From positions 1 to 64,000 of the forward strand of contig JAPOVK010000036.1 of the NCBI GenBank assembly GCA_026708185.1: a stretch of DNA of 64,000 nt, written 5' to 3'. Position numbers and translations under genes: made by a program. This document shows, in pieces, positions 1-64,000 of the stretch. The first letter of the stretch is position 1. Each line of letters starts with the position of its first letter. The notes below the pieces were generated by a model. That model ran no database searches and was not told the origin of the DNA. It saw nothing but the letters and a program-made list of their open reading frames with translations. Source of the stretch: Gammaproteobacteria bacterium. GTDB taxonomy: Bacteria; Pseudomonadota; Gammaproteobacteria; Pseudomonadales; Azotimanducaceae.

Positions 1-2
1 GG

Positions 3-386
3 CGTCTCGCGAACGGCATGAAGAGCCTGGCGGCGCGATTCGCGCGCTGCGTGAATCGGGTGTTCGGGCGCAAGGGGCGCGTTCTGGCGGGGCGCTTCCA
101 CCACGTGCTGAAGCGCACGCCGACGGAGGTGCGTCGTGCGCTGGCGTACGTTCTCCTGAACGCGCGCAAGCACTACCGGCAGCGCCGCCGCCGAATCCCG
201 CCGGTGGTGCTGGACGGCGCGAGTTCCGGTCTGTGGTTCGACGGCTGGAGGGGGCGGGGTCCGCCGGCGGGCCGCTACGCGGACGCGGGCCGCGAGCCCG
301 AGGTGGCGGCCCCGCGGACGTGGCTGCTGTCGAAGGGCTGGCGGCGGATCGGGCTGGTGGATCCGGCGGAGGTGCCGGGGGGCTGA
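3..386 (+). CDS. REP-type (Y1) transposase, C-terminal fragment cut by window edge
   Basis: The frame is open from the left edge (first full codon at base 3) to TGA at 384-386, so this is the 3' end of a longer gene; the ATG at 18 is probably internal. The visible part, with G-R-V-L-A-G-R-F-H-H followed by R-R-A-L-A-Y-V-L-L-N-A-R-K-H, matches the C-terminal half of IS200-like/REP-associated tyrosine transposases, where a basic helix follows the HUH domain. The HUH motif itself lies outside the window. The protein differs from the second Y1 transposase at 25133-26122. The tail is Arg/Gly-rich. Assignment rests on this conserved block only. Confidence 0.6.
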   Translation, partial: RLANGMKSLAARFARCVNRVFGRKGRVLAGRFHHVLKRTPTEVRRALAYVLLNARKHYRQRRRRIPPVVLDGASSGLWFDGWRGRGPPAGRYADAGREPEVAAPRTWLLSKGWRRIGLVDPAEVPGG

Positions 387-734
387 CCCCTCGCCGACGG
401 CGCGGTGCTTGCCGTGTGGAGTGGCGACTGAAAACTGCACACTTTCGGGGACGTCGTTCGAGCGGTTTCGAAGGCGACCTCGTCGTGCCGTGTGACGCGC
501 AGCGGTCTGATGCGCACGCATGCCGGTAGCTGTTGCCCCAGGGTGTTGACGATGCGGCAGCGGTGCAGCGGGCGGTCGATCGGCGCTGCGGCAATGGCTC
601 GTCGCCGAGCACGCCGCGCCACTCCCATCCGCTCCAATGCCGTGCCGCGGGAGCGGTCCGTCATGGCGAACTGTTGACGCCGGCGCACCGCGGTTTGACG
701 GACGTGCGGCAAGTGCAGTAAACAGTCCGGTCAG
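387..734. other. Intergenic region, no gene recognised
   Basis: About 350 bases lie between the transposase fragment and the Anbu gene. Short open frames exist on both strands but none has a protein-like composition or a ribosome site. A TTGACG at 691-696 followed 17 bases later by GTAAAC is a weak promoter candidate for the Anbu gene. No hairpin or tRNA was seen. Confidence 0.4.
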
Positions 735-1493
735 ATGACCTACTGCCTCGCGATCTCAGTGGACCAGGGTCTGGTCTTCGCGTCCGATTCGCGGACCAAC
801 GCTGGCGCCGACCAGATCAGCACCTACAGCAAGATGCACCGTTTCGGCGCCAACGGCGAGCGCACGCTCGTGCTGCTCTCGGCCGGGAACCTCGCCACCA
901 CGCAGAGCGTGGTCGCCGCCATCGAGCGGGACATTCGCGTCGAGGCGAAGCGGAACCTGATGAACGTGGAGGACCTGGGCGCGGCGGCGGAGTACATAGG
1001 TGGCATCAGCGCCGAGGAGCAGCGCAAGCATCGTTCGGGGCCCACCAGCGAAGGCTTCCAGCCGGAAGCGTCGTTCATCCTCGGCGGCCAGGTTCGCGGC
1101 GGACCCGCGGGGATCGAGCACATCTACCCGGAAGGCAACTTCGTGCGCGCATCGCCCTCGACGCCGTTCCTGCAGATCGGCGAGGTCAAGTACGGCAAGC
1201 CCATCCTCGACCGGATCATCAGCAACGACACGACCCTCGACGCCGCGCTCAAGTGTGCGCTGGTATCCATGGACTCCACCATGCGCAGCAATGCGACGGT
1301 CGGGCCGCCCGTGGAATACCTCGTCTACCAGGCCGACACCTTCGCCCGCGGCACCTACGATGTGCTCGAAGAGGATGCGCCCTACCTCCTCGAACTGCGC
1401 CACGCCTGGTCGGACAATATCCGCATCGCCTTCGAGAGTCTGCCGAGCGCGCCGACAGTGATCGGCGCCGACGCCACCGTGCGCCACATCTGA
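735..1493 (+). CDS. Anbu (bacterial proteasome homologue), putative N-terminal nucleophile protease
   Basis: This 252-residue protein begins M-T-Y-C-L-A-I and has A-S-D-S-R-T-N-A-G near residue 16 and S-K-M near residue 32. These are the hallmarks of Anbu (COG3484, 'predicted proteasome-type protease'). Family knowledge: Thr2, exposed after Met removal, is the expected nucleophile, with the Asp and Lys of those two motifs completing the site. Length is typical. In many genomes anbu sits with ATP-grasp, alpha-E and transglutaminase-like genes; here none is adjacent, and the next gene is a CFA-synthase homologue 73 bases downstream. Substrates are unknown for the family; action is presumably cytoplasmic. 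Confidence 0.85.
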   Translation: MTYCLAISVDQGLVFASDSRTNAGADQISTYSKMHRFGANGERTLVLLSAGNLATTQSVVAAIERDIRVEAKRNLMNVEDLGAAAEYIGGISAEEQRKHRSGPTSEGFQPEASFILGGQVRGGPAGIEHIYPEGNFVRASPSTPFLQIGEVKYGKPILDRIISNDTTLDAALKCALVSMDSTMRSNATVGPPVEYLVYQADTFARGTYDVLEEDAPYLLELRHAWSDNIRIAFESLPSAPTVIGADATVRHI

Positions 1494-1566
1494 ACCGGCT
1501 CCCCGGGGAACGCCTGATGTAGTATTCCTGCGGCCGTTGTCGACCGAACAGCGAGGTCTTAAGTTC

Positions 1567-2877
1567 ATGAAACGAATCGCGAGCGCCCTGGTTCGCCGCA
1601 TCCTGGGGCCGGTGGCCGCCGCCACCGAACTGCCGTTCACGATCGTCCTGCCCGATGGTTCCTCGATTGAGGGCGGAGACGACGGTGGCGGCAAGCGTGT
1701 GGTCGCGCATTTCAAGACCCTGCGTTCGGCCTGGCGGACCCTCGCATACGGTCACATCGGCGTGCTCGAATCCTATTTCGACGGCGACGTCGACATCGAT
1801 GGCGATCTGCGGGAGATCATGGCCATCGGCTTCGACTCGGGGTTCGACCATTCAGCCGGGCTGCTGGTCTCCATCCGCAATCGCTGGCATGGACTGCGGT
1901 TCAACAACCGCACCGGCGCGAGTCCCAAGGAGAACGCGCGCTTCCATTACGGCCTCGGCGCCGAGTTCTACTCCAAGATGCTCGACGAGCCCTACCTCAT
2001 GTACACCTGTGCGTACTACGAGGATCCGGGCAAGAGCGTGCTCGATGCGCAGATCGCCAAGATGGAACACGTTGCCCGCAAGGTCCGCCTCACACCGGGC
2101 GAGCAGGTCATCGACATGGGCTGCGGATTCGGCGGCTTCATGTTCTACGCGGCCGAGCAACACGGGGTCCACGTCACCGGCGTCAACACCACGACCGAAC
2201 AGGCAGATTGGGTGAAGGCGAAGATCGCGGCCCATGGTCTGCAGGGCCAGCTCACCATGCACGAGGCGGACGTCCGCCAAGGCTTCGGCAGCTACGACAA
2301 GGTTGTCTCCATCGGCGTCCTCGAGCATGCCGGTCGGCACCAGTTGCGCGAGGTCATCCGGGCGCACGCCAATGCGTTGAAGCCGGGCGGCCTGGGCCTG
2401 ATCCACTTCATCGGCCATGTCGCTGACCGCTCGACCGATTTCTTCATCCGCAAGTACATCTTTCCCGGCGGCTGGATTCCGAGCCTGTCGAAGGCGCTCG
2501 ACGCGATGGAAGCGGAAGGTCTTGAGATCCTGGACGTGGAAAACCTGCGCCGCCACTACGCGCTGACGCTCGACGGGTGGACTGAGAAGTTCGACGCCAA
2601 TTGGCCGGCCATCCAGGCCATGGATCCGGGGCGCTTCGACGAGCGCTTCCTGCGCATCTGGCGCACGTATCTCATCGGCTGCGCGGAGATGTTCCGCGCC
2701 GAGACCAGCCAGACGAACCTGTTCCAGGTGGTTTTCAGCAAACCCAACGTCAACGTCGAGAACTACCCGATGACGCGGCGGCATCTTTACCGAGAGCCTT
2801 CAGCCGGGGAGCGCGAGGGGCTAGCCCCTCGCAAGAAAGACCCGGTGCGGGCGATGGGCGAACAAGCCGCCGGATGA
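1567..2877 (+). CDS. Cyclopropane-fatty-acid-synthase-like SAM methyltransferase (CfaS/TmsB/UfaA type)
   Basis: A 436-residue SAM-dependent methyltransferase acting on unsaturated acyl chains of membrane lipids. Visible motifs: F-H-Y-G-L-G near residue 129, the Cys of Y-T-C-A-Y-Y near 150, the SAM-binding V-I-D-M-G-C-G-F-G-G near 181, and S-I-G-V-L-E-H-A-G downstream, all standard for CFA synthases. ATG 1567 is chosen because GAGG lies ten bases upstream; an in-frame TTG at 1537 would add ten unlikely residues. The stop overlaps the next gene's ATG (ATGA). Pairing with a DHCR24-like FAD oxidoreductase resembles the mycobacterial/gammaproteobacterial genes making 10-methyl fatty acids (tmsB-tmsA; Rv0447c/Rv0449c region), so the product may be a methylene chain reduced by the partner. 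A plain cyclopropane synthase remains possible. Confidence 0.88.
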   Translation: MKRIASALVRRILGPVAAATELPFTIVLPDGSSIEGGDDGGGKRVVAHFKTLRSAWRTLAYGHIGVLESYFDGDVDIDGDLREIMAIGFDSGFDHSAGLLVSIRNRWHGLRFNNRTGASPKENARFHYGLGAEFYSKMLDEPYLMYTCAYYEDPGKSVLDAQIAKMEHVARKVRLTPGEQVIDMGCGFGGFMFYAAEQHGVHVTGVNTTTEQADWVKAKIAAHGLQGQLTMHEADVRQGFGSYDKVVSIGVLEHAGRHQLREVIRAHANALKPGGLGLIHFIGHVADRSTDFFIRKYIFPGGWIPSLSKALDAMEAEGLEILDVENLRRHYALTLDGWTEKFDANWPAIQAMDPGRFDERFLRIWRTYLIGCAEMFRAETSQTNLFQVVFSKPNVNVENYPMTRRHLYREPSAGEREGLAPRKKDPVRAMGEQAAG

Positions 2878-4226
2878 CGGACCCCCACAGGGACCACGCG
2901 CGCAGGGCGCGCGCGTTCGCCGACGCGTTGGCCGAGGCCGGGCGGCACGACGGTGCCGTACGCTCGCTCGACAAGCCCCTGTCCAACCTGTTCCGCGACC
3001 GCGAGGTCAAGCAGCGCGGACTGCCCGCTGGCGATCTCGTGCATGTGCTCGCGGTGGACGCGGCGGCGAACCGCGTGGAAGTCGAAGGCATGATTCCCTA
3101 CGACGCGTTGCTCGATGCGACGCTCGCTCACGGCACGGCGCCGCGCGTGGTGCCCCAGCTCAAGTCGATCACGGTCGGCGGTGCCGTGGCCGGAATCGGG
3201 ATCGAGGCAACCTCGTTCCGCCACGGGCTCGTGCACGAAACAGTGCTCGAAGTGGACGTCGCTTTGCCCGACGGGCGCATCGTCACCTGCACGCGCGACA
3301 ACGAGCACAGGGACCTCTTCCTCGGCATGCCAAACAGCTACGGGACCCTGGGCTATGCCACACGGCTCGTCATCGAGACCATGCCGGTCAAACCGTACGT
3401 GGAAGTCACCCATCGCCGCTTCTCAAGGCCGGAAGCGCTCTTCGAGGCGGTCGGGGAGTCCTACGACGCCGACTTAGACTTCCTCGACGGCGTCGCCTTC
3501 TCGCGCAACGACTTGGTGCTCTCCGCGGCGCGCTTCGTCGACGATGCCCCGTACACGAGCGACTACACCTACGAGCGCATTTACTACCGATCGCTGCGCA
3601 ACGGAGACACCGACTATCTGACCGCTCAGGACTATTTCTGGCGTTGGGATACCGACTGGTTCTGGTGTTCCAAGAACATGGGCGCCCAGCACCCCCTGGT
3701 GCGGCGATTGCTGGGACGGGAACGCCTCAACTCGCGGTTCTATCAACGTGTCATGCGCTGGAACAGCCGCTGGCGGCTGCTCGAAGGTGTCGAGCGGCTC
3801 GGCGGCTACCGTCGCGAGTCGGTGATCCAGGACGTCGACCTGCCTTTCGAAACGGCCCGGGAGTTCCTGGCTTGGTTCATCGAGGAAATCGGCGTTCTGC
3901 CGGTGTGGATCTGCCCCGTGCGTGACCGTGCCGGCTCGGACGACACGTCGCCGCTCTTCCCCGCACCGGGCGAGCGCTACGTGAACTTCGGCTTCTGGGA
4001 CACGCTGCGGTTCACGGCCGGCTATCCGACCGGGCACTTCAACCGCAAGGTCGAGCGGGCGGTGGCGGAGCTTGGCGGCATCAAGTCGCTGTACTCGTCG
4101 TCCTTCTACGACGCGGAGGAATTCGACCGCATCTACGGCGGGCCGGCCTACCGGGAACTGAAACGCCGCTACGACCCGACCGGTGCTCTGGGGGAACTCT
4201 ATGCCAAGTGCGTACGCGAGCGCTGA
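2874..4226 (+). CDS. FAD-binding oxidoreductase, DHCR24/TmsA-like
   Basis: A 450-residue FAD-linked (PCMH-fold) oxidoreductase. The stretch I-T-V-G-G-A-V-A-G-I-G-I-E near residue 100, then F-R-H-G-L-V-H-E-T and the F-L-G-M-P-N-S-Y-G-T-L-G-Y motif, resembles delta24-sterol-reductase-like proteins and the FAD partner of tuberculostearic acid synthesis. The ATG at 2874 overlaps the methyltransferase stop by four bases, arguing for translational coupling and a shared pathway: reduction of a 10-methylene to a 10-methyl acyl chain is the likeliest reaction. The C-terminal half is Trp/Tyr/Arg-rich, typical of this group. An alternative is a role in furan-fatty-acid or other lipid modification. Confidence 0.82.
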   Translation: MTDPHRDHARRARAFADALAEAGRHDGAVRSLDKPLSNLFRDREVKQRGLPAGDLVHVLAVDAAANRVEVEGMIPYDALLDATLAHGTAPRVVPQLKSITVGGAVAGIGIEATSFRHGLVHETVLEVDVALPDGRIVTCTRDNEHRDLFLGMPNSYGTLGYATRLVIETMPVKPYVEVTHRRFSRPEALFEAVGESYDADLDFLDGVAFSRNDLVLSAARFVDDAPYTSDYTYERIYYRSLRNGDTDYLTAQDYFWRWDTDWFWCSKNMGAQHPLVRRLLGRERLNSRFYQRVMRWNSRWRLLEGVERLGGYRRESVIQDVDLPFETAREFLAWFIEEIGVLPVWICPVRDRAGSDDTSPLFPAPGERYVNFGFWDTLRFTAGYPTGHFNRKVERAVAELGGIKSLYSSSFYDAEEFDRIYGGPAYRELKRRYDPTGALGELYAKCVRER

Positions 4227-4983
4227 CGTGCGACCGCCCAAAGGCAGGGATTTCGCTCGGGCGGTCAAGGCGATCGTGCTGGGCGGTGCGCTGCTGGCAA
4301 GCATCGGTGCCCGGTCCGACGACGGCCTCGCCGCAGCCGAGGAGGCCTATGCCGAGGGCCGCTTTCTCGAATCCGCCGAACTTGCCGAAGCACTGGGAAC
4401 ATCCGACGGCCACACCCTGGCGGCGATGTGCCTGGCCTTGCAGGCAGACTATCTCGCCGCGGAGGAAGACAAGCCGGACCTGGTGGCGCGCGCCTTGACC
4501 TTGGCCGACGAGGCCATTCGCCTCGATCCGGACAACGCGGACGCCTACCTGCAGTCGGCCCGCGCGATCGGCATTCATGCCGGGATCATCGGCAACTTGC
4601 GGGCGGTTCGCCAAGGTCTCGCTGCCAAGACGCACGACCTGGTCCTGGCCGCACTCGAGCGCGCGCCGGACGAACCCGAGGCGCACCTCGGCCTGGCCGG
4701 CTGGCATGCCGACATCGTCGCCGCGGGGTTCATTGCCCGGGCGATGTTCAAGGACGCGAACAAGGCGGATGCGGTCAAGCACTACGAGCGGGCTCTGGAA
4801 CTGGCGGGCGACTCGAAGCTGGTGCGGCTCGAGTACGCGCGGCGGCTGCCGAAGCTCGACCGCAAGGGCGGGCGCGAGCGGGCGCGTGCGCTCCTGTCCG
4901 AGGCGTCGGCGTCCCCGGTGGGCGACTTCCACGACGGGCTTATCCACGAGGACGTGTTGCGGGAATTGGCGGCCCTCGAATAG
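4201..4983 (+). CDS. Exported tetratricopeptide-repeat protein
   Basis: About 260 residues. An N-terminal basic region is followed by the hydrophobic stretch A-I-V-L-G-G-A-L-L-A-S-I-G, a likely signal sequence or anchor, then helical repeats with TPR spacing (A-Y-A-E-G-R-F-L-E-S-A; A-I-R-L-D-P-D-N-A-D-A-Y; H-Y-E-R-A-L-E-L-A-G-D). ATG 4201 overlaps the preceding gene by 26 bases; GTG 4228 directly after its stop is an equally plausible start. It follows the methyltransferase/FAD pair on the same strand without a gap and probably belongs to the same operon. A scaffold or lipid-transfer adaptor role is inference only. Confidence 0.7.
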   Translation: MPSAYASADVRPPKGRDFARAVKAIVLGGALLASIGARSDDGLAAAEEAYAEGRFLESAELAEALGTSDGHTLAAMCLALQADYLAAEEDKPDLVARALTLADEAIRLDPDNADAYLQSARAIGIHAGIIGNLRAVRQGLAAKTHDLVLAALERAPDEPEAHLGLAGWHADIVAAGFIARAMFKDANKADAVKHYERALELAGDSKLVRLEYARRLPKLDRKGGRERARALLSEASASPVGDFHDGLIHEDVLRELAALE

Positions 4984-4994
4984 ACCGAACCGGG

Positions 4995-5031
4995 GCAGGC
5001 CGGTTCGCATCCGGCGCAGGCCGGTTCGCAT
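4995..5031 (+). repeat. 16-bp direct repeat upstream of ybbN
   Basis: GCAGGCCGGTTCGCAT occurs exactly at 4995-5010 and again at 5016-5031, five bases apart. It sits between the TPR gene and ybbN, just before a TAGAAT hexamer (5041-5046) that could be the -10 of ybbN. It may be a tandem operator or a simple duplication. Confidence 0.7.
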
Positions 5032-5078
5032 TCGCCGGGTTAGAATCGGCACTTCCGCTATCCGCCCGGGCCTCTTCC

Positions 5079-5924
5079 ATGGACAACGCGCCGAACGTAT
5101 TCGACGTCGAACTGCCGTCGTTCCAGACCGACGTGGTGGAGCGGTCCCGGCAGATCCCGGTGGTGCTGCTGTTCTGGACGGACCAGGTGGCCCCGGCGGT
5201 CGAGACCAAGGCGACGCTGACCCGCTTGGCGGAGCAATACGGGGGCAAATTCGCACTGGCGCTGTCGGACATCGCCAAGGACCAGACCTTGGCGCAGCAG
5301 TTGCGCGTACAAGGCATACCGAGCATCCGGGTCATCCGCGACGGCCAATTGGCCGAGCAGTTGGAGGGTCCGCAGGGCGAGAGCGTGCTGCGCCGCCTGC
5401 TCGACCAGTTGACCCAGTCGCCGAGCGACCGCCTGAAGGCGGACCTGGCGGGGCTCTTGGCAGCCGAGGACTACGACGGCGCGTTGGCGGTGCTGCAGGA
5501 GGCGATCAACGCCGAGCCGAACAACGCCGGGTTCAAGGTCGAGTGGGCCGACGTCCTGCTTCTGCAGGGCGATCTGGACGGCGCACGGACCGTGTTGGCG
5601 ACGATTCCGGAGGGGACGGAGGAAAGGGAACGCCCGGCGACGCGCCTCGAACTGCTCGAGGAAGCGGCCTCGTGCGGGCCGCTTGCCGATGCGCTCGATG
5701 CCGACGACGGCGACCTCGAGGCGCACTATCGGGCGGCCGTCCTGCTCGCGGCCGAGCGGCGCTATCCGGAGGCCCTGGATCACGCCATGGCCATTCTCCA
5801 GCGCGACCGCGAGTTCCGCGAGGACGCCGGCCGGCTGACCATGATCCGCATCATGGCGTTGATGGGGCGAGGTTCCGAAATTGCCAAGCGCTACCGCCGG
5901 CGAATGTTCAATTTCCTGCACTGA
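5079..5924 (+). CDS. ybbN: YbbN/CnoX-type thioredoxin-fold co-chaperone with TPR tail
   Basis: A 281-residue protein with an N-terminal thioredoxin fold (residues about 1-110: V-V-L-L-F-W-T-D-Q-V-A-P, then Q-G-I-P-S-I-R with the cis-Pro) and a C-terminal TPR-like half (A-E-D-Y-D-G-A-L-A-V-L-Q-E-A; Y-P-E-A-L-D-H-A). The CXXC active site is replaced by T-D-Q-V, so no disulfide chemistry is expected, as in several YbbN proteins. Length and two-part architecture fit CnoX/YbbN, a holdase that hands substrates to GroEL and DnaK in the cytoplasm. The ATG at 5079 starts the recognisable fold; longer upstream frames are shadows. Confidence 0.85.
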   Translation: MDNAPNVFDVELPSFQTDVVERSRQIPVVLLFWTDQVAPAVETKATLTRLAEQYGGKFALALSDIAKDQTLAQQLRVQGIPSIRVIRDGQLAEQLEGPQGESVLRRLLDQLTQSPSDRLKADLAGLLAAEDYDGALAVLQEAINAEPNNAGFKVEWADVLLLQGDLDGARTVLATIPEGTEERERPATRLELLEEAASCGPLADALDADDGDLEAHYRAAVLLAAERRYPEALDHAMAILQRDREFREDAGRLTMIRIMALMGRGSEIAKRYRRRMFNFLH

Positions 5925-6214
5925 TGCAAGGCGAAATTCGCTTGGAAGCGTCCCTCGGCGGAAGTGGTCACTCACTTTATCACGCGATTTATGCACAATC
6001 GCCGCTCAATCGCTGTGGACCCATGTCAGAACGGCCCCATTTCTCGCCTACCGCCGAATTCTTTGATAACGTATTGAAATAACTTTAAAAATGGAGTGTT
6101 GACGAGCTTTTGAGCGGTTTTGATGCACAGGCCGCTCGACGACGACGCAGAGAGTTCGGGAGAGTTTTCCCAAGAGTTATCCACAGGGGATGAAGAGGAG
6201 CAGGGGGAAAAAGC
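5925..6214. promoter_or_regulatory. AT-rich spacer with two consensus DnaA boxes
   Basis: This 290-base spacer is visibly poorer in G+C than its surroundings. It contains TTATGCACA at 5989-5997 and TTATCCACA at 6177-6185, both exact matches to the TTATNCACA DnaA-box consensus, plus an A/T-rich block at about 6058-6092. A looser variant (TTGATGCAC) lies near 6119. GAGGAG and GGGGG at about 6195-6208 supply the ribosome site for the downstream GTG. The spacer may be a DnaA-regulated promoter, a DnaA-titration site or an origin fragment. No dnaA, dnaN or gidA gene is in the window. Confidence 0.45.
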
Positions 6215-7555
6215 GTGGCAGGGACAGCAGAAGCGGGGGCTGGCGGACCCCGTCGTGCGATGCTCGGTCTCACCGACATCGATGGTGTGCTGCGCGGCAA
6301 GTTCGTCAGCCCCGAGAAGTTCGAGAGCCTGATGACCAAGGACGGCGGATTTTGCGACTGCGTATTCGGTTGGGACATGGACGATGCGCTCTACGACGGC
6401 GGCGCCGTCACGGGCTGGCACACGGGGTTTCCGGACGCGCGCTATCGGCTCCTCGCGGCCACGGAGCGTGCGCTCGGCACGGACGGCACGCCCTATTTCA
6501 TCGGCGAGTTCGCAAGCGCCGACGGCGGCGACCACCCGGTGTGCCCGCGGACGCTGCTGCGGCGCGTTCTCGACCGCGCCGCGCGGACGGGACTGTCCGC
6601 GCAGGCGGGTTTCGAGTACGAGTTCTTCGTCTTCGAGGAGAACGCGGCGAGCGTGCGTGACAAGGGCTATCGGGACATGCGCCCGATCACGCCCGGCAAC
6701 TTCGGCTATTCGGTGCTGCGCGCGGCCACCAACGCGGACATCTTCACGGGCCTGATGGACTACTGCGCGGACTTTCGCATGCCGCTCGAAGGCTTGCACT
6801 GCGAGACCGGTCCGGGCGTCTGGGAAGCGGCACTGGCGATCGCCGACGGCATGGAGTCGGCGGATCGTGCGACCTTGTTCAAGACCTTCGCGAAGGTGTT
6901 CTTCCAGCAACGCGACCACATCGCGACGTTCATGGCCAAGTGGTCGATGGACTACCCGGGCCAAAGCGGCCACTACCACTTCTCCCTCCTCGACGACGAT
7001 GGACGCAATGCGTTCGCGGGAGAAGACGTGCCGGATTCGGCGCGGTGGGCGCTGGGGGGACTCATCCACTACGTCCCCGAGTTCCTCTGCCTCCTCGCGC
7101 CCACCGTCAACAGCTACACCCGGCTGGTGAAAGGGGCTTGGGCACCGACGGCGTCCACCTGGGGCATCGACAACCGGACGGCGGCGTTCCGCTTCATTCC
7201 GGGAGACGACAAGGCCCAGCACATCGAGTGCCGGGTCGGCGGCGCCGACGGCAATCCCTATCTCGTCGCCGCCGCGACCATCGGCGCGGCACTGCTCGGC
7301 GTCGAGCGGCGGATCGAACCGCCGGAGCCGATCGCGGGCAACGCCTACGATGCCGAGGACGGCGTGGTGCCCGAGTGGCGCTTTGCGCCGACGCTGCGCG
7401 ACGCGGCGAATCGCCTGTCGGACTCGGCATCGGCCCGGGAGTTGTTCGGCGAGGTCTTCGTCGAGCACTTCGTGACCACCCGCCTGTGGGAGTCGCGCGA
7501 AGCCGAGCGCCATGTCAACGACTGGCAACTCGGCCGCTACTTCGAGATCGTCTAG
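6215..7555 (+). CDS. Glutamine-synthetase-family gamma-glutamyl ligase
   Basis: A 446-residue member of the GS superfamily, which ligates ammonia or an amine to the gamma-carboxylate of glutamate using ATP. Visible signatures: the N-terminal beta-grasp D-I-D-G-V-L-R-G-K, the ATP/metal motif G-Q-S-G-H-Y-H-F-S-L near 250, and P-T-V-N-S-Y-T-R-L-V-K-G-A-W-A-P followed by W-G-I-D-N-R-T-A-A-F-R. The GlnA adenylylation tail is absent, and sequence and length are closer to PuuA/GlnT-like ligases than to housekeeping GlnA. The GTG start at 6215 has a good purine-rich site upstream; ATG 6260 is the alternative. Substrate (putrescine, ethanolamine, another amine) cannot be told from sequence. Confidence 0.83.
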   Translation: MAGTAEAGAGGPRRAMLGLTDIDGVLRGKFVSPEKFESLMTKDGGFCDCVFGWDMDDALYDGGAVTGWHTGFPDARYRLLAATERALGTDGTPYFIGEFASADGGDHPVCPRTLLRRVLDRAARTGLSAQAGFEYEFFVFEENAASVRDKGYRDMRPITPGNFGYSVLRAATNADIFTGLMDYCADFRMPLEGLHCETGPGVWEAALAIADGMESADRATLFKTFAKVFFQQRDHIATFMAKWSMDYPGQSGHYHFSLLDDDGRNAFAGEDVPDSARWALGGLIHYVPEFLCLLAPTVNSYTRLVKGAWAPTASTWGIDNRTAAFRFIPGDDKAQHIECRVGGADGNPYLVAAATIGAALLGVERRIEPPEPIAGNAYDAEDGVVPEWRFAPTLRDAANRLSDSASARELFGEVFVEHFVTTRLWESREAERHVNDWQLGRYFEIV

Positions 7556-7577
7556 GCCACCCGGCCGCGCTTTGGGC

Positions 7578-9599
7578 ATGGAACCGAACGCTGAGAGCGA
7601 GGCGCTTTCGCTGATCGCGGGATACGGCGACCGAGCCGACGTCGATGCGCCGCCGATGGGCCTTCGCCGAATGGTGGTGCTCGCGTGGCGCACGTGGCCG
7701 TACATTCGCCCGATGCTCCTCCACCTCATCGGACTCGTCGCGGTCATGCTCGCCGGCGGATTGACCGGCCTCGTCGGCGCATTCGTCGGCGTTGACCTCT
7801 TCGCCAACAAGGTCCTCGTCGGCGAGAAGCTGCAACCCCTCCAGGCCACCGTGCTCTTCGTCGGCGAGGAGTACGTGACGACCGATCCGGTGAAGCTTGC
7901 GGTCGAAGACGACACCGCAGGGGACGAGGACGCGACCATTGAGCCCGACCTCACCAAGGCGCAGCGTCGCACCGTGCGCAACCGGCTGGTGATCTGGGGC
8001 ATCGTCGGCGCCGTTTTCGCGACCGCGGTCGGTTACGTCTTCTGGTACTACAGCACCTGGATCTGGCAGAGCATCAACCAGAACTTGCGGGTCGCGATGA
8101 TCGAACGGGCGGAGTCTCTGTCGCTGAAGTTCCACGACTCGAGCCGTGTCGGCGACGCCATCTTCCGGGTCTACCAGGACAGCGCGATGATCGTGAACCT
8201 CATCCAGAGCGCGATCTTCTCGCCGCTGACCACGCTCTACGGCCTGCTCACGGGGATCGTGATCGTGGCCGCCTTCGATCCTTGGTTCGCCCTCCTCGTG
8301 CTGATGGTCGGCATTCCGACGGCTTACGTCATCGTCAAGTCGACGCCCCGGGTCCGTCGTCGCGCACTTGCCAATCGCGTCGCCAACAGCCGGCTCACGT
8401 CGCGCATCCAGGAGGCGTTCGGGGCGATCAAGGTGGTCAAGGCGAACCGCGCGGAGCGGCGCATATTCGATCAGTTCGACGAGGACTCGAAGGCAGCGCT
8501 CGACGCCGCCTACTTCCTGCGCCTCGACATGGTGCTGGTGACCCTGGTGGTGGCCGTGCTCGGGACGGGCTTGGTCATCGTGTCGGAATACATCATGGTC
8601 GGCTTCGTCATCGAGAACCGGGAGACCTTCGCGGGGGCGCTGCTGGCCGGTTTCGTGGGCTTCGTGGTCTGGAACTACGGTGCGGTGCAGATCGCCGGGC
8701 GCTTCGTGGGCAACCTGTCGGGGAGTGCACGGGGCCTGCTCGGCATCTGGATGCGCATGCAGGATCTGTTCATTGCCCTGGAGCGCGCCTTCTACCTGCT
8801 CGACCTGGAGCCGGAAATCACCGATCCCGACGATCCCGTGCCGTTTCCGGCGCCGGTCGAAGACGTGGCGTGGCGCGCCGTCCATTTCGGCTACGACGCC
8901 GACAAGGTCGTGCTTGCCGGGGTTGATCTCGAGGCGCGGGTCGGCACAGTGACGGCCATCGTAGGCGGCACGGGGGCGGGCAAGTCGACGCTGATGTCGC
9001 TCCTGCTCCGCCTCTACGACCCGGGGGCCGGTACGGTGTCGGTCAACGGCGTGGACATCCGGCACATGGCGGTCTCGGACTTGCGGTCGAACGTCGGCAT
9101 TGCGCTGCAGAAGAACGTCCTCTTCGCGGCAACCGTGGCCGAGAACATCGCGTTCGGCACGCCCGACGCCGACCGCGCGGCTGTCGAAGCGGCCGCTGGA
9201 GTCGCCTGCGCCGATGAATTCATCCGCGCGATGGCGGACGGCTACGACACGGAACTCGGCGAGCGCGGCGGCAAACTCTCCTCGGGCCAGCGCCAGCGGC
9301 TGTCCATCGCTCGCGCGGTGGTGCGCGATACGCCGGTGCTCATTCTCGACGAGCCGACGGCGTCGCTCGATGCCCGTACCGAACAGCGCGTCCTTCGGAA
9401 CCTGGCGGAGTGGGGCCGGGGACGGGTGATCTTCCTGATCACCCATCGCCTGTCGACCATCCGCAACGCCGACCGCATCGCGCTGGTGGAGGACGGCCGC
9501 ATCGTCGAACACGGCACGCACGACGAACTGATGGCGGGTGTCGCCGGCCGGTACCGGGCGTTCGTCGATGCCGAGACCACCGGGCGGGCCGCCGCATGA
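7578..9599 (+). CDS. ABC exporter, TMD-NBD half-transporter (subunit 1)
   Basis: A 673-residue half-transporter: an N-terminal membrane domain (about residues 45-370) then an ATPase domain. Walker A (G-G-T-G-A-G-K-S-T) is near residue 461, the signature L-S-S-G-Q-R-Q near 567, Walker B V-L-I-L-D-E-P near 587, and the H-loop I-T-H-R-L-S-T follows. All catalytic residues look intact. An acidic stretch of about 60 residues between the first two membrane helices is unusually long. ATG 7578 lies 22 bases after the GS-like gene. The stop overlaps the next gene's ATG (ATGA), so the two half-transporters probably heterodimerise in the inner membrane. The exported substrate is unknown (lipid or peptide). 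Confidence 0.88.
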   Translation: MEPNAESEALSLIAGYGDRADVDAPPMGLRRMVVLAWRTWPYIRPMLLHLIGLVAVMLAGGLTGLVGAFVGVDLFANKVLVGEKLQPLQATVLFVGEEYVTTDPVKLAVEDDTAGDEDATIEPDLTKAQRRTVRNRLVIWGIVGAVFATAVGYVFWYYSTWIWQSINQNLRVAMIERAESLSLKFHDSSRVGDAIFRVYQDSAMIVNLIQSAIFSPLTTLYGLLTGIVIVAAFDPWFALLVLMVGIPTAYVIVKSTPRVRRRALANRVANSRLTSRIQEAFGAIKVVKANRAERRIFDQFDEDSKAALDAAYFLRLDMVLVTLVVAVLGTGLVIVSEYIMVGFVIENRETFAGALLAGFVGFVVWNYGAVQIAGRFVGNLSGSARGLLGIWMRMQDLFIALERAFYLLDLEPEITDPDDPVPFPAPVEDVAWRAVHFGYDADKVVLAGVDLEARVGTVTAIVGGTGAGKSTLMSLLLRLYDPGAGTVSVNGVDIRHMAVSDLRSNVGIALQKNVLFAATVAENIAFGTPDADRAAVEAAAGVACADEFIRAMADGYDTELGERGGKLSSGQRQRLSIARAVVRDTPVLILDEPTASLDARTEQRVLRNLAEWGRGRVIFLITHRLSTIRNADRIALVEDGRIVEHGTHDELMAGVAGRYRAFVDAETTGRAAA

Positions 9600-11662
9600 C
9601 GGAGACCCTGGCCACGCCTGCTCGAGCCGCACCGTCGCGGAATGGGGGTCAGAGCAAGACTCTCGCGCTGCTCAAGGAGGTGCTCGGCAGGAACCGTTTC
9701 GACGACCGCATCGACACCCAGCCGGACGTGACGACGGCGCAGGCGCTTGGGGTCATAGGGCGGAGCATCCGCCTGATCGCGGAGGCGAAGGGTCTGTTCG
9801 CGGCCAAGGTGGCGTTCGGGTTCGTAGCGGTCTTCCCCGCGTTGTTCCTGCCATGGATGGCGAAGATCCTGGTCGACAACGCGATTCTTGGGCAACCGTT
9901 CGGCATCACGGCGGTGAGCTACCCCCCGTTCATGGATCCGATCCTCGGCGCGGTCTACGGTCGAGACCCGCTGGGCATCGCCATGGTCCTCATGGTCATC
10001 TATTTCGCCCTGTTGATCGTCTTCGGCGGTCGCTCGGGCGCCACCGGCGCGGGCCTGCTCGAAGGACGCGATGCCGCCACGCAGGCGGAAAACCAGATCA
10101 GCGGCGGTTTGAGCCGGGTCGGCGGAGTGTGGGGTCTCGCCGAGTTCATGGTTCACGTGCGGCTGACGCAGACGCTGTCCAATCGCCTGCGCGCCCGGCT
10201 CTTCGACCGGCTGACGCACCTGCCCATGACTGTGCTGGACGACCAGCGGGCCGGGGACAGCGTCTACCGGGTGCTCTACGACACGCCGATGGCACCGGAT
10301 CTCGCCTACCGGGTGACGTCGGAGCCCTTCTTCATGCTGCTCGGTGCCGCCCTCAACCTCTACATCCTGCAGTACTCATACGGCGAGGTGTCGCCGGAGT
10401 TGGTCTGGGTCGCCTGGGCGGCGGTCCCGATCGCCTTCATCACCACGTTCCCGTTCTCCGGGGCGCTGCGCCGGACGAACCAGAACAAGCGCGCTGCCGG
10501 TTCCGCGACGACGAACGCCATGGAGGAGTCCATGAGCAGCATCGCCGCGGTGCAGAGCCTCGGCGCCGGCGAGCAGGAGAAGGCGCGCTTCGCCGAGCGC
10601 AGCCAGGAGTCGTTCCTGCGCGAGCGCTACTCGATCGCGGTGATCATCGTCGCGGCGTCCGTTGCCGGGGCGGTGGGTGGCATTGCCGCCATCTACGTGA
10701 CCATTCTCGTGTCCGACCGGATCATCGACGGCGTCATGACGGTCGGCGACTTCGCCGTGCTAATCGGCGTCTACTACGGCATCGCCGAGCCGGCGGGCTA
10801 CTTCGGGGCGATCTGGATCAAGCTGCAGGAGACGGTGGCGGCGGCCCGGCGGGTGTTCTTCTTCGCCGACTACGAGTCCGACGAGACGCGGCAGGGCGGT
10901 CGTCCCCTAGCCCGCGTCACCGAAGGCGTTCGCATGCGCACCGTCGGCTTCGCCTACCCGGACGGTCACAGGGCGCTCACGGGGGTGAACCTCGACCTGC
11001 GCGTCGGCGAGTTGGTGGCCCTGGTGGGCCCCACCGGGGCCGGCAAGACGACGCTCGCGTACCTGATTCCCGCGTTGCTGCGGCCGACCTCGGGACGGGT
11101 CCTGGTCGACGGCGTGGATGCCGGCGATATCGATCTCGACGCGCTGCGCCGACAGGTGACCTACGTCTTCCAGGAGCACCTGCTGCTACCGGAGTCGATC
11201 CGGGAAAACCTCGAGCTCGCCAATCCGGAGGCGAGCGAGGAGCGGATGATGGCCGCGCTCGAGACCGCCGGCTGCATGGACTTCATCGCGCAACTGCCGG
11301 ACGGCATCGACACGGTCCTCGGCCGTTCCGGCGACACGCTGTCCGTTGGGCAGCAGCAGCGCCTGTCCATCGCCAGGGGCTTACTCCGCGACAGCAGCAT
11401 CCTGATCCTCGACGAGCCGACCGCCGCGCTCGATCCGCAGACCGAGAACCAACTCGTCGCATCGCTCCACCAGGCCGCGGAAGATCGGCTGGTGGTGGTG
11501 ATCGCGCATCGCCTGTCCACCATCCGCAACGCCGACCGGATCGTGTTCCTGGACGAGGGCCGCGTCCGCGACATCGGCAGTCACGACGAACTGATGGCTG
11601 ACCGCGCGAGCGCCTATCGCGAATTCGTGGAACTGCAGGGCGGGGAAACGCAGGAAAGCTGA
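9596..11662 (+). CDS. ABC exporter, TMD-NBD half-transporter (subunit 2)
   Basis: 688 residues, starting at the ATG that overlaps the subunit 1 stop. The membrane domain covers about residues 60-400. The ATPase domain has Walker A G-P-T-G-A-G-K-T-T near 475, signature L-S-V-G-Q-Q-Q near 582, Walker B I-L-I-L-D-E-P near 601 and an H-loop I-A-H-R-L-S-T. Both nucleotide sites of the presumed heterodimer therefore look canonical, unlike many heterodimeric exporters with one degenerate site. A loop of about 100 residues after the first helix pair (G-R-S-G-A-T-G-A-G-L-L-E-G and on) is atypical. It ends just before a pair of perfect hairpins. Confidence 0.87.
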   Translation: MTETLATPARAAPSRNGGQSKTLALLKEVLGRNRFDDRIDTQPDVTTAQALGVIGRSIRLIAEAKGLFAAKVAFGFVAVFPALFLPWMAKILVDNAILGQPFGITAVSYPPFMDPILGAVYGRDPLGIAMVLMVIYFALLIVFGGRSGATGAGLLEGRDAATQAENQISGGLSRVGGVWGLAEFMVHVRLTQTLSNRLRARLFDRLTHLPMTVLDDQRAGDSVYRVLYDTPMAPDLAYRVTSEPFFMLLGAALNLYILQYSYGEVSPELVWVAWAAVPIAFITTFPFSGALRRTNQNKRAAGSATTNAMEESMSSIAAVQSLGAGEQEKARFAERSQESFLRERYSIAVIIVAASVAGAVGGIAAIYVTILVSDRIIDGVMTVGDFAVLIGVYYGIAEPAGYFGAIWIKLQETVAAARRVFFFADYESDETRQGGRPLARVTEGVRMRTVGFAYPDGHRALTGVNLDLRVGELVALVGPTGAGKTTLAYLIPALLRPTSGRVLVDGVDAGDIDLDALRRQVTYVFQEHLLLPESIRENLELANPEASEERMMAALETAGCMDFIAQLPDGIDTVLGRSGDTLSVGQQQRLSIARGLLRDSSILILDEPTAALDPQTENQLVASLHQAAEDRLVVVIAHRLSTIRNADRIVFLDEGRVRDIGSHDELMADRASAYREFVELQGGETQES

Positions 11663-11731
11663 CCCCCAGTTGCCGTGCGGGCGCCTGATTCTGGCTATTG
11701 GGTCAAGTTTTCCTTCGTCGTCGGCGTGGTC

Positions 11732-11774
11732 GGAGAACGCGTAGCGTTCTCCATCGCGTCGCGTCAGCGACGCG
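11732..11774. terminator. Two consecutive perfect hairpins between convergent genes
   Basis: GGAGAACGC (11732-11740), loop GTA, GCGTTCTCC (11744-11752) form a 9-bp perfect stem. CGCGTCGC (11755-11762), loop GTCA, GCGACGCG (11767-11774) form an 8-bp stem. They lie between the converging ABC gene and pspC, the second overlapping the pspC stop codon. No T-tract follows on either strand, so they may be bidirectional transcript-end stabilisers rather than classic intrinsic terminators. Confidence 0.55.
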
Positions 11775-11997
11775 CCTCGTCACTGCCCCGCTTGCGCTGA
11801 TAGAGCAGCAGCCACAGCAGTATGTAGGCCACGATCACGGTCTTGGGGAAGAAGACGCCGACGATCACGACACCACCGCGCAGGTAGATGGGCTCGATGT
11901 TGAAGTACCGGGCGATGCCGGCGCAGACGCCGCCGATCCAGCCGCCGGACTTGTCGAGAGTCAGCTTGTTGCGGATGCGCTGAAGCTGTTGGCTCAT
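11764..11997 (-). CDS. pspC: PspC-domain membrane protein
   Basis: A 77-residue protein consisting almost only of a PspC domain: G-G-W-I-G-G-V-C-A-G-I-A-R-Y-F-N followed by a hydrophobic segment (V-I-V-A-Y-I-L-L-W-L-L-L). PspC proteins sit in the inner membrane and take part in phage-shock or envelope-stress signalling. The start at 11997 has a GAGGA ribosome site nine bases upstream; an in-frame ATG at 12012 would overlap the upstream gene. No pspA, pspB or pspF gene is nearby, so an orphan or regulator-independent role is likely. Confidence 0.85.
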   Translation of the reverse strand: MSQQLQRIRNKLTLDKSGGWIGGVCAGIARYFNIEPIYLRGGVVIVGVFFPKTVIVAYILLWLLLYQRKRGSDEARR

Positions 11998-12008
11998 AGC
12001 AGGCGTCC

Positions 12009-12317
12009 TCATCGCTTGAGTTGTGGACCGCCGGTGACGGCGTGGGTCTCGCCCTGCACCGGCGCGAGCGGGCAAGGCGGCACCGATTCTCTTGCGAGGG
12101 GCACGTCCATCGCGCTCCCCGGCTGAGGGCTCGTGGGCGGCTGGCACTCGCCGGCGTTGGTCGCGGGTTCGCCCGCAAGCGCGCTGACGCCGCCGGGCGC
12201 GTTAGTGCCCGCAGCCTCCTCGGCAGAAAATGCGCCGAACGTCAGCATCACCACGGTGATCAGGGCGATCGCGAAGAGCGTGGCCCGGGGGGTGCTGATT
12301 CGAGAGATCCTGGTCAT
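12009..12317 (-). CDS. Small exported hypothetical protein upstream of pspC
   Basis: 102 residues from an ATG at 12317. A basic N-terminus is followed by a hydrophobic core (A-T-L-F-A-I-A-L-I-T-V-V-M-L-T-F-G-A-F-S) and then a Pro/Gly/Ala-rich low-complexity region with two well-separated Cys. It ends 11 bases before pspC in the same orientation, so the two are probably cotranscribed and the protein is likely anchored to or exported across the inner membrane. I recognise no family. Coding status is supported by position and the signal-like start rather than by homology. Confidence 0.5.
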   Translation of the reverse strand: MTRISRISTPRATLFAIALITVVMLTFGAFSAEEAAGTNAPGGVSALAGEPATNAGECQPPTSPQPGSAMDVPLARESVPPCPLAPVQGETHAVTGGPQLKR

Positions 12318-12401
12318 CGGAAAGACTCCATCGACTCTGTCGCCGACTAGGTCGGCTTTGACGATTTGTTTCAAATCGCGTGCCAAGGTTCCCTTCATCC
12401 G

Positions 12402-12425
12402 ATCAGCGCGTGTAAGTCTTTGTTT
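12402..12425 (+). repeat. Dispersed ATCAGCGCGTGT motif, copy 1
   Basis: ATCAGCGCGTGTAAGTCTTTG starts at 12402; a near-identical copy starts at 22543. The copy lies in the 284-base spacer between the small exported gene and the CoA-transferase operon, which are divergently transcribed, about 85 bases upstream of the former. A T-run (TTTTTTT) follows. The function is unknown: it could be a shared operator or a small repeat. Confidence 0.55.
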
Positions 12426-12601
12426 TTTTGAGATGCTGTGCGGGAAGGTCACGCGTACTCCCCAATATGGGGGCGTGATTGGCGATTTCCACCACCAGTG
12501 ATTGGTGAAACGGGCAACTGCGGGCAGCAAAGGCCAATTGCGCCGACTCATCCAACGATCTAAGGTTCGCCGTCGGGAGGGGGACTGGGACTAAACAGCT
12601 T

Positions 12602-13789
12602 GTGACGTTGCCGCTCGACGGCTTGCGCATCGTCTCCATTGAGCATTGGGCTGCCGGACCCTACGGGAGCGGCCAGCTTGCCGACCTCGGCGCGGAGGTG
12701 ATCAAGATCGAGAACAAGCGAACCGGCGGCGATGCCTGTCGTGCCGCGGGCCCGTACTTCCTCGGCGACGCCGACTCGCACGTCTTCCAGACCTTCAACC
12801 GGAACAAGCGCTCCCTCACGCTGGACCTCAAGCACCCCGAGGGGCGTGCGATCCTGCTCCGCCTGGTCGCCACCGCGGACGCGCTGATGCACAACCTGCG
12901 CGGGGACCAGGCGGACAAGCTCCAGTTGACCTACGACGATTTGGCCTCAGCCAATCCGCGGATCGTCTGCGCGCACATTTCCGCGTACGGGCGCGAGGGG
13001 GAACGCAGGGCGTGGCCGGGCTTCGATTATCTCATGCAGGCCGAAGCCGGCCTCTATTCGTTGACCGGCGAACCCGACGGCCCGCCGGCGCGGTTCGGCC
13101 TGTCCATGATCGACTACATGACCGGCTCGACCACGTCCACGGCCCTGCTCGCCGGCATCCTCGGTGCGCGCAGCACCGGCCGCGGACGGGACATCGACGT
13201 GGCCCTGTTCGACGTCGCGATGTACCAGTTGAGCTACCCCGCGGCCTGGTATCTCAACGAGGGGTACGTCACCGAGCGGGTCGCGCGATCCGCCCATCCG
13301 TACGCGGTGCCGTCGCAGCTTTTCAAGACAGCGGACGGCTGGATCGTGGTCATGGCCCAGGAGCAGCATTTCTGGGAGCTGTTCTGCGACCTCGTGGACC
13401 GCCCCGACCTCAAGCGCGACCAGCGCTTCGCGCAGCCCCAGGGCCGATTCGAGAATCGCGACGCGCTCACGCCGCTCCTGGATGCCCACTTGGGCATGCA
13501 CGATACGGCGCATTGGATGGCCATACTCGGGGGTCGTGTGCCGTGCGCACCGGTGTACGACCTCGCCCAGGCACTCGACAGTGCCTTCTTTCGCGGGCGC
13601 GGCCGGACCCAGAACGTGGCGCACAGGTCGGGCAAGAACCTCGAGCTGATCGCGAACCCAGTGCGGTTGGACGAACCGCTGCCGGATCGGCCCGGACCCG
13701 CGATCGGCGAGGACACCGAGGACATCCTCGGAGAACTCGGCTACGACGCGGCGGCGATCGTCACGCTCAAGGACACCGGCGTCGTATAA
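12602..13789 (+). CDS. Family III CoA-transferase (CaiB/BaiF type)
   Basis: A 395-residue enzyme that moves CoA between carboxylic acids through an aspartyl-CoA intermediate. The N-terminal G-L-R-I-V-S-I-E, A-D-L-G-A-E-V-I-K-I-E and the P-G-F-D-Y-L-M-Q-A motif are canonical; Asp142 of that motif is the expected nucleophile. The GTG start at 12602 is accepted because the family core begins within a few residues. It heads an operon with an acyl-CoA ligase (27-base gap) and an NCS2 permease (GTGA overlap), suggesting activation and uptake of an organic acid or base. The actual acid cannot be named. Confidence 0.87.
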   Translation: MTLPLDGLRIVSIEHWAAGPYGSGQLADLGAEVIKIENKRTGGDACRAAGPYFLGDADSHVFQTFNRNKRSLTLDLKHPEGRAILLRLVATADALMHNLRGDQADKLQLTYDDLASANPRIVCAHISAYGREGERRAWPGFDYLMQAEAGLYSLTGEPDGPPARFGLSMIDYMTGSTTSTALLAGILGARSTGRGRDIDVALFDVAMYQLSYPAAWYLNEGYVTERVARSAHPYAVPSQLFKTADGWIVVMAQEQHFWELFCDLVDRPDLKRDQRFAQPQGRFENRDALTPLLDAHLGMHDTAHWMAILGGRVPCAPVYDLAQALDSAFFRGRGRTQNVAHRSGKNLELIANPVRLDEPLPDRPGPAIGEDTEDILGELGYDAAAIVTLKDTGVV

Positions 13790-13816
13790 GAAACCATGGC
13801 ACCGAGGTAGAAGCGA

Positions 13817-15477
<1,661 letters not shown>

Positions 15478-15481
<4 letters not shown>

Positions 15482-17226
15482 TCCGCTACCAGCCCGACGA
15501 GAGCCCGCCGGCGCCCTTGGCGCTCGGGCTGGGGTTCCAGCAGGCCGCGCTGTGCATCGCTGGCATCGTCCTGACGCCGCTGATCGTGATCCGCGCAGCG
15601 GGCCTCGCCGAGGACGGCTACCTGGTCTGGGCGGTGTTCGCGGCGCTCGCGATCAGCGGCTTGACGACGATCCTGCAGGCGCGGCGCTTGGGTCCCGTCG
15701 GTGCCGGCTATCCCCTGCTGATGGGCACATCGGGAGCCTTCATCGCGGTCTCCGTCACGGCCCTCGTGGAGGGCGGTCCGGGCATGCTCGCGACGCTGAT
15801 CTTCGTCTCGGCGTTGTTCCAGTTCCTGCTGGCCGCACGGCTCTCCTGGGTCCGGCGGGTGATCACGCCGACGGTGGCTGGCACCGTGATCATGCTGATC
15901 GCCGTGACCGTCATGCCGATCATCTTCGACATGCTTGCCGATGTGCCGGAGGGCACGTCGCCCGCGGGCGCCCCCGTCAGTGCCGCGGTGACGCTCGCGG
16001 TCGTCGCGGGCCTGGCGCTGCGAGCTTCCGGCGCGATGCGGCTTTGGGCTCCGGTGGTCGGACTGGTCGCCGGGTGCGCCGTTTCGTCGTTCTTCGGCAT
16101 GTACGACGTCGACCGCGTACTTGCCGCGGACTGGATCGGCATGCCGCTCGGCTGGCCTGGTGTCGGTCTGCATTTCGGGCCGGAGTTCTGGGCGCTCTTG
16201 CCCGCGTTCGTCTTCGTCACGTTGATCGGGGCAATCGAGACGGTGGGCGACTCGATGGGCGTGCAGACCGTCGCCTGGCGCAAGCCGCGCGCCATCGACT
16301 TCCGCGAAGTGCAGGGGGCGGTCGCCGCCGACGGTGTTGGCAACCTGCTCTCGGGGCTGGCCGGAACCGTGCCCAATACCACCTATTCGAGCAGCATCGC
16401 CATCACCGAACTGACCGGCGTCGCGGCGCGCAGCGTCGGCGTGTGGATTGGCGTCGTCTTCATCGTTGCGGCGTTCCTGCCGAAAGCGGCCGCCGTGCTG
16501 CTGGCGATCCCGGCGCCCGTGGCCGCAGCCTACATCACCGTGCTGCTCGCCATGCTCTTCGTGCTGGGCATGCGCATGATCGTGCGCGATGGCGCCGACG
16601 CCCGCAAAGCGGTCATCGTGGGCGTGTCGTTCTGGGTCGGTGTCGGGTTCCAGAACCAGGTGATCTTCGCCGACCAACTCGGCGGCTTCTGGGGCACGCT
16701 GCTCGGCAACGGCATGACCACCGGCGGCTTGACCGCCATGGTGCTGACCGGGTTCCTGAACTTTACGAGTAGGCGCTCTCGCCGGGTGCGTACCCGTCTC
16801 GATGCCGACGCCGTGCCTCAGGTCGTGGCGTTCCTGCGCACCTTCGCCGAGGGGCGCCGATGGGCCGACGAAGCCGCCGACCGACTCTGTGCGGCCGGCG
16901 AGGAAGCCTTGCACAGCCTGCTCGCCCAGCACGACTCCGATAAGGGTAGCCCGCGCGATCTGCTCCTGACCGCGCGCAGCGATGGTCACGATGCAGAGCT
17001 CGAGTTTGTCGCGGCCACCGGTGGCGGCAACGTGGAGGACAACCTGCTGTTGTTGTCGGAGCGCCCGGAGCAACCGGAACCCCACGAGCTTTCGCTACGA
17101 CTCCTGCGTCACTACGCGTCGTCCGTGCACCACCAGCAGTACCACGGCACGGACATCGTCACGGTGCGGGTTGGCGGGCGCGGTGCCGTGCTGCCGGAGG
17201 ACGACCCGATCGCGGAGGACGGGTAG
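15478..17226 (+). CDS. NCS2 (xanthine/uracil-type) permease with a C-terminal ATPase-like domain
   Basis: A 582-residue protein. Residues about 10-430 form an NCS2/SLC23 permease with roughly 12-14 hydrophobic segments; L-I-G-A-I-E-T-V-G-D-S and T-V-P-N-T-T-Y-S-S-S-I-A-I-T-E-L-T-G-V correspond to the substrate-binding TM8 and TM10 motifs of UraA/UacT-type nucleobase symporters. Residues about 430-582 are soluble and resemble a degenerate RsbW-like HATPase: A-A-G-E-E-A-L-H-S-L-L at the N-box position and L-S-L-R-L-L-R-H-Y-A near the end. GTG 15478 overlaps the ligase stop, with GGAGG upstream. Purine uptake is the default reading. The tail may regulate transport. Confidence 0.82.
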
Positions 17227-17334
17227 TCGAGGCGTCCGTGCCCGCTGGCCTTACGCTAGAGCAACTGGGCGAGGATCGGTCCACTCAGCGATGCATCGCC
17301 TTTTGGTCGGCCACTGGCGGCGGCAGCGTCCTCG

Positions 17335-18666
17335 CTAGCGCGCGAATTCCAGGGCCATGCCGCGGTGGTCGTCGTCCAGGTGACCGTTGTCGAACACCAG
17401 GCTGCCGTTCACGAAGGTGTGCGTGATCCGCGAGCGGAAGGCGATCCCCCGAAACGGCGTCCAGCCGCACTTGGCGTAGACGGGTTCGTCGTCGACGACA
17501 GTGCTCGCGTTCGGATCCACGACCACCAGGTCGGCCCAATAGCCCTCGCGAAGGAAGCCGCGTTCGCGCACCTCGAACAGGGTAGCCGGCGCATGGGCGG
17601 TCTTCTGCACCACCCGCTCGATGTCGAGGTCGCCGGCCTTGACGTGCTCGATGAGGCTCAGCAGGGCGTGCTGGACCAGTGGCAAGCCCGCTGGGGCGGC
17701 GTACCCCGGTGCGGACTTCTCCTCGCGGGTGTGCGGCGCATGGTCGGTGGCGATGACGTCGATCCGGTCTTCGACCACCGCGCGGCGGATCGCGAGCTGG
17801 TCGGCTCGCGTCTTGATGGCCGGATTGCACTTGATGTCCGCCCCGAGCGGGCCGTACCAGGTGTCGTTGAAGAACAGGTGATGGACGCAAGCCTCGGCGG
17901 TTATGCGCTTGTTCCCGATCGGCCCTGGCTCGAACTGATTGAGTTCCTTGGCCGTCGTCAGGTGCAGGACGTGCAGGCGGCTGTTGTAGCGCTTGGCCAG
18001 GTCGATGGCGAAGGACGATGACTTGTAGCATGCCTCCACGGAGCGGATCCGCGGATGCGCGTGAATGGGAATGTCGTCGCCGAATTCCTGCCGGGCCGCG
18101 GCCTCGTTGGCGATGATGGTCGGCGTGTCCTCGCAATGGGTGGCGATGAGCAGCGGCGACGACGCGAAGATGCCTTCCAGCGTCGCCGGGTCGTCGACGA
18201 GCATGTTGCCGGTGGAGGCGCCCATGAACACCTTGACGCCGCAGGCCTTGGTGACGTCGACGGCCTTGATGGCCTCGAGATTGTCGTTGGTGGCGCCGAA
18301 GTAGAACGCGTAGTTGGCGCGCGAACGCTCCGCCGCGCGCGTGTGCTTGTCGATCAGGGCCTCTGCCGTGATCGTCTGCGGCGTGCAGTTCGGCATCTCC
18401 ATGTAGCTGGTGATGCCACCAGCTATCGCCGCGCGCGACTCGGTGGCGATCGTCCCCTTGTGTTCGAGGCCGGGTTCGCGGAAGTGCACCTGGTCGTCGA
18501 TCATCCCCGGCAGCAGCCAGGCACCGCCGAGGTCGATCTCCCGCGTTGCCCGGCGCATGGTGTGGCCACCCACCTGCTCGAGGCGACCGTTGGCAATGGT
18601 CACGTCGCCTTCGAGCCGCTGGCCTTCGTTGACTATGGTCGCGTTCTTGAGGACGGTCGTGGTCAC
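17335..18666 (-). CDS. pyrC: Dihydroorotase
   Basis: A 443-residue amidohydrolase of pyrimidine synthesis (carbamoyl-aspartate to dihydroorotate). The metal motif H-F-R-E-P-G (His61, Arg63), the likely carboxylated Lys in G-V-K-V-F-M-G-A, H-C-E-D, and the late A-T-D-H-A-P-H-T are all intact, so it should be catalytic. Length and D-D-Q-V-H-F-R-E-P-G-L resemble the long (about 440-residue) PyrC form. It is divergent from glcD (41-base gap) and not in a pyr operon. A related hydantoinase activity is possible but less likely. Confidence 0.87.
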   Translation of the reverse strand: MTTTVLKNATIVNEGQRLEGDVTIANGRLEQVGGHTMRRATREIDLGGAWLLPGMIDDQVHFREPGLEHKGTIATESRAAIAGGITSYMEMPNCTPQTITAEALIDKHTRAAERSRANYAFYFGATNDNLEAIKAVDVTKACGVKVFMGASTGNMLVDDPATLEGIFASSPLLIATHCEDTPTIIANEAAARQEFGDDIPIHAHPRIRSVEACYKSSSFAIDLAKRYNSRLHVLHLTTAKELNQFEPGPIGNKRITAEACVHHLFFNDTWYGPLGADIKCNPAIKTRADQLAIRRAVVEDRIDVIATDHAPHTREEKSAPGYAAPAGLPLVQHALLSLIEHVKAGDLDIERVVQKTAHAPATLFEVRERGFLREGYWADLVVVDPNASTVVDDEPVYAKCGWTPFRGIAFRSRITHTFVNGSLVFDNGHLDDDHRGMALEFAR

Positions 18667-18707
18667 GTTGGCTCGACTGTAGGTCCGAGGCGACTATAGT
18701 AACGGCT

Positions 18708-20159
18708 ATGTCCGACACCGGTGTACTCGACAGGCTTCGCGCGGCTCTGCCCGCACAGGGACTGATCACGGACCGCCAAGCCGTGCGACCGTTCGAGACC
18801 GACGGCCTCACGGCCATCCGGGAACGACCGTGGGCGGTGGCGTTGCCGGAAACCGTCGACCAGGTACGCGCGGTGCTGCGCATCTGCCGGGAAGGCGAGG
18901 TGCCGGTGGTCACGCGCGGGGCCGGAACCGGCTTGTCGGGCGGTGCCAGGCCGCTCAAGGACGGCGTGCTGCTGACGCTCACCAAGATGCGGGGCATCAA
19001 GGAGATCGACGTCGACGCGTGCACGGCGACGGTGGAGCCCGGGATCACCAACCTCGCGATCAGCCAGGCCGTCGCCGAGCACGGCCTGTTCTATGCCCCG
19101 GATCCGTCGTCGCAGATCGCTTGCAGCATCGGCGGCAACGTCGCCGAGAACTCGGGCGGCGTGCACTGCCTGAAGTACGGCCTGACCGTGCACAACGTCC
19201 TCGGCTTGCGCGTGGAGACGTACGAGGGGGACGAACTCGTCCTTGGCGGCAAGGGTGTCGACGTGCTGGGCGTCGACCTGCTCTACGCGATCATCGGCTC
19301 CGAAGGCATGCTCGGGGTCGTGACCGAAGTGACGGTGAAGCTGCTGCCGCTGCCGGTCTGCAAGCATGTCCTGCTGGGCGCCTTCGACACCGTGGAGACG
19401 GCCGGCGATGCGGTCGGCGCCATCATCGCCGAAGGCATCGTGCCGGCAGGGTTGGAGATGATGGACAACCCGGCCATCCGCGCTGCCGAGGACTTTGCCA
19501 ATGCGGGCTATCCGCGCGATGCGGCGGCCATCCTGCTGTGCGAACTGGACGGCACGGAGGCTCAGGTGGCGACCGACGCCCTGCGCGTGCGGGAGGTGTT
19601 GGAGTCGCGCGGTGCCGAGGTCACGTCGGCGGCCGACGCGGCGACCCAGGAGCAGCTCTGGAAGGGTCGGAAGTCGGCGTTTCCGGCCATGGGGCGGATC
19701 GCGCCCGACTACTATTGCATGGACGGCACGATCCCGCGTGGCGAGCTGGGTCGCGTGCTCGGGGACATTGGGCGGTTGGCGGACGAATACGGCTTGCGCG
19801 TGGCGAACGTGTTCCACGCCGGGGACGGCAATCTGCATCCGCTGATCCTCTTCGACGCGAATCAGCCGGGGGAACTCGAGCGCGCGGAGGCGCTGGGGGG
19901 CCGCATCTTGAGCCGCTGCGTTCAGGCTGGCGGCACGGTGACGGGTGAACACGGCGTCGGCGTGGAAAAGCTCGACGCGATGTGCGAGCAGTTCGACGCA
20001 GCGGAGTTGGCCCAGTTCCACCGACTCAAGGCGGCCTTCGACCCGGCGGGCAGGATGAACCCGGGCAAGGCCATCCCGACCCTGGCGCGCTGCTCCGAAC
20101 TGGGCGGCATGCACGTGCACGCGGGCAAACTTCCGCACCCGGAGCTGGAACGCTTCTAG
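18708..20159 (+). CDS. glcD: Glycolate oxidase, FAD subunit GlcD
   Basis: A 483-residue FAD-binding subunit with V-V-T-R-G-A-G-T-G-L-S-G-G-A near residue 65, P-G-I-T-N-L, P-D-P-S-S-Q, and N-V-A-E-N-S-G-G-V-H-C near 145, plus the C-terminal G-E-H-G-V-G-V-E-K-L. It oxidises glycolate (or D-lactate) to glyoxylate and passes electrons to GlcF and quinone at the inner membrane. Gene order glcD-glcE-glcF with one-base overlaps makes the assignment firm. No glcC regulator is adjacent. Confidence 0.93.
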   Translation: MSDTGVLDRLRAALPAQGLITDRQAVRPFETDGLTAIRERPWAVALPETVDQVRAVLRICREGEVPVVTRGAGTGLSGGARPLKDGVLLTLTKMRGIKEIDVDACTATVEPGITNLAISQAVAEHGLFYAPDPSSQIACSIGGNVAENSGGVHCLKYGLTVHNVLGLRVETYEGDELVLGGKGVDVLGVDLLYAIIGSEGMLGVVTEVTVKLLPLPVCKHVLLGAFDTVETAGDAVGAIIAEGIVPAGLEMMDNPAIRAAEDFANAGYPRDAAAILLCELDGTEAQVATDALRVREVLESRGAEVTSAADAATQEQLWKGRKSAFPAMGRIAPDYYCMDGTIPRGELGRVLGDIGRLADEYGLRVANVFHAGDGNLHPLILFDANQPGELERAEALGGRILSRCVQAGGTVTGEHGVGVEKLDAMCEQFDAAELAQFHRLKAAFDPAGRMNPGKAIPTLARCSELGGMHVHAGKLPHPELERF

Positions 20160-21187
20160 TGGACAGCGCGGAAGAGCTCGTGGCGATGGTCGCGGATTGC
20201 CGGGTGGCCGAGCGGCGGATCGCGATCATGGGCCATGGGAGCAAGCCGAGGCGTGTCGCCTGGGGGCACGAGACCGGTGTCGAGGAACTCTCGACGCGCG
20301 CCCACAGCGGCATTCTGGAATACCGGCCCGAGGAACTCGTGATCACTGCGCAGAGCGGTACGCCGCTCGCGGAACTCGCCGACGCGGTAGCCGCGCAGGG
20401 CCAGCTGCTGCCGTTCGATCCGCCCCGCTTCGGCGGCGAGGGCACGCTCGGCGGGGCGATCGCGAGCGGCCTTTCGGGCCCGGCGCGGCCCTGGCGCGGC
20501 AGCATCCACGACGCCGTGTTGGGCGTGGAGTTGATCAACGGCTTGGGAGAGCGTTTGCGTTTTGGCGGCAGCGTGATGAAGAACGTTGCCGGCTACGACG
20601 TATCGCGCCTGGTCGTTGGCTCGTTGGGTAGCTTGGGCGTTGTGCTGAGTGCCAGTGTGCGCGTGCTGCCGGCGCCGGCCGCGGAGGAGACCGTTTGTAC
20701 CCGGTGTTCCGCTAGCGAGGCCGATGTGCGCGTGCGGTGCTGGGCTCGTCGGCCGCTGCCGATCACGGGGACGTGCTACGTGGACGGCACGTTGTCGATT
20801 CGGCTGTCGGGTGGTCCCGCCGCCATCGAGCCGGCCAAGGTGGACATCGCCGTCGACGAGTCGGGCGACGCTGGCATATGGGAAGCCGTCAGGGATCGCG
20901 CCCACCCGTTCTTCGGCAGGAACGACGTGATCACGCGTCTGTCCCTGCCCCGTGGCGCGCGGTTCGACGACGATGATGCCCTCATCGAGTGGGGCGGCAC
21001 CCAGGCTTGGATTGCGGGGGAGCCGCGATCTCTGGCGGCGAATGTGTACGCCGAGACGTTCCGGCGGGACGGGGACGGCTGGACGACGTCGCGACCGCCG
21101 GTCGATGGGACCGTGGCCAAGTACGTTGAGCGCGTCCGCCATGCCTTCGACCCCGACGGGGTATTCGTGGGGGCTGGCTCGGGCTGA
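20159..21187 (+). CDS. glcE: Glycolate oxidase subunit GlcE
   Basis: 342 residues. The GTG start shares its first base with the glcD stop. A truncated FAD-binding PCMH domain is visible: L-V-I-T-A-Q-S-G-T-P-L-A-E-L, F-G-G-E-G-T-L-G-G-A-I-A-S-G-L, and G-S-V-M-K-N-V-A-G-Y-D-V-S-R-L. This matches GlcE, the second flavoprotein-like subunit required for activity. The stop shares one base with the glcF ATG. Confidence 0.92.
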   Translation: MDSAEELVAMVADCRVAERRIAIMGHGSKPRRVAWGHETGVEELSTRAHSGILEYRPEELVITAQSGTPLAELADAVAAQGQLLPFDPPRFGGEGTLGGAIASGLSGPARPWRGSIHDAVLGVELINGLGERLRFGGSVMKNVAGYDVSRLVVGSLGSLGVVLSASVRVLPAPAAEETVCTRCSASEADVRVRCWARRPLPITGTCYVDGTLSIRLSGGPAAIEPAKVDIAVDESGDAGIWEAVRDRAHPFFGRNDVITRLSLPRGARFDDDDALIEWGGTQAWIAGEPRSLAANVYAETFRRDGDGWTTSRPPVDGTVAKYVERVRHAFDPDGVFVGAGSG

Positions 21188-22470
21188 TGCAGACCCGGAT
21201 CGACCCCGCCGTGCTCGCGACCGACCGTGGCCAGCGGGCCGATGAGATCCTGCGCTCGTGCGTGCATTGCGGATTTTGCAATGCCACGTGCCCGACCTAC
21301 CAGGTTCGCGGTGACGAACTCGACGGGCCGCGCGGGCGCATCTACCTGATCAAGGGCTTGCTGGAGTCGGCGCCGGGCGCAAGCGTAGCGGTGGCGCGCA
21401 CGCACCTCGATCGCTGCCTCACCTGCCGCGCTTGCGAGACCACTTGTCCGTCCGGCGTCCGCTATGGGGAGTTGGCGGAAATCGGTCGCGAGATGTTGGA
21501 GGAGCAGGCGCCGAACCGGAGCCTATTGCTGCGCCTGGTCCTGTGGATCGTGCCGCGACCCCGGCTGCTCCGTCCGCTGGTCGTGCTGGGGCGCATGTTC
21601 CGCTGGCTGCTCCCGCGACGCTACCGCCGTTTGCTCCAGCCGCCGCCACGGCACCGGCGCACGCGCCGCGTTCGGGACACACACCGCGTTCGCCGCGTTC
21701 GGGACACACACCGCGTTCGGGACACACACCGCGTTCGCGACGTCGATCGGGACACACGCGAGGCCGGTGGGGACACACGCCGCGGTCGCGCGTTGCTCTG
21801 GCAGGGCTGTGTCCAGCGCGTGGTCACACCGGAGGTGAATGCGCACTTGGCGGATTTGTTGCGCGAGCGCGGATTCGAGCCCGTCCTAGGCGCCGCCGAC
21901 GAGTGCTGCGGCGGTTTGGCGCTGCATCTCGGGCGGACCGAGGAGGCACGTGCCCTGATGGCGCGCAACGTGGGGCGACTGAGCAGTTTGGAGGCCGACG
22001 TCATCGTCTCGTCGGCAAGCGGCTGCGGCGTGACGCTGAAGGACTACGGGCGGCTGGTTGACTCGGCGGAAGCGAGTTCATTCGCCGAGCGGGTGCGTGA
22101 CGTCGCCGAGGTCCTTGCCGACTTCGACTTCCACAAGCGTCCGCGCAACGGTCACGAGATTCAGACGGTTGCTTGGCACCCGCCGTGTACGCTTCAGCAT
22201 GGCCAGCGCGTAACGGGCCTGACCGAGGGCCTGTTGCGCAAGACGGGCTATCGAGTGGTGCCGGTGGCCGATGCCCACCTCTGCTGCGGCTCCGCGGGCT
22301 CCTACAGCCTGCTGCAACCGAAGCTGGCGGGTGAACTCAAGGCGCGCAAGGCGGCAGCGCTCATGCGTCATAGCCCGGATGTGATAGCCACCGCCAATAT
22401 CGGCTGCCAGACGCATCTCGCCGATGCGGTCGACGTCCCCGTGGTGCACTGGCTGGAGTTGCTGGGCTAG
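21187..22470 (+). CDS. glcF: Glycolate oxidase iron-sulfur subunit GlcF, carrying an in-frame repeat insertion
   Basis: 427 residues with two ferredoxin-type 4Fe-4S motifs (C-V-H-C-G-F-C-N-A-T-C-P near residue 25; C-L-T-C-R-A-C-E-T-T-C-P near 78) and two CCG-domain motifs (D-E-C-C-G-G-L near 238; L-C-C-G-S-A-G near 378), the full set for GlcF. Between the two halves, residues about 157-201 are an Arg/Asp/Thr/His-rich linker (R-V-R-D-T-H-R repeated) encoded by the repeat array at 21673-21780. The frame is intact, so the protein is probably functional with a lengthened linker. ATG 21187 overlaps glcE by one base. Confidence 0.92.
   Translation: MQTRIDPAVLATDRGQRADEILRSCVHCGFCNATCPTYQVRGDELDGPRGRIYLIKGLLESAPGASVAVARTHLDRCLTCRACETTCPSGVRYGELAEIGREMLEEQAPNRSLLLRLVLWIVPRPRLLRPLVVLGRMFRWLLPRRYRRLLQPPPRHRRTRRVRDTHRVRRVRDTHRVRDTHRVRDVDRDTREAGGDTRRGRALLWQGCVQRVVTPEVNAHLADLLRERGFEPVLGAADECCGGLALHLGRTEEARALMARNVGRLSSLEADVIVSSASGCGVTLKDYGRLVDSAEASSFAERVRDVAEVLADFDFHKRPRNGHEIQTVAWHPPCTLQHGQRVTGLTEGLLRKTGYRVVPVADAHLCCGSAGSYSLLQPKLAGELKARKAAALMRHSPDVIATANIGCQTHLADAVDVPVVHWLELLG
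21673..21780 (+). repeat. GGGACACAC repeat array inside glcF
   Basis: The core GGGACACAC occurs at 21674, 21701, 21719, 21749 and 21770, separated by GCGTTCG-type spacers. It is a C-for-G variant of the GGGACAGACG core of the intergenic arrays at 28.99-29.18 kb. Irregular spacing (18-30 bases) but preserved frame suggest in-frame growth or insertion within a tolerated linker. Confidence 0.75.
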
Positions 22471-22835
22471 CGACGGGGCAATTGCGTCAGAGAGCTTTGG
22501 GCACCGCGCCTCCCGATTCGGACGAAAACGTGTCGCGTGCTTATCAGCGCGTGTTAGTCTCTGCTTGCGGCTCACAGACCTTCCGGGAACGACCAACGGT
22601 ACGATGACCGCCCGACGCCAACAAGCTTGCGAACTCGATCGTAGGCATTTGCAGCTGCGGCCTGCAGCAAGGTACGCCTCCCGCGTGACGCGACCAACGG
22701 ACACGTAAGGACCCCGTTCGTCGCGCCACGGTGGCTGCATAGCGTACAAGACCGCGGCGGCGTAGGACGCTGACTCGCTGACATCGCCCCCGGGGCTCAG
22801 GTAAGAGCCGCGCGGACGGATGCACGAGGAAAGCA
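22471..22835. other. Intergenic region after glcF
   Basis: No gene is recognised in these 365 bases. A second copy of the ATCAGCGCGTGT motif lies at 22543-22566. GAGGAAAG just before 22836 is the ribosome site of the next gene. No tRNA-like fold or promoter near consensus was seen. Confidence 0.4.
22543..22566 (+). repeat. Dispersed ATCAGCGCGTGT motif, copy 2
   Basis: ATCAGCGCGTGTTAGTCTCTG matches the 12402 copy with two differences over 21 bases. Here it points toward the small exported gene at 22836, about 270 bases upstream; in copy 1 the orientation relative to the neighbouring exported gene is opposite, which favours a repeat over a fixed operator. Confidence 0.55.
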
Positions 22836-23168
22836 ATGAACAAGCTAGTCAGACTTGCCGTGGCGGCCATGCTGTTTGCGGGGGCATCGGCGATCGCTGC
22901 CGACAGCAACCACCTACGCGAAGCCGCTGAAATCGCGAGCGGGATCGAACCCACGACCCAGAGCATGATGGAAAAGATCCCGCGCACGTGCCGGCTGCTA
23001 CGCCGCGCCGCCAAGGAGGCGGAGGGGACCGCGGATGCCGAGCGCATTGGCGATGCCATGCAGCATTGCCGCCGTGCCATGGAGGCGCTGCGCAACGGCA
23101 ATCCCAAGCATGCGTCGCAGCGTCTGCGGCGGATGATCGACCTGATCGACGGGCCGACGCCTTCGTAG
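22836..23168 (+). CDS. Small periplasmic hypothetical protein
   Basis: 110 residues with a clear signal peptide (basic M-N-K-L-V-R, hydrophobic L-A-V-A-A-M-L-F-A-G, cleavage likely after A-I-A). The mature part is about 88 residues, predicted helical, with two Cys each followed by Arg (T-C-R-L-L-R-R and H-C-R-R-A-M-E) that could form a disulfide across a helical hairpin. GAGGAAAG lies five bases before the ATG. No family is recognised. The gene stands alone, convergent with the aminotransferase. Confidence 0.7.
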   Translation: MNKLVRLAVAAMLFAGASAIAADSNHLREAAEIASGIEPTTQSMMEKIPRTCRLLRRAAKEAEGTADAERIGDAMQHCRRAMEALRNGNPKHASQRLRRMIDLIDGPTPS

Positions 23169-23204
23169 CACGTCGCGGCGCGGGCGACCGCGAGGCGAAC
23201 CGGC

Positions 23205-24389
23205 TCAATCCGGGTGCGCCAGCCGGTGCAGTGTGTTCGCGTGACGTTCCACGTAGCGGATGACGCGGTCGAGACCCTCCGCAAGGCGCTCGTGCGACTG
23301 CGCGAAACACAACCGAAAGTGAGCATCGTTGCTCGGGCCGAAGGCGTAGCCCGGCGCTAGCCCTACGTCTTCCTCGGCGAGGACGCCTTGCACGAATGCA
23401 AGGCTGTCAGTCACGCCTTCCACCCGCGGAAACGCGTAGAACGCGCCCTCGGGCATGCGCAAGTCGATCAGCGGGTGTTTGCCGAGATACTGCTCGACGA
23501 TGCGGCGCCCGTCGCGGTACTGCTCGCGCAGCGTCGTGACCGTTCCCTCGCCGTGCTCCAGGGCGGCCACACCGCCGGCTTGCGCGAACACGGTCGCGCC
23601 GGTGTTGAAACACTCGGACAGCGCGGTCCATGCGGTGCGAAGGCGGGCCGGCGTGACCACCCAACCCAGCCGCCAGCCGGTCATCGCCCACGCCTTGGAG
23701 AAGCCGTTGACCACGACCAGCGGATCGTCGTCGCGCGCTACCTCCAGAAAGGACGGTGCGTGTTCGGCTTCGAAATAGGTCCGGTGGTAGACCTCGTCCG
23801 CGATGAGCAGGATGTCGCGCTCGCGACAGAACGCGAGCAGTTCCGTTTGCGCGTCGCGGCCCATGACCCATCCCGTTGGATTGCACGGGGAGTTGACGTA
23901 GATGGAGCGCGTCTCTGGACGTACGGCGTGGATGATCTCCGAGACGTCGAGTTGCCAGCCAGCGTTCGTCTCCCGTTGACGGACGGCGGCCGTTTGGGCG
24001 CCGGCGACCCTGTAAGTGATCTCGATGTTGGGCCAGTGCGGACTCACGATCAGCGCGTGGTCGCCACTCGTTACCGCCGTCTGTGCGGCGATGGTCACGC
24101 CCATCATCGCTGAGCCGGGTACGGTGATGCGATCCGCATCGATGTCGAGACCGTAGAGGCCGTCGAGATAGCTCTTGATGGCGTCACGCAGGTTGGGGGT
24201 GCCGCGCGTGTGGGTATAGAACGTGTGCCCCGCGTCGAGAGCTGCCTTTGCCGCGTCGCGGATGAAGGCGGGCGTGACGGTATCGCCTTCCCCGAACCAC
24301 AGGGGAATGACAGCCGGGTCGCCCAAGCGCTCAAACGCCACCTTGGTGATGCCGTTTTGTTCCAGGGCCTCTATGACGGGTCTGACCAC
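23205..24389 (-). CDS. PLP-dependent class I/II aminotransferase
   Basis: A 394-residue fold-type I aminotransferase. P-L-W-F-G-E-G-D near residue 30, Y-T-H-T-R-G-T-P near 58, N-S-P-C-N-P-T-G-W near 166, A-D-E-V-Y and the Schiff-base Lys232 in N-G-F-S-K-A-W-A-M-T-G-W-R are all present. The GTG at 24389 is chosen because homologues begin with R-P-x-I-x-A-L-x-x-N-G-I; upstream in-frame codons look non-coding. A strong stem-loop precedes the start. The amino donor is not identifiable; members act on aspartate or other amino acids. Confidence 0.86.
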   Translation of the reverse strand: MVRPVIEALEQNGITKVAFERLGDPAVIPLWFGEGDTVTPAFIRDAAKAALDAGHTFYTHTRGTPNLRDAIKSYLDGLYGLDIDADRITVPGSAMMGVTIAAQTAVTSGDHALIVSPHWPNIEITYRVAGAQTAAVRQRETNAGWQLDVSEIIHAVRPETRSIYVNSPCNPTGWVMGRDAQTELLAFCRERDILLIADEVYHRTYFEAEHAPSFLEVARDDDPLVVVNGFSKAWAMTGWRLGWVVTPARLRTAWTALSECFNTGATVFAQAGGVAALEHGEGTVTTLREQYRDGRRIVEQYLGKHPLIDLRMPEGAFYAFPRVEGVTDSLAFVQGVLAEEDVGLAPGYAFGPSNDAHFRLCFAQSHERLAEGLDRVIRYVERHANTLHRLAHPD

Positions 24390-24400
24390 GGTTTGCCTTT

Positions 24401-24434
24401 CCCGAGTCGCCGTTTCCGGAGGGTGCGACTCGGG
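24401..24434 (-). promoter_or_regulatory. Stem-loop in the aminotransferase leader
   Basis: CCCGAGTCGC (24401-24410) and GCGACTCGGG (24425-24434) form a perfect 10-bp stem with a 14-base loop, ending 11 bases upstream of the aminotransferase GTG on the minus strand. Its closeness to the ribosome site suggests translational or attenuation control. No T-tract follows it. Confidence 0.5.
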
Positions 24435-24548
24435 GTCGACTGTCCGGCCTAGGCGGAAGGCGCGCAGCATAGCACCCGGCCCTGGGGCCGGACCGTGGGT
24501 CGGTGCCGTGGCGGTCAGACCGCGCAACGCGTCATTCCGCTAGGACAC

Positions 24549-24730
24549 GTGATCGAGGAGGACAGACGTGATCGAGGAGGACAAGACGTGATCGAGGAGG
24601 ACAGACGCCATCCGCCGAGGCACGTGATCGAGGACAGACGCCATTTCTGATGGCGAGGACAGACGCCATTTCTGATGGCGTGATCGAGGACAGACGCCTG
24701 ATGGCGAGACGCCAGCACGAGGACAGAACG
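24549..24730 (+). repeat. GGACAGACG repeat array with GCCAT hairpins (left of transposase)
   Basis: GGACAGACG occurs exactly at 24560, 24599, 24632, 24657 and 24688, with variants at 24579 and 24721. GTGATCGAGGAGGACAGAC is tandemly repeated from 24549 with a 19-20 base period. Two copies of GCCAT-TTCTG-ATGGC (24650 and 24667) are perfect 5-bp hairpins with a five-base loop. The block resembles a REP/BIME-like cluster and lies 400 bases from the 3' end of the Y1 transposase gene. Confidence 0.8.
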
Positions 24731-25100
24731 CCGGTTCGAAGCACCCTTTCAGGCTACTTTCGACTGCAATTTCAGACGGTTAGGACCTTCCGGACGAGAA
24801 CTAGCCTAGGTCGCTGGAACGCGAGCCTGCGCCGGCCATAGGCGGTCTCGTCGGCGATCGGGTCGGCGAAGCGGAGTTACCGACCGCCAGATCCGAGTAC
24901 CTGCGTCGGAGTTTCGTCCTGGGCGCCGATCACGAGGGCGACCTAGGTACCGCGCTTCGTCAACGTGAACAGGCGACGCTGGACGTTGTCATGTGACTGC
25001 GGCCAGTAGAGGCTCGGCTTGAGGCGCCACCCGTCAATGATGTCCCGACGAGGCGGTGACAGAGCTTGTGCCTCGCGGCTGTGCCCACGACGTGCCGATT
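24731..25100. other. Intergenic region between repeat array and transposase
   Basis: About 370 bases without a convincing gene. A minus-strand frame around 24950-25040 contains a protein-like stretch (W-R-L-K-P-S-L-Y-W-P-Q) but no supporting start or ribosome site, so it could be a gene remnant. Confidence 0.35.
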
Positions 25101-25131
25101 GGCTGCCCGCGAGTGACCAGCGTGGGCAGCC
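25101..25131 (-). terminator. Stem-loop at the transposase 3' end
   Basis: GGCTGCCC (25101-25108) pairs with GGGCAGCC (25124-25131) around a 15-base loop, directly after the transposase stop (25133-25135). It could end the transcript or be a terminal hairpin recognised by the transposase. Confidence 0.5.
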
Positions 25132-25132
25132 A

Positions 25133-26122
25133 TCACGCCGGCAGCGGCGTCTCGCGCATTTGCAGGCCTCGCCGGCCGATCCAACTCGCGAGCTCCTCCT
25201 CGGGCCCGTAGGCGCGTTGGCGTCGGCCGAGGACGGCGAGCCTCGCCAGCCAGCCGCGGACCCGGTTCGGGTGTTTCGCGGCCGGTGCCGCGACCGCGTC
25301 GGCCATCGCGCGCACCATGGCCACGTACTCGCGCACGGTGATGCCCGGCCGCGGCAGGGCCGGCGCGGGGCGCGCATGCTCCGCTGCCTCCGGCGCGGTC
25401 GCCGAGGGGTCCTCCGCGGCTTGCGGACCGCGTTCGTCGAGGCCCGACATCACGGGCGCCAGGTACGCCCGCAGCGCCTCGGCGCTGTTCTCCACGACGC
25501 GTTCCGCGATCGACGTGTGCCGGCACTGCTCGATGCGCCCTGCGATGCCGGCGCGGACGGGGTTCAGGTCCACGTACGCCATCGCCGCCAGCAGCGCCTC
25601 CTCGCTGAGCAGCGCCCCGGAGTAGTAGCGCCCGCCCCACGCGTGGCCGGACGTGCCGTTCTCCAGGTTCGCCCGCCGCGCGATCGGCTGCAGCAGGTGC
25701 TTCATGAAGTCCCCCAGCGAGCCCAGCGTCCGCCGCGCGCGCAGCAGGCGCGCCGGATTGGCGAGCAGCAGTTCGCGCGCCTCGGCCTTGCGCTCCTCGA
25801 CCACCTCGCCCTTCGCCTTCGGCGGGAACGCGTCTACCCAGCGCCGCGCCACCTCCTCGTCGCTCCACCGCCAGCAGGCCAGCGGGTCGTAGCGCGCGAC
25901 CAGGTGGAAGTGGTTGCTCATGATGCAGTAGGCGTAGATCTGCACGGCGAAGCAGCACGCCAGCAGGTTCAGGCGGTCCACCAGCCACTGCTTGCGGTGC
26001 GAGCCGTCGCGGCCGGTGGCGGGGTCGCGGCCGAACAGGAACGCCTGCTGCACGCAGCGCGACACCAGGTGGTAGTCGCAGGCGTTCACGGGGTCGACCA
26101 GGAGTCGTCGCGGAGTCGTCAT
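25133..26122 (-). CDS. REP-associated-type Y1 transposase (HUH family)
   Basis: A 329-residue protein of the IS200/TnpA-REP group. N-terminal Y-H-L-V-S-R-C-V-Q-Q-A-F-L-F-G, then I-Y-A-Y-C-I-M-S-N-H-F-H-L-V carrying the HUH metal-binding pair near residue 72, G-R-Y-Y-S-G-A-L-L, and the A-Y-V-D-L-N-P-V-R-A-G block typical of TnpA-REP. The C-terminal 130 residues are an Ala/Arg-rich extension. The gene looks intact and is flanked on both sides by GGGACAGACG-type arrays, in opposite orientation, as expected for a RAYT with its REP-like substrates. It cuts and joins single-stranded DNA at hairpins in characterised relatives. Confidence 0.85.
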   Translation of the reverse strand: MTTPRRLLVDPVNACDYHLVSRCVQQAFLFGRDPATGRDGSHRKQWLVDRLNLLACCFAVQIYAYCIMSNHFHLVARYDPLACWRWSDEEVARRWVDAFPPKAKGEVVEERKAEARELLLANPARLLRARRTLGSLGDFMKHLLQPIARRANLENGTSGHAWGGRYYSGALLSEEALLAAMAYVDLNPVRAGIAGRIEQCRHTSIAERVVENSAEALRAYLAPVMSGLDERGPQAAEDPSATAPEAAEHARPAPALPRPGITVREYVAMVRAMADAVAAPAAKHPNRVRGWLARLAVLGRRQRAYGPEEELASWIGRRGLQMRETPLPA

Positions 26123-26255
26123 GCGGGCATCGTGACGGCCCCGAATGGCGCTGTGAATGGACGATCGTCCCGTCGTCGCGTACGAGTTCCGCCCGTCGTC
26201 GCCGCGGAATCCCGGAAGCCCGCCGTGCGAAATGGCCTACACCGTGTAGGACGAC

Positions 26256-26420
26256 GCGCGCGTCTGTCCCCAAACGAGGACGTCCCCAAACGAGGACGCG
26301 TCTGTCCCCAAACGAGAACGACGACATCTGCCCGCGTAGGACGCCGGACGCGTCTGTGCCAAAGGACGAACTAGACGTGACGGCCGGCCGCAACGGCCAT
26401 GCGTGTGTCCCCAACAGCCA
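26256..26420 (-). repeat. CGTCTGTCCC repeat array (right of transposase)
   Basis: CGTCTGTCCC, the reverse complement of GGGACAGACG, is at 26261-26270 and 26299-26308, with variants at 26351 (CGTCTGTGCC) and about 26403 (GTGTGTCCCC). CCCCAAACGAG occurs three times between 26269 and 26316. The array is inverted relative to the one at 24549-24730, so the two bracket the transposase as inverted clusters. The rest of the 26123-26436 spacer holds no gene. Confidence 0.75.
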
Positions 26421-26436
26421 CGCGTGTGTTGGTCGA

Positions 26437-27117
26437 CTACGCCCCGGAGTCGGTCGTCGCTGAACTGGCCCGTTGCGCGACCAACTCGCGAACCAAGTCG
26501 TCGGTCGCGGCGAGCGCTTGCTTCCGTCCCCCGCTCATGTTGATGACGTACTTGTCGTCCACGACCACTGCGGGAACGCCAAGCAGCCCAAGCGAAATGA
26601 ACTCCTGCTCATCGGCGGTGACCGCGCGGGCGATGCGCGGGGATGCGTACGTGCGCAGGAAGGTCGCGCGTTCGATGCCGAACCCGTCGACGAAGTCCGC
26701 GATTGCCTCGACGGTATCGAAGCGGCGGTTACGGTCGTGAATAGCGCGGAAGATGCGACGTTGATTGGCGTCGGCCGCGCCGTGTCGATCCAACGCCACG
26801 TAGGCCTTGGCGAACATGCGGTTGGTCGGCGACGAGGCGATGTGGATGCGCTCGACCGTCACGCCTGCCGGAAGGTCGTCGGCCCAGTCTTCGAGCGACT
26901 CCTCGAAACGTTGGCAGATTGGGCAGGTGTAGGAAAAGAACACTGACACCTCGACATCGCCGCTGCCGTCGGGGCGGTCGAGCGCAACATAGGGTCCGTC
27001 GCTGCCGAATCCGAGGCTGTAGTAGATGCCGTAAACGGCGATTGCCGCGATGAGCACGGCGACCCCGATCAGGATGCCACTCCGGATTTCGGTGATCCTA
27101 TCCTTGCGCTTGGCCAC
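26437..27117 (-). CDS. Membrane-anchored DsbA-family thiol-disulfide oxidoreductase
   Basis: 226 residues: a basic N-terminus, one membrane segment (about residues 14-34), then a DsbA-like thioredoxin fold with F-S-Y-T-C-P-I-C-Q-R (Cys65/Cys68), a helical insert, and the cis-Pro loop G-L-L-G-V-P-A-V-V-V. CPIC instead of CPHC suggests altered redox potential. The periplasmic domain is tethered to the inner membrane. The GTG at 27117 is divergent from the glutaredoxin gene (76-base gap), which may pair two thiol-redox proteins around one control region. Confidence 0.82.
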   Translation of the reverse strand: MAKRKDRITEIRSGILIGVAVLIAAIAVYGIYYSLGFGSDGPYVALDRPDGSGDVEVSVFFSYTCPICQRFEESLEDWADDLPAGVTVERIHIASSPTNRMFAKAYVALDRHGAADANQRRIFRAIHDRNRRFDTVEAIADFVDGFGIERATFLRTYASPRIARAVTADEQEFISLGLLGVPAVVVDDKYVINMSGGRKQALAATDDLVRELVAQRASSATTDSGA

Positions 27118-27154
27118 GGGCTTGAGGTCGAGCGGCTCAACAGTCCTAGGAGTT

Positions 27155-27160
27155 TATACT
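27155..27160 (+). promoter_or_regulatory. Putative -10 hexamer of the glutaredoxin gene
   Basis: TATACT at 27155-27160, in the 76-base divergent spacer, is a good -10 match 34 bases before the ATG at 27194. No clear -35 lies at the proper distance, so activation may be needed. Confidence 0.4.
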
Positions 27161-27193
27161 GTCTGTTGCGAGATTCTCACCGTGCCGAGACCG

Positions 27194-27472
27194 ATGCCGG
27201 ACCAGTACGTCCTCTACCAGTACGACGCATGCCCGTTCTGCGCCCGGGTGCGTCGCTTCCTCCAAGCCGAGGGCATCGACATTCCGATGAAGGACACAAT
27301 GCGTGACCCGGCGGCGTTCCGCGAACTGCTGATGGGTGGTGGCCGGGCCACCGTGCCTTGCCTGCGAATAGGGGACGATGACGGCGTATTCCGCTGGCTG
27401 TACGAGTCGAGCGACATCATGGAATACCTCGCCGGCCAAACGCGCGGTCAGGCGAGCCCCATCTCGCGGTAG
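27194..27472 (+). CDS. Glutaredoxin-like protein
   Basis: About 92 residues with the dithiol motif Y-D-A-C-P-F-C-A-R (Cys13/Cys16), the R-A-T-V-P-C-L cis-Pro region and a C-terminal S-S-D-I-M-E-Y-L helix, typical of a single-domain cytoplasmic glutaredoxin. The ATG at 27194 is preferred; a GTG at 27182 adds four residues. Its 3' end overlaps that of glutamate dehydrogenase by 25 bases on the opposite strand. Confidence 0.85.
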   Translation: MPDQYVLYQYDACPFCARVRRFLQAEGIDIPMKDTMRDPAAFRELLMGGGRATVPCLRIGDDDGVFRWLYESSDIMEYLAGQTRGQASPISR

Positions 27473-28866
27473 GAGCGTTCGACTTTCTCGAGGGCGACGG
27501 CGAACGCGGCCGTCCGCAAGTCCTCGATGGCGTCGTTCTCCAGCATCACGCGGCGGACGTCGCGATAGGCACCGCGCATCGTGTCGTCCAGGCCGGAACG
27601 AACAAGGTCCAGTTCTTCCGTGCCACGCAGGAGCGGCGCCTTGAGTTCGTCCGGCACCGGCTTGCCGGTGGACTTCTCGATCATCTCGACGATACGCAGG
27701 CTGCGCTGCACGTCGAGTTGGCGCGACAGCCGGCCGAATCGCATGTGCGAGACGTTGGACACCCACTCGAAATAGCTGACCGTGACGCCGCCGGCGTTGA
27801 CCAAGAGGTCCGGCAGAACGACCTTGTTGCGCTTAAGGAGCACTCTTTCCGCGTCGAAGGTCACCGGGCCGTTCGCGGCCTCGACGATCAGCGGCGCCTT
27901 GATGTCGGCGGCGTTGGCCACTGTGATCTGGTTCTCCATGGCGGCCGGAATCAGGATGTCGCAGTCGTAGCTGAGAGCACGTGCGCTGTCGGCGACATAT
28001 TGCGTGCCGGGGAATCCGGTCACGCCGCCGGTTTCGGCGCGGTGCTCGGCGAGTGCGTGGGGCGACAGGCCGGCATCGCAGAGCACCGCACCGTCGCGTT
28101 CGATGACGCCGACCAGGAGGACGCCTTCGTTGTCTACCAGGTACTGGGCGGCGTTGAATCCGACGTTGCCAAAGCCCTGCACGATCACGCGCTTGCCCTC
28201 GAGCCCACCCTCGAGTCCGCACCGGGCAACGTCCTCGCGGTGCTCGAAGTACTCGCCGACCACGTATTGGACACCGCGGCCCGTGGCTTGCTGCCGGCCG
28301 GGGATTCCGCCCTGGGTTGCGGGTTTGCCGGTGACGCACGCCAGGGCGTCGATGTCGGACGGATAGAGCGCCCTGTACTCGTCGGCCATCCACGCCATCT
28401 CGCGTTCGCCGGTGCCCATGTCCGGTGCCGGCACGTCCCGACTGGGGCCAATGTAGCCGTGGTCGGCGAGTTCCTGGGTAAAGCGCCTGGTGATGCGTTC
28501 GAGTTCCTCCTCCGTGTAGTCCTTGGGGCGGATCGCCAGACCGCCCTTCGCGCCGCCGAACGGCACGTCGACCAATGCGCATTTGAAGGTCATCAACGCG
28601 GCGAGCGCCTCGACCTCCTGTTGGTCGACCATGGGTGCGAAACGGATGCCGCCCTTGACGGGGAGCCGGTGTTCGCTGTGCACGGCGCGCCAGCCGCAGA
28701 ACGTCCGGTAGCGGCCGCGCAGACGCACGGGGAAGCGCAGTTGGATGACCGAGTTGCATTCGCGAATCGTCTCGACCAGGTCCGGGGCGACACCCAACGC
28801 CGCGGCAGCCTTGTCGAACATCCCCCGGACGCTAGCGAGAAAGCCCGTGTCGGTTCCAGGTTCCAT
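27448..28866 (-). CDS. gdhA: Glutamate dehydrogenase (Glu/Leu/Phe/Val family)
   Basis: 472 residues. The catalytic block P-V-K-G-G-I-R-F near residue 90, F-K-C-A-L-V-D-V-P-F-G-G-A-K-G-G, P-A-P-D-M-G-T, and the nucleotide-binding V-I-V-Q-G-F-G-N-V-G-F near 240 are intact. It interconverts glutamate and 2-oxoglutarate plus ammonia with NAD(P)H. AGGAG lies about seven bases upstream of the ATG at 28866; the much longer open frame upstream is an artefact of high G+C. It may work with the GS-like ligase and the aminotransferase in nitrogen handling. Coenzyme preference cannot be read with confidence. Confidence 0.9.
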   Translation of the reverse strand: MEPGTDTGFLASVRGMFDKAAAALGVAPDLVETIRECNSVIQLRFPVRLRGRYRTFCGWRAVHSEHRLPVKGGIRFAPMVDQQEVEALAALMTFKCALVDVPFGGAKGGLAIRPKDYTEEELERITRRFTQELADHGYIGPSRDVPAPDMGTGEREMAWMADEYRALYPSDIDALACVTGKPATQGGIPGRQQATGRGVQYVVGEYFEHREDVARCGLEGGLEGKRVIVQGFGNVGFNAAQYLVDNEGVLLVGVIERDGAVLCDAGLSPHALAEHRAETGGVTGFPGTQYVADSARALSYDCDILIPAAMENQITVANAADIKAPLIVEAANGPVTFDAERVLLKRNKVVLPDLLVNAGGVTVSYFEWVSNVSHMRFGRLSRQLDVQRSLRIVEMIEKSTGKPVPDELKAPLLRGTEELDLVRSGLDDTMRGAYRDVRRVMLENDAIEDLRTAAFAVALEKVERSYREMGLA

Positions 28867-29376
28867 AGTGCGCTCCTGTGACTGCGCCCGTGAAGGTGCC
28901 GAGCCAGTGTATAGCGTGGGCACTGGGTTAGACATCGACCACGTGCTCGAGTGCAACTCGGGCCAGTCGTCGTGCCTCGGGGCAGATGCGTCTGGGAGAC
29001 GCGGAACCGTTGCGCTCTGGGACAGACGTTCGCGGGACAGACGGGGACAGACGCTCGCGTTCGGGACAGACGCGCGGGACACGTTCGGGACAGACGTGCC
29101 CGGGACAGACGGGGACAGACGCGCAGAACACGTTCGGGACAGACGTGCGGGATCATTTGCCGGACAGTTCGGGACAGACGCGCGCCTGCCGGACGCGCGC
29201 CTGCCGAAACCTGCCGTTTTCGTCGGGCCCTCGACGAGTCCGTTGGAAGCGGCCGGGACGACCGAATGTGATTGACGGGTCGCAAAGCTGGCTTGGCGAT
29301 GGACGCCGGCACTTTGGGCTTGACCGAAAACTCCAGAGCAAGCAGACTGCGCGGCCTTCCTTCCCCGGGCTCCGCG
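28867..29376. other. Long intergenic region carrying a repeat array
   Basis: This 510-base spacer between divergent gdhA and the DUF5916 gene is dominated by the repeat array at 28989-29200. Apparent reading frames over the array are repeat-encoded and not counted as genes. The remainder (about 29200-29376) could hold the DUF5916 promoter; no near-consensus hexamers were seen. Confidence 0.5.
28989..29200 (+). repeat. GGGACAGACG array, nine exact copies
   Basis: The 10-mer GGGACAGACG occurs at 29019, 29034, 29044, 29063, 29087, 29102, 29112, 29136 and 29171, with irregular spacing of 10-35 bases and intervening GCGTTC, CGCG or ACGTTC segments. Degenerate units extend on both sides, and the short unit ACGCGCGCCTGCCG repeats near 29178-29206. 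Spacing is too short and irregular for CRISPR. It shares its core with the arrays bracketing the transposase and with the glcF insertion. Confidence 0.88.
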
Positions 29377-31509
29377 ATGGCGAAAATCCGTATCGCTCGC
29401 ATCGCCGTTGCCATCTGTTTTACTGCTGCTGCGTGGGAAGCGGCGGACGGTGCGGATTTGTCTGCCCGGCCGGAAGGCACGGCAACCCGCCTTGTAGAAG
29501 CGCCGGCGCTCGATGGGCACGTGGCGTCCGACCCGGCTTGGCGGGGCGTGGTCCCGATGACGGGTTTCACGCAGTTCCAACCAGACAATGGAGAGCCCGC
29601 CTCGGAGCGAACCGAGGTGTTCATGGGCTTCACCGGAGAGGCCCTCTACATCGGGGTGATCTGCTACGAGCGGAACCCGGGAGCGATCACGAGCTCCAAC
29701 AACCCGTTCCAGTCCGATTCGATCATCGTCCTGTTCGACACCTTCAAGACCGAACAGACCGGCGTGGCGTTCGGCACCAACCCCATGGGGGTTGAATACG
29801 ACGGCCAGATTTCGGGCGGGTTCTCGGATTGGAACTGGAGCACCGTCTGGGAGGTGCGTACGTCGATCAACGAGGACGGTTGGAGCGCGGAATTCGAGAT
29901 CCCGTTTTCCTCGCTCCGCTACGGACGAGGCGTCGAGCAGGCCTGGGGCGTCAACCTCGAGCGTGTCATCCGCCGCAACAACGAAATCGCCAACTGGGCA
30001 TCCGTGCCCCGCCAGATGTCGACGTTTCGCATGGACTTGGCGGGCGAGGTGACAGGGTTGCATGTCCCAGCCAAGCGGCCTCGGAACTTGAAACTCATGC
30101 CCTATGCCCTCGGAAGCATGGCGCGCACACCGGGGGCGTCGCGCGCGGCCGACGAGGATGCCGGTCTCGACCTCAAGTACTCCATCACGCCCAGCCTGAC
30201 CTTGGACGTCACCTACAACACCGATTTCGCACAGGTTGAAGCGGACCAGCAGCAGGTGAACTTCGGTCGCTTCAGCCTCTTCTTTCCGGAAACGCGGCCG
30301 TTCTTCCTGGAGAACGCGGCGGCGTTCGAGGTCGGCATTCCCGGGGCGACGCAACTCTTCTTCAGTCGCAGGATCGGCATCGCGCCGGACGGACGCCGAC
30401 TTCCGATCGACGGGGGCGTGCGGCTGTCCGGCAAAGTGGGCAACGCGATGAACGTGGGCTTCTTGCACATGCGCGCGGCCGGTGCCGACGGGGCGCCTGA
30501 CAACGACTTCACGGTCGCCCGCGTGAAGCGCGACCTCCCGAATCGCTCGTCGTTCGGTGCCATCGCGACGAGTCGCGACGACGGGCGGACGGCCGGGCGC
30601 ACGTACGGCATCGACGGAACGCTTGGAATCGGTTTCAGCACGACGCTCGCGGGATTCGTTGCGCGCACGGACTCCGACGCGTTCGACGGCGACGAGTACA
30701 CCGTCAACCTATTCGGTGGCCACAACTCGCCGAAGTGGCAGTACAACGCCGCCTACACCGAGGTGGGTGCGGGCTTCAACCCGGAAGTCGGGTTCGTGGA
30801 CCGACGCGGCTACCGTCGATTCGGCGCTTTCCTACAGCGGAGCTACGCTGTGGATGACTTCATGGGCCTCAACGAGTGGAAGCCGCACGTCGCCTACACT
30901 GGATTCTGGGACTTCGACGGATACCACGAGAGCGGATTCCTGCACATGGACAGTTGGATGGTGTGGAAGAACGGCGCAGACCTCTGGACCGCAGTCAACG
31001 TCATGCACGAGGGCGTCAAGCAGGCGTTTCCCATCGCCGGCAACCCCGTCCCGGCGGGCGACTACGACTACGCCGAGCTGAACGTCGGGGGATCGGTCCC
31101 GCGAACCGGGCGCTGGCAGGGCGGCGGCGGATTCGCCGTCGGCGGGTTCTACAACGGCAACCGCGTCTCCCTGTTCCCGTTCCTGAACTACCGCCAGGAC
31201 GAGACCCTGACCGCCTTCGCTTCCTGGAACTACAACGCCATCGACCTGCCGACGGGCGAACCGTTCAAGGTCAACCTGGCGCGCGTAGGGTTCAACTACT
31301 CATTCACGCCGAAGGTGCGGTTGCGGGCACTCGTCCAATACAACGATGCCGACGAGGTGGTTGCCGCGAACGTGCGGTTCTCGTGGCTGCGCTCGGGCAA
31401 CGCGGGCCTCTTTCTCGTCTACAACGAGGTCGATGATCGAAGCGGTGCGCCCATGCGATCGCGACGGGAGGTCGTGCTCAAGTACAGCCACTTGTTCGAC
31501 GTGTTGTGA
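29377..31509 (+). CDS. DUF5916 outer-membrane protein with N-terminal CBM9-like domain
   Basis: 710 residues from the ATG at 29377, which begins a signal peptide (M-A-K-I-R-I-A-R-I-A-V-A-I then hydrophobic). Residues about 40-230 look like a family 9 carbohydrate-binding-like sandwich (D-G-H-V-A-S-D-P-A-W-R-G; S-D-S-I-I-V-L-F-D-T-F; G-W-S-A-E-F-E-I-P-F-S-S-L). The rest is the DUF5916 region (F-F-P-E-T-R-P-F-F-L-E-N; L-F-F-S-R-R-I-G), alternating aromatic/polar strands ending in a barrel-like C-terminus. Such proteins are thought to be outer-membrane and linked to polymer or peptide degradation. Longer in-frame starts (29272) lack signal character. Confidence 0.82.
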   Translation: MAKIRIARIAVAICFTAAAWEAADGADLSARPEGTATRLVEAPALDGHVASDPAWRGVVPMTGFTQFQPDNGEPASERTEVFMGFTGEALYIGVICYERNPGAITSSNNPFQSDSIIVLFDTFKTEQTGVAFGTNPMGVEYDGQISGGFSDWNWSTVWEVRTSINEDGWSAEFEIPFSSLRYGRGVEQAWGVNLERVIRRNNEIANWASVPRQMSTFRMDLAGEVTGLHVPAKRPRNLKLMPYALGSMARTPGASRAADEDAGLDLKYSITPSLTLDVTYNTDFAQVEADQQQVNFGRFSLFFPETRPFFLENAAAFEVGIPGATQLFFSRRIGIAPDGRRLPIDGGVRLSGKVGNAMNVGFLHMRAAGADGAPDNDFTVARVKRDLPNRSSFGAIATSRDDGRTAGRTYGIDGTLGIGFSTTLAGFVARTDSDAFDGDEYTVNLFGGHNSPKWQYNAAYTEVGAGFNPEVGFVDRRGYRRFGAFLQRSYAVDDFMGLNEWKPHVAYTGFWDFDGYHESGFLHMDSWMVWKNGADLWTAVNVMHEGVKQAFPIAGNPVPAGDYDYAELNVGGSVPRTGRWQGGGGFAVGGFYNGNRVSLFPFLNYRQDETLTAFASWNYNAIDLPTGEPFKVNLARVGFNYSFTPKVRLRALVQYNDADEVVAANVRFSWLRSGNAGLFLVYNEVDDRSGAPMRSRREVVLKYSHLFDVL

Positions 31510-31511
31510 CC

Positions 31512-33107
31512 TCAGTCGGACTCCGGTAGCCAGCGAATGGCGTCGGCCACGACGACCTGCCCGGACGTCCGGTCCGACAGCGATACGCTCACAGGCCCGG
31601 TCGGCAAGTCGAAAACGCCCACGTCGTTCCACCCGGGAACGGCATCGCTACCCGCGAAGGTGACGGACTGGTTCCGCCCGACGTTCGACAGTTCGAGCTC
31701 GAGGCTGCCAAGCGAGTCCCGCTCCAAGGGTGAGCGAGGTCGCCAGCGACCCTCGGACACGGCTCTGCCGGGGAGGTGGATCGCAAGCCGATAGGCGCCC
31801 GCCTCGGGCAGCTCGGTCGAGAAGACGGCGCGAGTCGAACCGTTGCCTGCAGGTGTGCGGGCGATCGTGCGGCGGTAACGGCCCCACGCGACGACTTTCG
31901 CGGACGAGTCCGCGTTGGCTTGTCGCTGCCAGCCGAGCCGGTTCCAAGCATACGGTGGCAACGCGGCGGAGGTTGCCGCCTTTGCCATGCCATCGGTAGT
32001 CGGGGTGGCCGAAACCACGGAGAAGCCCGGATCGAGGTCGTCGACCACGATGCCGGGCTGCCGCCAGGTACTTGGCCGGGAGCCGACCAGCGGTTCTTCG
32101 GCGGCAGCATCGTGCGGTGACCGCGAAGCTTGGGCGAGCCGCATTTCGAACCGGTTGAGAGAAACGAAGGGGTCGAGCAGCAACTCGATGGGCGGCGCAT
32201 TGACGACGACGCCTACCTCGACGGTTGAACTGGCCTCCACTCTGATCGGCGCGCCGCGATGGAACGGCGGCGAACGCATGTCGAGGAATCCGGCGGCGGC
32301 CTCGCCGCGCCAGGCGAGCGCCACGACTCCGGGAACGGCTTCGCCGTTGTGTACATGGACACGGATCTGGTAGCGCGGTTCTCCGCCGGGCCCGTCGGCG
32401 ATCCTTGAAACCTCGGCAGAGGACGCCATGAAGCCCGGTGCGCTCGCTTCTCGCAGCCAGCCGTCGACGAGGCCCGCCACTAACGGGTCGATCGCGCCCA
32501 CGGCGGCCACGAAATCGGCGGCGGTGTAGGTGGATCCCCCGTGTGCACGGCGCAACCGCGCAAGCAAGTCGAGCGTCCGCTCTTGCCCGAGGAGGTCGTG
32601 CAACGCCCGCGCCACCTGGTCGCATCGATTCGCGAGAAACTCGAAGACTCGGCTGCGCTCACGCGGGTCGACCTCGATAAGGGGAGTCTGTTCGAGTCGT
32701 CGCCAATCCGCTTCCGAGAGGCTCCGGATGTCCAGCGGCCGGAGTTGGCTGAAACCGCCAAGGCGCTCGACGGGCGGCAGCGGTACGTACTGCGCGGGCA
32801 GACTGACCCAATGGGCGGGAGGGACCAGCGCGTGGTATCCACTCCACCGGGGCTGGCCGGCCCAGCGGACCATGAGCATCTCGAGGAGCACATCGAGGGC
32901 GACGGCACCTTCTCCGGTCGCCCTTGTCGAGAAGGAAAGCAGGTTGCGAAGCGCGCCGGCACTGGCATGGATCGTGTTCGGCCCCATGCGGTCGAGGTCC
33001 ATCATCTGCCATCGTAGCCCGTCCTCGTCGACGGGGCTGAAACGGCGCGTCGGGAATCCGTGCTCGGCAAGAAGCTGCACCCCGGGTAGGGCCTGCAACG
33101 TGTCCAT
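31512..33107 (-). CDS. C-terminal part of frameshifted ABC-2 permease/M1-like fusion, with golvesin-like domain
   Basis: 531 codons open from a start at 33107, but the protein logically continues the upstream frame: removing one base near 33126 joins L-V-E-V-P-T-R-L-R to Y-G-G-G-W-R-M-D-T-L, as in M1-peptidase-like proteins. This part holds the second half of the peptidase-like region. The sequence L-L-E-M-L-M-V-R-W-A-G sits where a catalytic helix would be, and no HEXXH is present, so peptidase activity is doubtful. The C-terminal 130 residues (W-G-R-Y-R-R-T-I-A to V-V-A-D-A-I-R-W-L-P) match a golvesin/Xly-type carbohydrate-binding-like sandwich. Either a pseudogene half or a sequencing error. 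Confidence 0.65.
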   Translation of the reverse strand: MDTLQALPGVQLLAEHGFPTRRFSPVDEDGLRWQMMDLDRMGPNTIHASAGALRNLLSFSTRATGEGAVALDVLLEMLMVRWAGQPRWSGYHALVPPAHWVSLPAQYVPLPPVERLGGFSQLRPLDIRSLSEADWRRLEQTPLIEVDPRERSRVFEFLANRCDQVARALHDLLGQERTLDLLARLRRAHGGSTYTAADFVAAVGAIDPLVAGLVDGWLREASAPGFMASSAEVSRIADGPGGEPRYQIRVHVHNGEAVPGVVALAWRGEAAAGFLDMRSPPFHRGAPIRVEASSTVEVGVVVNAPPIELLLDPFVSLNRFEMRLAQASRSPHDAAAEEPLVGSRPSTWRQPGIVVDDLDPGFSVVSATPTTDGMAKAATSAALPPYAWNRLGWQRQANADSSAKVVAWGRYRRTIARTPAGNGSTRAVFSTELPEAGAYRLAIHLPGRAVSEGRWRPRSPLERDSLGSLELELSNVGRNQSVTFAGSDAVPGWNDVGVFDLPTGPVSVSLSDRTSGQVVVADAIRWLPESD

Positions 33108-34851
33108 GCGCCAGCCGCCGCCGTAGCCGCAGTCGCGTTGGGACTTCGACGAGGCTGAACGTCCCGTAGGGATAGTCGAGGCCTCGTGCCACGACCGGCT
33201 CCAAGTATTCGGCCTTGAGCCATGTCGCGAAAGCGCCGTCGGGTTCGTCGAACCGGCGTAGGTTGTCCACGTGCATGGGGTGGATCAACAGTTCGTAGTT
33301 TGCGCCGTCGAACCCGAGAGTTCGGCGTTCGAAGGCGCCCGCGATCAACGCGAACTTGGCGACGGGCACGTCCGGTGCGAAACGCCACGTGCCTTTGCCG
33401 CCGCTCCGCCCCGGGCCGGCAATATGCCAGTGGGCCGGTGCGTGCACCTCGAGGTCAACGGTCCGGTAGTCCGGTGCTCGGTCGTCCGCGCCGTAGTTGG
33501 CGCCACTTGAAGGGAGCCAGTGCACCCCGGGCATGAGCGCCACGAAGTCCTCGTCATAGATCGAGGCCTCGTCCCCCAGCAGCACGAGAGGGATCCCGAG
33601 CACGGCCTCGTCCGTGGCGCGAACCGCGCTGTCGAGGTAGCCGAAGCCGGGGTCCGGAACGCCGACTGCGCGCACCGACAAAATCACCGGCGTGTCGCCG
33701 GTAACTGGGACGTGCGGCGACACAAAGAGAATGCCCGCTTCGTGCTCGTACGCCGCATCCTTGCCGTCCACCTGTAGCGCTGCGATGCGCATCCCGGGGT
33801 TGAGGCTCAGGGTGAGCGTGGCCAGCGGTTCGGCGGACGGCGAGCGTAGGGTCAGAACCACGTCGACCGTGAGCCGCTGGCCCGGCTCGATGTCCACGCG
33901 GCCCGACACACGCGTGACGTCCGGAGACTGCTCGTGCTCGATGGCGGCATGGCGATCCGCCCAACGCAGTGGTTCGGCGCGCTCGGCCGCGAGGGCCAGC
34001 GTGAGCAGTCCGATCACCAGTGAGCCCGCAGCGAGGAGGCCGACGCCTGCCGCTGCTTGAGAACCCCGCCGCAACGAGTCCGTCCGCGCGTCACAGGCCG
34101 CCGCGACTACGAGGAAGGCCGCGGCAAGCATGAGCAGAGCAGACCGCTGGACGAATTCGGCGGCACCCGGCAGCCGCGGCAGGATGTCTGAGCCCGGAAG
34201 ACCGAGGTTGGCGATGCCCGAGATCGAGGGCAGTAGGTAGAGGGGGGCATTGAAGATCAGCCAGAGATAGAGGCCACCAAGCGTCAACGCCGCGGCGGCT
34301 GCCAGCAAAGGTGACCTCAGTACCGAACTCAGCATCACCACTAGGGCCGACCAAAGCACGACCAACGGCACGGCATCGATCGTCAGGAACGCGAACAGGG
34401 GTAGTGGAGCGACCGCCTCGCCAAGCCATGCCACGTCCAGCACCATCGCGACCAGCCCAATGACCTGGATGAGTCCGAATATGCCGACCAGCAGCAACCA
34501 GACGACCAGCGCGACCCCAAGGCACCGCCCGCCAAGCAGCTCGAGGTTGGTCACGGGCGTGGCGTCCAGAGCGTCCGCCATCCGTGCGCGGACGTCTCGC
34601 CGGCGCATGTCGAACGCGAGGAAGATCGTCCCGAAGAGAAGCACGGCCAGCGCCAGCAGGCCGTAGCCCTGGAGGCCGAAACGCGGAACTGGCTGGTGGT
34701 AGACCAGTTGGTAGAGGTGGAGGGATGCGCCTAGCTGGTAGAGGCCGACCCCGATCAAGGTTGCGAGCAGCGCGAACAGCCAGGTGCGCGACAGCCGCGT
34801 GGTCCGCAACAGTTCGGCCCGGGCCGCGGCAAGAATGAAGTCGACACGCAT
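32659..34851 (-). CDS. N-terminal part of frameshifted ABC-2 permease/M1-like fusion
   Basis: Starts at ATG 34851 (M-R-V-D-F-I-L). About seven hydrophobic segments over residues 20-340 (for example W-L-F-A-L-L-A-T-L-I-G-V-G-L and A-L-V-V-W-L-L-L-V-G-I-F-G-L-I) form an ABC-2-like permease. Residues 350-570 are a periplasmic M1-aminopeptidase-like N-domain (A-E-P-L-A-T-L-T-L-S-L-N; G-T-F-S-L-V-E-V-P-T). Sense coding ends near 33127, after which the frame reads Arg-rich nonsense to its stop at 32659. The intact ancestor would be about 1,110 residues. No ABC ATPase gene is next to it, although related fusions usually have one. Confidence 0.68.
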   Translation of the reverse strand: MRVDFILAAARAELLRTTRLSRTWLFALLATLIGVGLYQLGASLHLYQLVYHQPVPRFGLQGYGLLALAVLLFGTIFLAFDMRRRDVRARMADALDATPVTNLELLGGRCLGVALVVWLLLVGIFGLIQVIGLVAMVLDVAWLGEAVAPLPLFAFLTIDAVPLVVLWSALVVMLSSVLRSPLLAAAAALTLGGLYLWLIFNAPLYLLPSISGIANLGLPGSDILPRLPGAAEFVQRSALLMLAAAFLVVAAACDARTDSLRRGSQAAAGVGLLAAGSLVIGLLTLALAAERAEPLRWADRHAAIEHEQSPDVTRVSGRVDIEPGQRLTVDVVLTLRSPSAEPLATLTLSLNPGMRIAALQVDGKDAAYEHEAGILFVSPHVPVTGDTPVILSVRAVGVPDPGFGYLDSAVRATDEAVLGIPLVLLGDEASIYDEDFVALMPGVHWLPSSGANYGADDRAPDYRTVDLEVHAPAHWHIAGPGRSGGKGTWRFAPDVPVAKFALIAGAFERRTLGFDGANYELLIHPMHVDNLRRFDEPDGAFATWLKAEYLEPVVARGLDYPYGTFSLVEVPTRLRLRRRLAHGHVAGPTRGAASCRARIPDAPFQPRRRGRATMADDGPRPHGAEHDPCQCRRASQPAFLLDKGDRRRCRRPRCAPRDAHGPLGRPAPVEWIPRAGPSRPLGQSARAVRTAAARRAPWRFQPTPAAGHPEPLGSGLATTRTDSPYRGRPA

Positions 34852-34984
34852 GTCTCTCAGGGGGCTTTGGACATCACACGCGGTAGGGGGTGAGCATAAC
34901 AGCCGGCCCTTTGCACCCGTCACGTTGGCTCACCGCGGCCCCAGCGATTACCCTTGCCTCGAACCGAAGCCGGATGGAGCACTC

Positions 34985-35986
34985 GTGAAACGAAAACGCA
35001 TCGCCCTGACGCTGCCGATGGGCCCGGACATCAACGACACCATCACGCTTGTGAAATGGGCGGAGGAGCATGGCCTCGACGACATGTGGTTCAGCGACGC
35101 CATGGCTCCGGACAGCCTGACCATGGTGGCGGCGGTCGCCCCGTACACCCGGCGGATGCGGGTGGGCGTTGCCGTCACCCCGGTCTACACGCGCACGCCC
35201 GCCGTGCTCGCGGCAACGGCCACCGTGCTCTCGCAGTTGCTCCCGGGCCGCTTCGTGCTCGGCTTGGGTTCGTCGAGCCAGACGATCATGGAACGCTTCA
35301 ACGGCATCAAGCTCGAGAAGCCGCTGACGCGCTTGAAAGAGACGGCGGTGATGGTCCGCTCGATGCTCGCCGGCGAGCGGTCGGACTTCGATCTGTCGAC
35401 GTTGTCGAGCCGGGGCTACCGGCAGGAACTCATCGGCGACCCGCCACCCATCTACCTCGCGGCGCTGCGACCGAAGATGATCGAGATGGCGGCGGAATAC
35501 GGGGACGGGGTCGTGTTCAACCTGTGGCCGAAGAATGCGCTGCCGAAGATGATGGAGCATGTGGAGATTGGCGCGCGGCGGGCCGGCAAACGCGTCGAGG
35601 ATCTCGAGATCGTCAACCGCTACCTGGTCATGGTGACCGATGATGTCGAGGAGGGCCGGGCGCTCTTCCGGCTGCACTACACGCCGTACTACGCGAACCC
35701 CGTGTACAACGAGTTCCTCAAGTGGGCAGGCTACAAGGACGAGGCCGAGGGCGTGCTCGCGGGCTGGGCGGCGCGGGACCGGGACCTGTCGACCGGCTCG
35801 ATCACCGACGAGTTGATCGACTCGGTGGCCATCATCGGCACGGCGGACGAAGTCCATGCGCGGCTCAAGGAGTACGCGGACGCCGGGATCGACACCAGCA
35901 TCGTCTCCCCGATCGGGCCGATCCCGATGGCCGACGCGATGCCGACATTCGAGGCCTTCTCGTCGGGCAAGTTCACCTTCGACTGA
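34985..35986 (+). CDS. LLM-class (luciferase-like) flavin-dependent oxidoreductase
   Basis: A 333-residue TIM-barrel oxidoreductase of the bacterial-luciferase/F420 family: R-I-A-L-T-L-P-M-G-P at the N-terminus, W-A-E-E-H-G-L-D-D-M-W-F-S-D, G-V-A-V-T-P-V-Y-T-R-T-P, and the flavin loop L-P-G-R-F-V-L-G-L-G-S-S-S-Q. GTG 34985 has GGAG seven bases upstream. FMN or F420 could be the cofactor; the substrate is unknown. It is divergent from the ABC-2 fusion (133-base gap). Confidence 0.82.
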   Translation: MKRKRIALTLPMGPDINDTITLVKWAEEHGLDDMWFSDAMAPDSLTMVAAVAPYTRRMRVGVAVTPVYTRTPAVLAATATVLSQLLPGRFVLGLGSSSQTIMERFNGIKLEKPLTRLKETAVMVRSMLAGERSDFDLSTLSSRGYRQELIGDPPPIYLAALRPKMIEMAAEYGDGVVFNLWPKNALPKMMEHVEIGARRAGKRVEDLEIVNRYLVMVTDDVEEGRALFRLHYTPYYANPVYNEFLKWAGYKDEAEGVLAGWAARDRDLSTGSITDELIDSVAIIGTADEVHARLKEYADAGIDTSIVSPIGPIPMADAMPTFEAFSSGKFTFD

Positions 35987-36079
35987 GCCGATTCCCCGAG
36001 TTCCCGCGAGTTAGGCATCGACTGCTTTGCCGCGGCGGCGGTGCTAGAGTCCCCGACCCGGAGTCGGCGGAGACGCGGA

Positions 36080-37267
36080 ATGGACGCGAAGACCACTAGG
36101 GGAGCTATCCTGGCCATTCTCGCGGCGGTCGCTGCGAGCGCTGACCACGGCCCCGAGCACGCCACGCTGCTGACGTTGGGGGTGCAGTCGCGCGCCACCA
36201 TCGATGCCTTCGATTCGCACTTTTGGCGCTTCGACCTGGACGGCGCGGCGACCGTGGAGGTCCGAAGCGGCGGGGCCGAAGTCGACGCTGTCGGCGCGCT
36301 GCTTGACGGCAACGGCGACGAGGTCGCCACCGACGACGATGGCGGCACCGGGCTGAACTTCCGCATTGTCGCCGAGCTCGACGCAGGGCCGCACTACGTG
36401 GCGGTCTCGTCCAGCGGCTCCGGCGGGGATTACGGCGTCATCGCCCGACTGATGCGCGACGACCATCATGGAGAGACGCCGCTGGCATCTACACGGCTCG
36501 TAGCCGGCGTGCGCAGGGCCGGACGGATCGTCCCGGAGGACGACATCGACGTGTTTCGGCTCGACATCGCCGAGGCGGCGGAAACGAGGATCAGCGCCAG
36601 CGGTCCGACCGACACCAAGGGCCGGCTCGATGACAGTGCCGGAAACACCGTGGCGGCGGCGGAATACGGTGGCCTCGGCGCCAACTTCGCGATGACGGAA
36701 GAGCTCTCGCCCGGCGTCTACTACCTCTCCGTCGAGGCCGACGGACGCGGCGCTTACAGCGTCGGCTACACCGTCCCGGCGCCCGAACCCGCGGGAGCGC
36801 CGCCCGAGGTGGCCGTAGAGCAGTTGTTGGGGACCTGGGCGGTGGTCGACCGCGACGCATTCACGATGTCCTTCCGTTTGACCCGGCTCCTTGAGACCGA
36901 GGAGGGGGTGATTGCCGTGGAAGATCACTTCCGGGATGACCCGAGCGTGATCGGGGAAACGGGCGTGTGGATTGGCGGCTTGGCGGACGACGCACCGCCA
37001 TCCGCCGGCGCGGACTACCTGCTCGGCTTCGTCGGACCGGAGACGTGCGCGGTGTACGCCTACTCCATGGTGTCGGAAACCGAGAGCGGTCCCGTGTATG
37101 GCCTGCGCGGCACCACGACGGACGACTACGATTGCGAGATCACGCCCCAAGTGGTCGAGACCCGCCTGTTCCGCGCGTGGCCGCAAGGCGTCGGTGCCGC
37201 TTCTGAGCCCCCGCCTGCCGCGGCGCTCGCGAGGGCGATGGCGTCGTTCGAAGAGGCGCTGCGGTGA
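36080..37267 (+). CDS. Secreted protein with two PPC-like domains
   Basis: 395 residues with a short signal peptide (M-D-A-K-T-T-R-G-A-I-L-A-I-L-A-A-V-A-A-S-A). Two bacterial pre-peptidase C-terminal-type sandwiches follow (residues about 45-145 and 150-240), each with the D-x-F-x-F-D-L pattern (W-R-F-D-L-D-G; D-V-F-R-L-D-I-A) and an H-Y-V-A-V or Y-Y-L-S-V-E edge strand. The C-terminal domain (about 250-380, starting L-L-G-T-W-A-V-V-D) is unfamiliar. No protease domain is present, so the PPC modules are not tied to an enzyme here. Periplasmic or extracellular binding is the best guess. Confidence 0.7.
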   Translation: MDAKTTRGAILAILAAVAASADHGPEHATLLTLGVQSRATIDAFDSHFWRFDLDGAATVEVRSGGAEVDAVGALLDGNGDEVATDDDGGTGLNFRIVAELDAGPHYVAVSSSGSGGDYGVIARLMRDDHHGETPLASTRLVAGVRRAGRIVPEDDIDVFRLDIAEAAETRISASGPTDTKGRLDDSAGNTVAAAEYGGLGANFAMTEELSPGVYYLSVEADGRGAYSVGYTVPAPEPAGAPPEVAVEQLLGTWAVVDRDAFTMSFRLTRLLETEEGVIAVEDHFRDDPSVIGETGVWIGGLADDAPPSAGADYLLGFVGPETCAVYAYSMVSETESGPVYGLRGTTTDDYDCEITPQVVETRLFRAWPQGVGAASEPPPAAALARAMASFEEALR

Positions 37268-37365
37268 GACGTGGCGGGCCGCGGTCCGCTGCCATCGTGC
37301 GGATCCGGTCCGGCCGGTAGCTTCTTGGCGCGCCCTGCACGATACAATCGCGCGCTTAACGCGCT

Positions 37366-37400
37366 TACCCGCGCGCTTTGACGCGCGTACCCGCGCGCTT
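37366..37400 (+). repeat. Short tandem repeat TACCCGCGCGCTT
   Basis: TACCCGCGCGCTT is exact at 37366-37378 and 37388-37400 within a CGCG-rich stretch starting near 37350; TACAAT at 37343-37348 is a candidate -10. A GCCGCCC-AA-GGGCGGC palindrome follows at 37404-37419. All lie in the leader of the next gene. Confidence 0.55.
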
Positions 37401-37441
37401 CACGCCGCCCAAGGGCGGCATGGCGGGCCGAGGAGATTGGA

Positions 37442-38461
37442 ATGAAGGTAGACGCCGGCGTTGGCTGGAACCTAAGCACGGTGGGCGCCCAGGCGCGCGA
37501 ACTCGAGGAGATGGGCTACAGCGGCATCCAGACCGCGGAGACGGCCCACGATCCGTTCCTGCCGCTGGCGTTCGCCGCCCAGGACACCGAGACGGTCGAC
37601 CTGATCACCGGCATCGCGGTTGCGTTCTCGCGCACGCCCATGCTGCTCGCCCAACTCGGCCACGATCTGAACGCTGCGGCCGAAGGTCGTTTCGTGCTGG
37701 GCCTCGGCTCCCAGATCCGCCCGCATATCACCAAGCGTTTCAGCATGCCGTGGTCGTCGCCGGCGGCGCGCATGCGTGAGTTCATCCTGGCGATGCGCGC
37801 GATCTGGGCGGCGTGGCACAACGGCGAGCCGCTGCAGTTCACCGGGAAGTTCTACACGCATACGCTGATGACCCCGTTCTTCACGCCGACCAACAACGAA
37901 CACGGCGCGCCCAGGGTGTTCCTGGCCGCGGTTGGCCCGCTGATGACGGAAGTGGCTGGGGAAGTCGCGGACGGCATCATCGTCCATGCGTTCACCACCG
38001 AGAAGTACCTGCGGGAGACGACGCTGCCGGCGTTGGAGCGCGGCTTCGCAAAGGCGCGTGCCGCCGGAGTCGACAAGTCCTTCGACAACTTCGAGGTGTC
38101 CTACCCGTGTTTCGTGGTCACCGGACGCGACGAGAAGGAGATGGCGGCGGCGAAGGTGGCGACGACGCGCCAGATCGCGTTCTACGGGTCCACGCCCGCC
38201 TACAAGCCGGTGCTCGACAGCATCGGTGCCGGCGAACTGCAGCCGCAACTCAACAGCATGTCGAAGCAGGGCCGGTGGGCGGAGATGGGGACGCTGATCG
38301 ACGAGTCCATGATGCGCCAGTTCGCCGTCGTCGGCGAGCCGGGGCGAATCGCGACCGAGATCAAGACCCGCTTCGGCGACGTCGTCGACCGCACTTCGGC
38401 GGCCTATGGGCAGCTTGCCAAGGACGACCGGGCCCGGATCGTTGCGGAGCTGACGGCGTGA
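37442..38461 (+). CDS. LLM-class F420/flavin-dependent oxidoreductase (second)
   Basis: 339 residues. The N-terminal M-K-V-D-A-G-V, A-R-E-L-E-E-M-G-Y-S-G-I-Q-T-A-E, A-V-A-F-S-R-T-P and G-R-F-V-L-G-L-G-S-Q-I-R-P-H-I motifs place it with the TIGR03617-like F420-associated group. GAGGAG just upstream of the ATG is a strong ribosome site. It overlaps the following VOC gene by four bases (GTGA), so the two are probably translated together. It is only distantly similar to the LLM protein at 34985, so it is not a recent duplicate. Confidence 0.84.
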   Translation: MKVDAGVGWNLSTVGAQARELEEMGYSGIQTAETAHDPFLPLAFAAQDTETVDLITGIAVAFSRTPMLLAQLGHDLNAAAEGRFVLGLGSQIRPHITKRFSMPWSSPAARMREFILAMRAIWAAWHNGEPLQFTGKFYTHTLMTPFFTPTNNEHGAPRVFLAAVGPLMTEVAGEVADGIIVHAFTTEKYLRETTLPALERGFAKARAAGVDKSFDNFEVSYPCFVVTGRDEKEMAAAKVATTRQIAFYGSTPAYKPVLDSIGAGELQPQLNSMSKQGRWAEMGTLIDESMMRQFAVVGEPGRIATEIKTRFGDVVDRTSAAYGQLAKDDRARIVAELTA

Positions 38462-38829
38462 AGCTCTACCAGTTGGCCATGTCCGTGCCGGACCTCACCG
38501 CGGCCGAGGCGTTCTATCGCGACGTGCTCGGCGCGCGGTTCGTGGCGCGCTTCGATCCGCCCGGCCTCGTGTTCTTCGACTTGGACGGCGTGCGGATCCT
38601 CTTCGAGAGTGGTGAGGGTGGCGGCAACTCCGTGCTCTACTTTTGGACGGACGACATCGATGCGCGCGTTGCCGAGCTAGAAGCCAAGGGCGTCCAGTTC
38701 AGCGGCGCGCCGCACCCCATCCATCGCGACGAGGACGGGACGTTCGGCCCGGCGGGCGAGACCGAGTGGATGGCGTTCTTCGAAGATCCAGCGGGGAACG
38801 TGTTGGCCTTGGTGACGCGCAAGGCGTGA
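38458..38829 (+). CDS. VOC-family (glyoxalase/dioxygenase-like) protein
   Basis: A 123-residue single-module VOC protein: M-S-V-P-D-L-T-A-A-E-A-F-Y-R-D-V-L-G at the start, L-Y-F-W-T-D-D-I-D-A-R-V-A in the middle and M-A-F-F-E-D-P-A-G-N-V-L-A-L at the end, where the Glu can bind metal. The GTG start overlaps the LLM stop. Members include glyoxalase I, epimerases and extradiol dioxygenases; the coupling to a flavin oxidoreductase suggests one degradation step. Confidence 0.84.
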   Translation: MKLYQLAMSVPDLTAAEAFYRDVLGARFVARFDPPGLVFFDLDGVRILFESGEGGGNSVLYFWTDDIDARVAELEAKGVQFSGAPHPIHRDEDGTFGPAGETEWMAFFEDPAGNVLALVTRKA

Positions 38830-38943
38830 TCCGCGGGCGTCGGACGCGGGCTCAATTGTTCCTCCATTTTTTCTTCACCTTTGGGGCGCAAGGGGGTAGA
38901 CTCCGCCGCCCTTCCGTGGGAAACGGCCAAGGAGCGGACGCTC

Positions 38944-39588
38944 GTGCCGACTGGACCCGGCAAGAATTGCGGCTATTCGGTCAGCGGCATCGCCAGCCTC
39001 ACCGGCCTGGCGGTCTTGGCGTTGGTGGTCGGCGTCGCGTCGGCAACCTTCGTCCGCGCCAACGAGGACGCCCGGGACGTCGTCAACCTAGCTGTTCCGG
39101 AGCGACCGGCCGAACCGGGTTGGGACGCCGAGCGGCGCGCGTTCGCAGCCCGTCTGCAGAAGGGCTACGGGATCGGCCACGACTCCGCTGTGGAATTCGC
39201 CGGCTGGATCCTAGAAGCGTCCGTGCGCCAGGACCTCGAGCCGGAACTCCTGGCGAGCGTCGTGATGGTCGAGAGCAGCTTCCGCAAGGATGTGCGGTCG
39301 ATCACCGGCGCGGTTGGTCCGGCCCAGGTGCGCCCCGACCTTTGGTGGCAGTTCTGCGGCGGCGACCTCTACGATCCGGAGCAGAACCTGTACTGCGGAG
39401 CGCACATTCTCGGCTACTACCGCGATGTATGCGCCCTCAACAACGCCGACTCGCTGACCTTGGCCGAGGAGTGCGCCTTGCGGGCCTACAACGTCGGCTT
39501 CGGGAATCGAAACAACGTCTACTTCCTAGCGGCCGCAGCTCGCTATCTCGACAAGATCGACCGCTATCGCGAGCCACTCCAAGGCTGA
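38944..39588 (+). CDS. Membrane-anchored lytic transglycosylase (SLT domain)
   Basis: 214 residues from the GTG at 38944 (AAGGAG nine bases upstream). A membrane helix covers residues about 17-37, and the SLT domain starts near 85: L-L-A-S-V-V-M-V-E-S-S-F-R-K-D with the catalytic Glu110, then S-I-T-G-A-V-G-P-A-Q-V-R-P, and A-L-R-A-Y-N-V-G-F-G-N. The usual G-L-M-Q-V is G-P-A-Q-V here. It would cleave murein glycan strands in the periplasm. TAGACT at 38897-38902 may be the -10. Confidence 0.83.
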   Translation: MPTGPGKNCGYSVSGIASLTGLAVLALVVGVASATFVRANEDARDVVNLAVPERPAEPGWDAERRAFAARLQKGYGIGHDSAVEFAGWILEASVRQDLEPELLASVVMVESSFRKDVRSITGAVGPAQVRPDLWWQFCGGDLYDPEQNLYCGAHILGYYRDVCALNNADSLTLAEECALRAYNVGFGNRNNVYFLAAAARYLDKIDRYREPLQG

Positions 39589-39615
39589 CCCGAGAGCGGC
39601 GCCCGCGCCGTCGTC

Positions 39616-40677
39616 TCAACTCACCCCGAAGGAAAACACCGTCCGCGCCGTGAACGGCCGTTCCGGACGCACGATCGCGTTGGGATAGCCGGCGTGGTTC
39701 GGGGCGTCCGGGAATTGCTGGGTTTCCAGGCAGAAACCGCCACGCTGGGGATAGCGTCGCCCATGGCGACCCGCCGTGTGCAGGGTGTTGGCCGTGTAGA
39801 ACTGGACGCCGGGCTGGTCCGTGGTCACCGTGAGCGTGCGACCGGAGTCCCGATGCCGCACAGCGGCGGCACGGTGGAACCCCGGCTTGAGCACGAATGT
39901 GTGATCGAAGCCGCCGTCGGCGAGCCGCATCTGGGCATCAGCGGCTCGCAAGGCGTCGCGCAGAACAACCCGGCGGCGCAGGTCGAAGGGAGTCCCGGAC
40001 ACGGATCGAATTTCGCCGAGCTGGGTTAGGTCGGTGCTGACCGGCAGGAACGCATCGGCGTCGATGGAGACTTCATGGTCGTCGATCGTGGTCCCCGCGA
40101 CGCCGCTCAAGTTGTAGTAGTGGTGGGAACTGAGGCTGACCGGTGTCGGCGCGTCGGTCGCCGCGTGAAACTCGAGCCCTATGTTCGAACCCGTGAAGCG
40201 ATACCGGGCCTCGACGGCGAGATTGCCCGGGTAGCCCGCGTCGCCGTCCGGGCTCTCAAGCTTGAGCGAGACGCCGTCGTCCAGGACGGTGCCGGTCCAC
40301 CGGCGCAGCCCGAATCCGGCCCGGCCGCCGTGCAGGTGATGGGGCGGCAGATTGGCATCGAGCTGGTAGGCAACGCCTTCGAGTTCGAACCGGGCGTTGG
40401 TCATGCGGTTGGCATAGCGTCCGACCAGGCAGTTGAAATGCGGATGCGCCTCGAGATAGTCCGCGATCGTGGGGCAGCCGAGCAGCACGTTCGCGAAGTC
40501 GCCCCGTCGGTCGGGGACCTCGATCTTGGTCACGATGCCGCCGAGTTCGATCACCTCGGCGATCAATTCGCCGGTGTCGACCCGGAATCCCAGGAAGTCC
40601 GGGTGGGCCTGAAAGACTTCGACCAACGTGCTAAAGGCGTGCGTCCCCGGAGCGGATCGTCTCGAGGTACGCGGCAT
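39616..40677 (-). CDS. galM: Aldose 1-epimerase
   Basis: Up to 353 residues of a GalM-type mutarotase. The catalytic His are in H-H-L-H-G-G-R-A-G-F and S-L-S-S-H-H-Y-Y-N-L, and the Glu in G-F-C-L-E-T-Q-Q-F-P-D-A-P-N. R-Y-A-N-R-M substrate loop present. The start is uncertain: ATG 40677 overlaps the upstream ligase by 47 bases, whereas TTG 40626, directly after the ligase stop, would remove 17 residues and leave the fold intact. Cytoplasmic sugar anomer interconversion is expected. Confidence 0.85.
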   Translation of the reverse strand: MPRTSRRSAPGTHAFSTLVEVFQAHPDFLGFRVDTGELIAEVIELGGIVTKIEVPDRRGDFANVLLGCPTIADYLEAHPHFNCLVGRYANRMTNARFELEGVAYQLDANLPPHHLHGGRAGFGLRRWTGTVLDDGVSLKLESPDGDAGYPGNLAVEARYRFTGSNIGLEFHAATDAPTPVSLSSHHYYNLSGVAGTTIDDHEVSIDADAFLPVSTDLTQLGEIRSVSGTPFDLRRRVVLRDALRAADAQMRLADGGFDHTFVLKPGFHRAAAVRHRDSGRTLTVTTDQPGVQFYTANTLHTAGRHGRRYPQRGGFCLETQQFPDAPNHAGYPNAIVRPERPFTARTVFSFGVS

Positions 40678-42436
40678 CGAGCGGCTCGTAGGATTGCCCG
40701 CCGGGCTTCATCACGTACACCGGATCGGTGATCGCGTTGACGTCGTAGCCTTCGCGCTTGAGGTCGCCCTTGACCATCTTGAATGTGCCGGTGAGGTCGA
40801 GTTCGGTCTGGATGCGCACGAACACCGGTCGCGCGAACGCGGGCAGTTCGCGCTGGACATAGGCTGCGAATCCGGCCAGGTCGAGTTCGGTCACACCGTC
40901 GCTCAAGCGGATCGCGGCCATGCCGGCCCGGCCATCCGCGCCGGGCACCTCGACGCCGTAAACGTTGCAGAAGTCGATGCCGGCGAAGCCGTTGACGATC
41001 TCCCCGACTTCGTTCGTCGAGACGTTCTCTGACTTCCAGCGGAACGTGTCGCCCGTGCGATCGACGAACTGGTAGTGCGGATAGCCCAGGGAGAAGCCGA
41101 CGTCGACCTCGCGGATCAGATCGCCCGTGTTGAACCAGGCGTCGCCTTCCTCAAGGACGTCGCGGACGACCTTCTTCTCGGTGGCTTCGGGGTCGGTGTA
41201 GCCCTCGAACACCGCGTTCGGGTTGATGTGTCCGAGCAAGAGGCCGGGTTCGCCCTCGGGCACCTCGATGCAGCGGCCGTTGTCGTCGCGAACGATTTCG
41301 TCGGCATCCACGTCGTAGCGCACCAGGGCGATCTTGGACGAGGTCATGCCGATCGTTAGGTCCTTGTTCATCAGGTTGGCGAAGGCGACGTTGCCTTCGC
41401 TGGCGCCGTAGAACTCGGTAATGCGCTTCAAGCCGAAGCGGTTCTTGAAGTCGAGCCAGACGTCCGGCCGCAAGCCGTTGCCCATGGCGGTGGTCAAGGG
41501 CGTGTCGGCGTCGTCGGCCTTCGCGGGCGTGTTGATCAGGTAGCGGCAGACCTCTCCGACGTAGACGAAGCACGTGCAGTTGTGTTCGCGGATCTCCGAC
41601 AGGAACGCACTGGCCGAGAATCGCCGGCGAAGGAACATCGACGCCCCGGTCGTCATTGCGGCGCCAACGGCCACGAGCAATGCGGTGCCGTGGTAGAGGG
41701 GCAGGCAGATATAGATGCGGTCGCTGGGCGTCGACCGGAATCCCGCCTTGCCGGCCAGCGCGGCGGTCATCAGGAAACGGCGGTTCGACATGACCGCCGC
41801 CTTCGGCAGGCCCGTGGTGCCTGATGTGAAGATGTACATCGCGGTCTGGCCCAAGGTGATGTCGTTGGTCTCTTCCGGGTTGGCGTCGGATGCGTCGGCG
41901 CTTGCCGCGGCGAGATCGATGGCCCAGTTGGCGAGCGGCGTCTCGCCGTCGGGGACGACGTAGTAGTCGGCGCCCTCGCTGAGATGCAGATCGCCCTTGA
42001 CGGTCTCGATGGCGTCCTGCAACTCGGCCCCGAAGATGCACTTCTTGGACTCGGTCACCGTGATGCAGTGCGCGAGCGGACGTTCGCGCAAGTTGGTGTT
42101 GATGAAGCCGGCGGTGATGCCGAGCTTGTTGGTGGCGAACATGAGCGGCAGGAACTCCAGCCGGTTCTCGAGCATGATGCTCACTGTGTCGCCGCGTTGC
42201 AGTCCCGCCGCCTTGAGGGTGTGGGCATAGCGATTGGCCATGGCGTTGAGTTCCGCCCAGGTCAGCGAGCGGCCCTCGCTGATGACGGCCGTGAGCGCCC
42301 CGAACTGTTCGACGTTGCGCTCGAGGACCGCCCCCAGGCAGTCCTTCTCGTCCATGGGCCGCGGTACAAGGCCCTTCTTCAGCGCCAGCAGCGTCGGCAC
42401 GTCGGCCAATGTCGAGATGACGTTGCGGATACCCAT
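40631..42436 (-). CDS. FATP-like very-long-chain acyl-CoA synthetase
   Basis: A 601-residue AMP-forming ligase: M-Y-I-F-T-S-G-T-T-G-L-P-K-A near residue 210, E-F-Y-G-A-S-E-G-N near 345, F-V-D-R-T-G-D-T-F-R-W-K-S-E-N-V near 480, characteristic of the FATP/SLC27 branch (E-F-Y-G-x-T-E-G, D-R-x-G-D-x-F-R-W-K-G-E-N). ATG 42436 begins the recognisable protein; a much longer upstream frame is a shadow of the divergent lactonase-like gene. It activates long or very long fatty acids, possibly coupled to uptake. Confidence 0.88.
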   Translation of the reverse strand: MGIRNVISTLADVPTLLALKKGLVPRPMDEKDCLGAVLERNVEQFGALTAVISEGRSLTWAELNAMANRYAHTLKAAGLQRGDTVSIMLENRLEFLPLMFATNKLGITAGFINTNLRERPLAHCITVTESKKCIFGAELQDAIETVKGDLHLSEGADYYVVPDGETPLANWAIDLAAASADASDANPEETNDITLGQTAMYIFTSGTTGLPKAAVMSNRRFLMTAALAGKAGFRSTPSDRIYICLPLYHGTALLVAVGAAMTTGASMFLRRRFSASAFLSEIREHNCTCFVYVGEVCRYLINTPAKADDADTPLTTAMGNGLRPDVWLDFKNRFGLKRITEFYGASEGNVAFANLMNKDLTIGMTSSKIALVRYDVDADEIVRDDNGRCIEVPEGEPGLLLGHINPNAVFEGYTDPEATEKKVVRDVLEEGDAWFNTGDLIREVDVGFSLGYPHYQFVDRTGDTFRWKSENVSTNEVGEIVNGFAGIDFCNVYGVEVPGADGRAGMAAIRLSDGVTELDLAGFAAYVQRELPAFARPVFVRIQTELDLTGTFKMVKGDLKREGYDVNAITDPVYVMKPGGQSYEPLDAAYLETIRSGDARL

Positions 42437-42493
42437 CACGCGCCCTCTTGTTACAGTTCCCTCAAGCGGCTTGAGAGCATACAGGAGAACGCA

Positions 42494-43342
42494 GTGAACG
42501 AAGTCTGGCAGGTGGGCGGCGTGAAGATCAGCCGCGTGGTGGAAATGGAGGTCACCGGCGGCTCCCGGTTCATCCTCCCCGATGCGACCCGCGATGCCTG
42601 TCGCGGCTACCGCTGGATGTTTCCGCACTTCATGGACGACGCCGGCAACCTCGTGATGAGCATCCATGCGCTCGTGGTCGACACCGGGGAGCGGCGCATC
42701 GTCGTCGACACCTGCATTGGCAACGACAAGGATCGGGACATCCCGACGTGGAGCCACCTGCAGACGAGCTTTCTCGCCGACCTCGAGGCCGCGGGTTATC
42801 CGCGCGAGTCCATCGACACGGTGCTGTGTACGCATTTGCACGTCGACCATGTCGGCTGGAACACCATGCTGGTGGACGGCGAGTGGCTGCCGACCTTCCC
42901 CAACGCCCGCTATCTCGTGGGCGAGACCGAGTGGCGCTACTGGGACGACCGCACGACGAGCGCCCAGGTCCTTGCCGACTCGGTGCGACCAGTGATCGAC
43001 GCCGGGCTGGTGGACTTCGTGCCCGTCGACCACCAGGTCTGCGATGAAGTCTGGCTCGAACCGACGCCGGGCCACACGCCGGGGCATGTCAGCGTGCGCA
43101 TCTCGTCCGGGGGCGAGGATGCGCTGATCACCGGCGACTGCATCCACCACCCCTGCCAGATGACGCGCACCGACTGGTGCAGTTCGGCCGACACCGACCA
43201 GGCCCAGGGGCTCAAGACGCGCGAATCCCTGCTCGAACGCATGGTCGATACCGACGTTTTGGTGATCGGCACGCACTTCGCGACGCCGACCGCCGGCCAC
43301 GTCAAGCGACGGGACGCGGGCGGGTACTGGCTACAGGTATAG
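42494..43342 (+). CDS. Metallo-beta-lactamase-fold hydrolase (lactonase-like)
   Basis: A 282-residue MBL-fold enzyme. C-T-H-L-H-V-D-H-V-G supplies the HxHxDH zinc motif near residue 117, P-G-H-T-P-G-H the third His, I-T-G-D-C the bridging Asp, and G-T-H-F the last His. Size and the W-N-T-M following the motif resemble AttM-like lactonases and related hydrolases. GTG 42494 has AGGAG seven bases upstream. It is divergent from the FATP-like ligase with a 57-base shared control region. Confidence 0.84.
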   Translation: MNEVWQVGGVKISRVVEMEVTGGSRFILPDATRDACRGYRWMFPHFMDDAGNLVMSIHALVVDTGERRIVVDTCIGNDKDRDIPTWSHLQTSFLADLEAAGYPRESIDTVLCTHLHVDHVGWNTMLVDGEWLPTFPNARYLVGETEWRYWDDRTTSAQVLADSVRPVIDAGLVDFVPVDHQVCDEVWLEPTPGHTPGHVSVRISSGGEDALITGDCIHHPCQMTRTDWCSSADTDQAQGLKTRESLLERMVDTDVLVIGTHFATPTAGHVKRRDAGGYWLQV

Positions 43343-43352
43343 GAGGCGACGG

Positions 43353-43538
43353 TCAGTCTGCCGCCTTGGCCTTCAGTTTCACCATCCAGGCCTCGATGTG
43401 ATGCCGCGTCCAGGGGATGTCGAGCGCCACGAAGGCGATGCCGAGGGGGAACATCCAGAAGCCGAGGATCGGCAGGAAGCCTAAGATCCCGCCGCCCATG
43501 AACAGCACGCCGACGACGGAACGGATGCCGAAAGGCAC
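43353..43538 (-). CDS. Small two-helix membrane protein, N-terminus uncertain
   Basis: From the only standard start (GTG 43538) this is 61 residues with two hydrophobic stretches (V-V-G-V-L-F-M-G-G-G-I-L-G-F-L-P and F-W-M-F-P-L-G-I-A-F-V-A-L) and a basic tail. It resembles small PGPGW-like membrane proteins. The frame stays open upstream to about 43763 and reads sensibly (T-P-I-N-W-G-A-V-A-I-D-A-P; I-T-Y-R-I-L-K-W-G-D-D-H) but offers no ATG, GTG or TTG, so the true N-terminus may be longer, with a rare start or a lost start codon. Confidence 0.55.
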   Translation of the reverse strand: MPFGIRSVVGVLFMGGGILGFLPILGFWMFPLGIAFVALDIPWTRHHIEAWMVKLKAKAAD

Positions 43539-43660
43539 GTGGTCGTCTCCCCACTTCAGGATGCGGTAGGTGATACCCGCCAGTCTCCTGGCCAGATGAT
43601 GTTCGCGATGCGGTGCGTCGATGGCGACGGCCCCCCAGTTGATTGGCGTGACCCGGTCGG

Positions 43661-44788
43661 TCAGACCAGGATAGGCCGGTCGTCCGGAGCGTCGTGGCGG
43701 TCGGGGTGGGCGCGTCGTTCCAGGTCCGGGTCGACGGACAGGAAACGGAACCGACCGTCTTCGTCAAGCGAGCGTTCCAGCCGATTCCGGTGCATCAGCA
43801 AGTGGCAGTGGGCAATGGCTTCGCCGAGCGCCATCATCGTCTGCCGGGCGTCCAGGTGCCGCCTGAACAGGACCGGGAGGAGATCCTTGGCCGTTTGCGG
43901 CTCCACGCAGCTCTCCTCGATCGCCAGCATGCGGTCCTCGTGGTGGCTGATGAGATCCCGGAGCCGTTCGCGCACCCCGTAGAACGGCAGGTTGTGCGCC
44001 GGCAGCACGAAGGTGTCTGGCGGCGTGTCCAGGAACTTGTCGTGGGACTCCATCCAGATCTTCAAGGGGTTGGCTTCCGGCTCGGTCGGATGGACGCTGA
44101 CGTTGGAGGTGATCCGCGGGAGGATCTGGTCGCCGGAGATCATCACGCCGAGGCTGTGACAGTGCAGGCAGGCATGCTCCGGTGAATGGCCGGCACCGAC
44201 GACGACGTGCCAGTCGTGGCTGCCGATGGTCAGGATGTCGCCGTCCTCCAGGCGGTGGAAGCCCATCGGCAAGGCGCTCGGCATGGTCATGGACGACGCG
44301 ACCGCGCTTTTCCGAGCCGGCTCGCGCTCGCGCCAGGCATTCTGCATGCGCTCCATGCTCTCCGTCGGCATGCCGTAGCGGTGGTAGAACTGTTCGCCCT
44401 GCCAACTCCCCTGCGACGACGAGAAGCCCATGGTGGTGTACGAACGGGCTTGGTAGTACTCGGCCCGGGTCATGTACAACGGGCAGCGGAAGTGGTTGAC
44501 GATCATGCCGGCCTGGCCGATGTGATCCGGGTGCATGTGCGTGCAGATCACGCCCTTGACGGGCTTGCCGCCGAGTTCGTTGTCGAAGATGTCGTGCCAG
44601 AGCCCTTCGGTCTGCTGGTTGCCGAGGCCCGTGTCGACGACGAACCAGCCGTCCTTGTCCTCGATGAGATAGAGGTTGATGTGCGTGAGCGACCCGCCCA
44701 TGGGCATGGTGAGCCAGCGCACGCCGTCGGCGACTTCCACCGTCGTTCCAGCCTTGGGGTGGGAGTCGTAGGGGTATTGGAGTGCCAT
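43661..44788 (-). CDS. Metallo-beta-lactamase-fold hydrolase (second)
   Basis: 375 residues. C-T-H-M-H-P-D-H-I-G near residue 87 is the zinc motif; G-A-G-H-S-P-E-H-A and I-S-G-D-Q-I-L-P complete the site, and a helical C-terminal region of about 110 residues (M-L-A-I-E-E-S onward) follows, as in glyoxalase II-like and RNase Z-like MBL proteins used in thioester hydrolysis. The ATG at 44788 is used; TATACT on the minus strand ends only seven bases before it, which would give a very short or absent leader. It is divergent from the Rieske protein gene. Confidence 0.84.
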   Translation of the reverse strand: MALQYPYDSHPKAGTTVEVADGVRWLTMPMGGSLTHINLYLIEDKDGWFVVDTGLGNQQTEGLWHDIFDNELGGKPVKGVICTHMHPDHIGQAGMIVNHFRCPLYMTRAEYYQARSYTTMGFSSSQGSWQGEQFYHRYGMPTESMERMQNAWREREPARKSAVASSMTMPSALPMGFHRLEDGDILTIGSHDWHVVVGAGHSPEHACLHCHSLGVMISGDQILPRITSNVSVHPTEPEANPLKIWMESHDKFLDTPPDTFVLPAHNLPFYGVRERLRDLISHHEDRMLAIEESCVEPQTAKDLLPVLFRRHLDARQTMMALGEAIAHCHLLMHRNRLERSLDEDGRFRFLSVDPDLERRAHPDRHDAPDDRPILV

Positions 44789-44862
44789 GCGAATCAGTAT
44801 ACCCGACGGCATGTTGCGCCCCGGTGTTGCGTGCCAAGTGCCTTGGGCTACCATCGCTGCCC

Positions 44863-45402
44863 ATGAAACGGCGCGACATCATCGCCGCGACGCCAGTCGC
44901 CATCCTGTCGGTTCGCGTTCAAGCGGCCCGCGCGACCCGACCCAATCGGCTGAAGCCGCAGGTTGACGATGTTCTCGTGCACGCCTTCGGCGCCAGCGCG
45001 GGTGAACCGGTCAGGCCGGCGGATTGGAACGGCGAGCGCTTGTTCGCCTTTCCCAAAGCGCCCGACGGCGTGGTCCGGGACGGTTCTTTGCACAACCAGT
45101 TGGCGATCGTGCGCCTGGACGAATCGGCGATGACCGAGAAGACCCGCGGCTTTGCCGCCGGCCCGTTCGTCGCCTATTCGGCGGCCTGCACGCACACCGG
45201 CTGCGAGGTCAGCGGCTGGTTGGCCGAGGAGCAGCACCTGGTCTGCCCCTGCCATGGCTCGCAGTTCGATATCCACGACGCGGCCCGCGTCGCCGTTGGC
45301 CCGGCGCCGAAACCGCTGGCCATGCTGCCGATGGCCTTGGAGAACGACCGGTTCCGGGTGACCGGCGCCTTCTCGCGGCGGGTCGGGCCGGAGCCGCTTT
45401 AG
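44863..45402 (+). CDS. Exported Rieske [2Fe-2S] protein
   Basis: 179 residues. M-K-R-R-D-I-I-A-A-T-P-V-A-I-L resembles a short Tat-type signal or anchor. The Rieske cluster ligands are clear: C109-T-H-T-G-C114 and C128-P-C-H131, with Cys114 and Cys130 placed for the disulfide seen in high-potential Rieske proteins. It is a lone periplasmic electron carrier, not fused to a cytochrome b; the next gene is a PhyH-type dioxygenase, which normally needs no Rieske partner. Similar stand-alone Rieske proteins occur next to oxidoreductases. Confidence 0.86.
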   Translation: MKRRDIIAATPVAILSVRVQAARATRPNRLKPQVDDVLVHAFGASAGEPVRPADWNGERLFAFPKAPDGVVRDGSLHNQLAIVRLDESAMTEKTRGFAAGPFVAYSAACTHTGCEVSGWLAEEQHLVCPCHGSQFDIHDAARVAVGPAPKPLAMLPMALENDRFRVTGAFSRRVGPEPL

Positions 45403-45425
45403 ATCACGACACGGGGAGGGCTGCC

Positions 45426-46286
45426 ATGCCGATCGCTTACGAGACAACCGAAGAGGCCAAGGAACTCAGGCGCTACCTCTACGACCTCCACGGGGTCCTC
45501 GTCGTCGAGAACGTGTTGAGCCCGGCCCAGGTTGCCGAACTGAATGCGATCCTCGACGAGAAACTCCCGGAGTTCCCCGAGGACTGGCGCGAGCGTGCCA
45601 AGAGTGCGCCCCAAGGGCTCTACAACTTCTATCGGTTCGGGGCCGCGGGCGGTTCGCACGGGACGCACCCGGGATTCCTGGATTTCGGTCAGCCGTTCTG
45701 CGAGCTCATGGACCACCCGCTGACCATGGAGATGATGCGCGCCCAACTCGGCGACTGCTTCCGTCTCGACCGGATCTTCGGGATGCGGATGCGGGAGGGG
45801 ATGCCGAGCGGTCGACTGCACTCGGACTACGGGCCGTCGCACCCGTTCACCGCCGCCAAGCCCGGCGAGTACTACCCGCAACCGGGCCACCAGGCCCGTC
45901 ATGGTTTCGCCGTCGCCGCGTTCAACCTGACGGACTGCGGCCCGGAGACCGGCGGCCTATGCTGCATTCCGGGCAGCCACAATACCCACATCCGACTGCC
46001 GCAGAGCATCCGCGACGAGCGGTTCGACGACGTGGTGCAGGTGCCAACCGCGCCTGCTGGCAGCGTGACGTTCTTCACGGAAGCGACGACCCACGGCACG
46101 CGCCGATGGACGGCGAACCACGAACGCCGTTCACTGCTCTACAAGTACTGCGCGTCGCAGTTGGTGTGGTCTCGGGCCAGGGTCCGAGCGCCTGAGGGCA
46201 TTGAGCTGACCGAGCGCCAGCAGCGTTTGCTCGAAGAGCCCGCCGGCGCTCACTGGTTCTTCGAGTCCCTGTTCGACGACGGCTGA
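45426..46286 (+). CDS. Phytanoyl-CoA dioxygenase (PhyH) family protein
   Basis: A 286-residue Fe(II)/2-oxoglutarate oxygenase. The iron ligands are His132 and Asp134 (L-H-S-D-Y-G) and His223 (T-T-H-G-T-R-R), with the Arg after it positioned for 2-oxoglutarate. G-G-L-C-C-I-P-G-S-H-N is the usual core strand. ATG 45426 follows GGGAGGG. The final stretch (H-W-F-F-E-S-L-F-D-D-G) has a degraded copy at 47284-47322, on the far side of the VapBC module. Confidence 0.87.
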   Translation: MPIAYETTEEAKELRRYLYDLHGVLVVENVLSPAQVAELNAILDEKLPEFPEDWRERAKSAPQGLYNFYRFGAAGGSHGTHPGFLDFGQPFCELMDHPLTMEMMRAQLGDCFRLDRIFGMRMREGMPSGRLHSDYGPSHPFTAAKPGEYYPQPGHQARHGFAVAAFNLTDCGPETGGLCCIPGSHNTHIRLPQSIRDERFDDVVQVPTAPAGSVTFFTEATTHGTRRWTANHERRSLLYKYCASQLVWSRARVRAPEGIELTERQQRLLEEPAGAHWFFESLFDDG

Positions 46287-46290
46287 CGGT
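46251..46290 (+). repeat. Direct repeat, left copy (phyH 3' end)
   Basis: The 40 bases starting CACTGGTTCTTCGAGTCC cover the last codons and stop of phyH and are repeated at 47284-47322 with one deleted base and about five substitutions. The pair brackets the VapBC module. Confidence 0.7.
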
Positions 46291-46497
46291 GGTGCGGGGA
46301 CGCCACGTCCGCAACCCGGCCGTCCGACAGAAGGGATCTGGCAAAAGACTACGGCCCGAACGGGATCCGACGCGTTAATGGGACTGCGCGAACGCCCTTG
46401 AATGCAGCGCCGGGAATACTCGAAGCCGCCTAGCGTGAGGGACGGGCCGCCCAATGCCGGATTGACCCAAGCTTGCCACTCAAACTACCATTGCGGC

Positions 46498-46764
46498 ATG
46501 GTCGTTACCATCGACAGCGCGGGCCGTCTCGTCGTGCCCAAAACGCTACGGGAGCAGTTCAACCTGACGCCCGGGTGTGAACTGGAGATCGATGCGGTTG
46601 GCGACGGGATTACCATCCGTAGAGCAGACACCGAACCAGCCCTTGTCCGGAAGCTCGGCATTCTCGTGCACCACGGCACGACACGGACTTCCTTGGACAT
46701 CGGCGATTTCGTCCGCGCGGAACGCGATGCGCGCCTCTCCCGGATCGCACGACCCCTCGACTGA
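46498..46764 (+). CDS. vapB: AbrB/MazE-type antitoxin (VapB)
   Basis: 88 residues. M-V-V-T-I-D-S-A-G-R-L-V-V-P-K-T-L-R is the swapped-hairpin AbrB DNA-binding domain; the C-terminal part (H-H-G-T-T-R-T-S-L-D-I-G) would wrap the toxin. The next gene begins right after its stop. It would bind its own promoter in the 46287-46497 spacer and neutralise the PIN toxin. Confidence 0.87.
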   Translation: MVVTIDSAGRLVVPKTLREQFNLTPGCELEIDAVGDGITIRRADTEPALVRKLGILVHHGTTRTSLDIGDFVRAERDARLSRIARPLD

Positions 46765-47196
46765 GTGCGAACGCTGTTCGACACATCGGTACTGGTTGGG
46801 GCCATGGTTGACCAGTTGGGAAACCACGAGGCCGCCTTCCGCGCATTCCATCGCTTCACGTCCGACGAGCACTCAGGTTGTTGTTCGACCCATGCCGTTG
46901 CGGAGTGCTACGCAACGCTGACAGCTCTCCCGGTCGCGACGCGGATCTCGCCCGATGAGGCGCGGACTCTCGTCGAGGAAACGGTCGTTGCTCGCTTGGA
47001 CGTCCTCGCCATTTCGCCGAACGACTACCGCGACGTGCTCCGCGAAGTTGCCGGACTCGGTCTCCGCAGTGGCGCAATCTACGATGCTCTGCACGCGGGC
47101 TGCGCACGCAAGGACCGCGTTGACCAGATTCTCACTTACAACCTGTCCGACTTTGCGCGGTTCGACCTCGGCGGCATTGCCGTTGTGGCGCCGTGA
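46765..47196 (+). CDS. vapC: PIN-domain toxin (VapC)
   Basis: A 143-residue PIN ribonuclease. Acidic residues Asp6 (L-F-D-T-S-V-L), Glu47 (A-V-A-E-C-Y), Asp107 (A-I-Y-D-A-L) and Asp129 (Y-N-L-S-D-F) form the metal site, all present. The GTG start follows the antitoxin stop with no gap. It would cut specific RNAs when released. Base composition is not strikingly different from the neighbours. Confidence 0.87.
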   Translation: MRTLFDTSVLVGAMVDQLGNHEAAFRAFHRFTSDEHSGCCSTHAVAECYATLTALPVATRISPDEARTLVEETVVARLDVLAISPNDYRDVLREVAGLGLRSGAIYDALHAGCARKDRVDQILTYNLSDFARFDLGGIAVVAP

Positions 47197-47283
47197 GTTA
47201 AGAGCAGCGTTACGCCCTGGCGGGCAAGGGCGTGGCAGTCGGGTTCAGAACGAGAAACGCGATAGAGGCCCAGCGGGTTGCGC

Positions 47284-47322
47284 CACTGGTTCTTCGAGTC
47301 CTGTTCGCCGACGGCCAACGGT
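47284..47322 (+). repeat. Direct repeat, right copy (decayed phyH 3' end)
   Basis: CACTGGTTCTTCGAGTCC-TGTTCG-CGACGGC aligns to 46251-46290 with one base deleted, so it no longer encodes the PhyH C-terminus in one frame. It is a remnant of a phyH-like 3' end beyond the toxin gene. Confidence 0.7.
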
Positions 47323-47341
47323 CATCGGCGCGGCGGATGAG

Positions 47342-48001
47342 TCACTGCGGCTCGACGTCCGGCCCGTCGGCGACGTAGGCGCGATGTGCGCCGAGGATGT
47401 CATCGGCTCGGAGTGAAGGCTTCAGAAGAACCCGCATCGTCAGCCGGTAGCGTCGCCCAGCTTGCGGTGACGGGATGACCCAGAAGAAGCCCCACGCCGG
47501 TCCCCCGAACGCTGGTGCGAGCGGGTTGACCACGAAACGGACATACTGGCGCTGGGATGCCGGGAAGAGCACGGCATAGGAAAGGTCTTCGACGATTCCG
47601 AAGTAAAACGGCTCATCGAACCGGGTGGATGAGTCGGCGTAGTAGTAGGTCGGCGGCGGAGGTTCCGGCCGGCCAAGTCCAGGATTCGGCAGGCCGCTCG
47701 GATGTACGACCCGCCCGGGAGTCTGGGCGTGACCGTTGAAGTGGACCCAGGGGCTGGCTTTCGGATGTCGAGCGTTGTCGTGGCCGCGGAAGGTCACTCC
47801 CGTGTAAATCGGTGCCTTGACGATCGTTGCGAAAAACAGCGCAAGCGACCCTAGGGGCCACTGGCGGCGGGACGTTGTTGCATCAATGGCGACGTCGACC
47901 GCGTGCGGTGGCGTGGCCGTGTAGGTGATGTCGCATGCGGTCTCAGCGCAGGCCGTGGGCCGATAGCTAAGGGTGCACCCATCGGGCCGAATGTCGCGCA
48001 A
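47342..48001 (-). CDS. Conserved-looking hypothetical protein, 5' end uncertain
   Basis: 219 codons from TTG 48001. Features: A-T-P-P-H-A-V-D-V, P-W-V-H-F-N-G-H-A-Q-T, Y-Y-Y-A-D-S-S-T-R-F-D, A-W-G-F-F-W-V-I-P-S-P-Q-A-G-R-R-Y-R-L-T-M-R. They suggest a beta-rich, non-membrane protein; I do not recognise a named family. The frame continues upstream without a standard start to a TGA near 48123 and reads sensibly (T-L-E-H-Y-I-G-V-P-P-D-A-P-E-Y-V), while an ATG at 48140 lies in another frame, so a frameshift or lost start near 48115 is possible. It follows DUF4037 on the same strand. Confidence 0.5.
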   Translation of the reverse strand: MRDIRPDGCTLSYRPTACAETACDITYTATPPHAVDVAIDATTSRRQWPLGSLALFFATIVKAPIYTGVTFRGHDNARHPKASPWVHFNGHAQTPGRVVHPSGLPNPGLGRPEPPPPTYYYADSSTRFDEPFYFGIVEDLSYAVLFPASQRQYVRFVVNPLAPAFGGPAWGFFWVIPSPQAGRRYRLTMRVLLKPSLRADDILGAHRAYVADGPDVEPQ

Positions 48002-48175
48002 AGCCTTCGGCGAATAGCAGGGCTCGTATTGGACGTATTCGGGAGCGTCCGGGGGAACGCCGATGTAGTGCTCGAGTGTCAGGGCGGGGGAGAGGAGCCA
48101 ATCGGTCGAAGACGCAGCGTGTGATCAGGGCTGACGCCATGGGTGGGCTCGTTGCTGCGAGATGACTCTCGGAGA

Positions 48176-49150
48176 CTACCAGTCCAGACGCGTCGCCTGA
48201 CGGATCGTCTCGTTGGCGATCCCGGCGTGGATCGCGTGAGCGTAGCTCGAGAGGGGCTCGTCGCGCGGCGAGGGGACTGCGAACTCCTCGCTGACGAGTC
48301 GCTTGATGCCCCGCACGACGGTGTCGGCTACTGCGAGCAAGCCTTCGGCCGGCGGGTGGGTCGCAAGGCTCGCCACGCCGTCGCGGACAGAAACCGGGCA
48401 ATTGGGCAGGAGGTCGAAATGCGTAAGGCGCCACTTGAACGCCGGAACGTAGCTCCTGTTCCAGCAGAACGCCGCCTCTACCACTTCGTCGACGAAACGG
48501 GATCGACATTGCGAGAACGTGGCAAGGTCGCCGCGTTGCCACGCGCGCACAAGGTTGTATTCGGGTCCCGCATTCCAGGCCCGGAATAGCGCGCGGGCGA
48601 GGAGGGCTCTTTGTATGTCGGGTGGCGGATACCGTACGAAGCGTCGCCAGAGATCCTCGAACTGGTCAGCCGGATCGTGGAAAACCGCACCTTGACTGGC
48701 GTCGAACATGCGCTCGGACCACGGCCGGCCGAGGAAACTCTGTGCATTCAAGTGCGGCAACCAATCGACGTCGTGCTTCGGCAGCGTCCGGTAACCGGTC
48801 AGGCGGTAGAGGAAACCGAAGATCTCTTGGGCGTTCGTCCTTCTCGGTTCTGGCCCGTCGTAGCCACGCCACTCGACGTCTTCGACCGAGTCGGGGAACT
48901 GCTGCAGCGCACGCCTGAGTCGGCGTCCATGGATGCGCCAGGCCGGATCCGGCAGAAGGAAGGTGAGATACGGCCCCCACATATGGTCGCGTGATATCGC
49001 GTCGTCCATGCCAGCGTTCTGCGATGTGCCGCCGACGCAGGCGACCGAACAGGCGTCGAGAAGCCCCATGCGTTCAAGGAACTCCCGACCGTGATTCTCG
49101 AACAGACGCCGAGAATACTCGAGGCCACCCGGTTCGTCGGGGTCGTTCAA
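48176..49150 (-). CDS. DUF4037-domain protein (nucleotidyltransferase-like)
   Basis: 324 residues from TTG 49150. G-L-E-Y-S-R-R-L-F at the start, C-V-G-G-T-S-Q-N-A-G-M-D-D-A-I-S-R-D-H-M-W-G-P near residue 38, and Y-R-T-L-P-K-H-D-V-D-W-L are DUF4037 hallmarks; the G-T-S plus acidic pair resembles a minimal nucleotidyltransferase site. The start is 40 bases after the aldo/keto reductase stop, so both are probably cotranscribed. The in-frame sequence upstream (V-E-R-V-P-L-P-G-R-D) also looks coding, so the N-terminus could be slightly longer. The substrate is unknown. Confidence 0.75.
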   Translation of the reverse strand: MNDPDEPGGLEYSRRLFENHGREFLERMGLLDACSVACVGGTSQNAGMDDAISRDHMWGPYLTFLLPDPAWRIHGRRLRRALQQFPDSVEDVEWRGYDGPEPRRTNAQEIFGFLYRLTGYRTLPKHDVDWLPHLNAQSFLGRPWSERMFDASQGAVFHDPADQFEDLWRRFVRYPPPDIQRALLARALFRAWNAGPEYNLVRAWQRGDLATFSQCRSRFVDEVVEAAFCWNRSYVPAFKWRLTHFDLLPNCPVSVRDGVASLATHPPAEGLLAVADTVVRGIKRLVSEEFAVPSPRDEPLSSYAHAIHAGIANETIRQATRLDW

Positions 49151-49190
49151 GGGAACGAGGTCGCGTCCCGGCAGTGGGACCCGCTCGACA

Positions 49191-50072
49191 TTAGACGCCG
49201 TCCGATACGCCGCGCACGAATAGCGGCTCGATGCCGAGGGTGCGACCGTCGTCCCGCAATTCGGCGTCGCTCGGCCCTGCCCCGGCTGCGGCGGCGGCTT
49301 CGAGGGTTGCGCGCAGCAGCGTCGTATCGCTTGAAGTGTTCAGGAAGACGCCGGGCCGCGACAGCACGAAGCGCACCGCACGCTTGAGCGCGGCGTGGTC
49401 GCGGATCGGGCGGTACCAACTGTGCCGCGGCTCGTCGTCGCCGCCACGCCAGCGTCGGCGAGCGATGCTCTTGATGGTCTGGAAGGCGACGCCACGTTCC
49501 AGGCACGTGGCGTGGAGTTCCTCGAAATCCTGGGCGTACTCCGGTTGTGCGAGCATCGCGAAGTTGCACGGTACGAGGACCGAGTCGAACGGGAATCGGT
49601 GCAGGCTCTCAAGGTGCCTCTTGGGGGCGAACGTGCCGTGGCCGGTTACGCCGATGAAGCGCACAAGGCCGGCGTCGCGCGCGGCAACCAACGCTTCGAG
49701 GGCGCCACCGGGCTCCAATGCGACGTCCTGTTCTTCCGTCTCGACCAGATTGTGCAGTTGGATGAGGTCGATCTGGTCGACGTCCAAGCGGTCGAGCGAT
49801 CGCGCGAGGCTCTCACGTGCTCCCACGGCGTCCCTCGCGCCGGTTTTCGTCGCGAGGAAGAAGCGGTCCCTGTGCTTCGCCATCCACGGCGCGATTCGCA
49901 GCTCGGAATCGCCGTAGCCCGCGGCCGTGTCGATATGGTTGACGCCGAACTCCAAGAGCAGGTCGAGCACGGCGTCCGCCTTCTCCTGGCGCATGGAGCC
50001 GAGAGCCGCCGCCCCGAAGATCGTGCGAGTGCTCATGTGGCCGGTGTGGCCGAAAGCAATGCGTTCGATCAT
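49191..50072 (-). CDS. Aldo/keto reductase
   Basis: A 293-residue (beta/alpha)8 oxidoreductase. The tetrad is visible: Asp48 and Tyr53 (H-I-D-T-A-A-G-Y-G), Lys76 (A-T-K-T-G) and His107 (I-Q-L-H-N-L). NADPH-dependent carbonyl reduction is expected, though this subgroup often has broad or unknown substrates. It lies downstream of the D-aminoacylase-like gene in the same direction. Confidence 0.85.
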   Translation of the reverse strand: MIERIAFGHTGHMSTRTIFGAAALGSMRQEKADAVLDLLLEFGVNHIDTAAGYGDSELRIAPWMAKHRDRFFLATKTGARDAVGARESLARSLDRLDVDQIDLIQLHNLVETEEQDVALEPGGALEALVAARDAGLVRFIGVTGHGTFAPKRHLESLHRFPFDSVLVPCNFAMLAQPEYAQDFEELHATCLERGVAFQTIKSIARRRWRGGDDEPRHSWYRPIRDHAALKRAVRFVLSRPGVFLNTSSDTTLLRATLEAAAAAGAGPSDAELRDDGRTLGIEPLFVRGVSDGV

Positions 50073-50162
50073 GGTCTTCCTCGACTGGCCGTTTTCGCCC
50101 TAGACACGCGTCAGCAGGCGCTGCGCGGACGTGCCCGCACGGCGCCTGCCGAAGCGCTTGAC

Positions 50163-51806
50163 CTACGCCTGGTGGCGCAGCACGTGTCCCGCGCGAGCCC
50201 CCGTATGCTCGCCATCGACGACGTTCACCTCGCCGTTGACGATGGTCGTCTTGTAGCCCTTGGAACGCTGGATGTAGCGCGGTGCGCCGCCGGGGAAGTC
50301 GTGCACCAGTTGCGGCTGGCACTCGATGACGGCGTCGGCGTCGAACACGTTCACGTCCGCTCGCATGCCTGGCTTCAGCAGGCCCCGGTCGGTCAGGCCG
50401 ATCACCCGGGCAGGGCCCGAGGTGAGCCGGCGGATGCCTTCGCCCATGCTGTAGCGTCCGCTGTCACGCACCCAGTGCGACAGCAGGAACGTGGACCAGC
50501 CGGCGTCCATGATCTGCGAGACGTGTGCACCGGCGTCGCCGAGGCCCGGGAAGACGTGCTCGTGTTCGATCAGGTCGCCGAGCGCGTTCATGTTCGGCGC
50601 GAAGGCGCGGTAGTTGAATAGGCCGAGGCCCTTGCTCTCGCGGGACAGGCGCAGGAAGGTCTCGCACCAGTGCTCGCCCGCCGCGTCGGCCATCGTCTGC
50701 AGGCTGGCCTCCGGCCCCGCCGTGTAGTCCGGCGTCTCGCCGACACCGAGGTAGAACAGGTTCTTCACCGGCAGCCGCATGGCGCTTTCGCGCTTCGCCT
50801 CGGCGACGAGCCTGGCGACGGTGTCGGCGTCGCTGATCGCCTTCAACCGCCCGGCGAGGTCCAGCTTGCGGAGCGAGTCCCACGTCTCGCCGGCCACCGG
50901 CAGCCGGGACTGCAGCCCGTACATGGAGCCCGAACTGCGTACGTGCGTGATCGCGGTCACGTCGCCGGCTTCGGCGCGCAACTCCTCGAGGGCCTGCTTG
51001 CGTTCCAATCCGGACTCGCCGCCAGGTCCGGCCCCGTAGCTGAACAGCACGCGGCCGTGTGTCGTGCTGGCGATTTGCTTGAGCACGTCGAAGTTGGCGC
51101 CGACGGCCTGCATCAAGGCGTTTCGCGGTCCCACCGCCTTGCCGATCTCCACGAGTTCGGCCGGATCCGCGAAGGTGCCCGGCACGGAGCGGCCGTCGGG
51201 CAGCCGATGCGGCGCGTGGCGATTGGTCGAGAAGCCGACCGCGCCGCGGTCGATGCTCGCCCCGACGATGTCCGCCATCTGACGGCGCTCGTCGTCGCTC
51301 GCCTGTTCCTCCACGGCACGCTCGCCCATGACGTAGAAGCGGACCGCACAGTGGCCGACCATGCCCGCGACGTTGATGCCGGGTTTGAGCCGCTCGATGG
51401 CGTCGAGATAGCCGCCGTAGTCCTCCCAGTCCCAGGGGAGCCCCGTGAGGATCGCGTTCTTAGGGATGTCTTCGACGGTCTCCATCATGCCGGCGAGTAG
51501 CTCCTGGTCGCTCGGCTTGCACGGCGCGAACGTCACGCCGCAGTTCCCCATCAGCACGGTCGTTACGCCGTGCCAGCTCACGGGCGTGAGCGCGGGATCC
51601 CAGCCGATCTGCGCATCCAGGTGCGTGTGCAGGTCGATGAACCCGGGCGTGACGGTCATCCCCTGGGCGTCGATCTCCTGCTTGCCGCGGTGGCTGACTT
51701 CGCCGACTTCGCTGATGCGTCCGTCGCTGATGGCGAGGTCGCCGGCTACGGGTTCGGCGCCCGTGCCGTCGACGAGGTCGCCACCTCGGATCACGATGTC
51801 GTGCAT
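50163..51806 (-). CDS. N-acyl-D-amino-acid deacylase-like amidohydrolase
   Basis: A 547-residue metal-dependent amidohydrolase. G-F-I-D-L-H-T-H-L-D near residue 57 gives the first metal ligands, V-G-H-C-A-V-R another His, and G-A-H-V-S-Q and F-P-G-L-G-D-A-G fit the D-aminoacylase branch; a short beta-sandwich from both ends completes the fold. The ATG at 51806 has AGGGGAGAG upstream. It probably releases acyl groups from D-amino acids or cleaves related amides. The leader toward the DNA-ligase gene contains two perfect hairpins. Confidence 0.84.
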   Translation of the reverse strand: MHDIVIRGGDLVDGTGAEPVAGDLAISDGRISEVGEVSHRGKQEIDAQGMTVTPGFIDLHTHLDAQIGWDPALTPVSWHGVTTVLMGNCGVTFAPCKPSDQELLAGMMETVEDIPKNAILTGLPWDWEDYGGYLDAIERLKPGINVAGMVGHCAVRFYVMGERAVEEQASDDERRQMADIVGASIDRGAVGFSTNRHAPHRLPDGRSVPGTFADPAELVEIGKAVGPRNALMQAVGANFDVLKQIASTTHGRVLFSYGAGPGGESGLERKQALEELRAEAGDVTAITHVRSSGSMYGLQSRLPVAGETWDSLRKLDLAGRLKAISDADTVARLVAEAKRESAMRLPVKNLFYLGVGETPDYTAGPEASLQTMADAAGEHWCETFLRLSRESKGLGLFNYRAFAPNMNALGDLIEHEHVFPGLGDAGAHVSQIMDAGWSTFLLSHWVRDSGRYSMGEGIRRLTSGPARVIGLTDRGLLKPGMRADVNVFDADAVIECQPQLVHDFPGGAPRYIQRSKGYKTTIVNGEVNVVDGEHTGARAGHVLRHQA

Positions 51807-51896
51807 TGGGTCTCTCCCCTTGATTGCCTCAATCAACTGATTCCCTCAAGCGAACATCGTCGTGCGCGGGTCGCCGGGTGTCAAGACGTGACCGAC

Positions 51897-51941
51897 GCGA
51901 CCGCTTCGCGGTCGCCCCGAGAATTCGCTGTGCGAATTCTC
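51897..51941. repeat. Two perfect triloop hairpins
   Basis: GCGACCGC-TTC-GCGGTCGC (51897-51915) and GAGAATTCGC-TGT-GCGAATTCTC (51919-51941) are perfect 8-bp and 10-bp stems with three-base loops, in the divergent spacer between the amidohydrolase and DNA-ligase genes. The first recurs at 58940-58958 in reverse complement. Confidence 0.8.
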
Positions 51942-51992
51942 AAGACGGTGCCCGCTATGATGGCGGTCTCCTAGCTTGCCGGTGTCGTCCAG

Positions 51993-53525
51993 TTGAAGCT
52001 TCACCGCCTCGTCGGCGTGTCCAGATCGGTCGCCGCGACGCGCAGCAGGAACGCCAAGCGCGATGCGCTGGCGGAGGCGATCCGGGCGATGGCGCCGGAC
52101 GAGCGGGCTGTGGGGGTCGCCTACCTGTCCGGATCCCTGCCGCAAGGCCGTGTGGGCGTGGGCCCCGCGGCGCTCCAGGACAGCGCCAACGTGCCCGCGA
52201 GCGCGGCGCCGACGGTATCCGTGACCGAGGTCGACGAAGCGATCGAGCGCGTACGGAATGCTGCGGGCCCCGGGTCGGCGGCGGTGAAGCGCGACACGCT
52301 GCGCGGGCTCTTCGGGCGTTGCGTGCCGGAAGAGCAACTGTTCCTCGTTCGCCTTCTGGTCGGCGAGGTGCGGCAAGGCGCGCTTGACGGGGTCATGGTC
52401 GAGGCCATCGCCTTGGCCTCGGGTTGCAGCGCTGCCTACGTGCGCCATGCCCACATGTTGCAGGGTAGTCTGCCTCGCGTGGCGGACGTTGCGATGACTG
52501 CGGGCGAGCCCGGTCTGCGCCGTATCCGCCTGTCCGTAGGCACACCGGTGCAGTCGATGCTTGCGCAGACCGCGACCGAGGTCGGCGAAGCGGTCGCCGC
52601 CATGCCGAGTGCTCTGCTCGACACCAAGATGGACGGCGCACGCGTTCAGGTGCACAAGTCGGGTAGCGACGTGGCGGTGTTCTCGCGCCAACACAACGAC
52701 GTCTCGGCGAGCGTCCCCGAGGTGGTCGAGGCGGTTGCCGCCATGCCCGCGTCCGACCTCGTTCTCGACGGCGAGGTTGTCGCCTTCGACGGCAACGGCC
52801 GCCCGCTACCCTTCCAGACGACGATGCGCCGCTTCGGTCGCCGCCAGAACGTCGCCGCCCTGCGTCGCGACCTGCCCGTTCAACCCTACTTCTTCGACTG
52901 CTTGCATGCCGACGGGGAAGACGCGATCGGTTCGCCGCTGACCGAGCGCGTCGGGCTTCTCGACACGTTCGTCCCCGGCGCGCTGCACATGCCGCGGATG
53001 CTGACGGGCGACTCCACTGCCGCACGCGACTTCCTCCAGGGGGCGCTCGATGCGGGGCACGAGGGCGTGATGGTGAAGGACCCCGCGTCCGCCTACGCGG
53101 CGGGCAGCCGCGGCAAGGCCTGGCTCAAGGTCAAGCCGGCGCACACTCTCGACCTCGTCGTGCTGGCGGCGGAGTGGGGGCACGGCCGTCGCCAGGGCTG
53201 GCTTAGCAACCTGCACCTGGGCGCTCGCGACCCCGACGGCGGCGGATTCGTGATGCTCGGCAAGACCTTCAAGGGCCTCACCGACGAGATGCTGGACTGG
53301 CAGACGCGGGCGCTGCTCGACCTCGAGGTCTCCCGTGACCGGTATGTCGTCCACGTCGAGCCGCGCCTGGTCGTCGAGATCCTCTGCAACGAGGTGCAGA
53401 CGAGTCCGCACTATCCGGCGGGCTTGGCGCTCCGCTTCGCTCGCGTCAAGCGCTACCGCCCGGACAAGCCCGCCACCGCGGCCGATACGCTGGACGCGGT
53501 GCGCGCCTTGCACACCGGGCCCTAG
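51993..53525 (+). CDS. ATP-dependent DNA ligase (archaeal/LigB type)
   Basis: 510 residues from TTG 51993. An N-terminal helical DNA-binding domain (about 1-180), an adenylation domain with L-L-D-T-K-M-D-G-A-R (Lys212 is the AMP acceptor) and L-D-G-E-V-V, G-H-E-G-V-M-V-K-D, W-L-K-V-K-P, and a C-terminal OB domain to 500 match the archaeal/actinobacterial three-domain ligases. It seals nicks using ATP. Most proteobacteria rely on NAD-dependent LigA, so this is likely an extra, repair-linked ligase. A later ATG was not chosen because the helical domain starts at once. Confidence 0.87.
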   Translation: MKLHRLVGVSRSVAATRSRNAKRDALAEAIRAMAPDERAVGVAYLSGSLPQGRVGVGPAALQDSANVPASAAPTVSVTEVDEAIERVRNAAGPGSAAVKRDTLRGLFGRCVPEEQLFLVRLLVGEVRQGALDGVMVEAIALASGCSAAYVRHAHMLQGSLPRVADVAMTAGEPGLRRIRLSVGTPVQSMLAQTATEVGEAVAAMPSALLDTKMDGARVQVHKSGSDVAVFSRQHNDVSASVPEVVEAVAAMPASDLVLDGEVVAFDGNGRPLPFQTTMRRFGRRQNVAALRRDLPVQPYFFDCLHADGEDAIGSPLTERVGLLDTFVPGALHMPRMLTGDSTAARDFLQGALDAGHEGVMVKDPASAYAAGSRGKAWLKVKPAHTLDLVVLAAEWGHGRRQGWLSNLHLGARDPDGGGFVMLGKTFKGLTDEMLDWQTRALLDLEVSRDRYVVHVEPRLVVEILCNEVQTSPHYPAGLALRFARVKRYRPDKPATAADTLDAVRALHTGP

Positions 53526-53537
53526 CTATAGCTATGG

Positions 53538-55106
53538 CTAGCGGCGAGGACCGGTTTCCAGGGCGAACTGCGTCTCGAGCTCCTCGGCGCGCTTCTTCGC
53601 CGCTTCCAACTGCGCGTACTGCGTCAGATAGCAGTAGAGGCAGCGTTGGTCCATGTCCGGCGGGAGAACGTCCGTGGACAGTCCGCGCACCTGCATGATC
53701 GTGCGCAGGAACTTGGCCGTGTCAGGCTTCGCCGAGATCCCCATCTTGTAGTAGACGCCGGTGGCCACGGACAGCGGCGTGAGTCCGCGGCTGTCGACGG
53801 CATCGAGCCGGGCACCCCGTGCGACCAGCAACCGCGCCACGTCGACTCCGCCCCGGTAGGCGGCACCGTGCAGGGCCGTGTCGCCGACCGCGTTGACGGC
53901 ATTGACGTCGTTGTCGTTCTCAAGGCAGACCGCGACGGCTTCGAGGACGTCGGCCTCCCAGCCGCGCTCGCGGAAGCGGTGCAGGTTGCCGGTGTCGCTG
54001 TAGAGGCCGGCGGCGACCATCAACGGCGTCGTCCCGTCGGTCGTGGCGATGGTCGGGTCGGCGCCAGCCCGCAGCAGGATCGCCATCAGTTCGAGATCCG
54101 CTTCCTTGGCGGCCAGCAGGAACGGTGTTGCGCCGATGCGGAACAGCACGTCGCGCATGTTGACGAAGCGCTGTTCCTTGAGCCGGTCCTTGGCCATGCG
54201 CGCATCGACGTGGGCGCCGAGCGCGATCAGCTTGGCGACGAGGTCGAGGGTGATGTCCAGCGCCCCGATCGGGATGTCCGCCTCCTCGCTCGGCACGACG
54301 CCGCGGATGATCGCGCGCTGCACGGCGAGGCGGTGCAGGGCCGTATAGCCCGCGTCGGACTGATTGGGGTTGGCCCCGCGGTCGAGCAGCAGATGGGCGA
54401 TGTCCCAATGGGTGTTGACCAACGCCAGTTCCAGGGCGCTCTCGCCCGTCGCGAGGGTCGCACCGATATCGGCGCCTGCGTCTAGCAGGGCCGTTACAGC
54501 CTCGATACGCCCCGCGCGTACGGCGAACAGCAGGGCATCCAAGCCCTTCTCCGTGCGCATGGCGAGTTCGGCGCCGCCTGCCACGAGCGCGGCTACGGCC
54601 TCGGCGTTGTTGGCGGCTGCGGCCCACATCAGGGCCGTCTGCCCGGCGTCGTTGATCGCGTTCGCATCGGCCCCGGCGGAAAGCAGCGCCGCGATGACGG
54701 CGGGATCGCCGGTCCGGGATGCGGTCATCAGCACGGTTTCCCCGCCAGGGACGGTCGTGTCGGGATCGGCGCCCACCGCCAGGAGCCGCTTGAGGATTGC
54801 GGCATTGCCATTGACGGCTGCGAAGTAGAGCGGCGGGAAGTCGTATCGATTCGTAAGCGTCGGCTTGGCACCCGCGTCGAGGAGGAGATCCACCATGGCG
54901 GCGTCGTCGCGGTGGACCGCCCAGTGGAGTGCCGTTGTGCCGTCGATCGTGGCCTGATCGACGTCCGTGTCGCCGACAATGCGCTCAAGGCCGGGAAGGT
55001 CGCCGGTCTTGGCGGCTTCCACCAACGGCGCCACCGGTCCGTTTGCCGTGCCGTGGAGTGCCGCGCACAGGACCCCGAGGGTCGCCAGGCGGCGCAGACG
55101 CTTCAT
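53538..55106 (-). CDS. Exported ankyrin-repeat protein
   Basis: 522 residues with a signal peptide (M-K-R-L-R-R-L-A-T-L-G-V-L-C-A-A-L) followed by at least ten ankyrin units (G-T-T-A-L-H-W-A-V; G-E-T-V-L-M-T-A-S; G-Q-T-A-L-M-W-A-A; G-D-T-A-L-H-G-A-A). A C-terminal tail with C-L-Y-C resembles a thiol or metal motif. The ATG overlaps the DUF1552 stop (ATGA). Ankyrin proteins with this cassette are likely periplasmic partners of the DUF1552/DUF1592 proteins. Confidence 0.86.
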   Translation of the reverse strand: MKRLRRLATLGVLCAALHGTANGPVAPLVEAAKTGDLPGLERIVGDTDVDQATIDGTTALHWAVHRDDAAMVDLLLDAGAKPTLTNRYDFPPLYFAAVNGNAAILKRLLAVGADPDTTVPGGETVLMTASRTGDPAVIAALLSAGADANAINDAGQTALMWAAAANNAEAVAALVAGGAELAMRTEKGLDALLFAVRAGRIEAVTALLDAGADIGATLATGESALELALVNTHWDIAHLLLDRGANPNQSDAGYTALHRLAVQRAIIRGVVPSEEADIPIGALDITLDLVAKLIALGAHVDARMAKDRLKEQRFVNMRDVLFRIGATPFLLAAKEADLELMAILLRAGADPTIATTDGTTPLMVAAGLYSDTGNLHRFRERGWEADVLEAVAVCLENDNDVNAVNAVGDTALHGAAYRGGVDVARLLVARGARLDAVDSRGLTPLSVATGVYYKMGISAKPDTAKFLRTIMQVRGLSTDVLPPDMDQRCLYCYLTQYAQLEAAKKRAEELETQFALETGPRR

Positions 55107-56428
55107 AGTCCGGCGAGTCGCCCCGTGCTGTCGCCGACCCGGTCGACGTGCACGCCGACCTTGTCGAGCAGCGACAGTCCGGCGTTCATCAGGGGCGTGT
55201 CCATCGGGTACTTCAAATGGCGGCCGCCCCGATGGCCTCCTGCGCCGCCGGCGATGAGGAGCGGCAGATTGCTGAAGCTGTGGGTATTGCCGTCGCCCAG
55301 GCCGCCGCCGTAGACCAACAGCGCGTGGTCGAGCAAGGTGCCGTCGCCGTCGGGCGTGGCTTCGAGGGTCTCGATGAAGTCCTTGAACAGCGACACGTGG
55401 TAGGTGTCGATCTTGATCTGCTGTGCGACCTTCACGGGATCGTTGCCGTGGTGCGTGATCGCGTGGTGGCCGCCGTTGACGCCGATCCACGGATAGCTGC
55501 GGTTGCTGTTTTCGCGGGCGACCTGGGTGCAACTGACGCGGGTGATGTCGCCGCGCAAGGCCACGAGCAGCAGGTCGAAGAGGATCTTGACGTGGTCTTC
55601 GAAGTCCTCGGGGATGCCGGTCGGCGGCGTCATCCCGCGGGAAAGGTCGCGCGCTTGGCTGCGTTCGATCTTCTGTATCCGCGACTCCACGTCGCGAATG
55701 GCCGTCGTGTAGTCGTCGATCGTGCGCCGGTCACCGATCCCGAGGGATCGCCTGAGGCGGCTCAATTCGTCACCGACCGAATCGAGGATGCTGCGGTCGT
55801 TGGCCAACTCGCGCCGCCTCGCGCTTACCGTCGCTTCGCTGCCGAAGAGGCGCTCGAAGACGCGCCTGGGGTCGTTCTCGTGCGGTAGCGGCGTGGTGGG
55901 CGTCAGCCACGACGTCGAGTTGCGGTAGACGCAGCTATAGCCGAGTTCGCATAGGCCCGACACGATGCTCGACTCGGTCGTGAGTTCCAGCGAGCGCAGG
56001 ATCGTGTCGGCGCCGAGGGAGTCGGCGGCGTACTGGTCGAGGGTCTTGCCGGCACGGATGTCCGATCCTTCGGTCTTCTTCGACGGCGCGCCGTTCAGCC
56101 AGCCGGAGTGGGCGCTGGAGTGGCCGCCGCCACCGCGGGCCGTGGCGATGTTGCTCAAACCGCTTAGCACCGTGACGTGGTCGCGGACGGCTTCGAGGGG
56201 CGCGAGCACGGGCGTCATGGCGTAGTCGCGACCCCCGTCGCCCGCGGGATGGAAACTGGCCGGGACGATGCCGTTCGGCATGTAGAAGAAGGCGAGGCGC
56301 GGCGGCGAGCGCGGTGCCGCATTGGCACCGAGGGCCGGGACCATGGCGCCCAGAAACGGCAGTGCCACCGCGGCACCGCTACCGCGCAGCAGTTGGCGTC
56401 GGCTGATCGCCTTGTTGGTGATGAACAT
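55103..56428 (-). CDS. DUF1552-domain Tat-exported protein
   Basis: 441 residues with a twin-arginine signal (S-R-R-Q-L-L-R-G-S-G-A-A-V-A-L-P). P-P-R-L-A-F-F-Y-M-P-N-G, V-L-S-G-L-S-N, G-G-G-H-S-S-A-H and S-N-L-P-L-L-I-A-G-G are DUF1552 signatures (sulfatase/phosphatase-superfamily-like). It sits between the DUF1592 cytochrome-like protein and the ankyrin protein, an order known from Planctomycetes and some Gammaproteobacteria. Its substrate and chemistry are uncharacterised; a periplasmic location follows from the Tat signal. Confidence 0.88.
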   Translation of the reverse strand: MFITNKAISRRQLLRGSGAAVALPFLGAMVPALGANAAPRSPPRLAFFYMPNGIVPASFHPAGDGGRDYAMTPVLAPLEAVRDHVTVLSGLSNIATARGGGGHSSAHSGWLNGAPSKKTEGSDIRAGKTLDQYAADSLGADTILRSLELTTESSIVSGLCELGYSCVYRNSTSWLTPTTPLPHENDPRRVFERLFGSEATVSARRRELANDRSILDSVGDELSRLRRSLGIGDRRTIDDYTTAIRDVESRIQKIERSQARDLSRGMTPPTGIPEDFEDHVKILFDLLLVALRGDITRVSCTQVARENSNRSYPWIGVNGGHHAITHHGNDPVKVAQQIKIDTYHVSLFKDFIETLEATPDGDGTLLDHALLVYGGGLGDGNTHSFSNLPLLIAGGAGGHRGGRHLKYPMDTPLMNAGLSLLDKVGVHVDRVGDSTGRLAGL

Positions 56429-56489
56429 GCGCGTACGGTGCGCGACTGCCCAGCCGGGAGCTATACCACAGTTCGGCTGCGAACGCCCG

Positions 56490-58922
56490 TCACGGGGCGG
56501 CAGCGACTTGGTGCGCGTCGGACCCGCGCATGCGGAATGGATAGCTTTGTGCGACCCTGACGATCAGGGACTGCATGCGGAAGCCGTCGTCCGCTGTGCG
56601 CGTCACGATCTCCCGTACGCTCGGTGCGTCAAAGGGCTCGAGTCCGCGACCGAGCGCGTAGGTCAGCAAGCGCTCCGCGACGGTGGTCGCGAAGCGCTCC
56701 GGCTTGGCGACGAGCGCCCGCTTCAGTCCGACGATGCCTTGCACGCGGGTGCCGTCCGGCAGCACGGCGGCGTTGTCGATCGCGTTCCAGGACGCATCGC
56801 GTTCCCGGTAGCGGCCGATGGAGTCGAAGTTCTCGAGGGCGAAGCCGGGCGGATCGATCGCGTCGTGACACGCGGCACAGGCCGGGTTGTCGCGGTGTTC
56901 GCGCAGTCGCTCGCGCAGGGTCGGCGCCTTCGTACCGGGTTGACCGGCCTCGAGATCGGGCACGTCGGGCGGCGGCGGACGCGGTGGCGTACCGAGCAGG
57001 TTGGCGAGCACCCACTTGCCGCGCAACACCGGCGATGTGCGGTCGGGGTGCGACGTGATGGTCAGCAGGCTGCCCTGGCCCAGCAGGCCGCCGCGGAGGC
57101 TTCCCGACGGCAGAGGGAACCGGCGCAGGTCGGCGTGCTGGATACCCGTGATCTCGTAGTGGTCCGCCAGACGCTTGTTGAGAAACGTGTAGTCGGCGCC
57201 GATCAACTCCGTGACGGGGCGGTCGTGGCGGAGGACGTGGTCGAAGAAGAGCTCCGTCTCCTGCTGCAGGCTATCGCGCAACGCCTCGTCGTAGTCGAGG
57301 CTCGCGGGTTCCGTGGGCCGGTGGAATGCGAGGCTGCGCAGCTCCAGCCATTGGCTCGCGAAGTTGGCCGTCAGCGCCCAGGCCTTGGGGTCGGCCAGCA
57401 TGCGTCGTACCTCGCGCTCGATGTCGGCCTGGGTGCGCAGGCGTCCGCTCGTCGCCGCCGCGAGCAACTCATCGTCCGGGATGCTGCTCCAGAGGAAGAA
57501 CGAGAGTCTCGAAGCAAGTTCGAGGCCGGTTGCGGGCCGCGGCTCGGGCGCGTCGTTGGGACTCTCGATCCGGAACAGGAAGTGGGGGCTCACGAGCAAC
57601 CGGCGGAGGGCCAGGCCGATGGCCGCCTCGAAATCGGCCCCCTGCGTGCGTGCGTTCGTGTAGGCGTCCCGCAAGGCATGTCGCTCCGCGGCGGGCCCCT
57701 TGCCGCGATAGCCGCGCGATGCGAGCAGGTCGAGGATCCGATCGGCGCACGCCCCTTCCTCGTCCGGCCCGGAAGGCTTACAGGCGAAGATCGCCTGACG
57801 GCTCGGCGTGTCGCCGATCTGGGCACCGCCGTACGGGCCGGCGATCCCGAGCGAGTGCAGGCGGGGCAGGGCACCGCTGGCGCCGGCGATGTCGCCTTCG
57901 CCGCGCTCGTTGACAAGTGGTTCGAGGAGGCCGTCGACGAGATTGAGCGGCGTTTTGTAGAACCTCGCGGCCACGGCGCGGCTGCCTGCAGCGACATGCA
58001 GGCGGGCGCGGTGTTTCGGTGGATCGCGAACTTCCGTAAGCGGTTTGGGTACGGTGAAGGTGCCCGCCTGCACGCCGTCGATGGTCATCTCGAGCCGGTG
58101 ATCGACCAGGAACGGTATGGTCCGCCGGGCGCCGGGACGGTTCACGGGGGTGAGAGCCGCGGTGAGTTCGTAGACGCCGTCGGCTGGGAAGGTGTGACGG
58201 ATCTCGGTGCCGCCTTCGGCGCCGAGCGAGGCATCGTTCGTGCGTACCCGGCGTTCGGTCTCGGTGCCGACGAGGTAGGTCGTGGTCTCGAACGTGGCCG
58301 CATCGCCGATCGCCAGCCGGACGATCGCCTTGGCGGCTGCCAGGTAGCGTTCCATCAGCAGGGGCGATAGGCGCAGCGTGCCGGCCATGTTGTCAAAGCC
58401 GTGGCTCGAGTCGTCCGCGGGCAGGAACCGCGAGGCGTCGATCTCGAGGTGCAGGAGGTCGCGCACGGCGTTCTGGTACTCGTTGCGATTCAGGCGCCGG
58501 AACACCGGGGACGGGCCCGGGTTCGGCTGAGCCGCGGCTGCGCGGTCGAGTTCCGCCGACAGCCAGGCGCGGAACCGGTCGGCCGTTGCCGACCGGGGTC
58601 GCTTGGCGTCGAGCGGGGGCATGGTGCCAGCCCGCAGCTTGTCCACCACCTTCTCCCAGGCCTCGGGGTGGGCGCCGACGTCGGCCAAGTCGAGGTCGGC
58701 GAACTTGATCTCGCCGTTTTCGACGTGGCAGCGCAGGCAGCGGACATGCTGCGTACGTTCGGTATGGCAGGCCGCGCAGAAAGTGCGCACGAAGCCGCGT
58801 GCCTCGTCGAGGCCGGTCACGGCATCGGCGATCGCTGGCGGGGCAAGGGCGAGGACGACAGCCGTGCACAGCGCCCGCAGACACTTGAGGGGTAGAGTTG
58901 GCGATGTCCTCGATGCCGCCAT
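56490..58922 (-). CDS. DUF1587/1592/1588/1585 c-type cytochrome-like protein with doubled N-terminal CXXCH
   Basis: 810 residues: signal peptide (residues 1-32), a haem motif C-A-A-C-H (Cys49-His53) followed unusually soon by C-L-R-C-H (Cys62-His66), then the DUF1587/DUF1592 region (R-L-N-R-N-E-Y-Q-N-A-V-R-D-L-L) and a C-terminal C-A-A-C-H-D-A-I-D-P-P-G motif with R-Y-R and the DUF1585 tail. Homologues usually have one N-terminal CXXCH, so the second is notable. Probably a periplasmic multihaem electron-transfer or redox enzyme working with DUF1552. The ATG at 58922 is preferred. Confidence 0.87.
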   Translation of the reverse strand: MAASRTSPTLPLKCLRALCTAVVLALAPPAIADAVTGLDEARGFVRTFCAACHTERTQHVRCLRCHVENGEIKFADLDLADVGAHPEAWEKVVDKLRAGTMPPLDAKRPRSATADRFRAWLSAELDRAAAAQPNPGPSPVFRRLNRNEYQNAVRDLLHLEIDASRFLPADDSSHGFDNMAGTLRLSPLLMERYLAAAKAIVRLAIGDAATFETTTYLVGTETERRVRTNDASLGAEGGTEIRHTFPADGVYELTAALTPVNRPGARRTIPFLVDHRLEMTIDGVQAGTFTVPKPLTEVRDPPKHRARLHVAAGSRAVAARFYKTPLNLVDGLLEPLVNERGEGDIAGASGALPRLHSLGIAGPYGGAQIGDTPSRQAIFACKPSGPDEEGACADRILDLLASRGYRGKGPAAERHALRDAYTNARTQGADFEAAIGLALRRLLVSPHFLFRIESPNDAPEPRPATGLELASRLSFFLWSSIPDDELLAAATSGRLRTQADIEREVRRMLADPKAWALTANFASQWLELRSLAFHRPTEPASLDYDEALRDSLQQETELFFDHVLRHDRPVTELIGADYTFLNKRLADHYEITGIQHADLRRFPLPSGSLRGGLLGQGSLLTITSHPDRTSPVLRGKWVLANLLGTPPRPPPPDVPDLEAGQPGTKAPTLRERLREHRDNPACAACHDAIDPPGFALENFDSIGRYRERDASWNAIDNAAVLPDGTRVQGIVGLKRALVAKPERFATTVAERLLTYALGRGLEPFDAPSVREIVTRTADDGFRMQSLIVRVAQSYPFRMRGSDAHQVAAAP

Positions 58923-58939
58923 CGAAACGGCTCCGCGCG

Positions 58940-58958
58940 GCGACCGCGAAGCGGTCGC
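58940..58958. repeat. Perfect triloop hairpin, second genomic copy
   Basis: GCGACCGC-GAA-GCGGTCGC is the exact reverse complement of the hairpin at 51897-51915. It lies in the 41-base gap between the DUF1592 gene and the dehydrogenase-like gene. Confidence 0.8.
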
Positions 58959-58963
58959 GTGGC

Positions 58964-60052
58964 TTACTCCGTCCCGGTATATGTCGCCCGGTAGATCCGG
59001 CCGCCTTGATCGTCGGAGATGAGCAGGCTGCCGTCGGCGGCGACCACGACGTCGTTCGGCCGCCCCGAGGCGCGCTCGTTGGCCAGCCAGATGTCGATGA
59101 ACGGCATGTAGGCTGGCCCGTCCGCGCCGAAGCGCACGACGCTGACGCGGTAGCCGACTTTGGAGGAGCGGTTCCACGAGCCGTGCTCGGCGATGAACAG
59201 TGCGCCGGCGTATTCGGCGGGGAATGCGCTGTGGGTGTAGAAGGCGAGCCCCAGGGCTGCGGAGTGGGCCTGGATCTCCACCGCGGGTGGTACGTAGTCG
59301 GCGGGGTCGTGGCCGGCGCCGAACTGCGGATCCAGGATCGCTTCGCCGTGCACGTGGGGATAGCCGTAGTGTGCGCCGACGTCGACAACGACGTTGACCT
59401 CCTCTGGCGGGACGTCGTCACCGAGCATGTCGCGACCGTTGTCGGTGAACCAGAGCCGCTCGGTCTCGGGATGCCAGGTCATGCCGACGCTGTTGCGCAC
59501 CCCGTGCGCGTACACGCTGGTTTCGCCGGTGGCCGGGTCCATGCGCACGATGCTCGCGAAGCGCGGATCGTCGGACTTGCAGATGTTGCACGGCGCGCCC
59601 ACGTTCACGTAGAGGAATCCGTCCGGGCCGACGGATAGGTACTTCCAGCCGTGGTGGCGCGCATCGGGCAGTTCGTCGGTCACGATCTCCGGGCGCGGCC
59701 TGTCCCGGTAGGTCGCCGCGATGTCCGGGTAGCGCAGGATGCGGTCGAGCGCGGCGACGTAGAGATCGTCGCCGAGCAGCGCGACGCCGCTCGGCATGAC
59801 CAAGCCGGATGCGAAGGTCACGACCTCGGGGTCGGCATCCGCATCGGCGGCAGGCACGACCGCGTACACCTTCCCGGCGCGGCGCGTACCAACGAACAGG
59901 AGCCCGGACTCGGCGAGGGCCATCTGCCGCGCATTGGGCACGTCGTCGGTGAGCACGGACAACGTGAATCCCGGCGCGACCGGGTCGGCCGCGGCGCAGA
60001 CGGCGACGACGCAAGCGAGTACGGCGCTCGGAAAACGGTGCATGGCTGTCAT
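58964..60052 (-). CDS. PQQ-dependent sugar dehydrogenase-like (sorbosone dehydrogenase family) protein
   Basis: 362 residues: a signal peptide (to about residue 22) and a six-bladed propeller with G-L-V-M-P-S-G-V-A-L, A-H-G-V-R-N-S-V-G-M-T-W-H-P, W-F-T-D-N-G-R-D, Y-G-Y-P-H-V-H-G and I-A-E-H-G-S-W-N-R. These match soluble glucose/L-sorbosone dehydrogenases. It ends 41 bases before the DUF1592 gene on the same strand, so it may feed electrons into that cytochrome. The ATG 60052 is used; ATG 60043 is nine bases shorter. PQQ dependence is inferred from the fold. Confidence 0.84.
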   Translation of the reverse strand: MTAMHRFPSAVLACVVAVCAAADPVAPGFTLSVLTDDVPNARQMALAESGLLFVGTRRAGKVYAVVPAADADADPEVVTFASGLVMPSGVALLGDDLYVAALDRILRYPDIAATYRDRPRPEIVTDELPDARHHGWKYLSVGPDGFLYVNVGAPCNICKSDDPRFASIVRMDPATGETSVYAHGVRNSVGMTWHPETERLWFTDNGRDMLGDDVPPEEVNVVVDVGAHYGYPHVHGEAILDPQFGAGHDPADYVPPAVEIQAHSAALGLAFYTHSAFPAEYAGALFIAEHGSWNRSSKVGYRVSVVRFGADGPAYMPFIDIWLANERASGRPNDVVVAADGSLLISDDQGGRIYRATYTGTE

Positions 60053-60179
60053 GCGGCTAGTGTGGTGCGAACCGGCCGAATGGGCAAGGGATGGCGCCGA
60101 ACGGCGCACGCCTCGGCGCGGTTGACCATGCTTGGCGGGTCACGCACAGTTGTTCGCTGCTGAACAAGGGAGAACGCCC

Positions 60180-62522
60180 GTGCCGCCATTGTCGCGCTTT
60201 CGCATCGTGGAACTGGGCATCGGCCCTGTATCCGGCCTCGCCACCACGGTTCTCGCGGATTTCGGTGCGGACGTCATCAAGGTCGTGCCGCCGGACGGCG
60301 ACCCGTTCGCGGACATGGGTTCATGGCCGCTGTGGACGCGCGGGAAGCGCATCGTGCACGCGGACTTGCGCGACGCTGCCGCGGCTGAAGAGGTGCGCTC
60401 CTTGATCGCGACGTCGGCAGACGCCGTGTTGACGACCCTCAACGCCGAGCAGCGCGAACGGCTTCGTCTGGATCCGGCCTCCCTCGGCCGGGACGACTTG
60501 GTGGTCGGCGTGGTCTCGGGCTTTGGTGAAGACGGGCCGTACGCGAACTACCCTGGCTACGAGCCGGTCGTCGCCGCGAAGTCCGGTCGCATGCTGAGCT
60601 TCGCGGGCGTCGCCGACCGTGACGGGCCCAACTACTCGGCCCTGCAGGTGGGGACGCATGCCACGGCGCAGAGCGCGGCGGCCGCGCTGCTGGCCGCACT
60701 GCTGGGCCGGGAGGCGACCGGTGCCGGCTTCACCTTCGAGACCTCGCTCTTGCGCGGCATGATGCCTTACGAGATGGGGATCATGGCCATGTCCCAGCTT
60801 TGGGACAAAGGCATCCTCGAACGTCCCAAGGCGACGCGCGACCGCACCAAGTCCATGCCGACGTTCAACTACCATCCGGTGCGGACCAAGGACGGGCATT
60901 GGCTGCAACTCGGCAACCTGTTGCCGCACCTCTTGGCCAATTTCTTCCGCGCCTCCGGCCTAGCCGACGAACTGAAGGAGCCGCAGTTCAAGGGCGACCC
61001 GCTGCGTTGGCCCCCCGACGTGCGCGAAGCGTTCCGGGAACGCCTCTTCGAGCACATGCAGACCAAGACGCTCGCCGAATGGACGGACATCTTCGTCAGC
61101 GATGGCGGCGTCGTGTCCCACGCCTACCAGACCACGCAGGACGCGCTCGTAGATCCCGACGTCGTGGACAACGGTCACGTGGTCGAGCGGCACGGCATGA
61201 AGCAACTCGGCCTGGTCGCGAACTTGACCGAGTCGCCGGGCGAGGTTGGCGGGCCGGCTGCGGAGACGACCCTCGACGCCATCGAAGCACGGCCGGTCGC
61301 CGCACCGTCGGCGAGCGCCGAAGCGCCGCGCAAGCCCTTGGCGGGGGTCACCGTGGTGGAAAGCGCGACCATCATTGCAGCGCCGTTGGGCGCGTCCGTA
61401 CTCGCCGACCTTGGCGCGCGGGTGATCAAGCTCGAACCGATCACGGGTGACCCGTTCCGCAGCATGTTCCACGGCTTCGGTGCGTCGAAGTGCAACGCCG
61501 GCAAGGAGAGCATCTGCCTGGACTTGAAATCGAGCGAAGGTCAGAAGATCGCCCAGGCGTTGGCGGCGAAGGCCGACATCTGGATCCACAACTATCGGAT
61601 GGGCGTGCCGGAGAAGCTCGGCATCGGCTACGCGGACCTCAGCGCCGTGAATCCGAACCTGGTCTACGTCTCCGCCAACGGCTACGGGCCGGGCGGCCCC
61701 GGCGCCAAGCGCCCGTCGACGCACCCGATCCCGGGGGCGGCCTTGGGCGGCGTCGTGTGGCAGCTCGGTGGGCTGCCCCCGACCGACGTGGCGCCCGACA
61801 TGGACGGCCTGCGCGAGACGGCCCGCAAGCTCTTGCGCGCCAACGAGGTCAACCCGGATCCGAACACGTCGATGGTCGTCGCGACGACGGCGCTCCTTGG
61901 CCTGGCGGCGCGCAAGGCGCACGGCAAGGGACAGAAGATATTCATCGACATGTTCGGCGCCAACGCGTACGCGAACTGGGACGACTTCCTGACCTACGAG
62001 GGCAAGCCCGAACGGCCAGCGGTCGATGTGGACGGCTTCGGGGTGTCGCCGCTGCAGCGGCTCTACCGGTGCGCGGACGGTTGGGTCTTCCTGATGATCG
62101 TCAACCACCGCGAGTGGGCGACCTTCGCCGCCGAGCTGTCGCTCGATGTGGCCCAGGACGATCCGGACCTCGGTGGTGTCCTCGACGGTGTGTTCGCGGG
62201 CGGCGCCGCCGACGACTTCGAGGCGCGGCTTGCACCCAAGGGCGTCGGCTGTGTTCGCGCGGACGGTCTGGCACCCCCGGATTTCTTCCTGACCGACGAG
62301 CACTGCGGCATCGAGGAACTGCGCACGCCGGCGGTCCACCCCGACTGGGGCGACTACCTGCGCAACGGGCCCATGGCCCGGTTCTCGAAGGATGATCGCT
62401 ACGGCGGCGCCAGCGCCATGGGCGATTCGACGCTGGACCTGCTCGACGAGCTGGGCTACTCCGCGGCGGAATCCGCCGCGCTGGTCGATAGCCGCAAGGT
62501 GTACGCGCGCGCCTTGGCATGA
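60180..62522 (+). CDS. Tandem-domain family III CoA-transferase-like protein
   Basis: 780 residues from GTG 60180 (AGGGAG upstream), two CaiB/BaiF domains in tandem: domain 1 about residues 1-395 (F-R-I-V-E-L-G-I-G-P-V; L-A-D-F-G-A-D-V-I-K-V) and domain 2 about 398-780 (V-T-V-V-E-S-A-T-I-I-A-A-P; G-A-R-V-I-K-L-E-P-I-T-G-D-P-F). The usual catalytic Asp is replaced: Glu128 in P-G-Y-E-P-V, and His in the matching place of domain 2 (P-S-T-H-P-I). It may therefore use another residue, or act as a binding protein. DddD DMSP-lyase also has two such domains, but similarity is not enough to assign that. Confidence 0.82.
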   Translation: MPPLSRFRIVELGIGPVSGLATTVLADFGADVIKVVPPDGDPFADMGSWPLWTRGKRIVHADLRDAAAAEEVRSLIATSADAVLTTLNAEQRERLRLDPASLGRDDLVVGVVSGFGEDGPYANYPGYEPVVAAKSGRMLSFAGVADRDGPNYSALQVGTHATAQSAAAALLAALLGREATGAGFTFETSLLRGMMPYEMGIMAMSQLWDKGILERPKATRDRTKSMPTFNYHPVRTKDGHWLQLGNLLPHLLANFFRASGLADELKEPQFKGDPLRWPPDVREAFRERLFEHMQTKTLAEWTDIFVSDGGVVSHAYQTTQDALVDPDVVDNGHVVERHGMKQLGLVANLTESPGEVGGPAAETTLDAIEARPVAAPSASAEAPRKPLAGVTVVESATIIAAPLGASVLADLGARVIKLEPITGDPFRSMFHGFGASKCNAGKESICLDLKSSEGQKIAQALAAKADIWIHNYRMGVPEKLGIGYADLSAVNPNLVYVSANGYGPGGPGAKRPSTHPIPGAALGGVVWQLGGLPPTDVAPDMDGLRETARKLLRANEVNPDPNTSMVVATTALLGLAARKAHGKGQKIFIDMFGANAYANWDDFLTYEGKPERPAVDVDGFGVSPLQRLYRCADGWVFLMIVNHREWATFAAELSLDVAQDDPDLGGVLDGVFAGGAADDFEARLAPKGVGCVRADGLAPPDFFLTDEHCGIEELRTPAVHPDWGDYLRNGPMARFSKDDRYGGASAMGDSTLDLLDELGYSAAESAALVDSRKVYARALA

Positions 62523-63103
62523 CGGCCAGTACGGCGTCGTGGTGCGCGGGCCTCCTGGCCGGCAGAGGACGCCGTACCGCGCGGGAACCGCGCACCCTGA
62601 TTGCGCTGGTGCTGCTCGTCGGATGCGTGGCCGAGTCGCCGCCTGCGACCGAGCAGGATGTGCTCGCCGGCTTGGCTACGGACCTCCTGTTGCCGATGGG
62701 CGACGTTCGCGTTGCCGGGTGGCCAAGCGATTGCCGCACCGACGGCGTGACGGATGCCCCGGTCGCGGCGGCCTTGTTTACAGCCTTTCTGGATGCCAAC
62801 GCCGGTGCCGCGCCGGTGAGCCTCGCGTTCGGCGGCCCGGCGGCGCGGTTGCGCGTGGACTCGAGCGGCCAGCATCCAAGGCGCTTGAGCGCTGAAGGCG
62901 CGGAGCCGGTGGTCGCGGTCTCGCACGCCGGCATGGTGGACGACACGGCGCTCGTCTGCGTCGAGGTCTTCGGTGTCCAGGAGCGGGCCTTCCTCGTGCT
63001 GCTGAACAGCGGACCTTCGGGGGACTTCGCCGTGCAGAGCGAGATCGAGGTCTGGTCGGAGTTGGCACCGGAGGAACTGCCGGACGGGGAACTGTACCGG
63101 TGA
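62519..63103 (+). CDS. Putative lipoprotein of unknown function
   Basis: 194 residues. After a basic N-terminus, L-I-A-L-V-L-L-V-G-C-V-A-E is a lipobox (Cys at about residue 36), so it is probably lipid-anchored in the inner or outer membrane. A short beta-rich domain follows, with F-G-G-P-A-A-R-L-R and A-F-L-V-L-L-N-S-G. No family is recognised. Its ATG overlaps the CoA-transferase stop and its stop overlaps the next gene, indicating one operon. Confidence 0.7.
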   Translation: MTASTASWCAGLLAGRGRRTAREPRTLIALVLLVGCVAESPPATEQDVLAGLATDLLLPMGDVRVAGWPSDCRTDGVTDAPVAAALFTAFLDANAGAAPVSLAFGGPAARLRVDSSGQHPRRLSAEGAEPVVAVSHAGMVDDTALVCVEVFGVQERAFLVLLNSGPSGDFAVQSEIEVWSELAPEELPDGELYR

Positions 63104-64000
63104 AGACGATGGTGCGGCCGTTTGGGCTCCTGCTCGTGGCCGTGGCTGCTTCGGCGTGCCGTCCGGATCCGGAAGTCGCCGCCCCGCTTGCCGTGGTGGC
63201 ACCTCAGCTCACCGGGGATTGGGCCGAGATCATCGAACGGGGCACGATCCGCCTGGCGCGACGGTCCTGGACCGGCTTCGAGACCCTGCCTTCGCAAGGC
63301 CTGTCGACCGAGCAGTACCGCCGCCTCGCCGAGGGCTTCGCGGCCCGCCACGGCTTGGTGGTGGACTGGGTGATCGCCGCGGACATGGCCGAGATCTTCG
63401 CGGTGCTCGACGAAGGACGGGCCGACATCGCCGTACACAACATCACCGTGCTGCCTTCCCGCGAGGAACGCGTGGCCTTCTCCGTGCCGCTTACACGCTC
63501 GCGAGAGTGGGTGATCGGAAGGCGCGAGGACGGCGTCTTCGGCGTAGCGGCGGGGACCGCCTACGTCGAGTCCCTGGCGGCCCACTATCCCGATGCCGAC
63601 CGTGCGCCGGTACCGGACGACGCCGATCCGGTCACGTTCGGCACCCTCATCGAGACCGGCGAGATCGACGCCACGATCATGGACGAGGCGGCGGCCCGGG
63701 TCGTGGTGCGGGCCAGTCCCGGGGTCGAGAAAATCCGCGAACTGCCCGAGTTGCACGAACATGCCTGGGCGGTGCGCAAGACCAACCCTCGGCTCAAGGA
63801 GGCTCTTGACGGCTACCTGCGCGAACGGCACAGCGTCGACGAGCAGGTCCTTGCCCACCGAGACTGGCCGGCCGTGCAAGATGCCAAGCGGCTGCGCATG
63901 CTGACGGTGAACGCCCCGACGACGTACTACCTGTGGCGCGGCGAACTGCTCGGCTACGAGTACGAGCTGGTGCGGCTCTTCGCCGACGCCCATGACCTGG
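63100..64000 (+). CDS. MltF-like lipoprotein with tandem solute-binding domains, cut by window end
   Basis: At least 300 residues from GTG 63100 (GTGA overlap with the lipoprotein gene; ATG 63109 is an alternative) and running off the right edge. The lipobox L-V-A-V-A-A-S-A-C is at about residue 17. One SBP_bac_3-like domain (G-T-I-R-L-A-R-R; D-E-G-R-A-D-I-A-V-H-N-I-T; E-R-V-A-F-S-V-P) is followed by a second domain start (L-R-M-L-T-V-N-A-P-T-T-Y-Y; G-Y-E-Y-E-L-V-R-L-F-A). MltF has a solute-binding-like domain before a lytic transglycosylase domain, and that fold may lie beyond the window. Confidence 0.7.
   Translation, partial: MKTMVRPFGLLLVAVAASACRPDPEVAAPLAVVAPQLTGDWAEIIERGTIRLARRSWTGFETLPSQGLSTEQYRRLAEGFAARHGLVVDWVIAADMAEIFAVLDEGRADIAVHNITVLPSREERVAFSVPLTRSREWVIGRREDGVFGVAAGTAYVESLAAHYPDADRAPVPDDADPVTFGTLIETGEIDATIMDEAAARVVVRASPGVEKIRELPELHEHAWAVRKTNPRLKEALDGYLRERHSVDEQVLAHRDWPAVQDAKRLRMLTVNAPTTYYLWRGELLGYEYELVRLFADAHDL

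Follow-up and report, generated by a model that had tools for sequence, protein, structure and literature searches.

Tandem arrays at the inverted ends of a subclass-2.3-like Y1 transposase element and their possible origin

The ends of IS200/IS605 elements are hairpins with guide sequences. TIRtrons carry a RAYT-like gene (TIRYT) between terminal inverted repeats that can be single, dimeric or grouped, and some of these repeats have the tip motif GGGGWSAS (available portions of Di Nocera, De Gregorio and Rocco, 2013; PMC3733652). According to the available portions of Quentin et al. (2018; PMC6006769), 20 of 26 TIRtron examples fall in subclass 2.1. The table given there for subclass 2.3 lists proteins of ~325 aa with an NHYH-like HUH motif, YVDLNP, a HuH-Y spacing of ~110 and the W motif WE, and the same portions report no REPs or REP-like flanks for this subclass. 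A transposase gene similar to these, located between inverted arrays of short repeats, is described here.

Arrays and transposase in the window

The window, i.e., the whole stretch of 64,000 nucleotides analyzed, contained the following features:

21664-21780, + strand: in-frame array within glcF (Tandem Repeats Finder, exact counts and allele comparison)
24547-24731, + strand: right-end array with six GGACAGA tips, inverted relative to the left end, and local flanks such as GTGATCGA
25133-26122, - strand: Y1/HUH transposase gene, RAYT class 2, subclass-2.3-like, intact ORF of 329 aa
26123-26273, - strand: predicted left (5') end of the element, with the innermost tip TTGGGGACAGACGCG (26259-26273) and the segment to the start codon
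26256-26420, - strand: left-end array with local flanks CTCGTTT and GGCTGTT ahead of tip copies
29019-29180, + strand: array of nine exact tips upstream of a glutamate dehydrogenase gene

The preliminary description had noted five exact cores in an array at 24549-24730, an inverted array at 26256-26420, a nine-copy array at 28989-29200, a core variant in glcF, and an intact transposase gene bracketed by the first two arrays in opposite orientation. All of these were recovered. On the + strand, GGACAGACG was located five times in the right-end array (24560, 24599, 24632, 24657 and 24688) and GGGACAGACG nine times at 29019, 29034, 29044, 29063, 29087, 29102, 29112, 29136 and 29171. The inverted left-end array contained GGGACAGACG at 26261 and 26299 and GGGACACAC at 26403, all on the - strand. 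Five copies of GGGACACAC (+ strand; 21674, 21701, 21719, 21749 and 21770) were all within the glcF ORF (21187-22470), and a lone GGGACAGACG copy was present on the - strand at 20936. Tandem Repeats Finder independently called arrays at 21664-21780, 24547-24698, 26259-26320 and 29019-29152, while an Rfam scan of 21000-30000 detected no family at gathering thresholds. Every array unit in the window included a copy of the local flank, which the preliminary description had overlooked.

A block like the left end also preceded other copies of the transposase gene in the same genome, with 78% identity to G000 C36 (window positions 25960-26276), and upstream sequence comparison identified similar left-end blocks at L022 and L023. 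The glutamate dehydrogenase array had no adjacent transposase of its own; the syntenic site in the relative G007 carried its own array, which was built differently. The glcF product with the array was ~37 residues longer there than the G004 allele and the G007 version was longer still, and the array was not found in six other same-genus alleles compared.

In the transposase, H71-F-H73 forms the HUH motif and Y183 is the candidate catalytic tyrosine; H71, H73 and Y183 were invariant in all 30 aligned proteins, the window protein included. Scores against NCBIfam REP_Tyr_transpos (39.5 bits, cut-off 80) and Pfam Y1_Tnp, the IS200/IS605 criterion (17.6 bits, cut-off 23), were under the respective cut-offs. 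The AF2 model had a pLDDT of 88.5. Its closest PDB fold was 4er8, E. coli TnpAREP, a modest match (E 2.2e-3; TM 0.34 by query and 0.62 by target), and the fold comparison with the PDB gave no match at E 0.001 or better. The PDB sequence search with the window protein returned nothing up to E 1, and the PDB profile search a single marginal IS200 match (2f4f, E 0.8). Traits shared with subclass 2.3 were NHFH at 70-73 (NHYH in the table), YVDLNP with Y183, a distance of 110 residues from H73 to Y183 and the length of 329 aa. The W motif WE was absent (HAWGGRYY in the window protein, FFEQRF in several relatives); because it is a minor motif, the label subclass-2.3-like was kept.

Inverted tips and arrays in related elements

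A total of 549 loci were confirmed, and 80 of them, among the matches listed, formed the named-genome set. Thirteen were removed by hand because the match started at residue 10 or later or less than 430 nt was available upstream, which left 67. For the downstream sets, the minimum closed frame was 200 codons in named genomes and 230 in relatives, and any pair or region overlapping an N was excluded. L191 and L184, which duplicate L164 and L170, were counted in the k-mer and tip-strand tests and left out of the array, pair and flank tests.

Unguided 6-mer enrichment in the 400 nt upstream of the 67 transposases (matches listed) placed ACACCC, GGACAC, AGGACA and GGGACA on top, and the top 7-mer, ACACCCA, occurred in 31 of these upstream loci versus 1.0 expected. 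Among the matches listed, upstream tips were sense in 211 cases and antisense in 51 versus about 48 in shuffles (106 regions, 25 of them with no usable tip), and downstream tips were inverted in 188 and direct in 24 (88 regions). Inverted GGACA tips were detected on both sides of 55 of the 87 elements with both flanks (matches listed). Sequence comparison indicated that many elements, some in other phyla by record title, have inverted ends with GGGACA as tip. The repeats thereby resemble the end sequences of a family of single-strand-type transposons. Many relatives displayed only GGACA or GGGACA as tip, and the flank was weakly conserved as GGAnTnC in one clade.

Arrays called by Tandem Repeats Finder were present in 28 of 65 upstream and 24 of 54 downstream flanks, i.e., in 52 of 119 end flanks among the matches listed, versus 11 of 187 distant regions (Fisher 2e-15). 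Arrays with the exact core were detected in 21 of 119 end flanks (matches listed) versus 2 of 187 distant regions (Fisher 9e-8). The exact GGACA core was present in only 21 of these 52 arrays from named flanks (matches listed), and by eye others carry core variants. Same-family relatives had arrays in 19 of 34 and 12 of 28 end flanks versus 14 of 137, and the flanks of IS200-type genes in 4 of 60. Isolate genomes such as Aeromonas sp. RU39B (L253) and Pseudoalteromonas luteoviolacea (L198) also contained arrays.

The preliminary description had linked the arrays to the presence of the transposase. At the level of genomes this was borne out among the matches listed, with exact tandem GGGACASAC pairs in 15 of 52 related genomes that had a transposase match versus 3 of 65 that had none (Fisher p 0.0005); with this strict pattern, 37 of the 52 transposase-bearing genomes had no tandem pair. 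Of 41 array clusters, 29 (matches listed) were located more than 2.5 kb from any detected transposase. Of eight tested genomes with neither arrays nor a first-model match, three had related genes according to a second model. Because of these genes and the clusters lying apart, the association is looser than it looks.

Composition of the array units

Judged from the sequences, each array unit starts with a piece of the tip, whose length varies, and continues into a copy of that same end's flank. Flanks matched at 8 or more of 10 bases in 33% of 278 left pairs and 45% of 288 right pairs, versus 0 of 472 left-right pairs and 0.4% of pairs between elements (matches listed). Left-right identity was slightly above that between elements (3.5 vs 2.8 of 10). 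The repeated flank is presumably host DNA, but part of it may represent target preference or element DNA because of this small excess and the GGAnTnC clade.

Of 265 adjacent tip pairs, only 49 could be parsed exactly. After exclusion of 13 perfect neighbor repeats and three pairs with an overlap above 4, 33 clean events were used for length statistics. Their flank part had a median of 10 nt (IQR 9-12.5) and their tip part 4-32 nt; taking each of 26 array ends once, the flank median was again 10 (IQR 9.1-12.9). Thirty of the 33 comprised a variable tip piece and 7-19 flank bases, and the other three, all from this window, had only 1-2 flank bases.

A target-site duplication around the whole element was not detected when left flanks were compared with reverse-complemented right flanks (0 of 472 at 8 or more of 10; matches listed), and no clean pair of filled and empty sites was found. 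The all-against-all comparison of loci gave candidates; in the one inspected, G004/G006 versus G003/G010/G011, the inserted sequence was of another, gene-like kind and had no arrays. Comparison of the G007 C68 array with G000 C24 showed a single tip amid 1.8 kb of unrelated sequence, which is not a clean empty site.

Possible origins and comparison with known systems

The preliminary description had assigned the arrays to a REP-like family, i.e., hairpin-recognized short palindromic repeats with a GTAG-type foot that are dispersed by the transposase. Several observations agree with this: the transposase is homologous to TnpAREP, its gene is bracketed by inverted repeats, solo ends in G000 have an 8-bp stem containing TGTAGG ~20 nt inside the tip, and the genome contained 14 copies of CGGGACACAC, ten of which were single sites outside glcF, and none of the reversed pattern. 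GGGACAGACG is locally above chance in the window, with 12 of the 25 copies in the 5.13-Mb genome inside these 64 kb. The 13 copies in the about 5.07 Mb outside fall between chance estimates of 5 (reversed pattern) and about 22 (base composition, by arithmetic from the window G+C of 67%). With these 13 copies, and 14 of CGGGACACAC in all, the many dispersed, mostly intergenic copies of a REP family were not seen. The longer end block gave 11 BLAST matches, nine of which were on two contigs with transposase remnants. One of six single-strand folds beat its shuffles (24600-24720 array, z -2.4; the other five z -0.7 to +2.1), and nine related left ends shared only a 7-pair consensus structure of -2.4 kcal/mol and no conserved hairpin of a palindromic repeat with a GT[AG]G foot. 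Low density outside the window, the lack of a conserved hairpin and a protein type reported without REPs (available portions of PMC6006769) make a REP family hardly credible. The core, which the preliminary description had not recognized from described REP sequences, fits the GGGGWSAS tip of TIRtrons (PMC3733652, available portions).

Selected binding sites (iterons) for autoregulation or recognition by the transposase are very improbable. Arrays are often located within 400 nt upstream of a start codon (28 of 65, matches listed), but downstream arrays are equally common (24 of 54, matches listed), the duplicated flank varies by end and element, and one array sits in the coding gene glcF. Slippage or unequal recombination in a duplication-prone tip region, with the transposase idle after insertion, has more in its favor and is still rather unlikely. 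The 13 perfect repeats of a neighboring unit among the 49 parsed pairs are what slippage or recombination yields, and array lengths differ between G000 and G007. However, 31 of the 33 clean duplications overlap by just 0-2 nt, both ends are hit in elements of differing base composition, arrays are far fewer in distant regions and IS200-type flanks, and, by raw length spread, flank parts keep to a narrow range, unlike tip parts. Microhomology was 0.97 vs a null of 0.80 (P 0.215) when the three pairs overlapping by 6, 13 and 26 nt were left out, and 1.22 vs 0.81 (P 0.017) when all non-perfect pairs were kept with these overlaps capped at 4. The low microhomology thus hinges on the omission of three pairs, since the value is above the null once they are restored, as slippage would have it.

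We regard it as somewhat probable that the window contains a TIRtron-like element and that the arrays are duplications spanning the host/tip boundary, nicked by the transposase and then recombining. The element would be a subclass-2.3-type Y1/HUH gene between inverted ends with the outermost bases GGGACA(G/C)AC. The transposase would nick directly 5' of GGGACA, so that the flank would end in a 3'-OH and the tip would be bound to the tyrosine; a second cut would fall on the other strand, within the flank and at a distance of about one helical turn. A short piece of the tip would then be joined by strand transfer and the gap filled, each round adding tip and about 10 bp of flank. The reaction may occasionally occur at element-free sites such as glcF, and ordinary recombination could afterwards also lengthen or shorten the arrays. 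More tentatively, it is possible that subclass-2.3 Y1 transposases in general catalyze a previously unknown iterative copying of the boundary, a tip piece with about one helical turn of host flank per round, producing host-specific minisatellites at both ends and rarely seeding them elsewhere, as in-frame peptide repeats in glcF.

No description of tandem duplications across the junctions of host and element at the two ends was found in the open-access literature, which also gave nothing relevant on GGGACAGAC tied to a transposase, on GGGGACAG or GGGGACAC tied to a tyrosine transposase, or on HUH transposases with tandem duplication. Such junction-spanning duplications at the two ends, each unit including about 10 bp of flank, are apparently new. 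The little understood subclass 2.3, reported without flanking REPs, would gain a concrete end pair and a predicted cleavage site. If the process is enzymatic, it would be a new route by which mobile elements make minisatellites and add peptide repeats to genes.

Compared with IS200/IS605 elements such as IS608 and ISDra2 (available portions of PMC8266576), HUH/Y1 chemistry would be expected in common and no target duplication was seen here; the tips here are inverted, whereas the ends there are hairpins with guides, and IS200-type flanks had arrays in 4 of 60 cases. REPtrons, REPs and REPINs have a related transposase and inverted repeats flanking the gene (PMC2817692, PMC3733652 and PMC8266576, available portions), but neither a conserved hairpin with a GTAG foot nor dispersal in high copy number was found here, and the repeat includes the local flank. 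The available portions of PMC6006769 agree with our elements in ~325 aa, NH-aromatic-H, YVDLNP, a HuH-Y spacing of ~110 and several divergent copies per genome; REP-like flanks were not found there, whereas inverted GGACA tips occur here in 55 of 87 elements (matches listed). For TIRtrons, the available portions of PMC3733652 report neither flank duplication nor clusters spanning the host-tip junction. The likeness to TIRtrons lies in the transposase gene between inverted ends (188 inverted vs 24 direct tips, both sides in 55 of 87; matches listed) and in the motif GGGGWSAS, which covers both GGGGACAC and GGGGACAG at the left end in the window.

Repeat arrays and copy number

Exact counts and a tandem-repeat scan confirmed the four repeat clusters of the preliminary description at 21673-21780, 24549-24730 (five exact cores), 26256-26420 and 28989-29200 (nine copies), and the transposase gene between two inverted clusters was intact. 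The annotated features were as follows.

21187-22470, glcF
23205-24392, minus strand, aminotransferase
25133-26122, minus strand, transposase
26437-27117, minus strand, DsbA-like protein
27182-27472, glutaredoxin/GST-N-like protein
27472-28866, minus strand, glutamate dehydrogenase

The array 5' of the transposase gene (26256-26420, minus strand) is termed the left end and the inverted array (24547-24731, plus strand) the right end.

A REP-like family had been proposed, but the genome counts did not support high-copy dispersal. The core GGGACAGACG occurred 25 times in the 5.13-Mb genome, 12 times inside the window; the 13 copies outside exceeded the reversed control (5 copies) but fell below the ~22 estimated from base composition. 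The sequence CGGGACACAC occurred 14 times versus none for its reversed control, with four copies in glcF and 10 at single sites elsewhere. A longer end block, taken from a second gene copy, gave 11 BLAST matches (E up to 0.1), nine of them on contigs C36 and C44, which carry broken transposase copies, and a 78%-identical block extended to window 26276, immediately upstream of the window transposase gene. On the basis of these matches, the GGGACA core is taken to be the outermost part of the end of the element.

A conserved hairpin, as expected of REP sequences, was likewise not obtained: the consensus of nine left ends formed only seven pairs (-2.4 kcal/mol). One of six single-strand folds, that of the 24600-24720 array, beat its shuffles (z -2.4) with two CGCCAT...ATGGCG hairpins, while the other five had z between -0.7 and +2.1. 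These hairpins are formed at 24630-24690 by two adjoining CGCCATTTCTGATGGCG copies, which appear to belong to the unit that was duplicated. Solo ends in the source genome carried an 8-bp stem, GTCCTACA-GCG-TGTAGGAC, that was absent from the nine-element alignment.

Two other repeats were observed in the window. Between the 3' end of the transposase gene and the right array lies a separate 79-nt repeat (24727-24805) with 94% identity to 41068-41146 of contig C22; its inner 55-56 nt were found at three contig ends (C11, C22, C62), as the end of an unassembled multi-copy insertion sequence would be. The GGGACA tip was lacking from the second, a tandem repeat of 22 nt at 37349-37400 (CGCGCGCTTTAACGCGCGTACC, 2.4 copies).

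The glcF array (21664-21780) is in frame; the repeat that it adds to the predicted glycolate oxidase subunit is rich in Arg, Asp, Thr and His and lies between the 4Fe-4S domain and the cysteine-rich domain. Its tips are spaced 27, 18, 30 and 21 nt apart, and the 85% identical glcF of the relative G007 contains more in-frame units. Six other same-genus alleles lacked GGGACA at this site, although the linker is variable and in G012 contains a longer, unrelated stretch of its own. G004 has 4 residues at the place where the window allele has 41. Both the source genome and G007 have an array preceding the glutamate dehydrogenase gene, with different units. G007 also had a left-end array at the place matching 26256-26420 and a right-end remnant at the edge of the syntenic contig. 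These shared sites with different units suggest that the element and its arrays probably predate the split of the two genomes and have been remodelled since.

Tips, flanks and junction-spanning duplications

A motif search without prior, covering the 400-nt upstream region at 67 of 80 transposase loci in named genomes, recovered ACACCC, GGACAC, AGGACA, GACACC, CACCCA and GGGACA as the top 6-mers and ACACCCA, GACACCC and GGACACC as the top 7-mers. Upstream regions (n = 106) held 211 sense versus 51 antisense tips and downstream regions (n = 88) 188 inverted versus 24 direct tips, so the tip is specific for strand and side. In one clade, 9 of 10 elements had the tip at a distance of 126 or 127 nt from the start codon. 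Here, information was 0.8 to 1.6 bits after GGACA (itself fixed by the search) up to position 11 and fell to near zero about nine bases outside the tip; the bases directly adjoining the tip showed a weak preference for GGAnTnC. One locus in a relative (L123) had paired GGGGACACAC and TGAGGACACAC tip units ~22 nt apart upstream of the transposase, unlike the layout of the other listed elements.

In the listed arrays, each unit consisted of the tip joined to a copy of the adjoining outer sequence (the flank), which varied between arrays. Of the 51 upstream regions that had two or more tips, 30 contained a pair with at least 8 of 10 flank bases identical, compared with 0.5% of between-locus pairs. 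Same-end flank pairs reached this identity in 33% (n = 278) and 45% (n = 288), while none of 472 left-right pairs of the same element did (mean identity 3.5 of 10, versus 2.8 between elements); therefore, each end has its own local flank. No left flank matched the reverse complement of the right flank at this level (0/472), and thus no target-site duplication was seen around the element.

A motif-blind tandem-repeat scan of 400-nt regions found arrays in 28/65 upstream, 24/54 downstream and 11/187 distant regions. Arrays with exact GGACA/TGTCC numbered nine, 12 and two (21/119 versus 2/187, Fisher 9e-8). Same-family relatives gave 19/34 and 12/28 versus 14/137, and IS200-type gene flanks 4/60. 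The sequence pattern of junction duplication is well supported.

Transposase type and co-occurrence with arrays

The window protein scored under the cut-offs of both Pfam Y1_Tnp and NCBIfam REP_Tyr_transpos (E 5e-10 for the latter). H71, H73 and Y183 were common to all 30 aligned proteins (window plus 29 relatives). With an AlphaFold model (pLDDT 88.5), Foldseek found no PDB fold at E 0.001 or better; the top match was E. coli TnpAREP (4er8), with E 2.2e-3, a probability of 1.0 and TM-scores of 0.34 (query) and 0.62 (target). By its length (329 aa), YVDLNP and the 110 residues from H73 to Y183, the protein appears to fit subclass 2.3 as given in the available text of Quentin et al. (2018; PMC6006769), save for the WE motif, which is absent. 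In that text, REP-like flanks were not found for this subclass.

Arrays were also expected to track the transposase. Tandem pairs (two exact GGGACASAC with 4-34 nt between) occurred in 18 of 117 genomes, own genome included, versus four for the reversed pattern. They were present in 15 of 52 genomes with a transposase hit (E up to 1e-10) and 3 of 65 without (Fisher p 0.0005). The association held, but it was looser than these counts indicate, since the NCBIfam model also hit three of eight tested genomes that had neither arrays nor a first hit. Two of the three genomes with pairs and no first hit (G031, G097, G084) hold a single pair; the model hit G031 and G097 but not G084. Among the matches listed, 12 of 41 array clusters had a detected transposase within 2.5 kb, the remainder being solo arrays or on contigs without a listed hit.

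Origin of the duplications and relation to known systems

An exact parse into tip prefix and flank suffix was possible for 49 of 265 adjacent tip pairs; removing 13 perfect neighbour repeats and three pairs with overlap above 4 left 33 clean events at 26 array ends. The flank part had a median of 10 nt (IQR 9-12.5) and was 7-19 nt in 30 events; the three with 1-2 flank bases were all in the window, one in the right array and two in the 29019 array. The tip part had a median of 10.5 (4-32). Overlap (mean 0.97) was near the null (0.80, P 0.215), which suggests that most primary duplications need little homology. If slippage had produced the duplications, microhomology would be expected, and it did exceed the null (1.22 versus 0.81, P 0.017) once the three excluded pairs were restored, with overlap capped at 4. 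Because the result hinges on these pairs, slippage was given more weight, though we still consider it unlikely, and the enzymatic readings less. A possible fit to the event anatomy is strand transfer with a cut staggered by about one helical turn. That subclass-2.3 transposases catalyse iterative boundary copying of tip and flank is possible but doubtful, and the mechanism is offered as a proposal.

The best explanation, which we favour with some reserve, is that the window element is TIRtron-like with a subclass-2.3-type transposase and undergoes junction-spanning duplication. The available text of Di Nocera et al. (2013; PMC3733652) describes RAYT-like genes flanked by TIRs, some sharing GGGGWSAS, as well as TIR dimers and groups; most of these genes were linked to subclass 2.1 in that of Quentin et al. 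(2018). No description of host-flank duplication was found in these portions of the two papers or in searches of an open-access library, and the habit is apparently undescribed. The kind of element is already known, and its ends are newly assigned.
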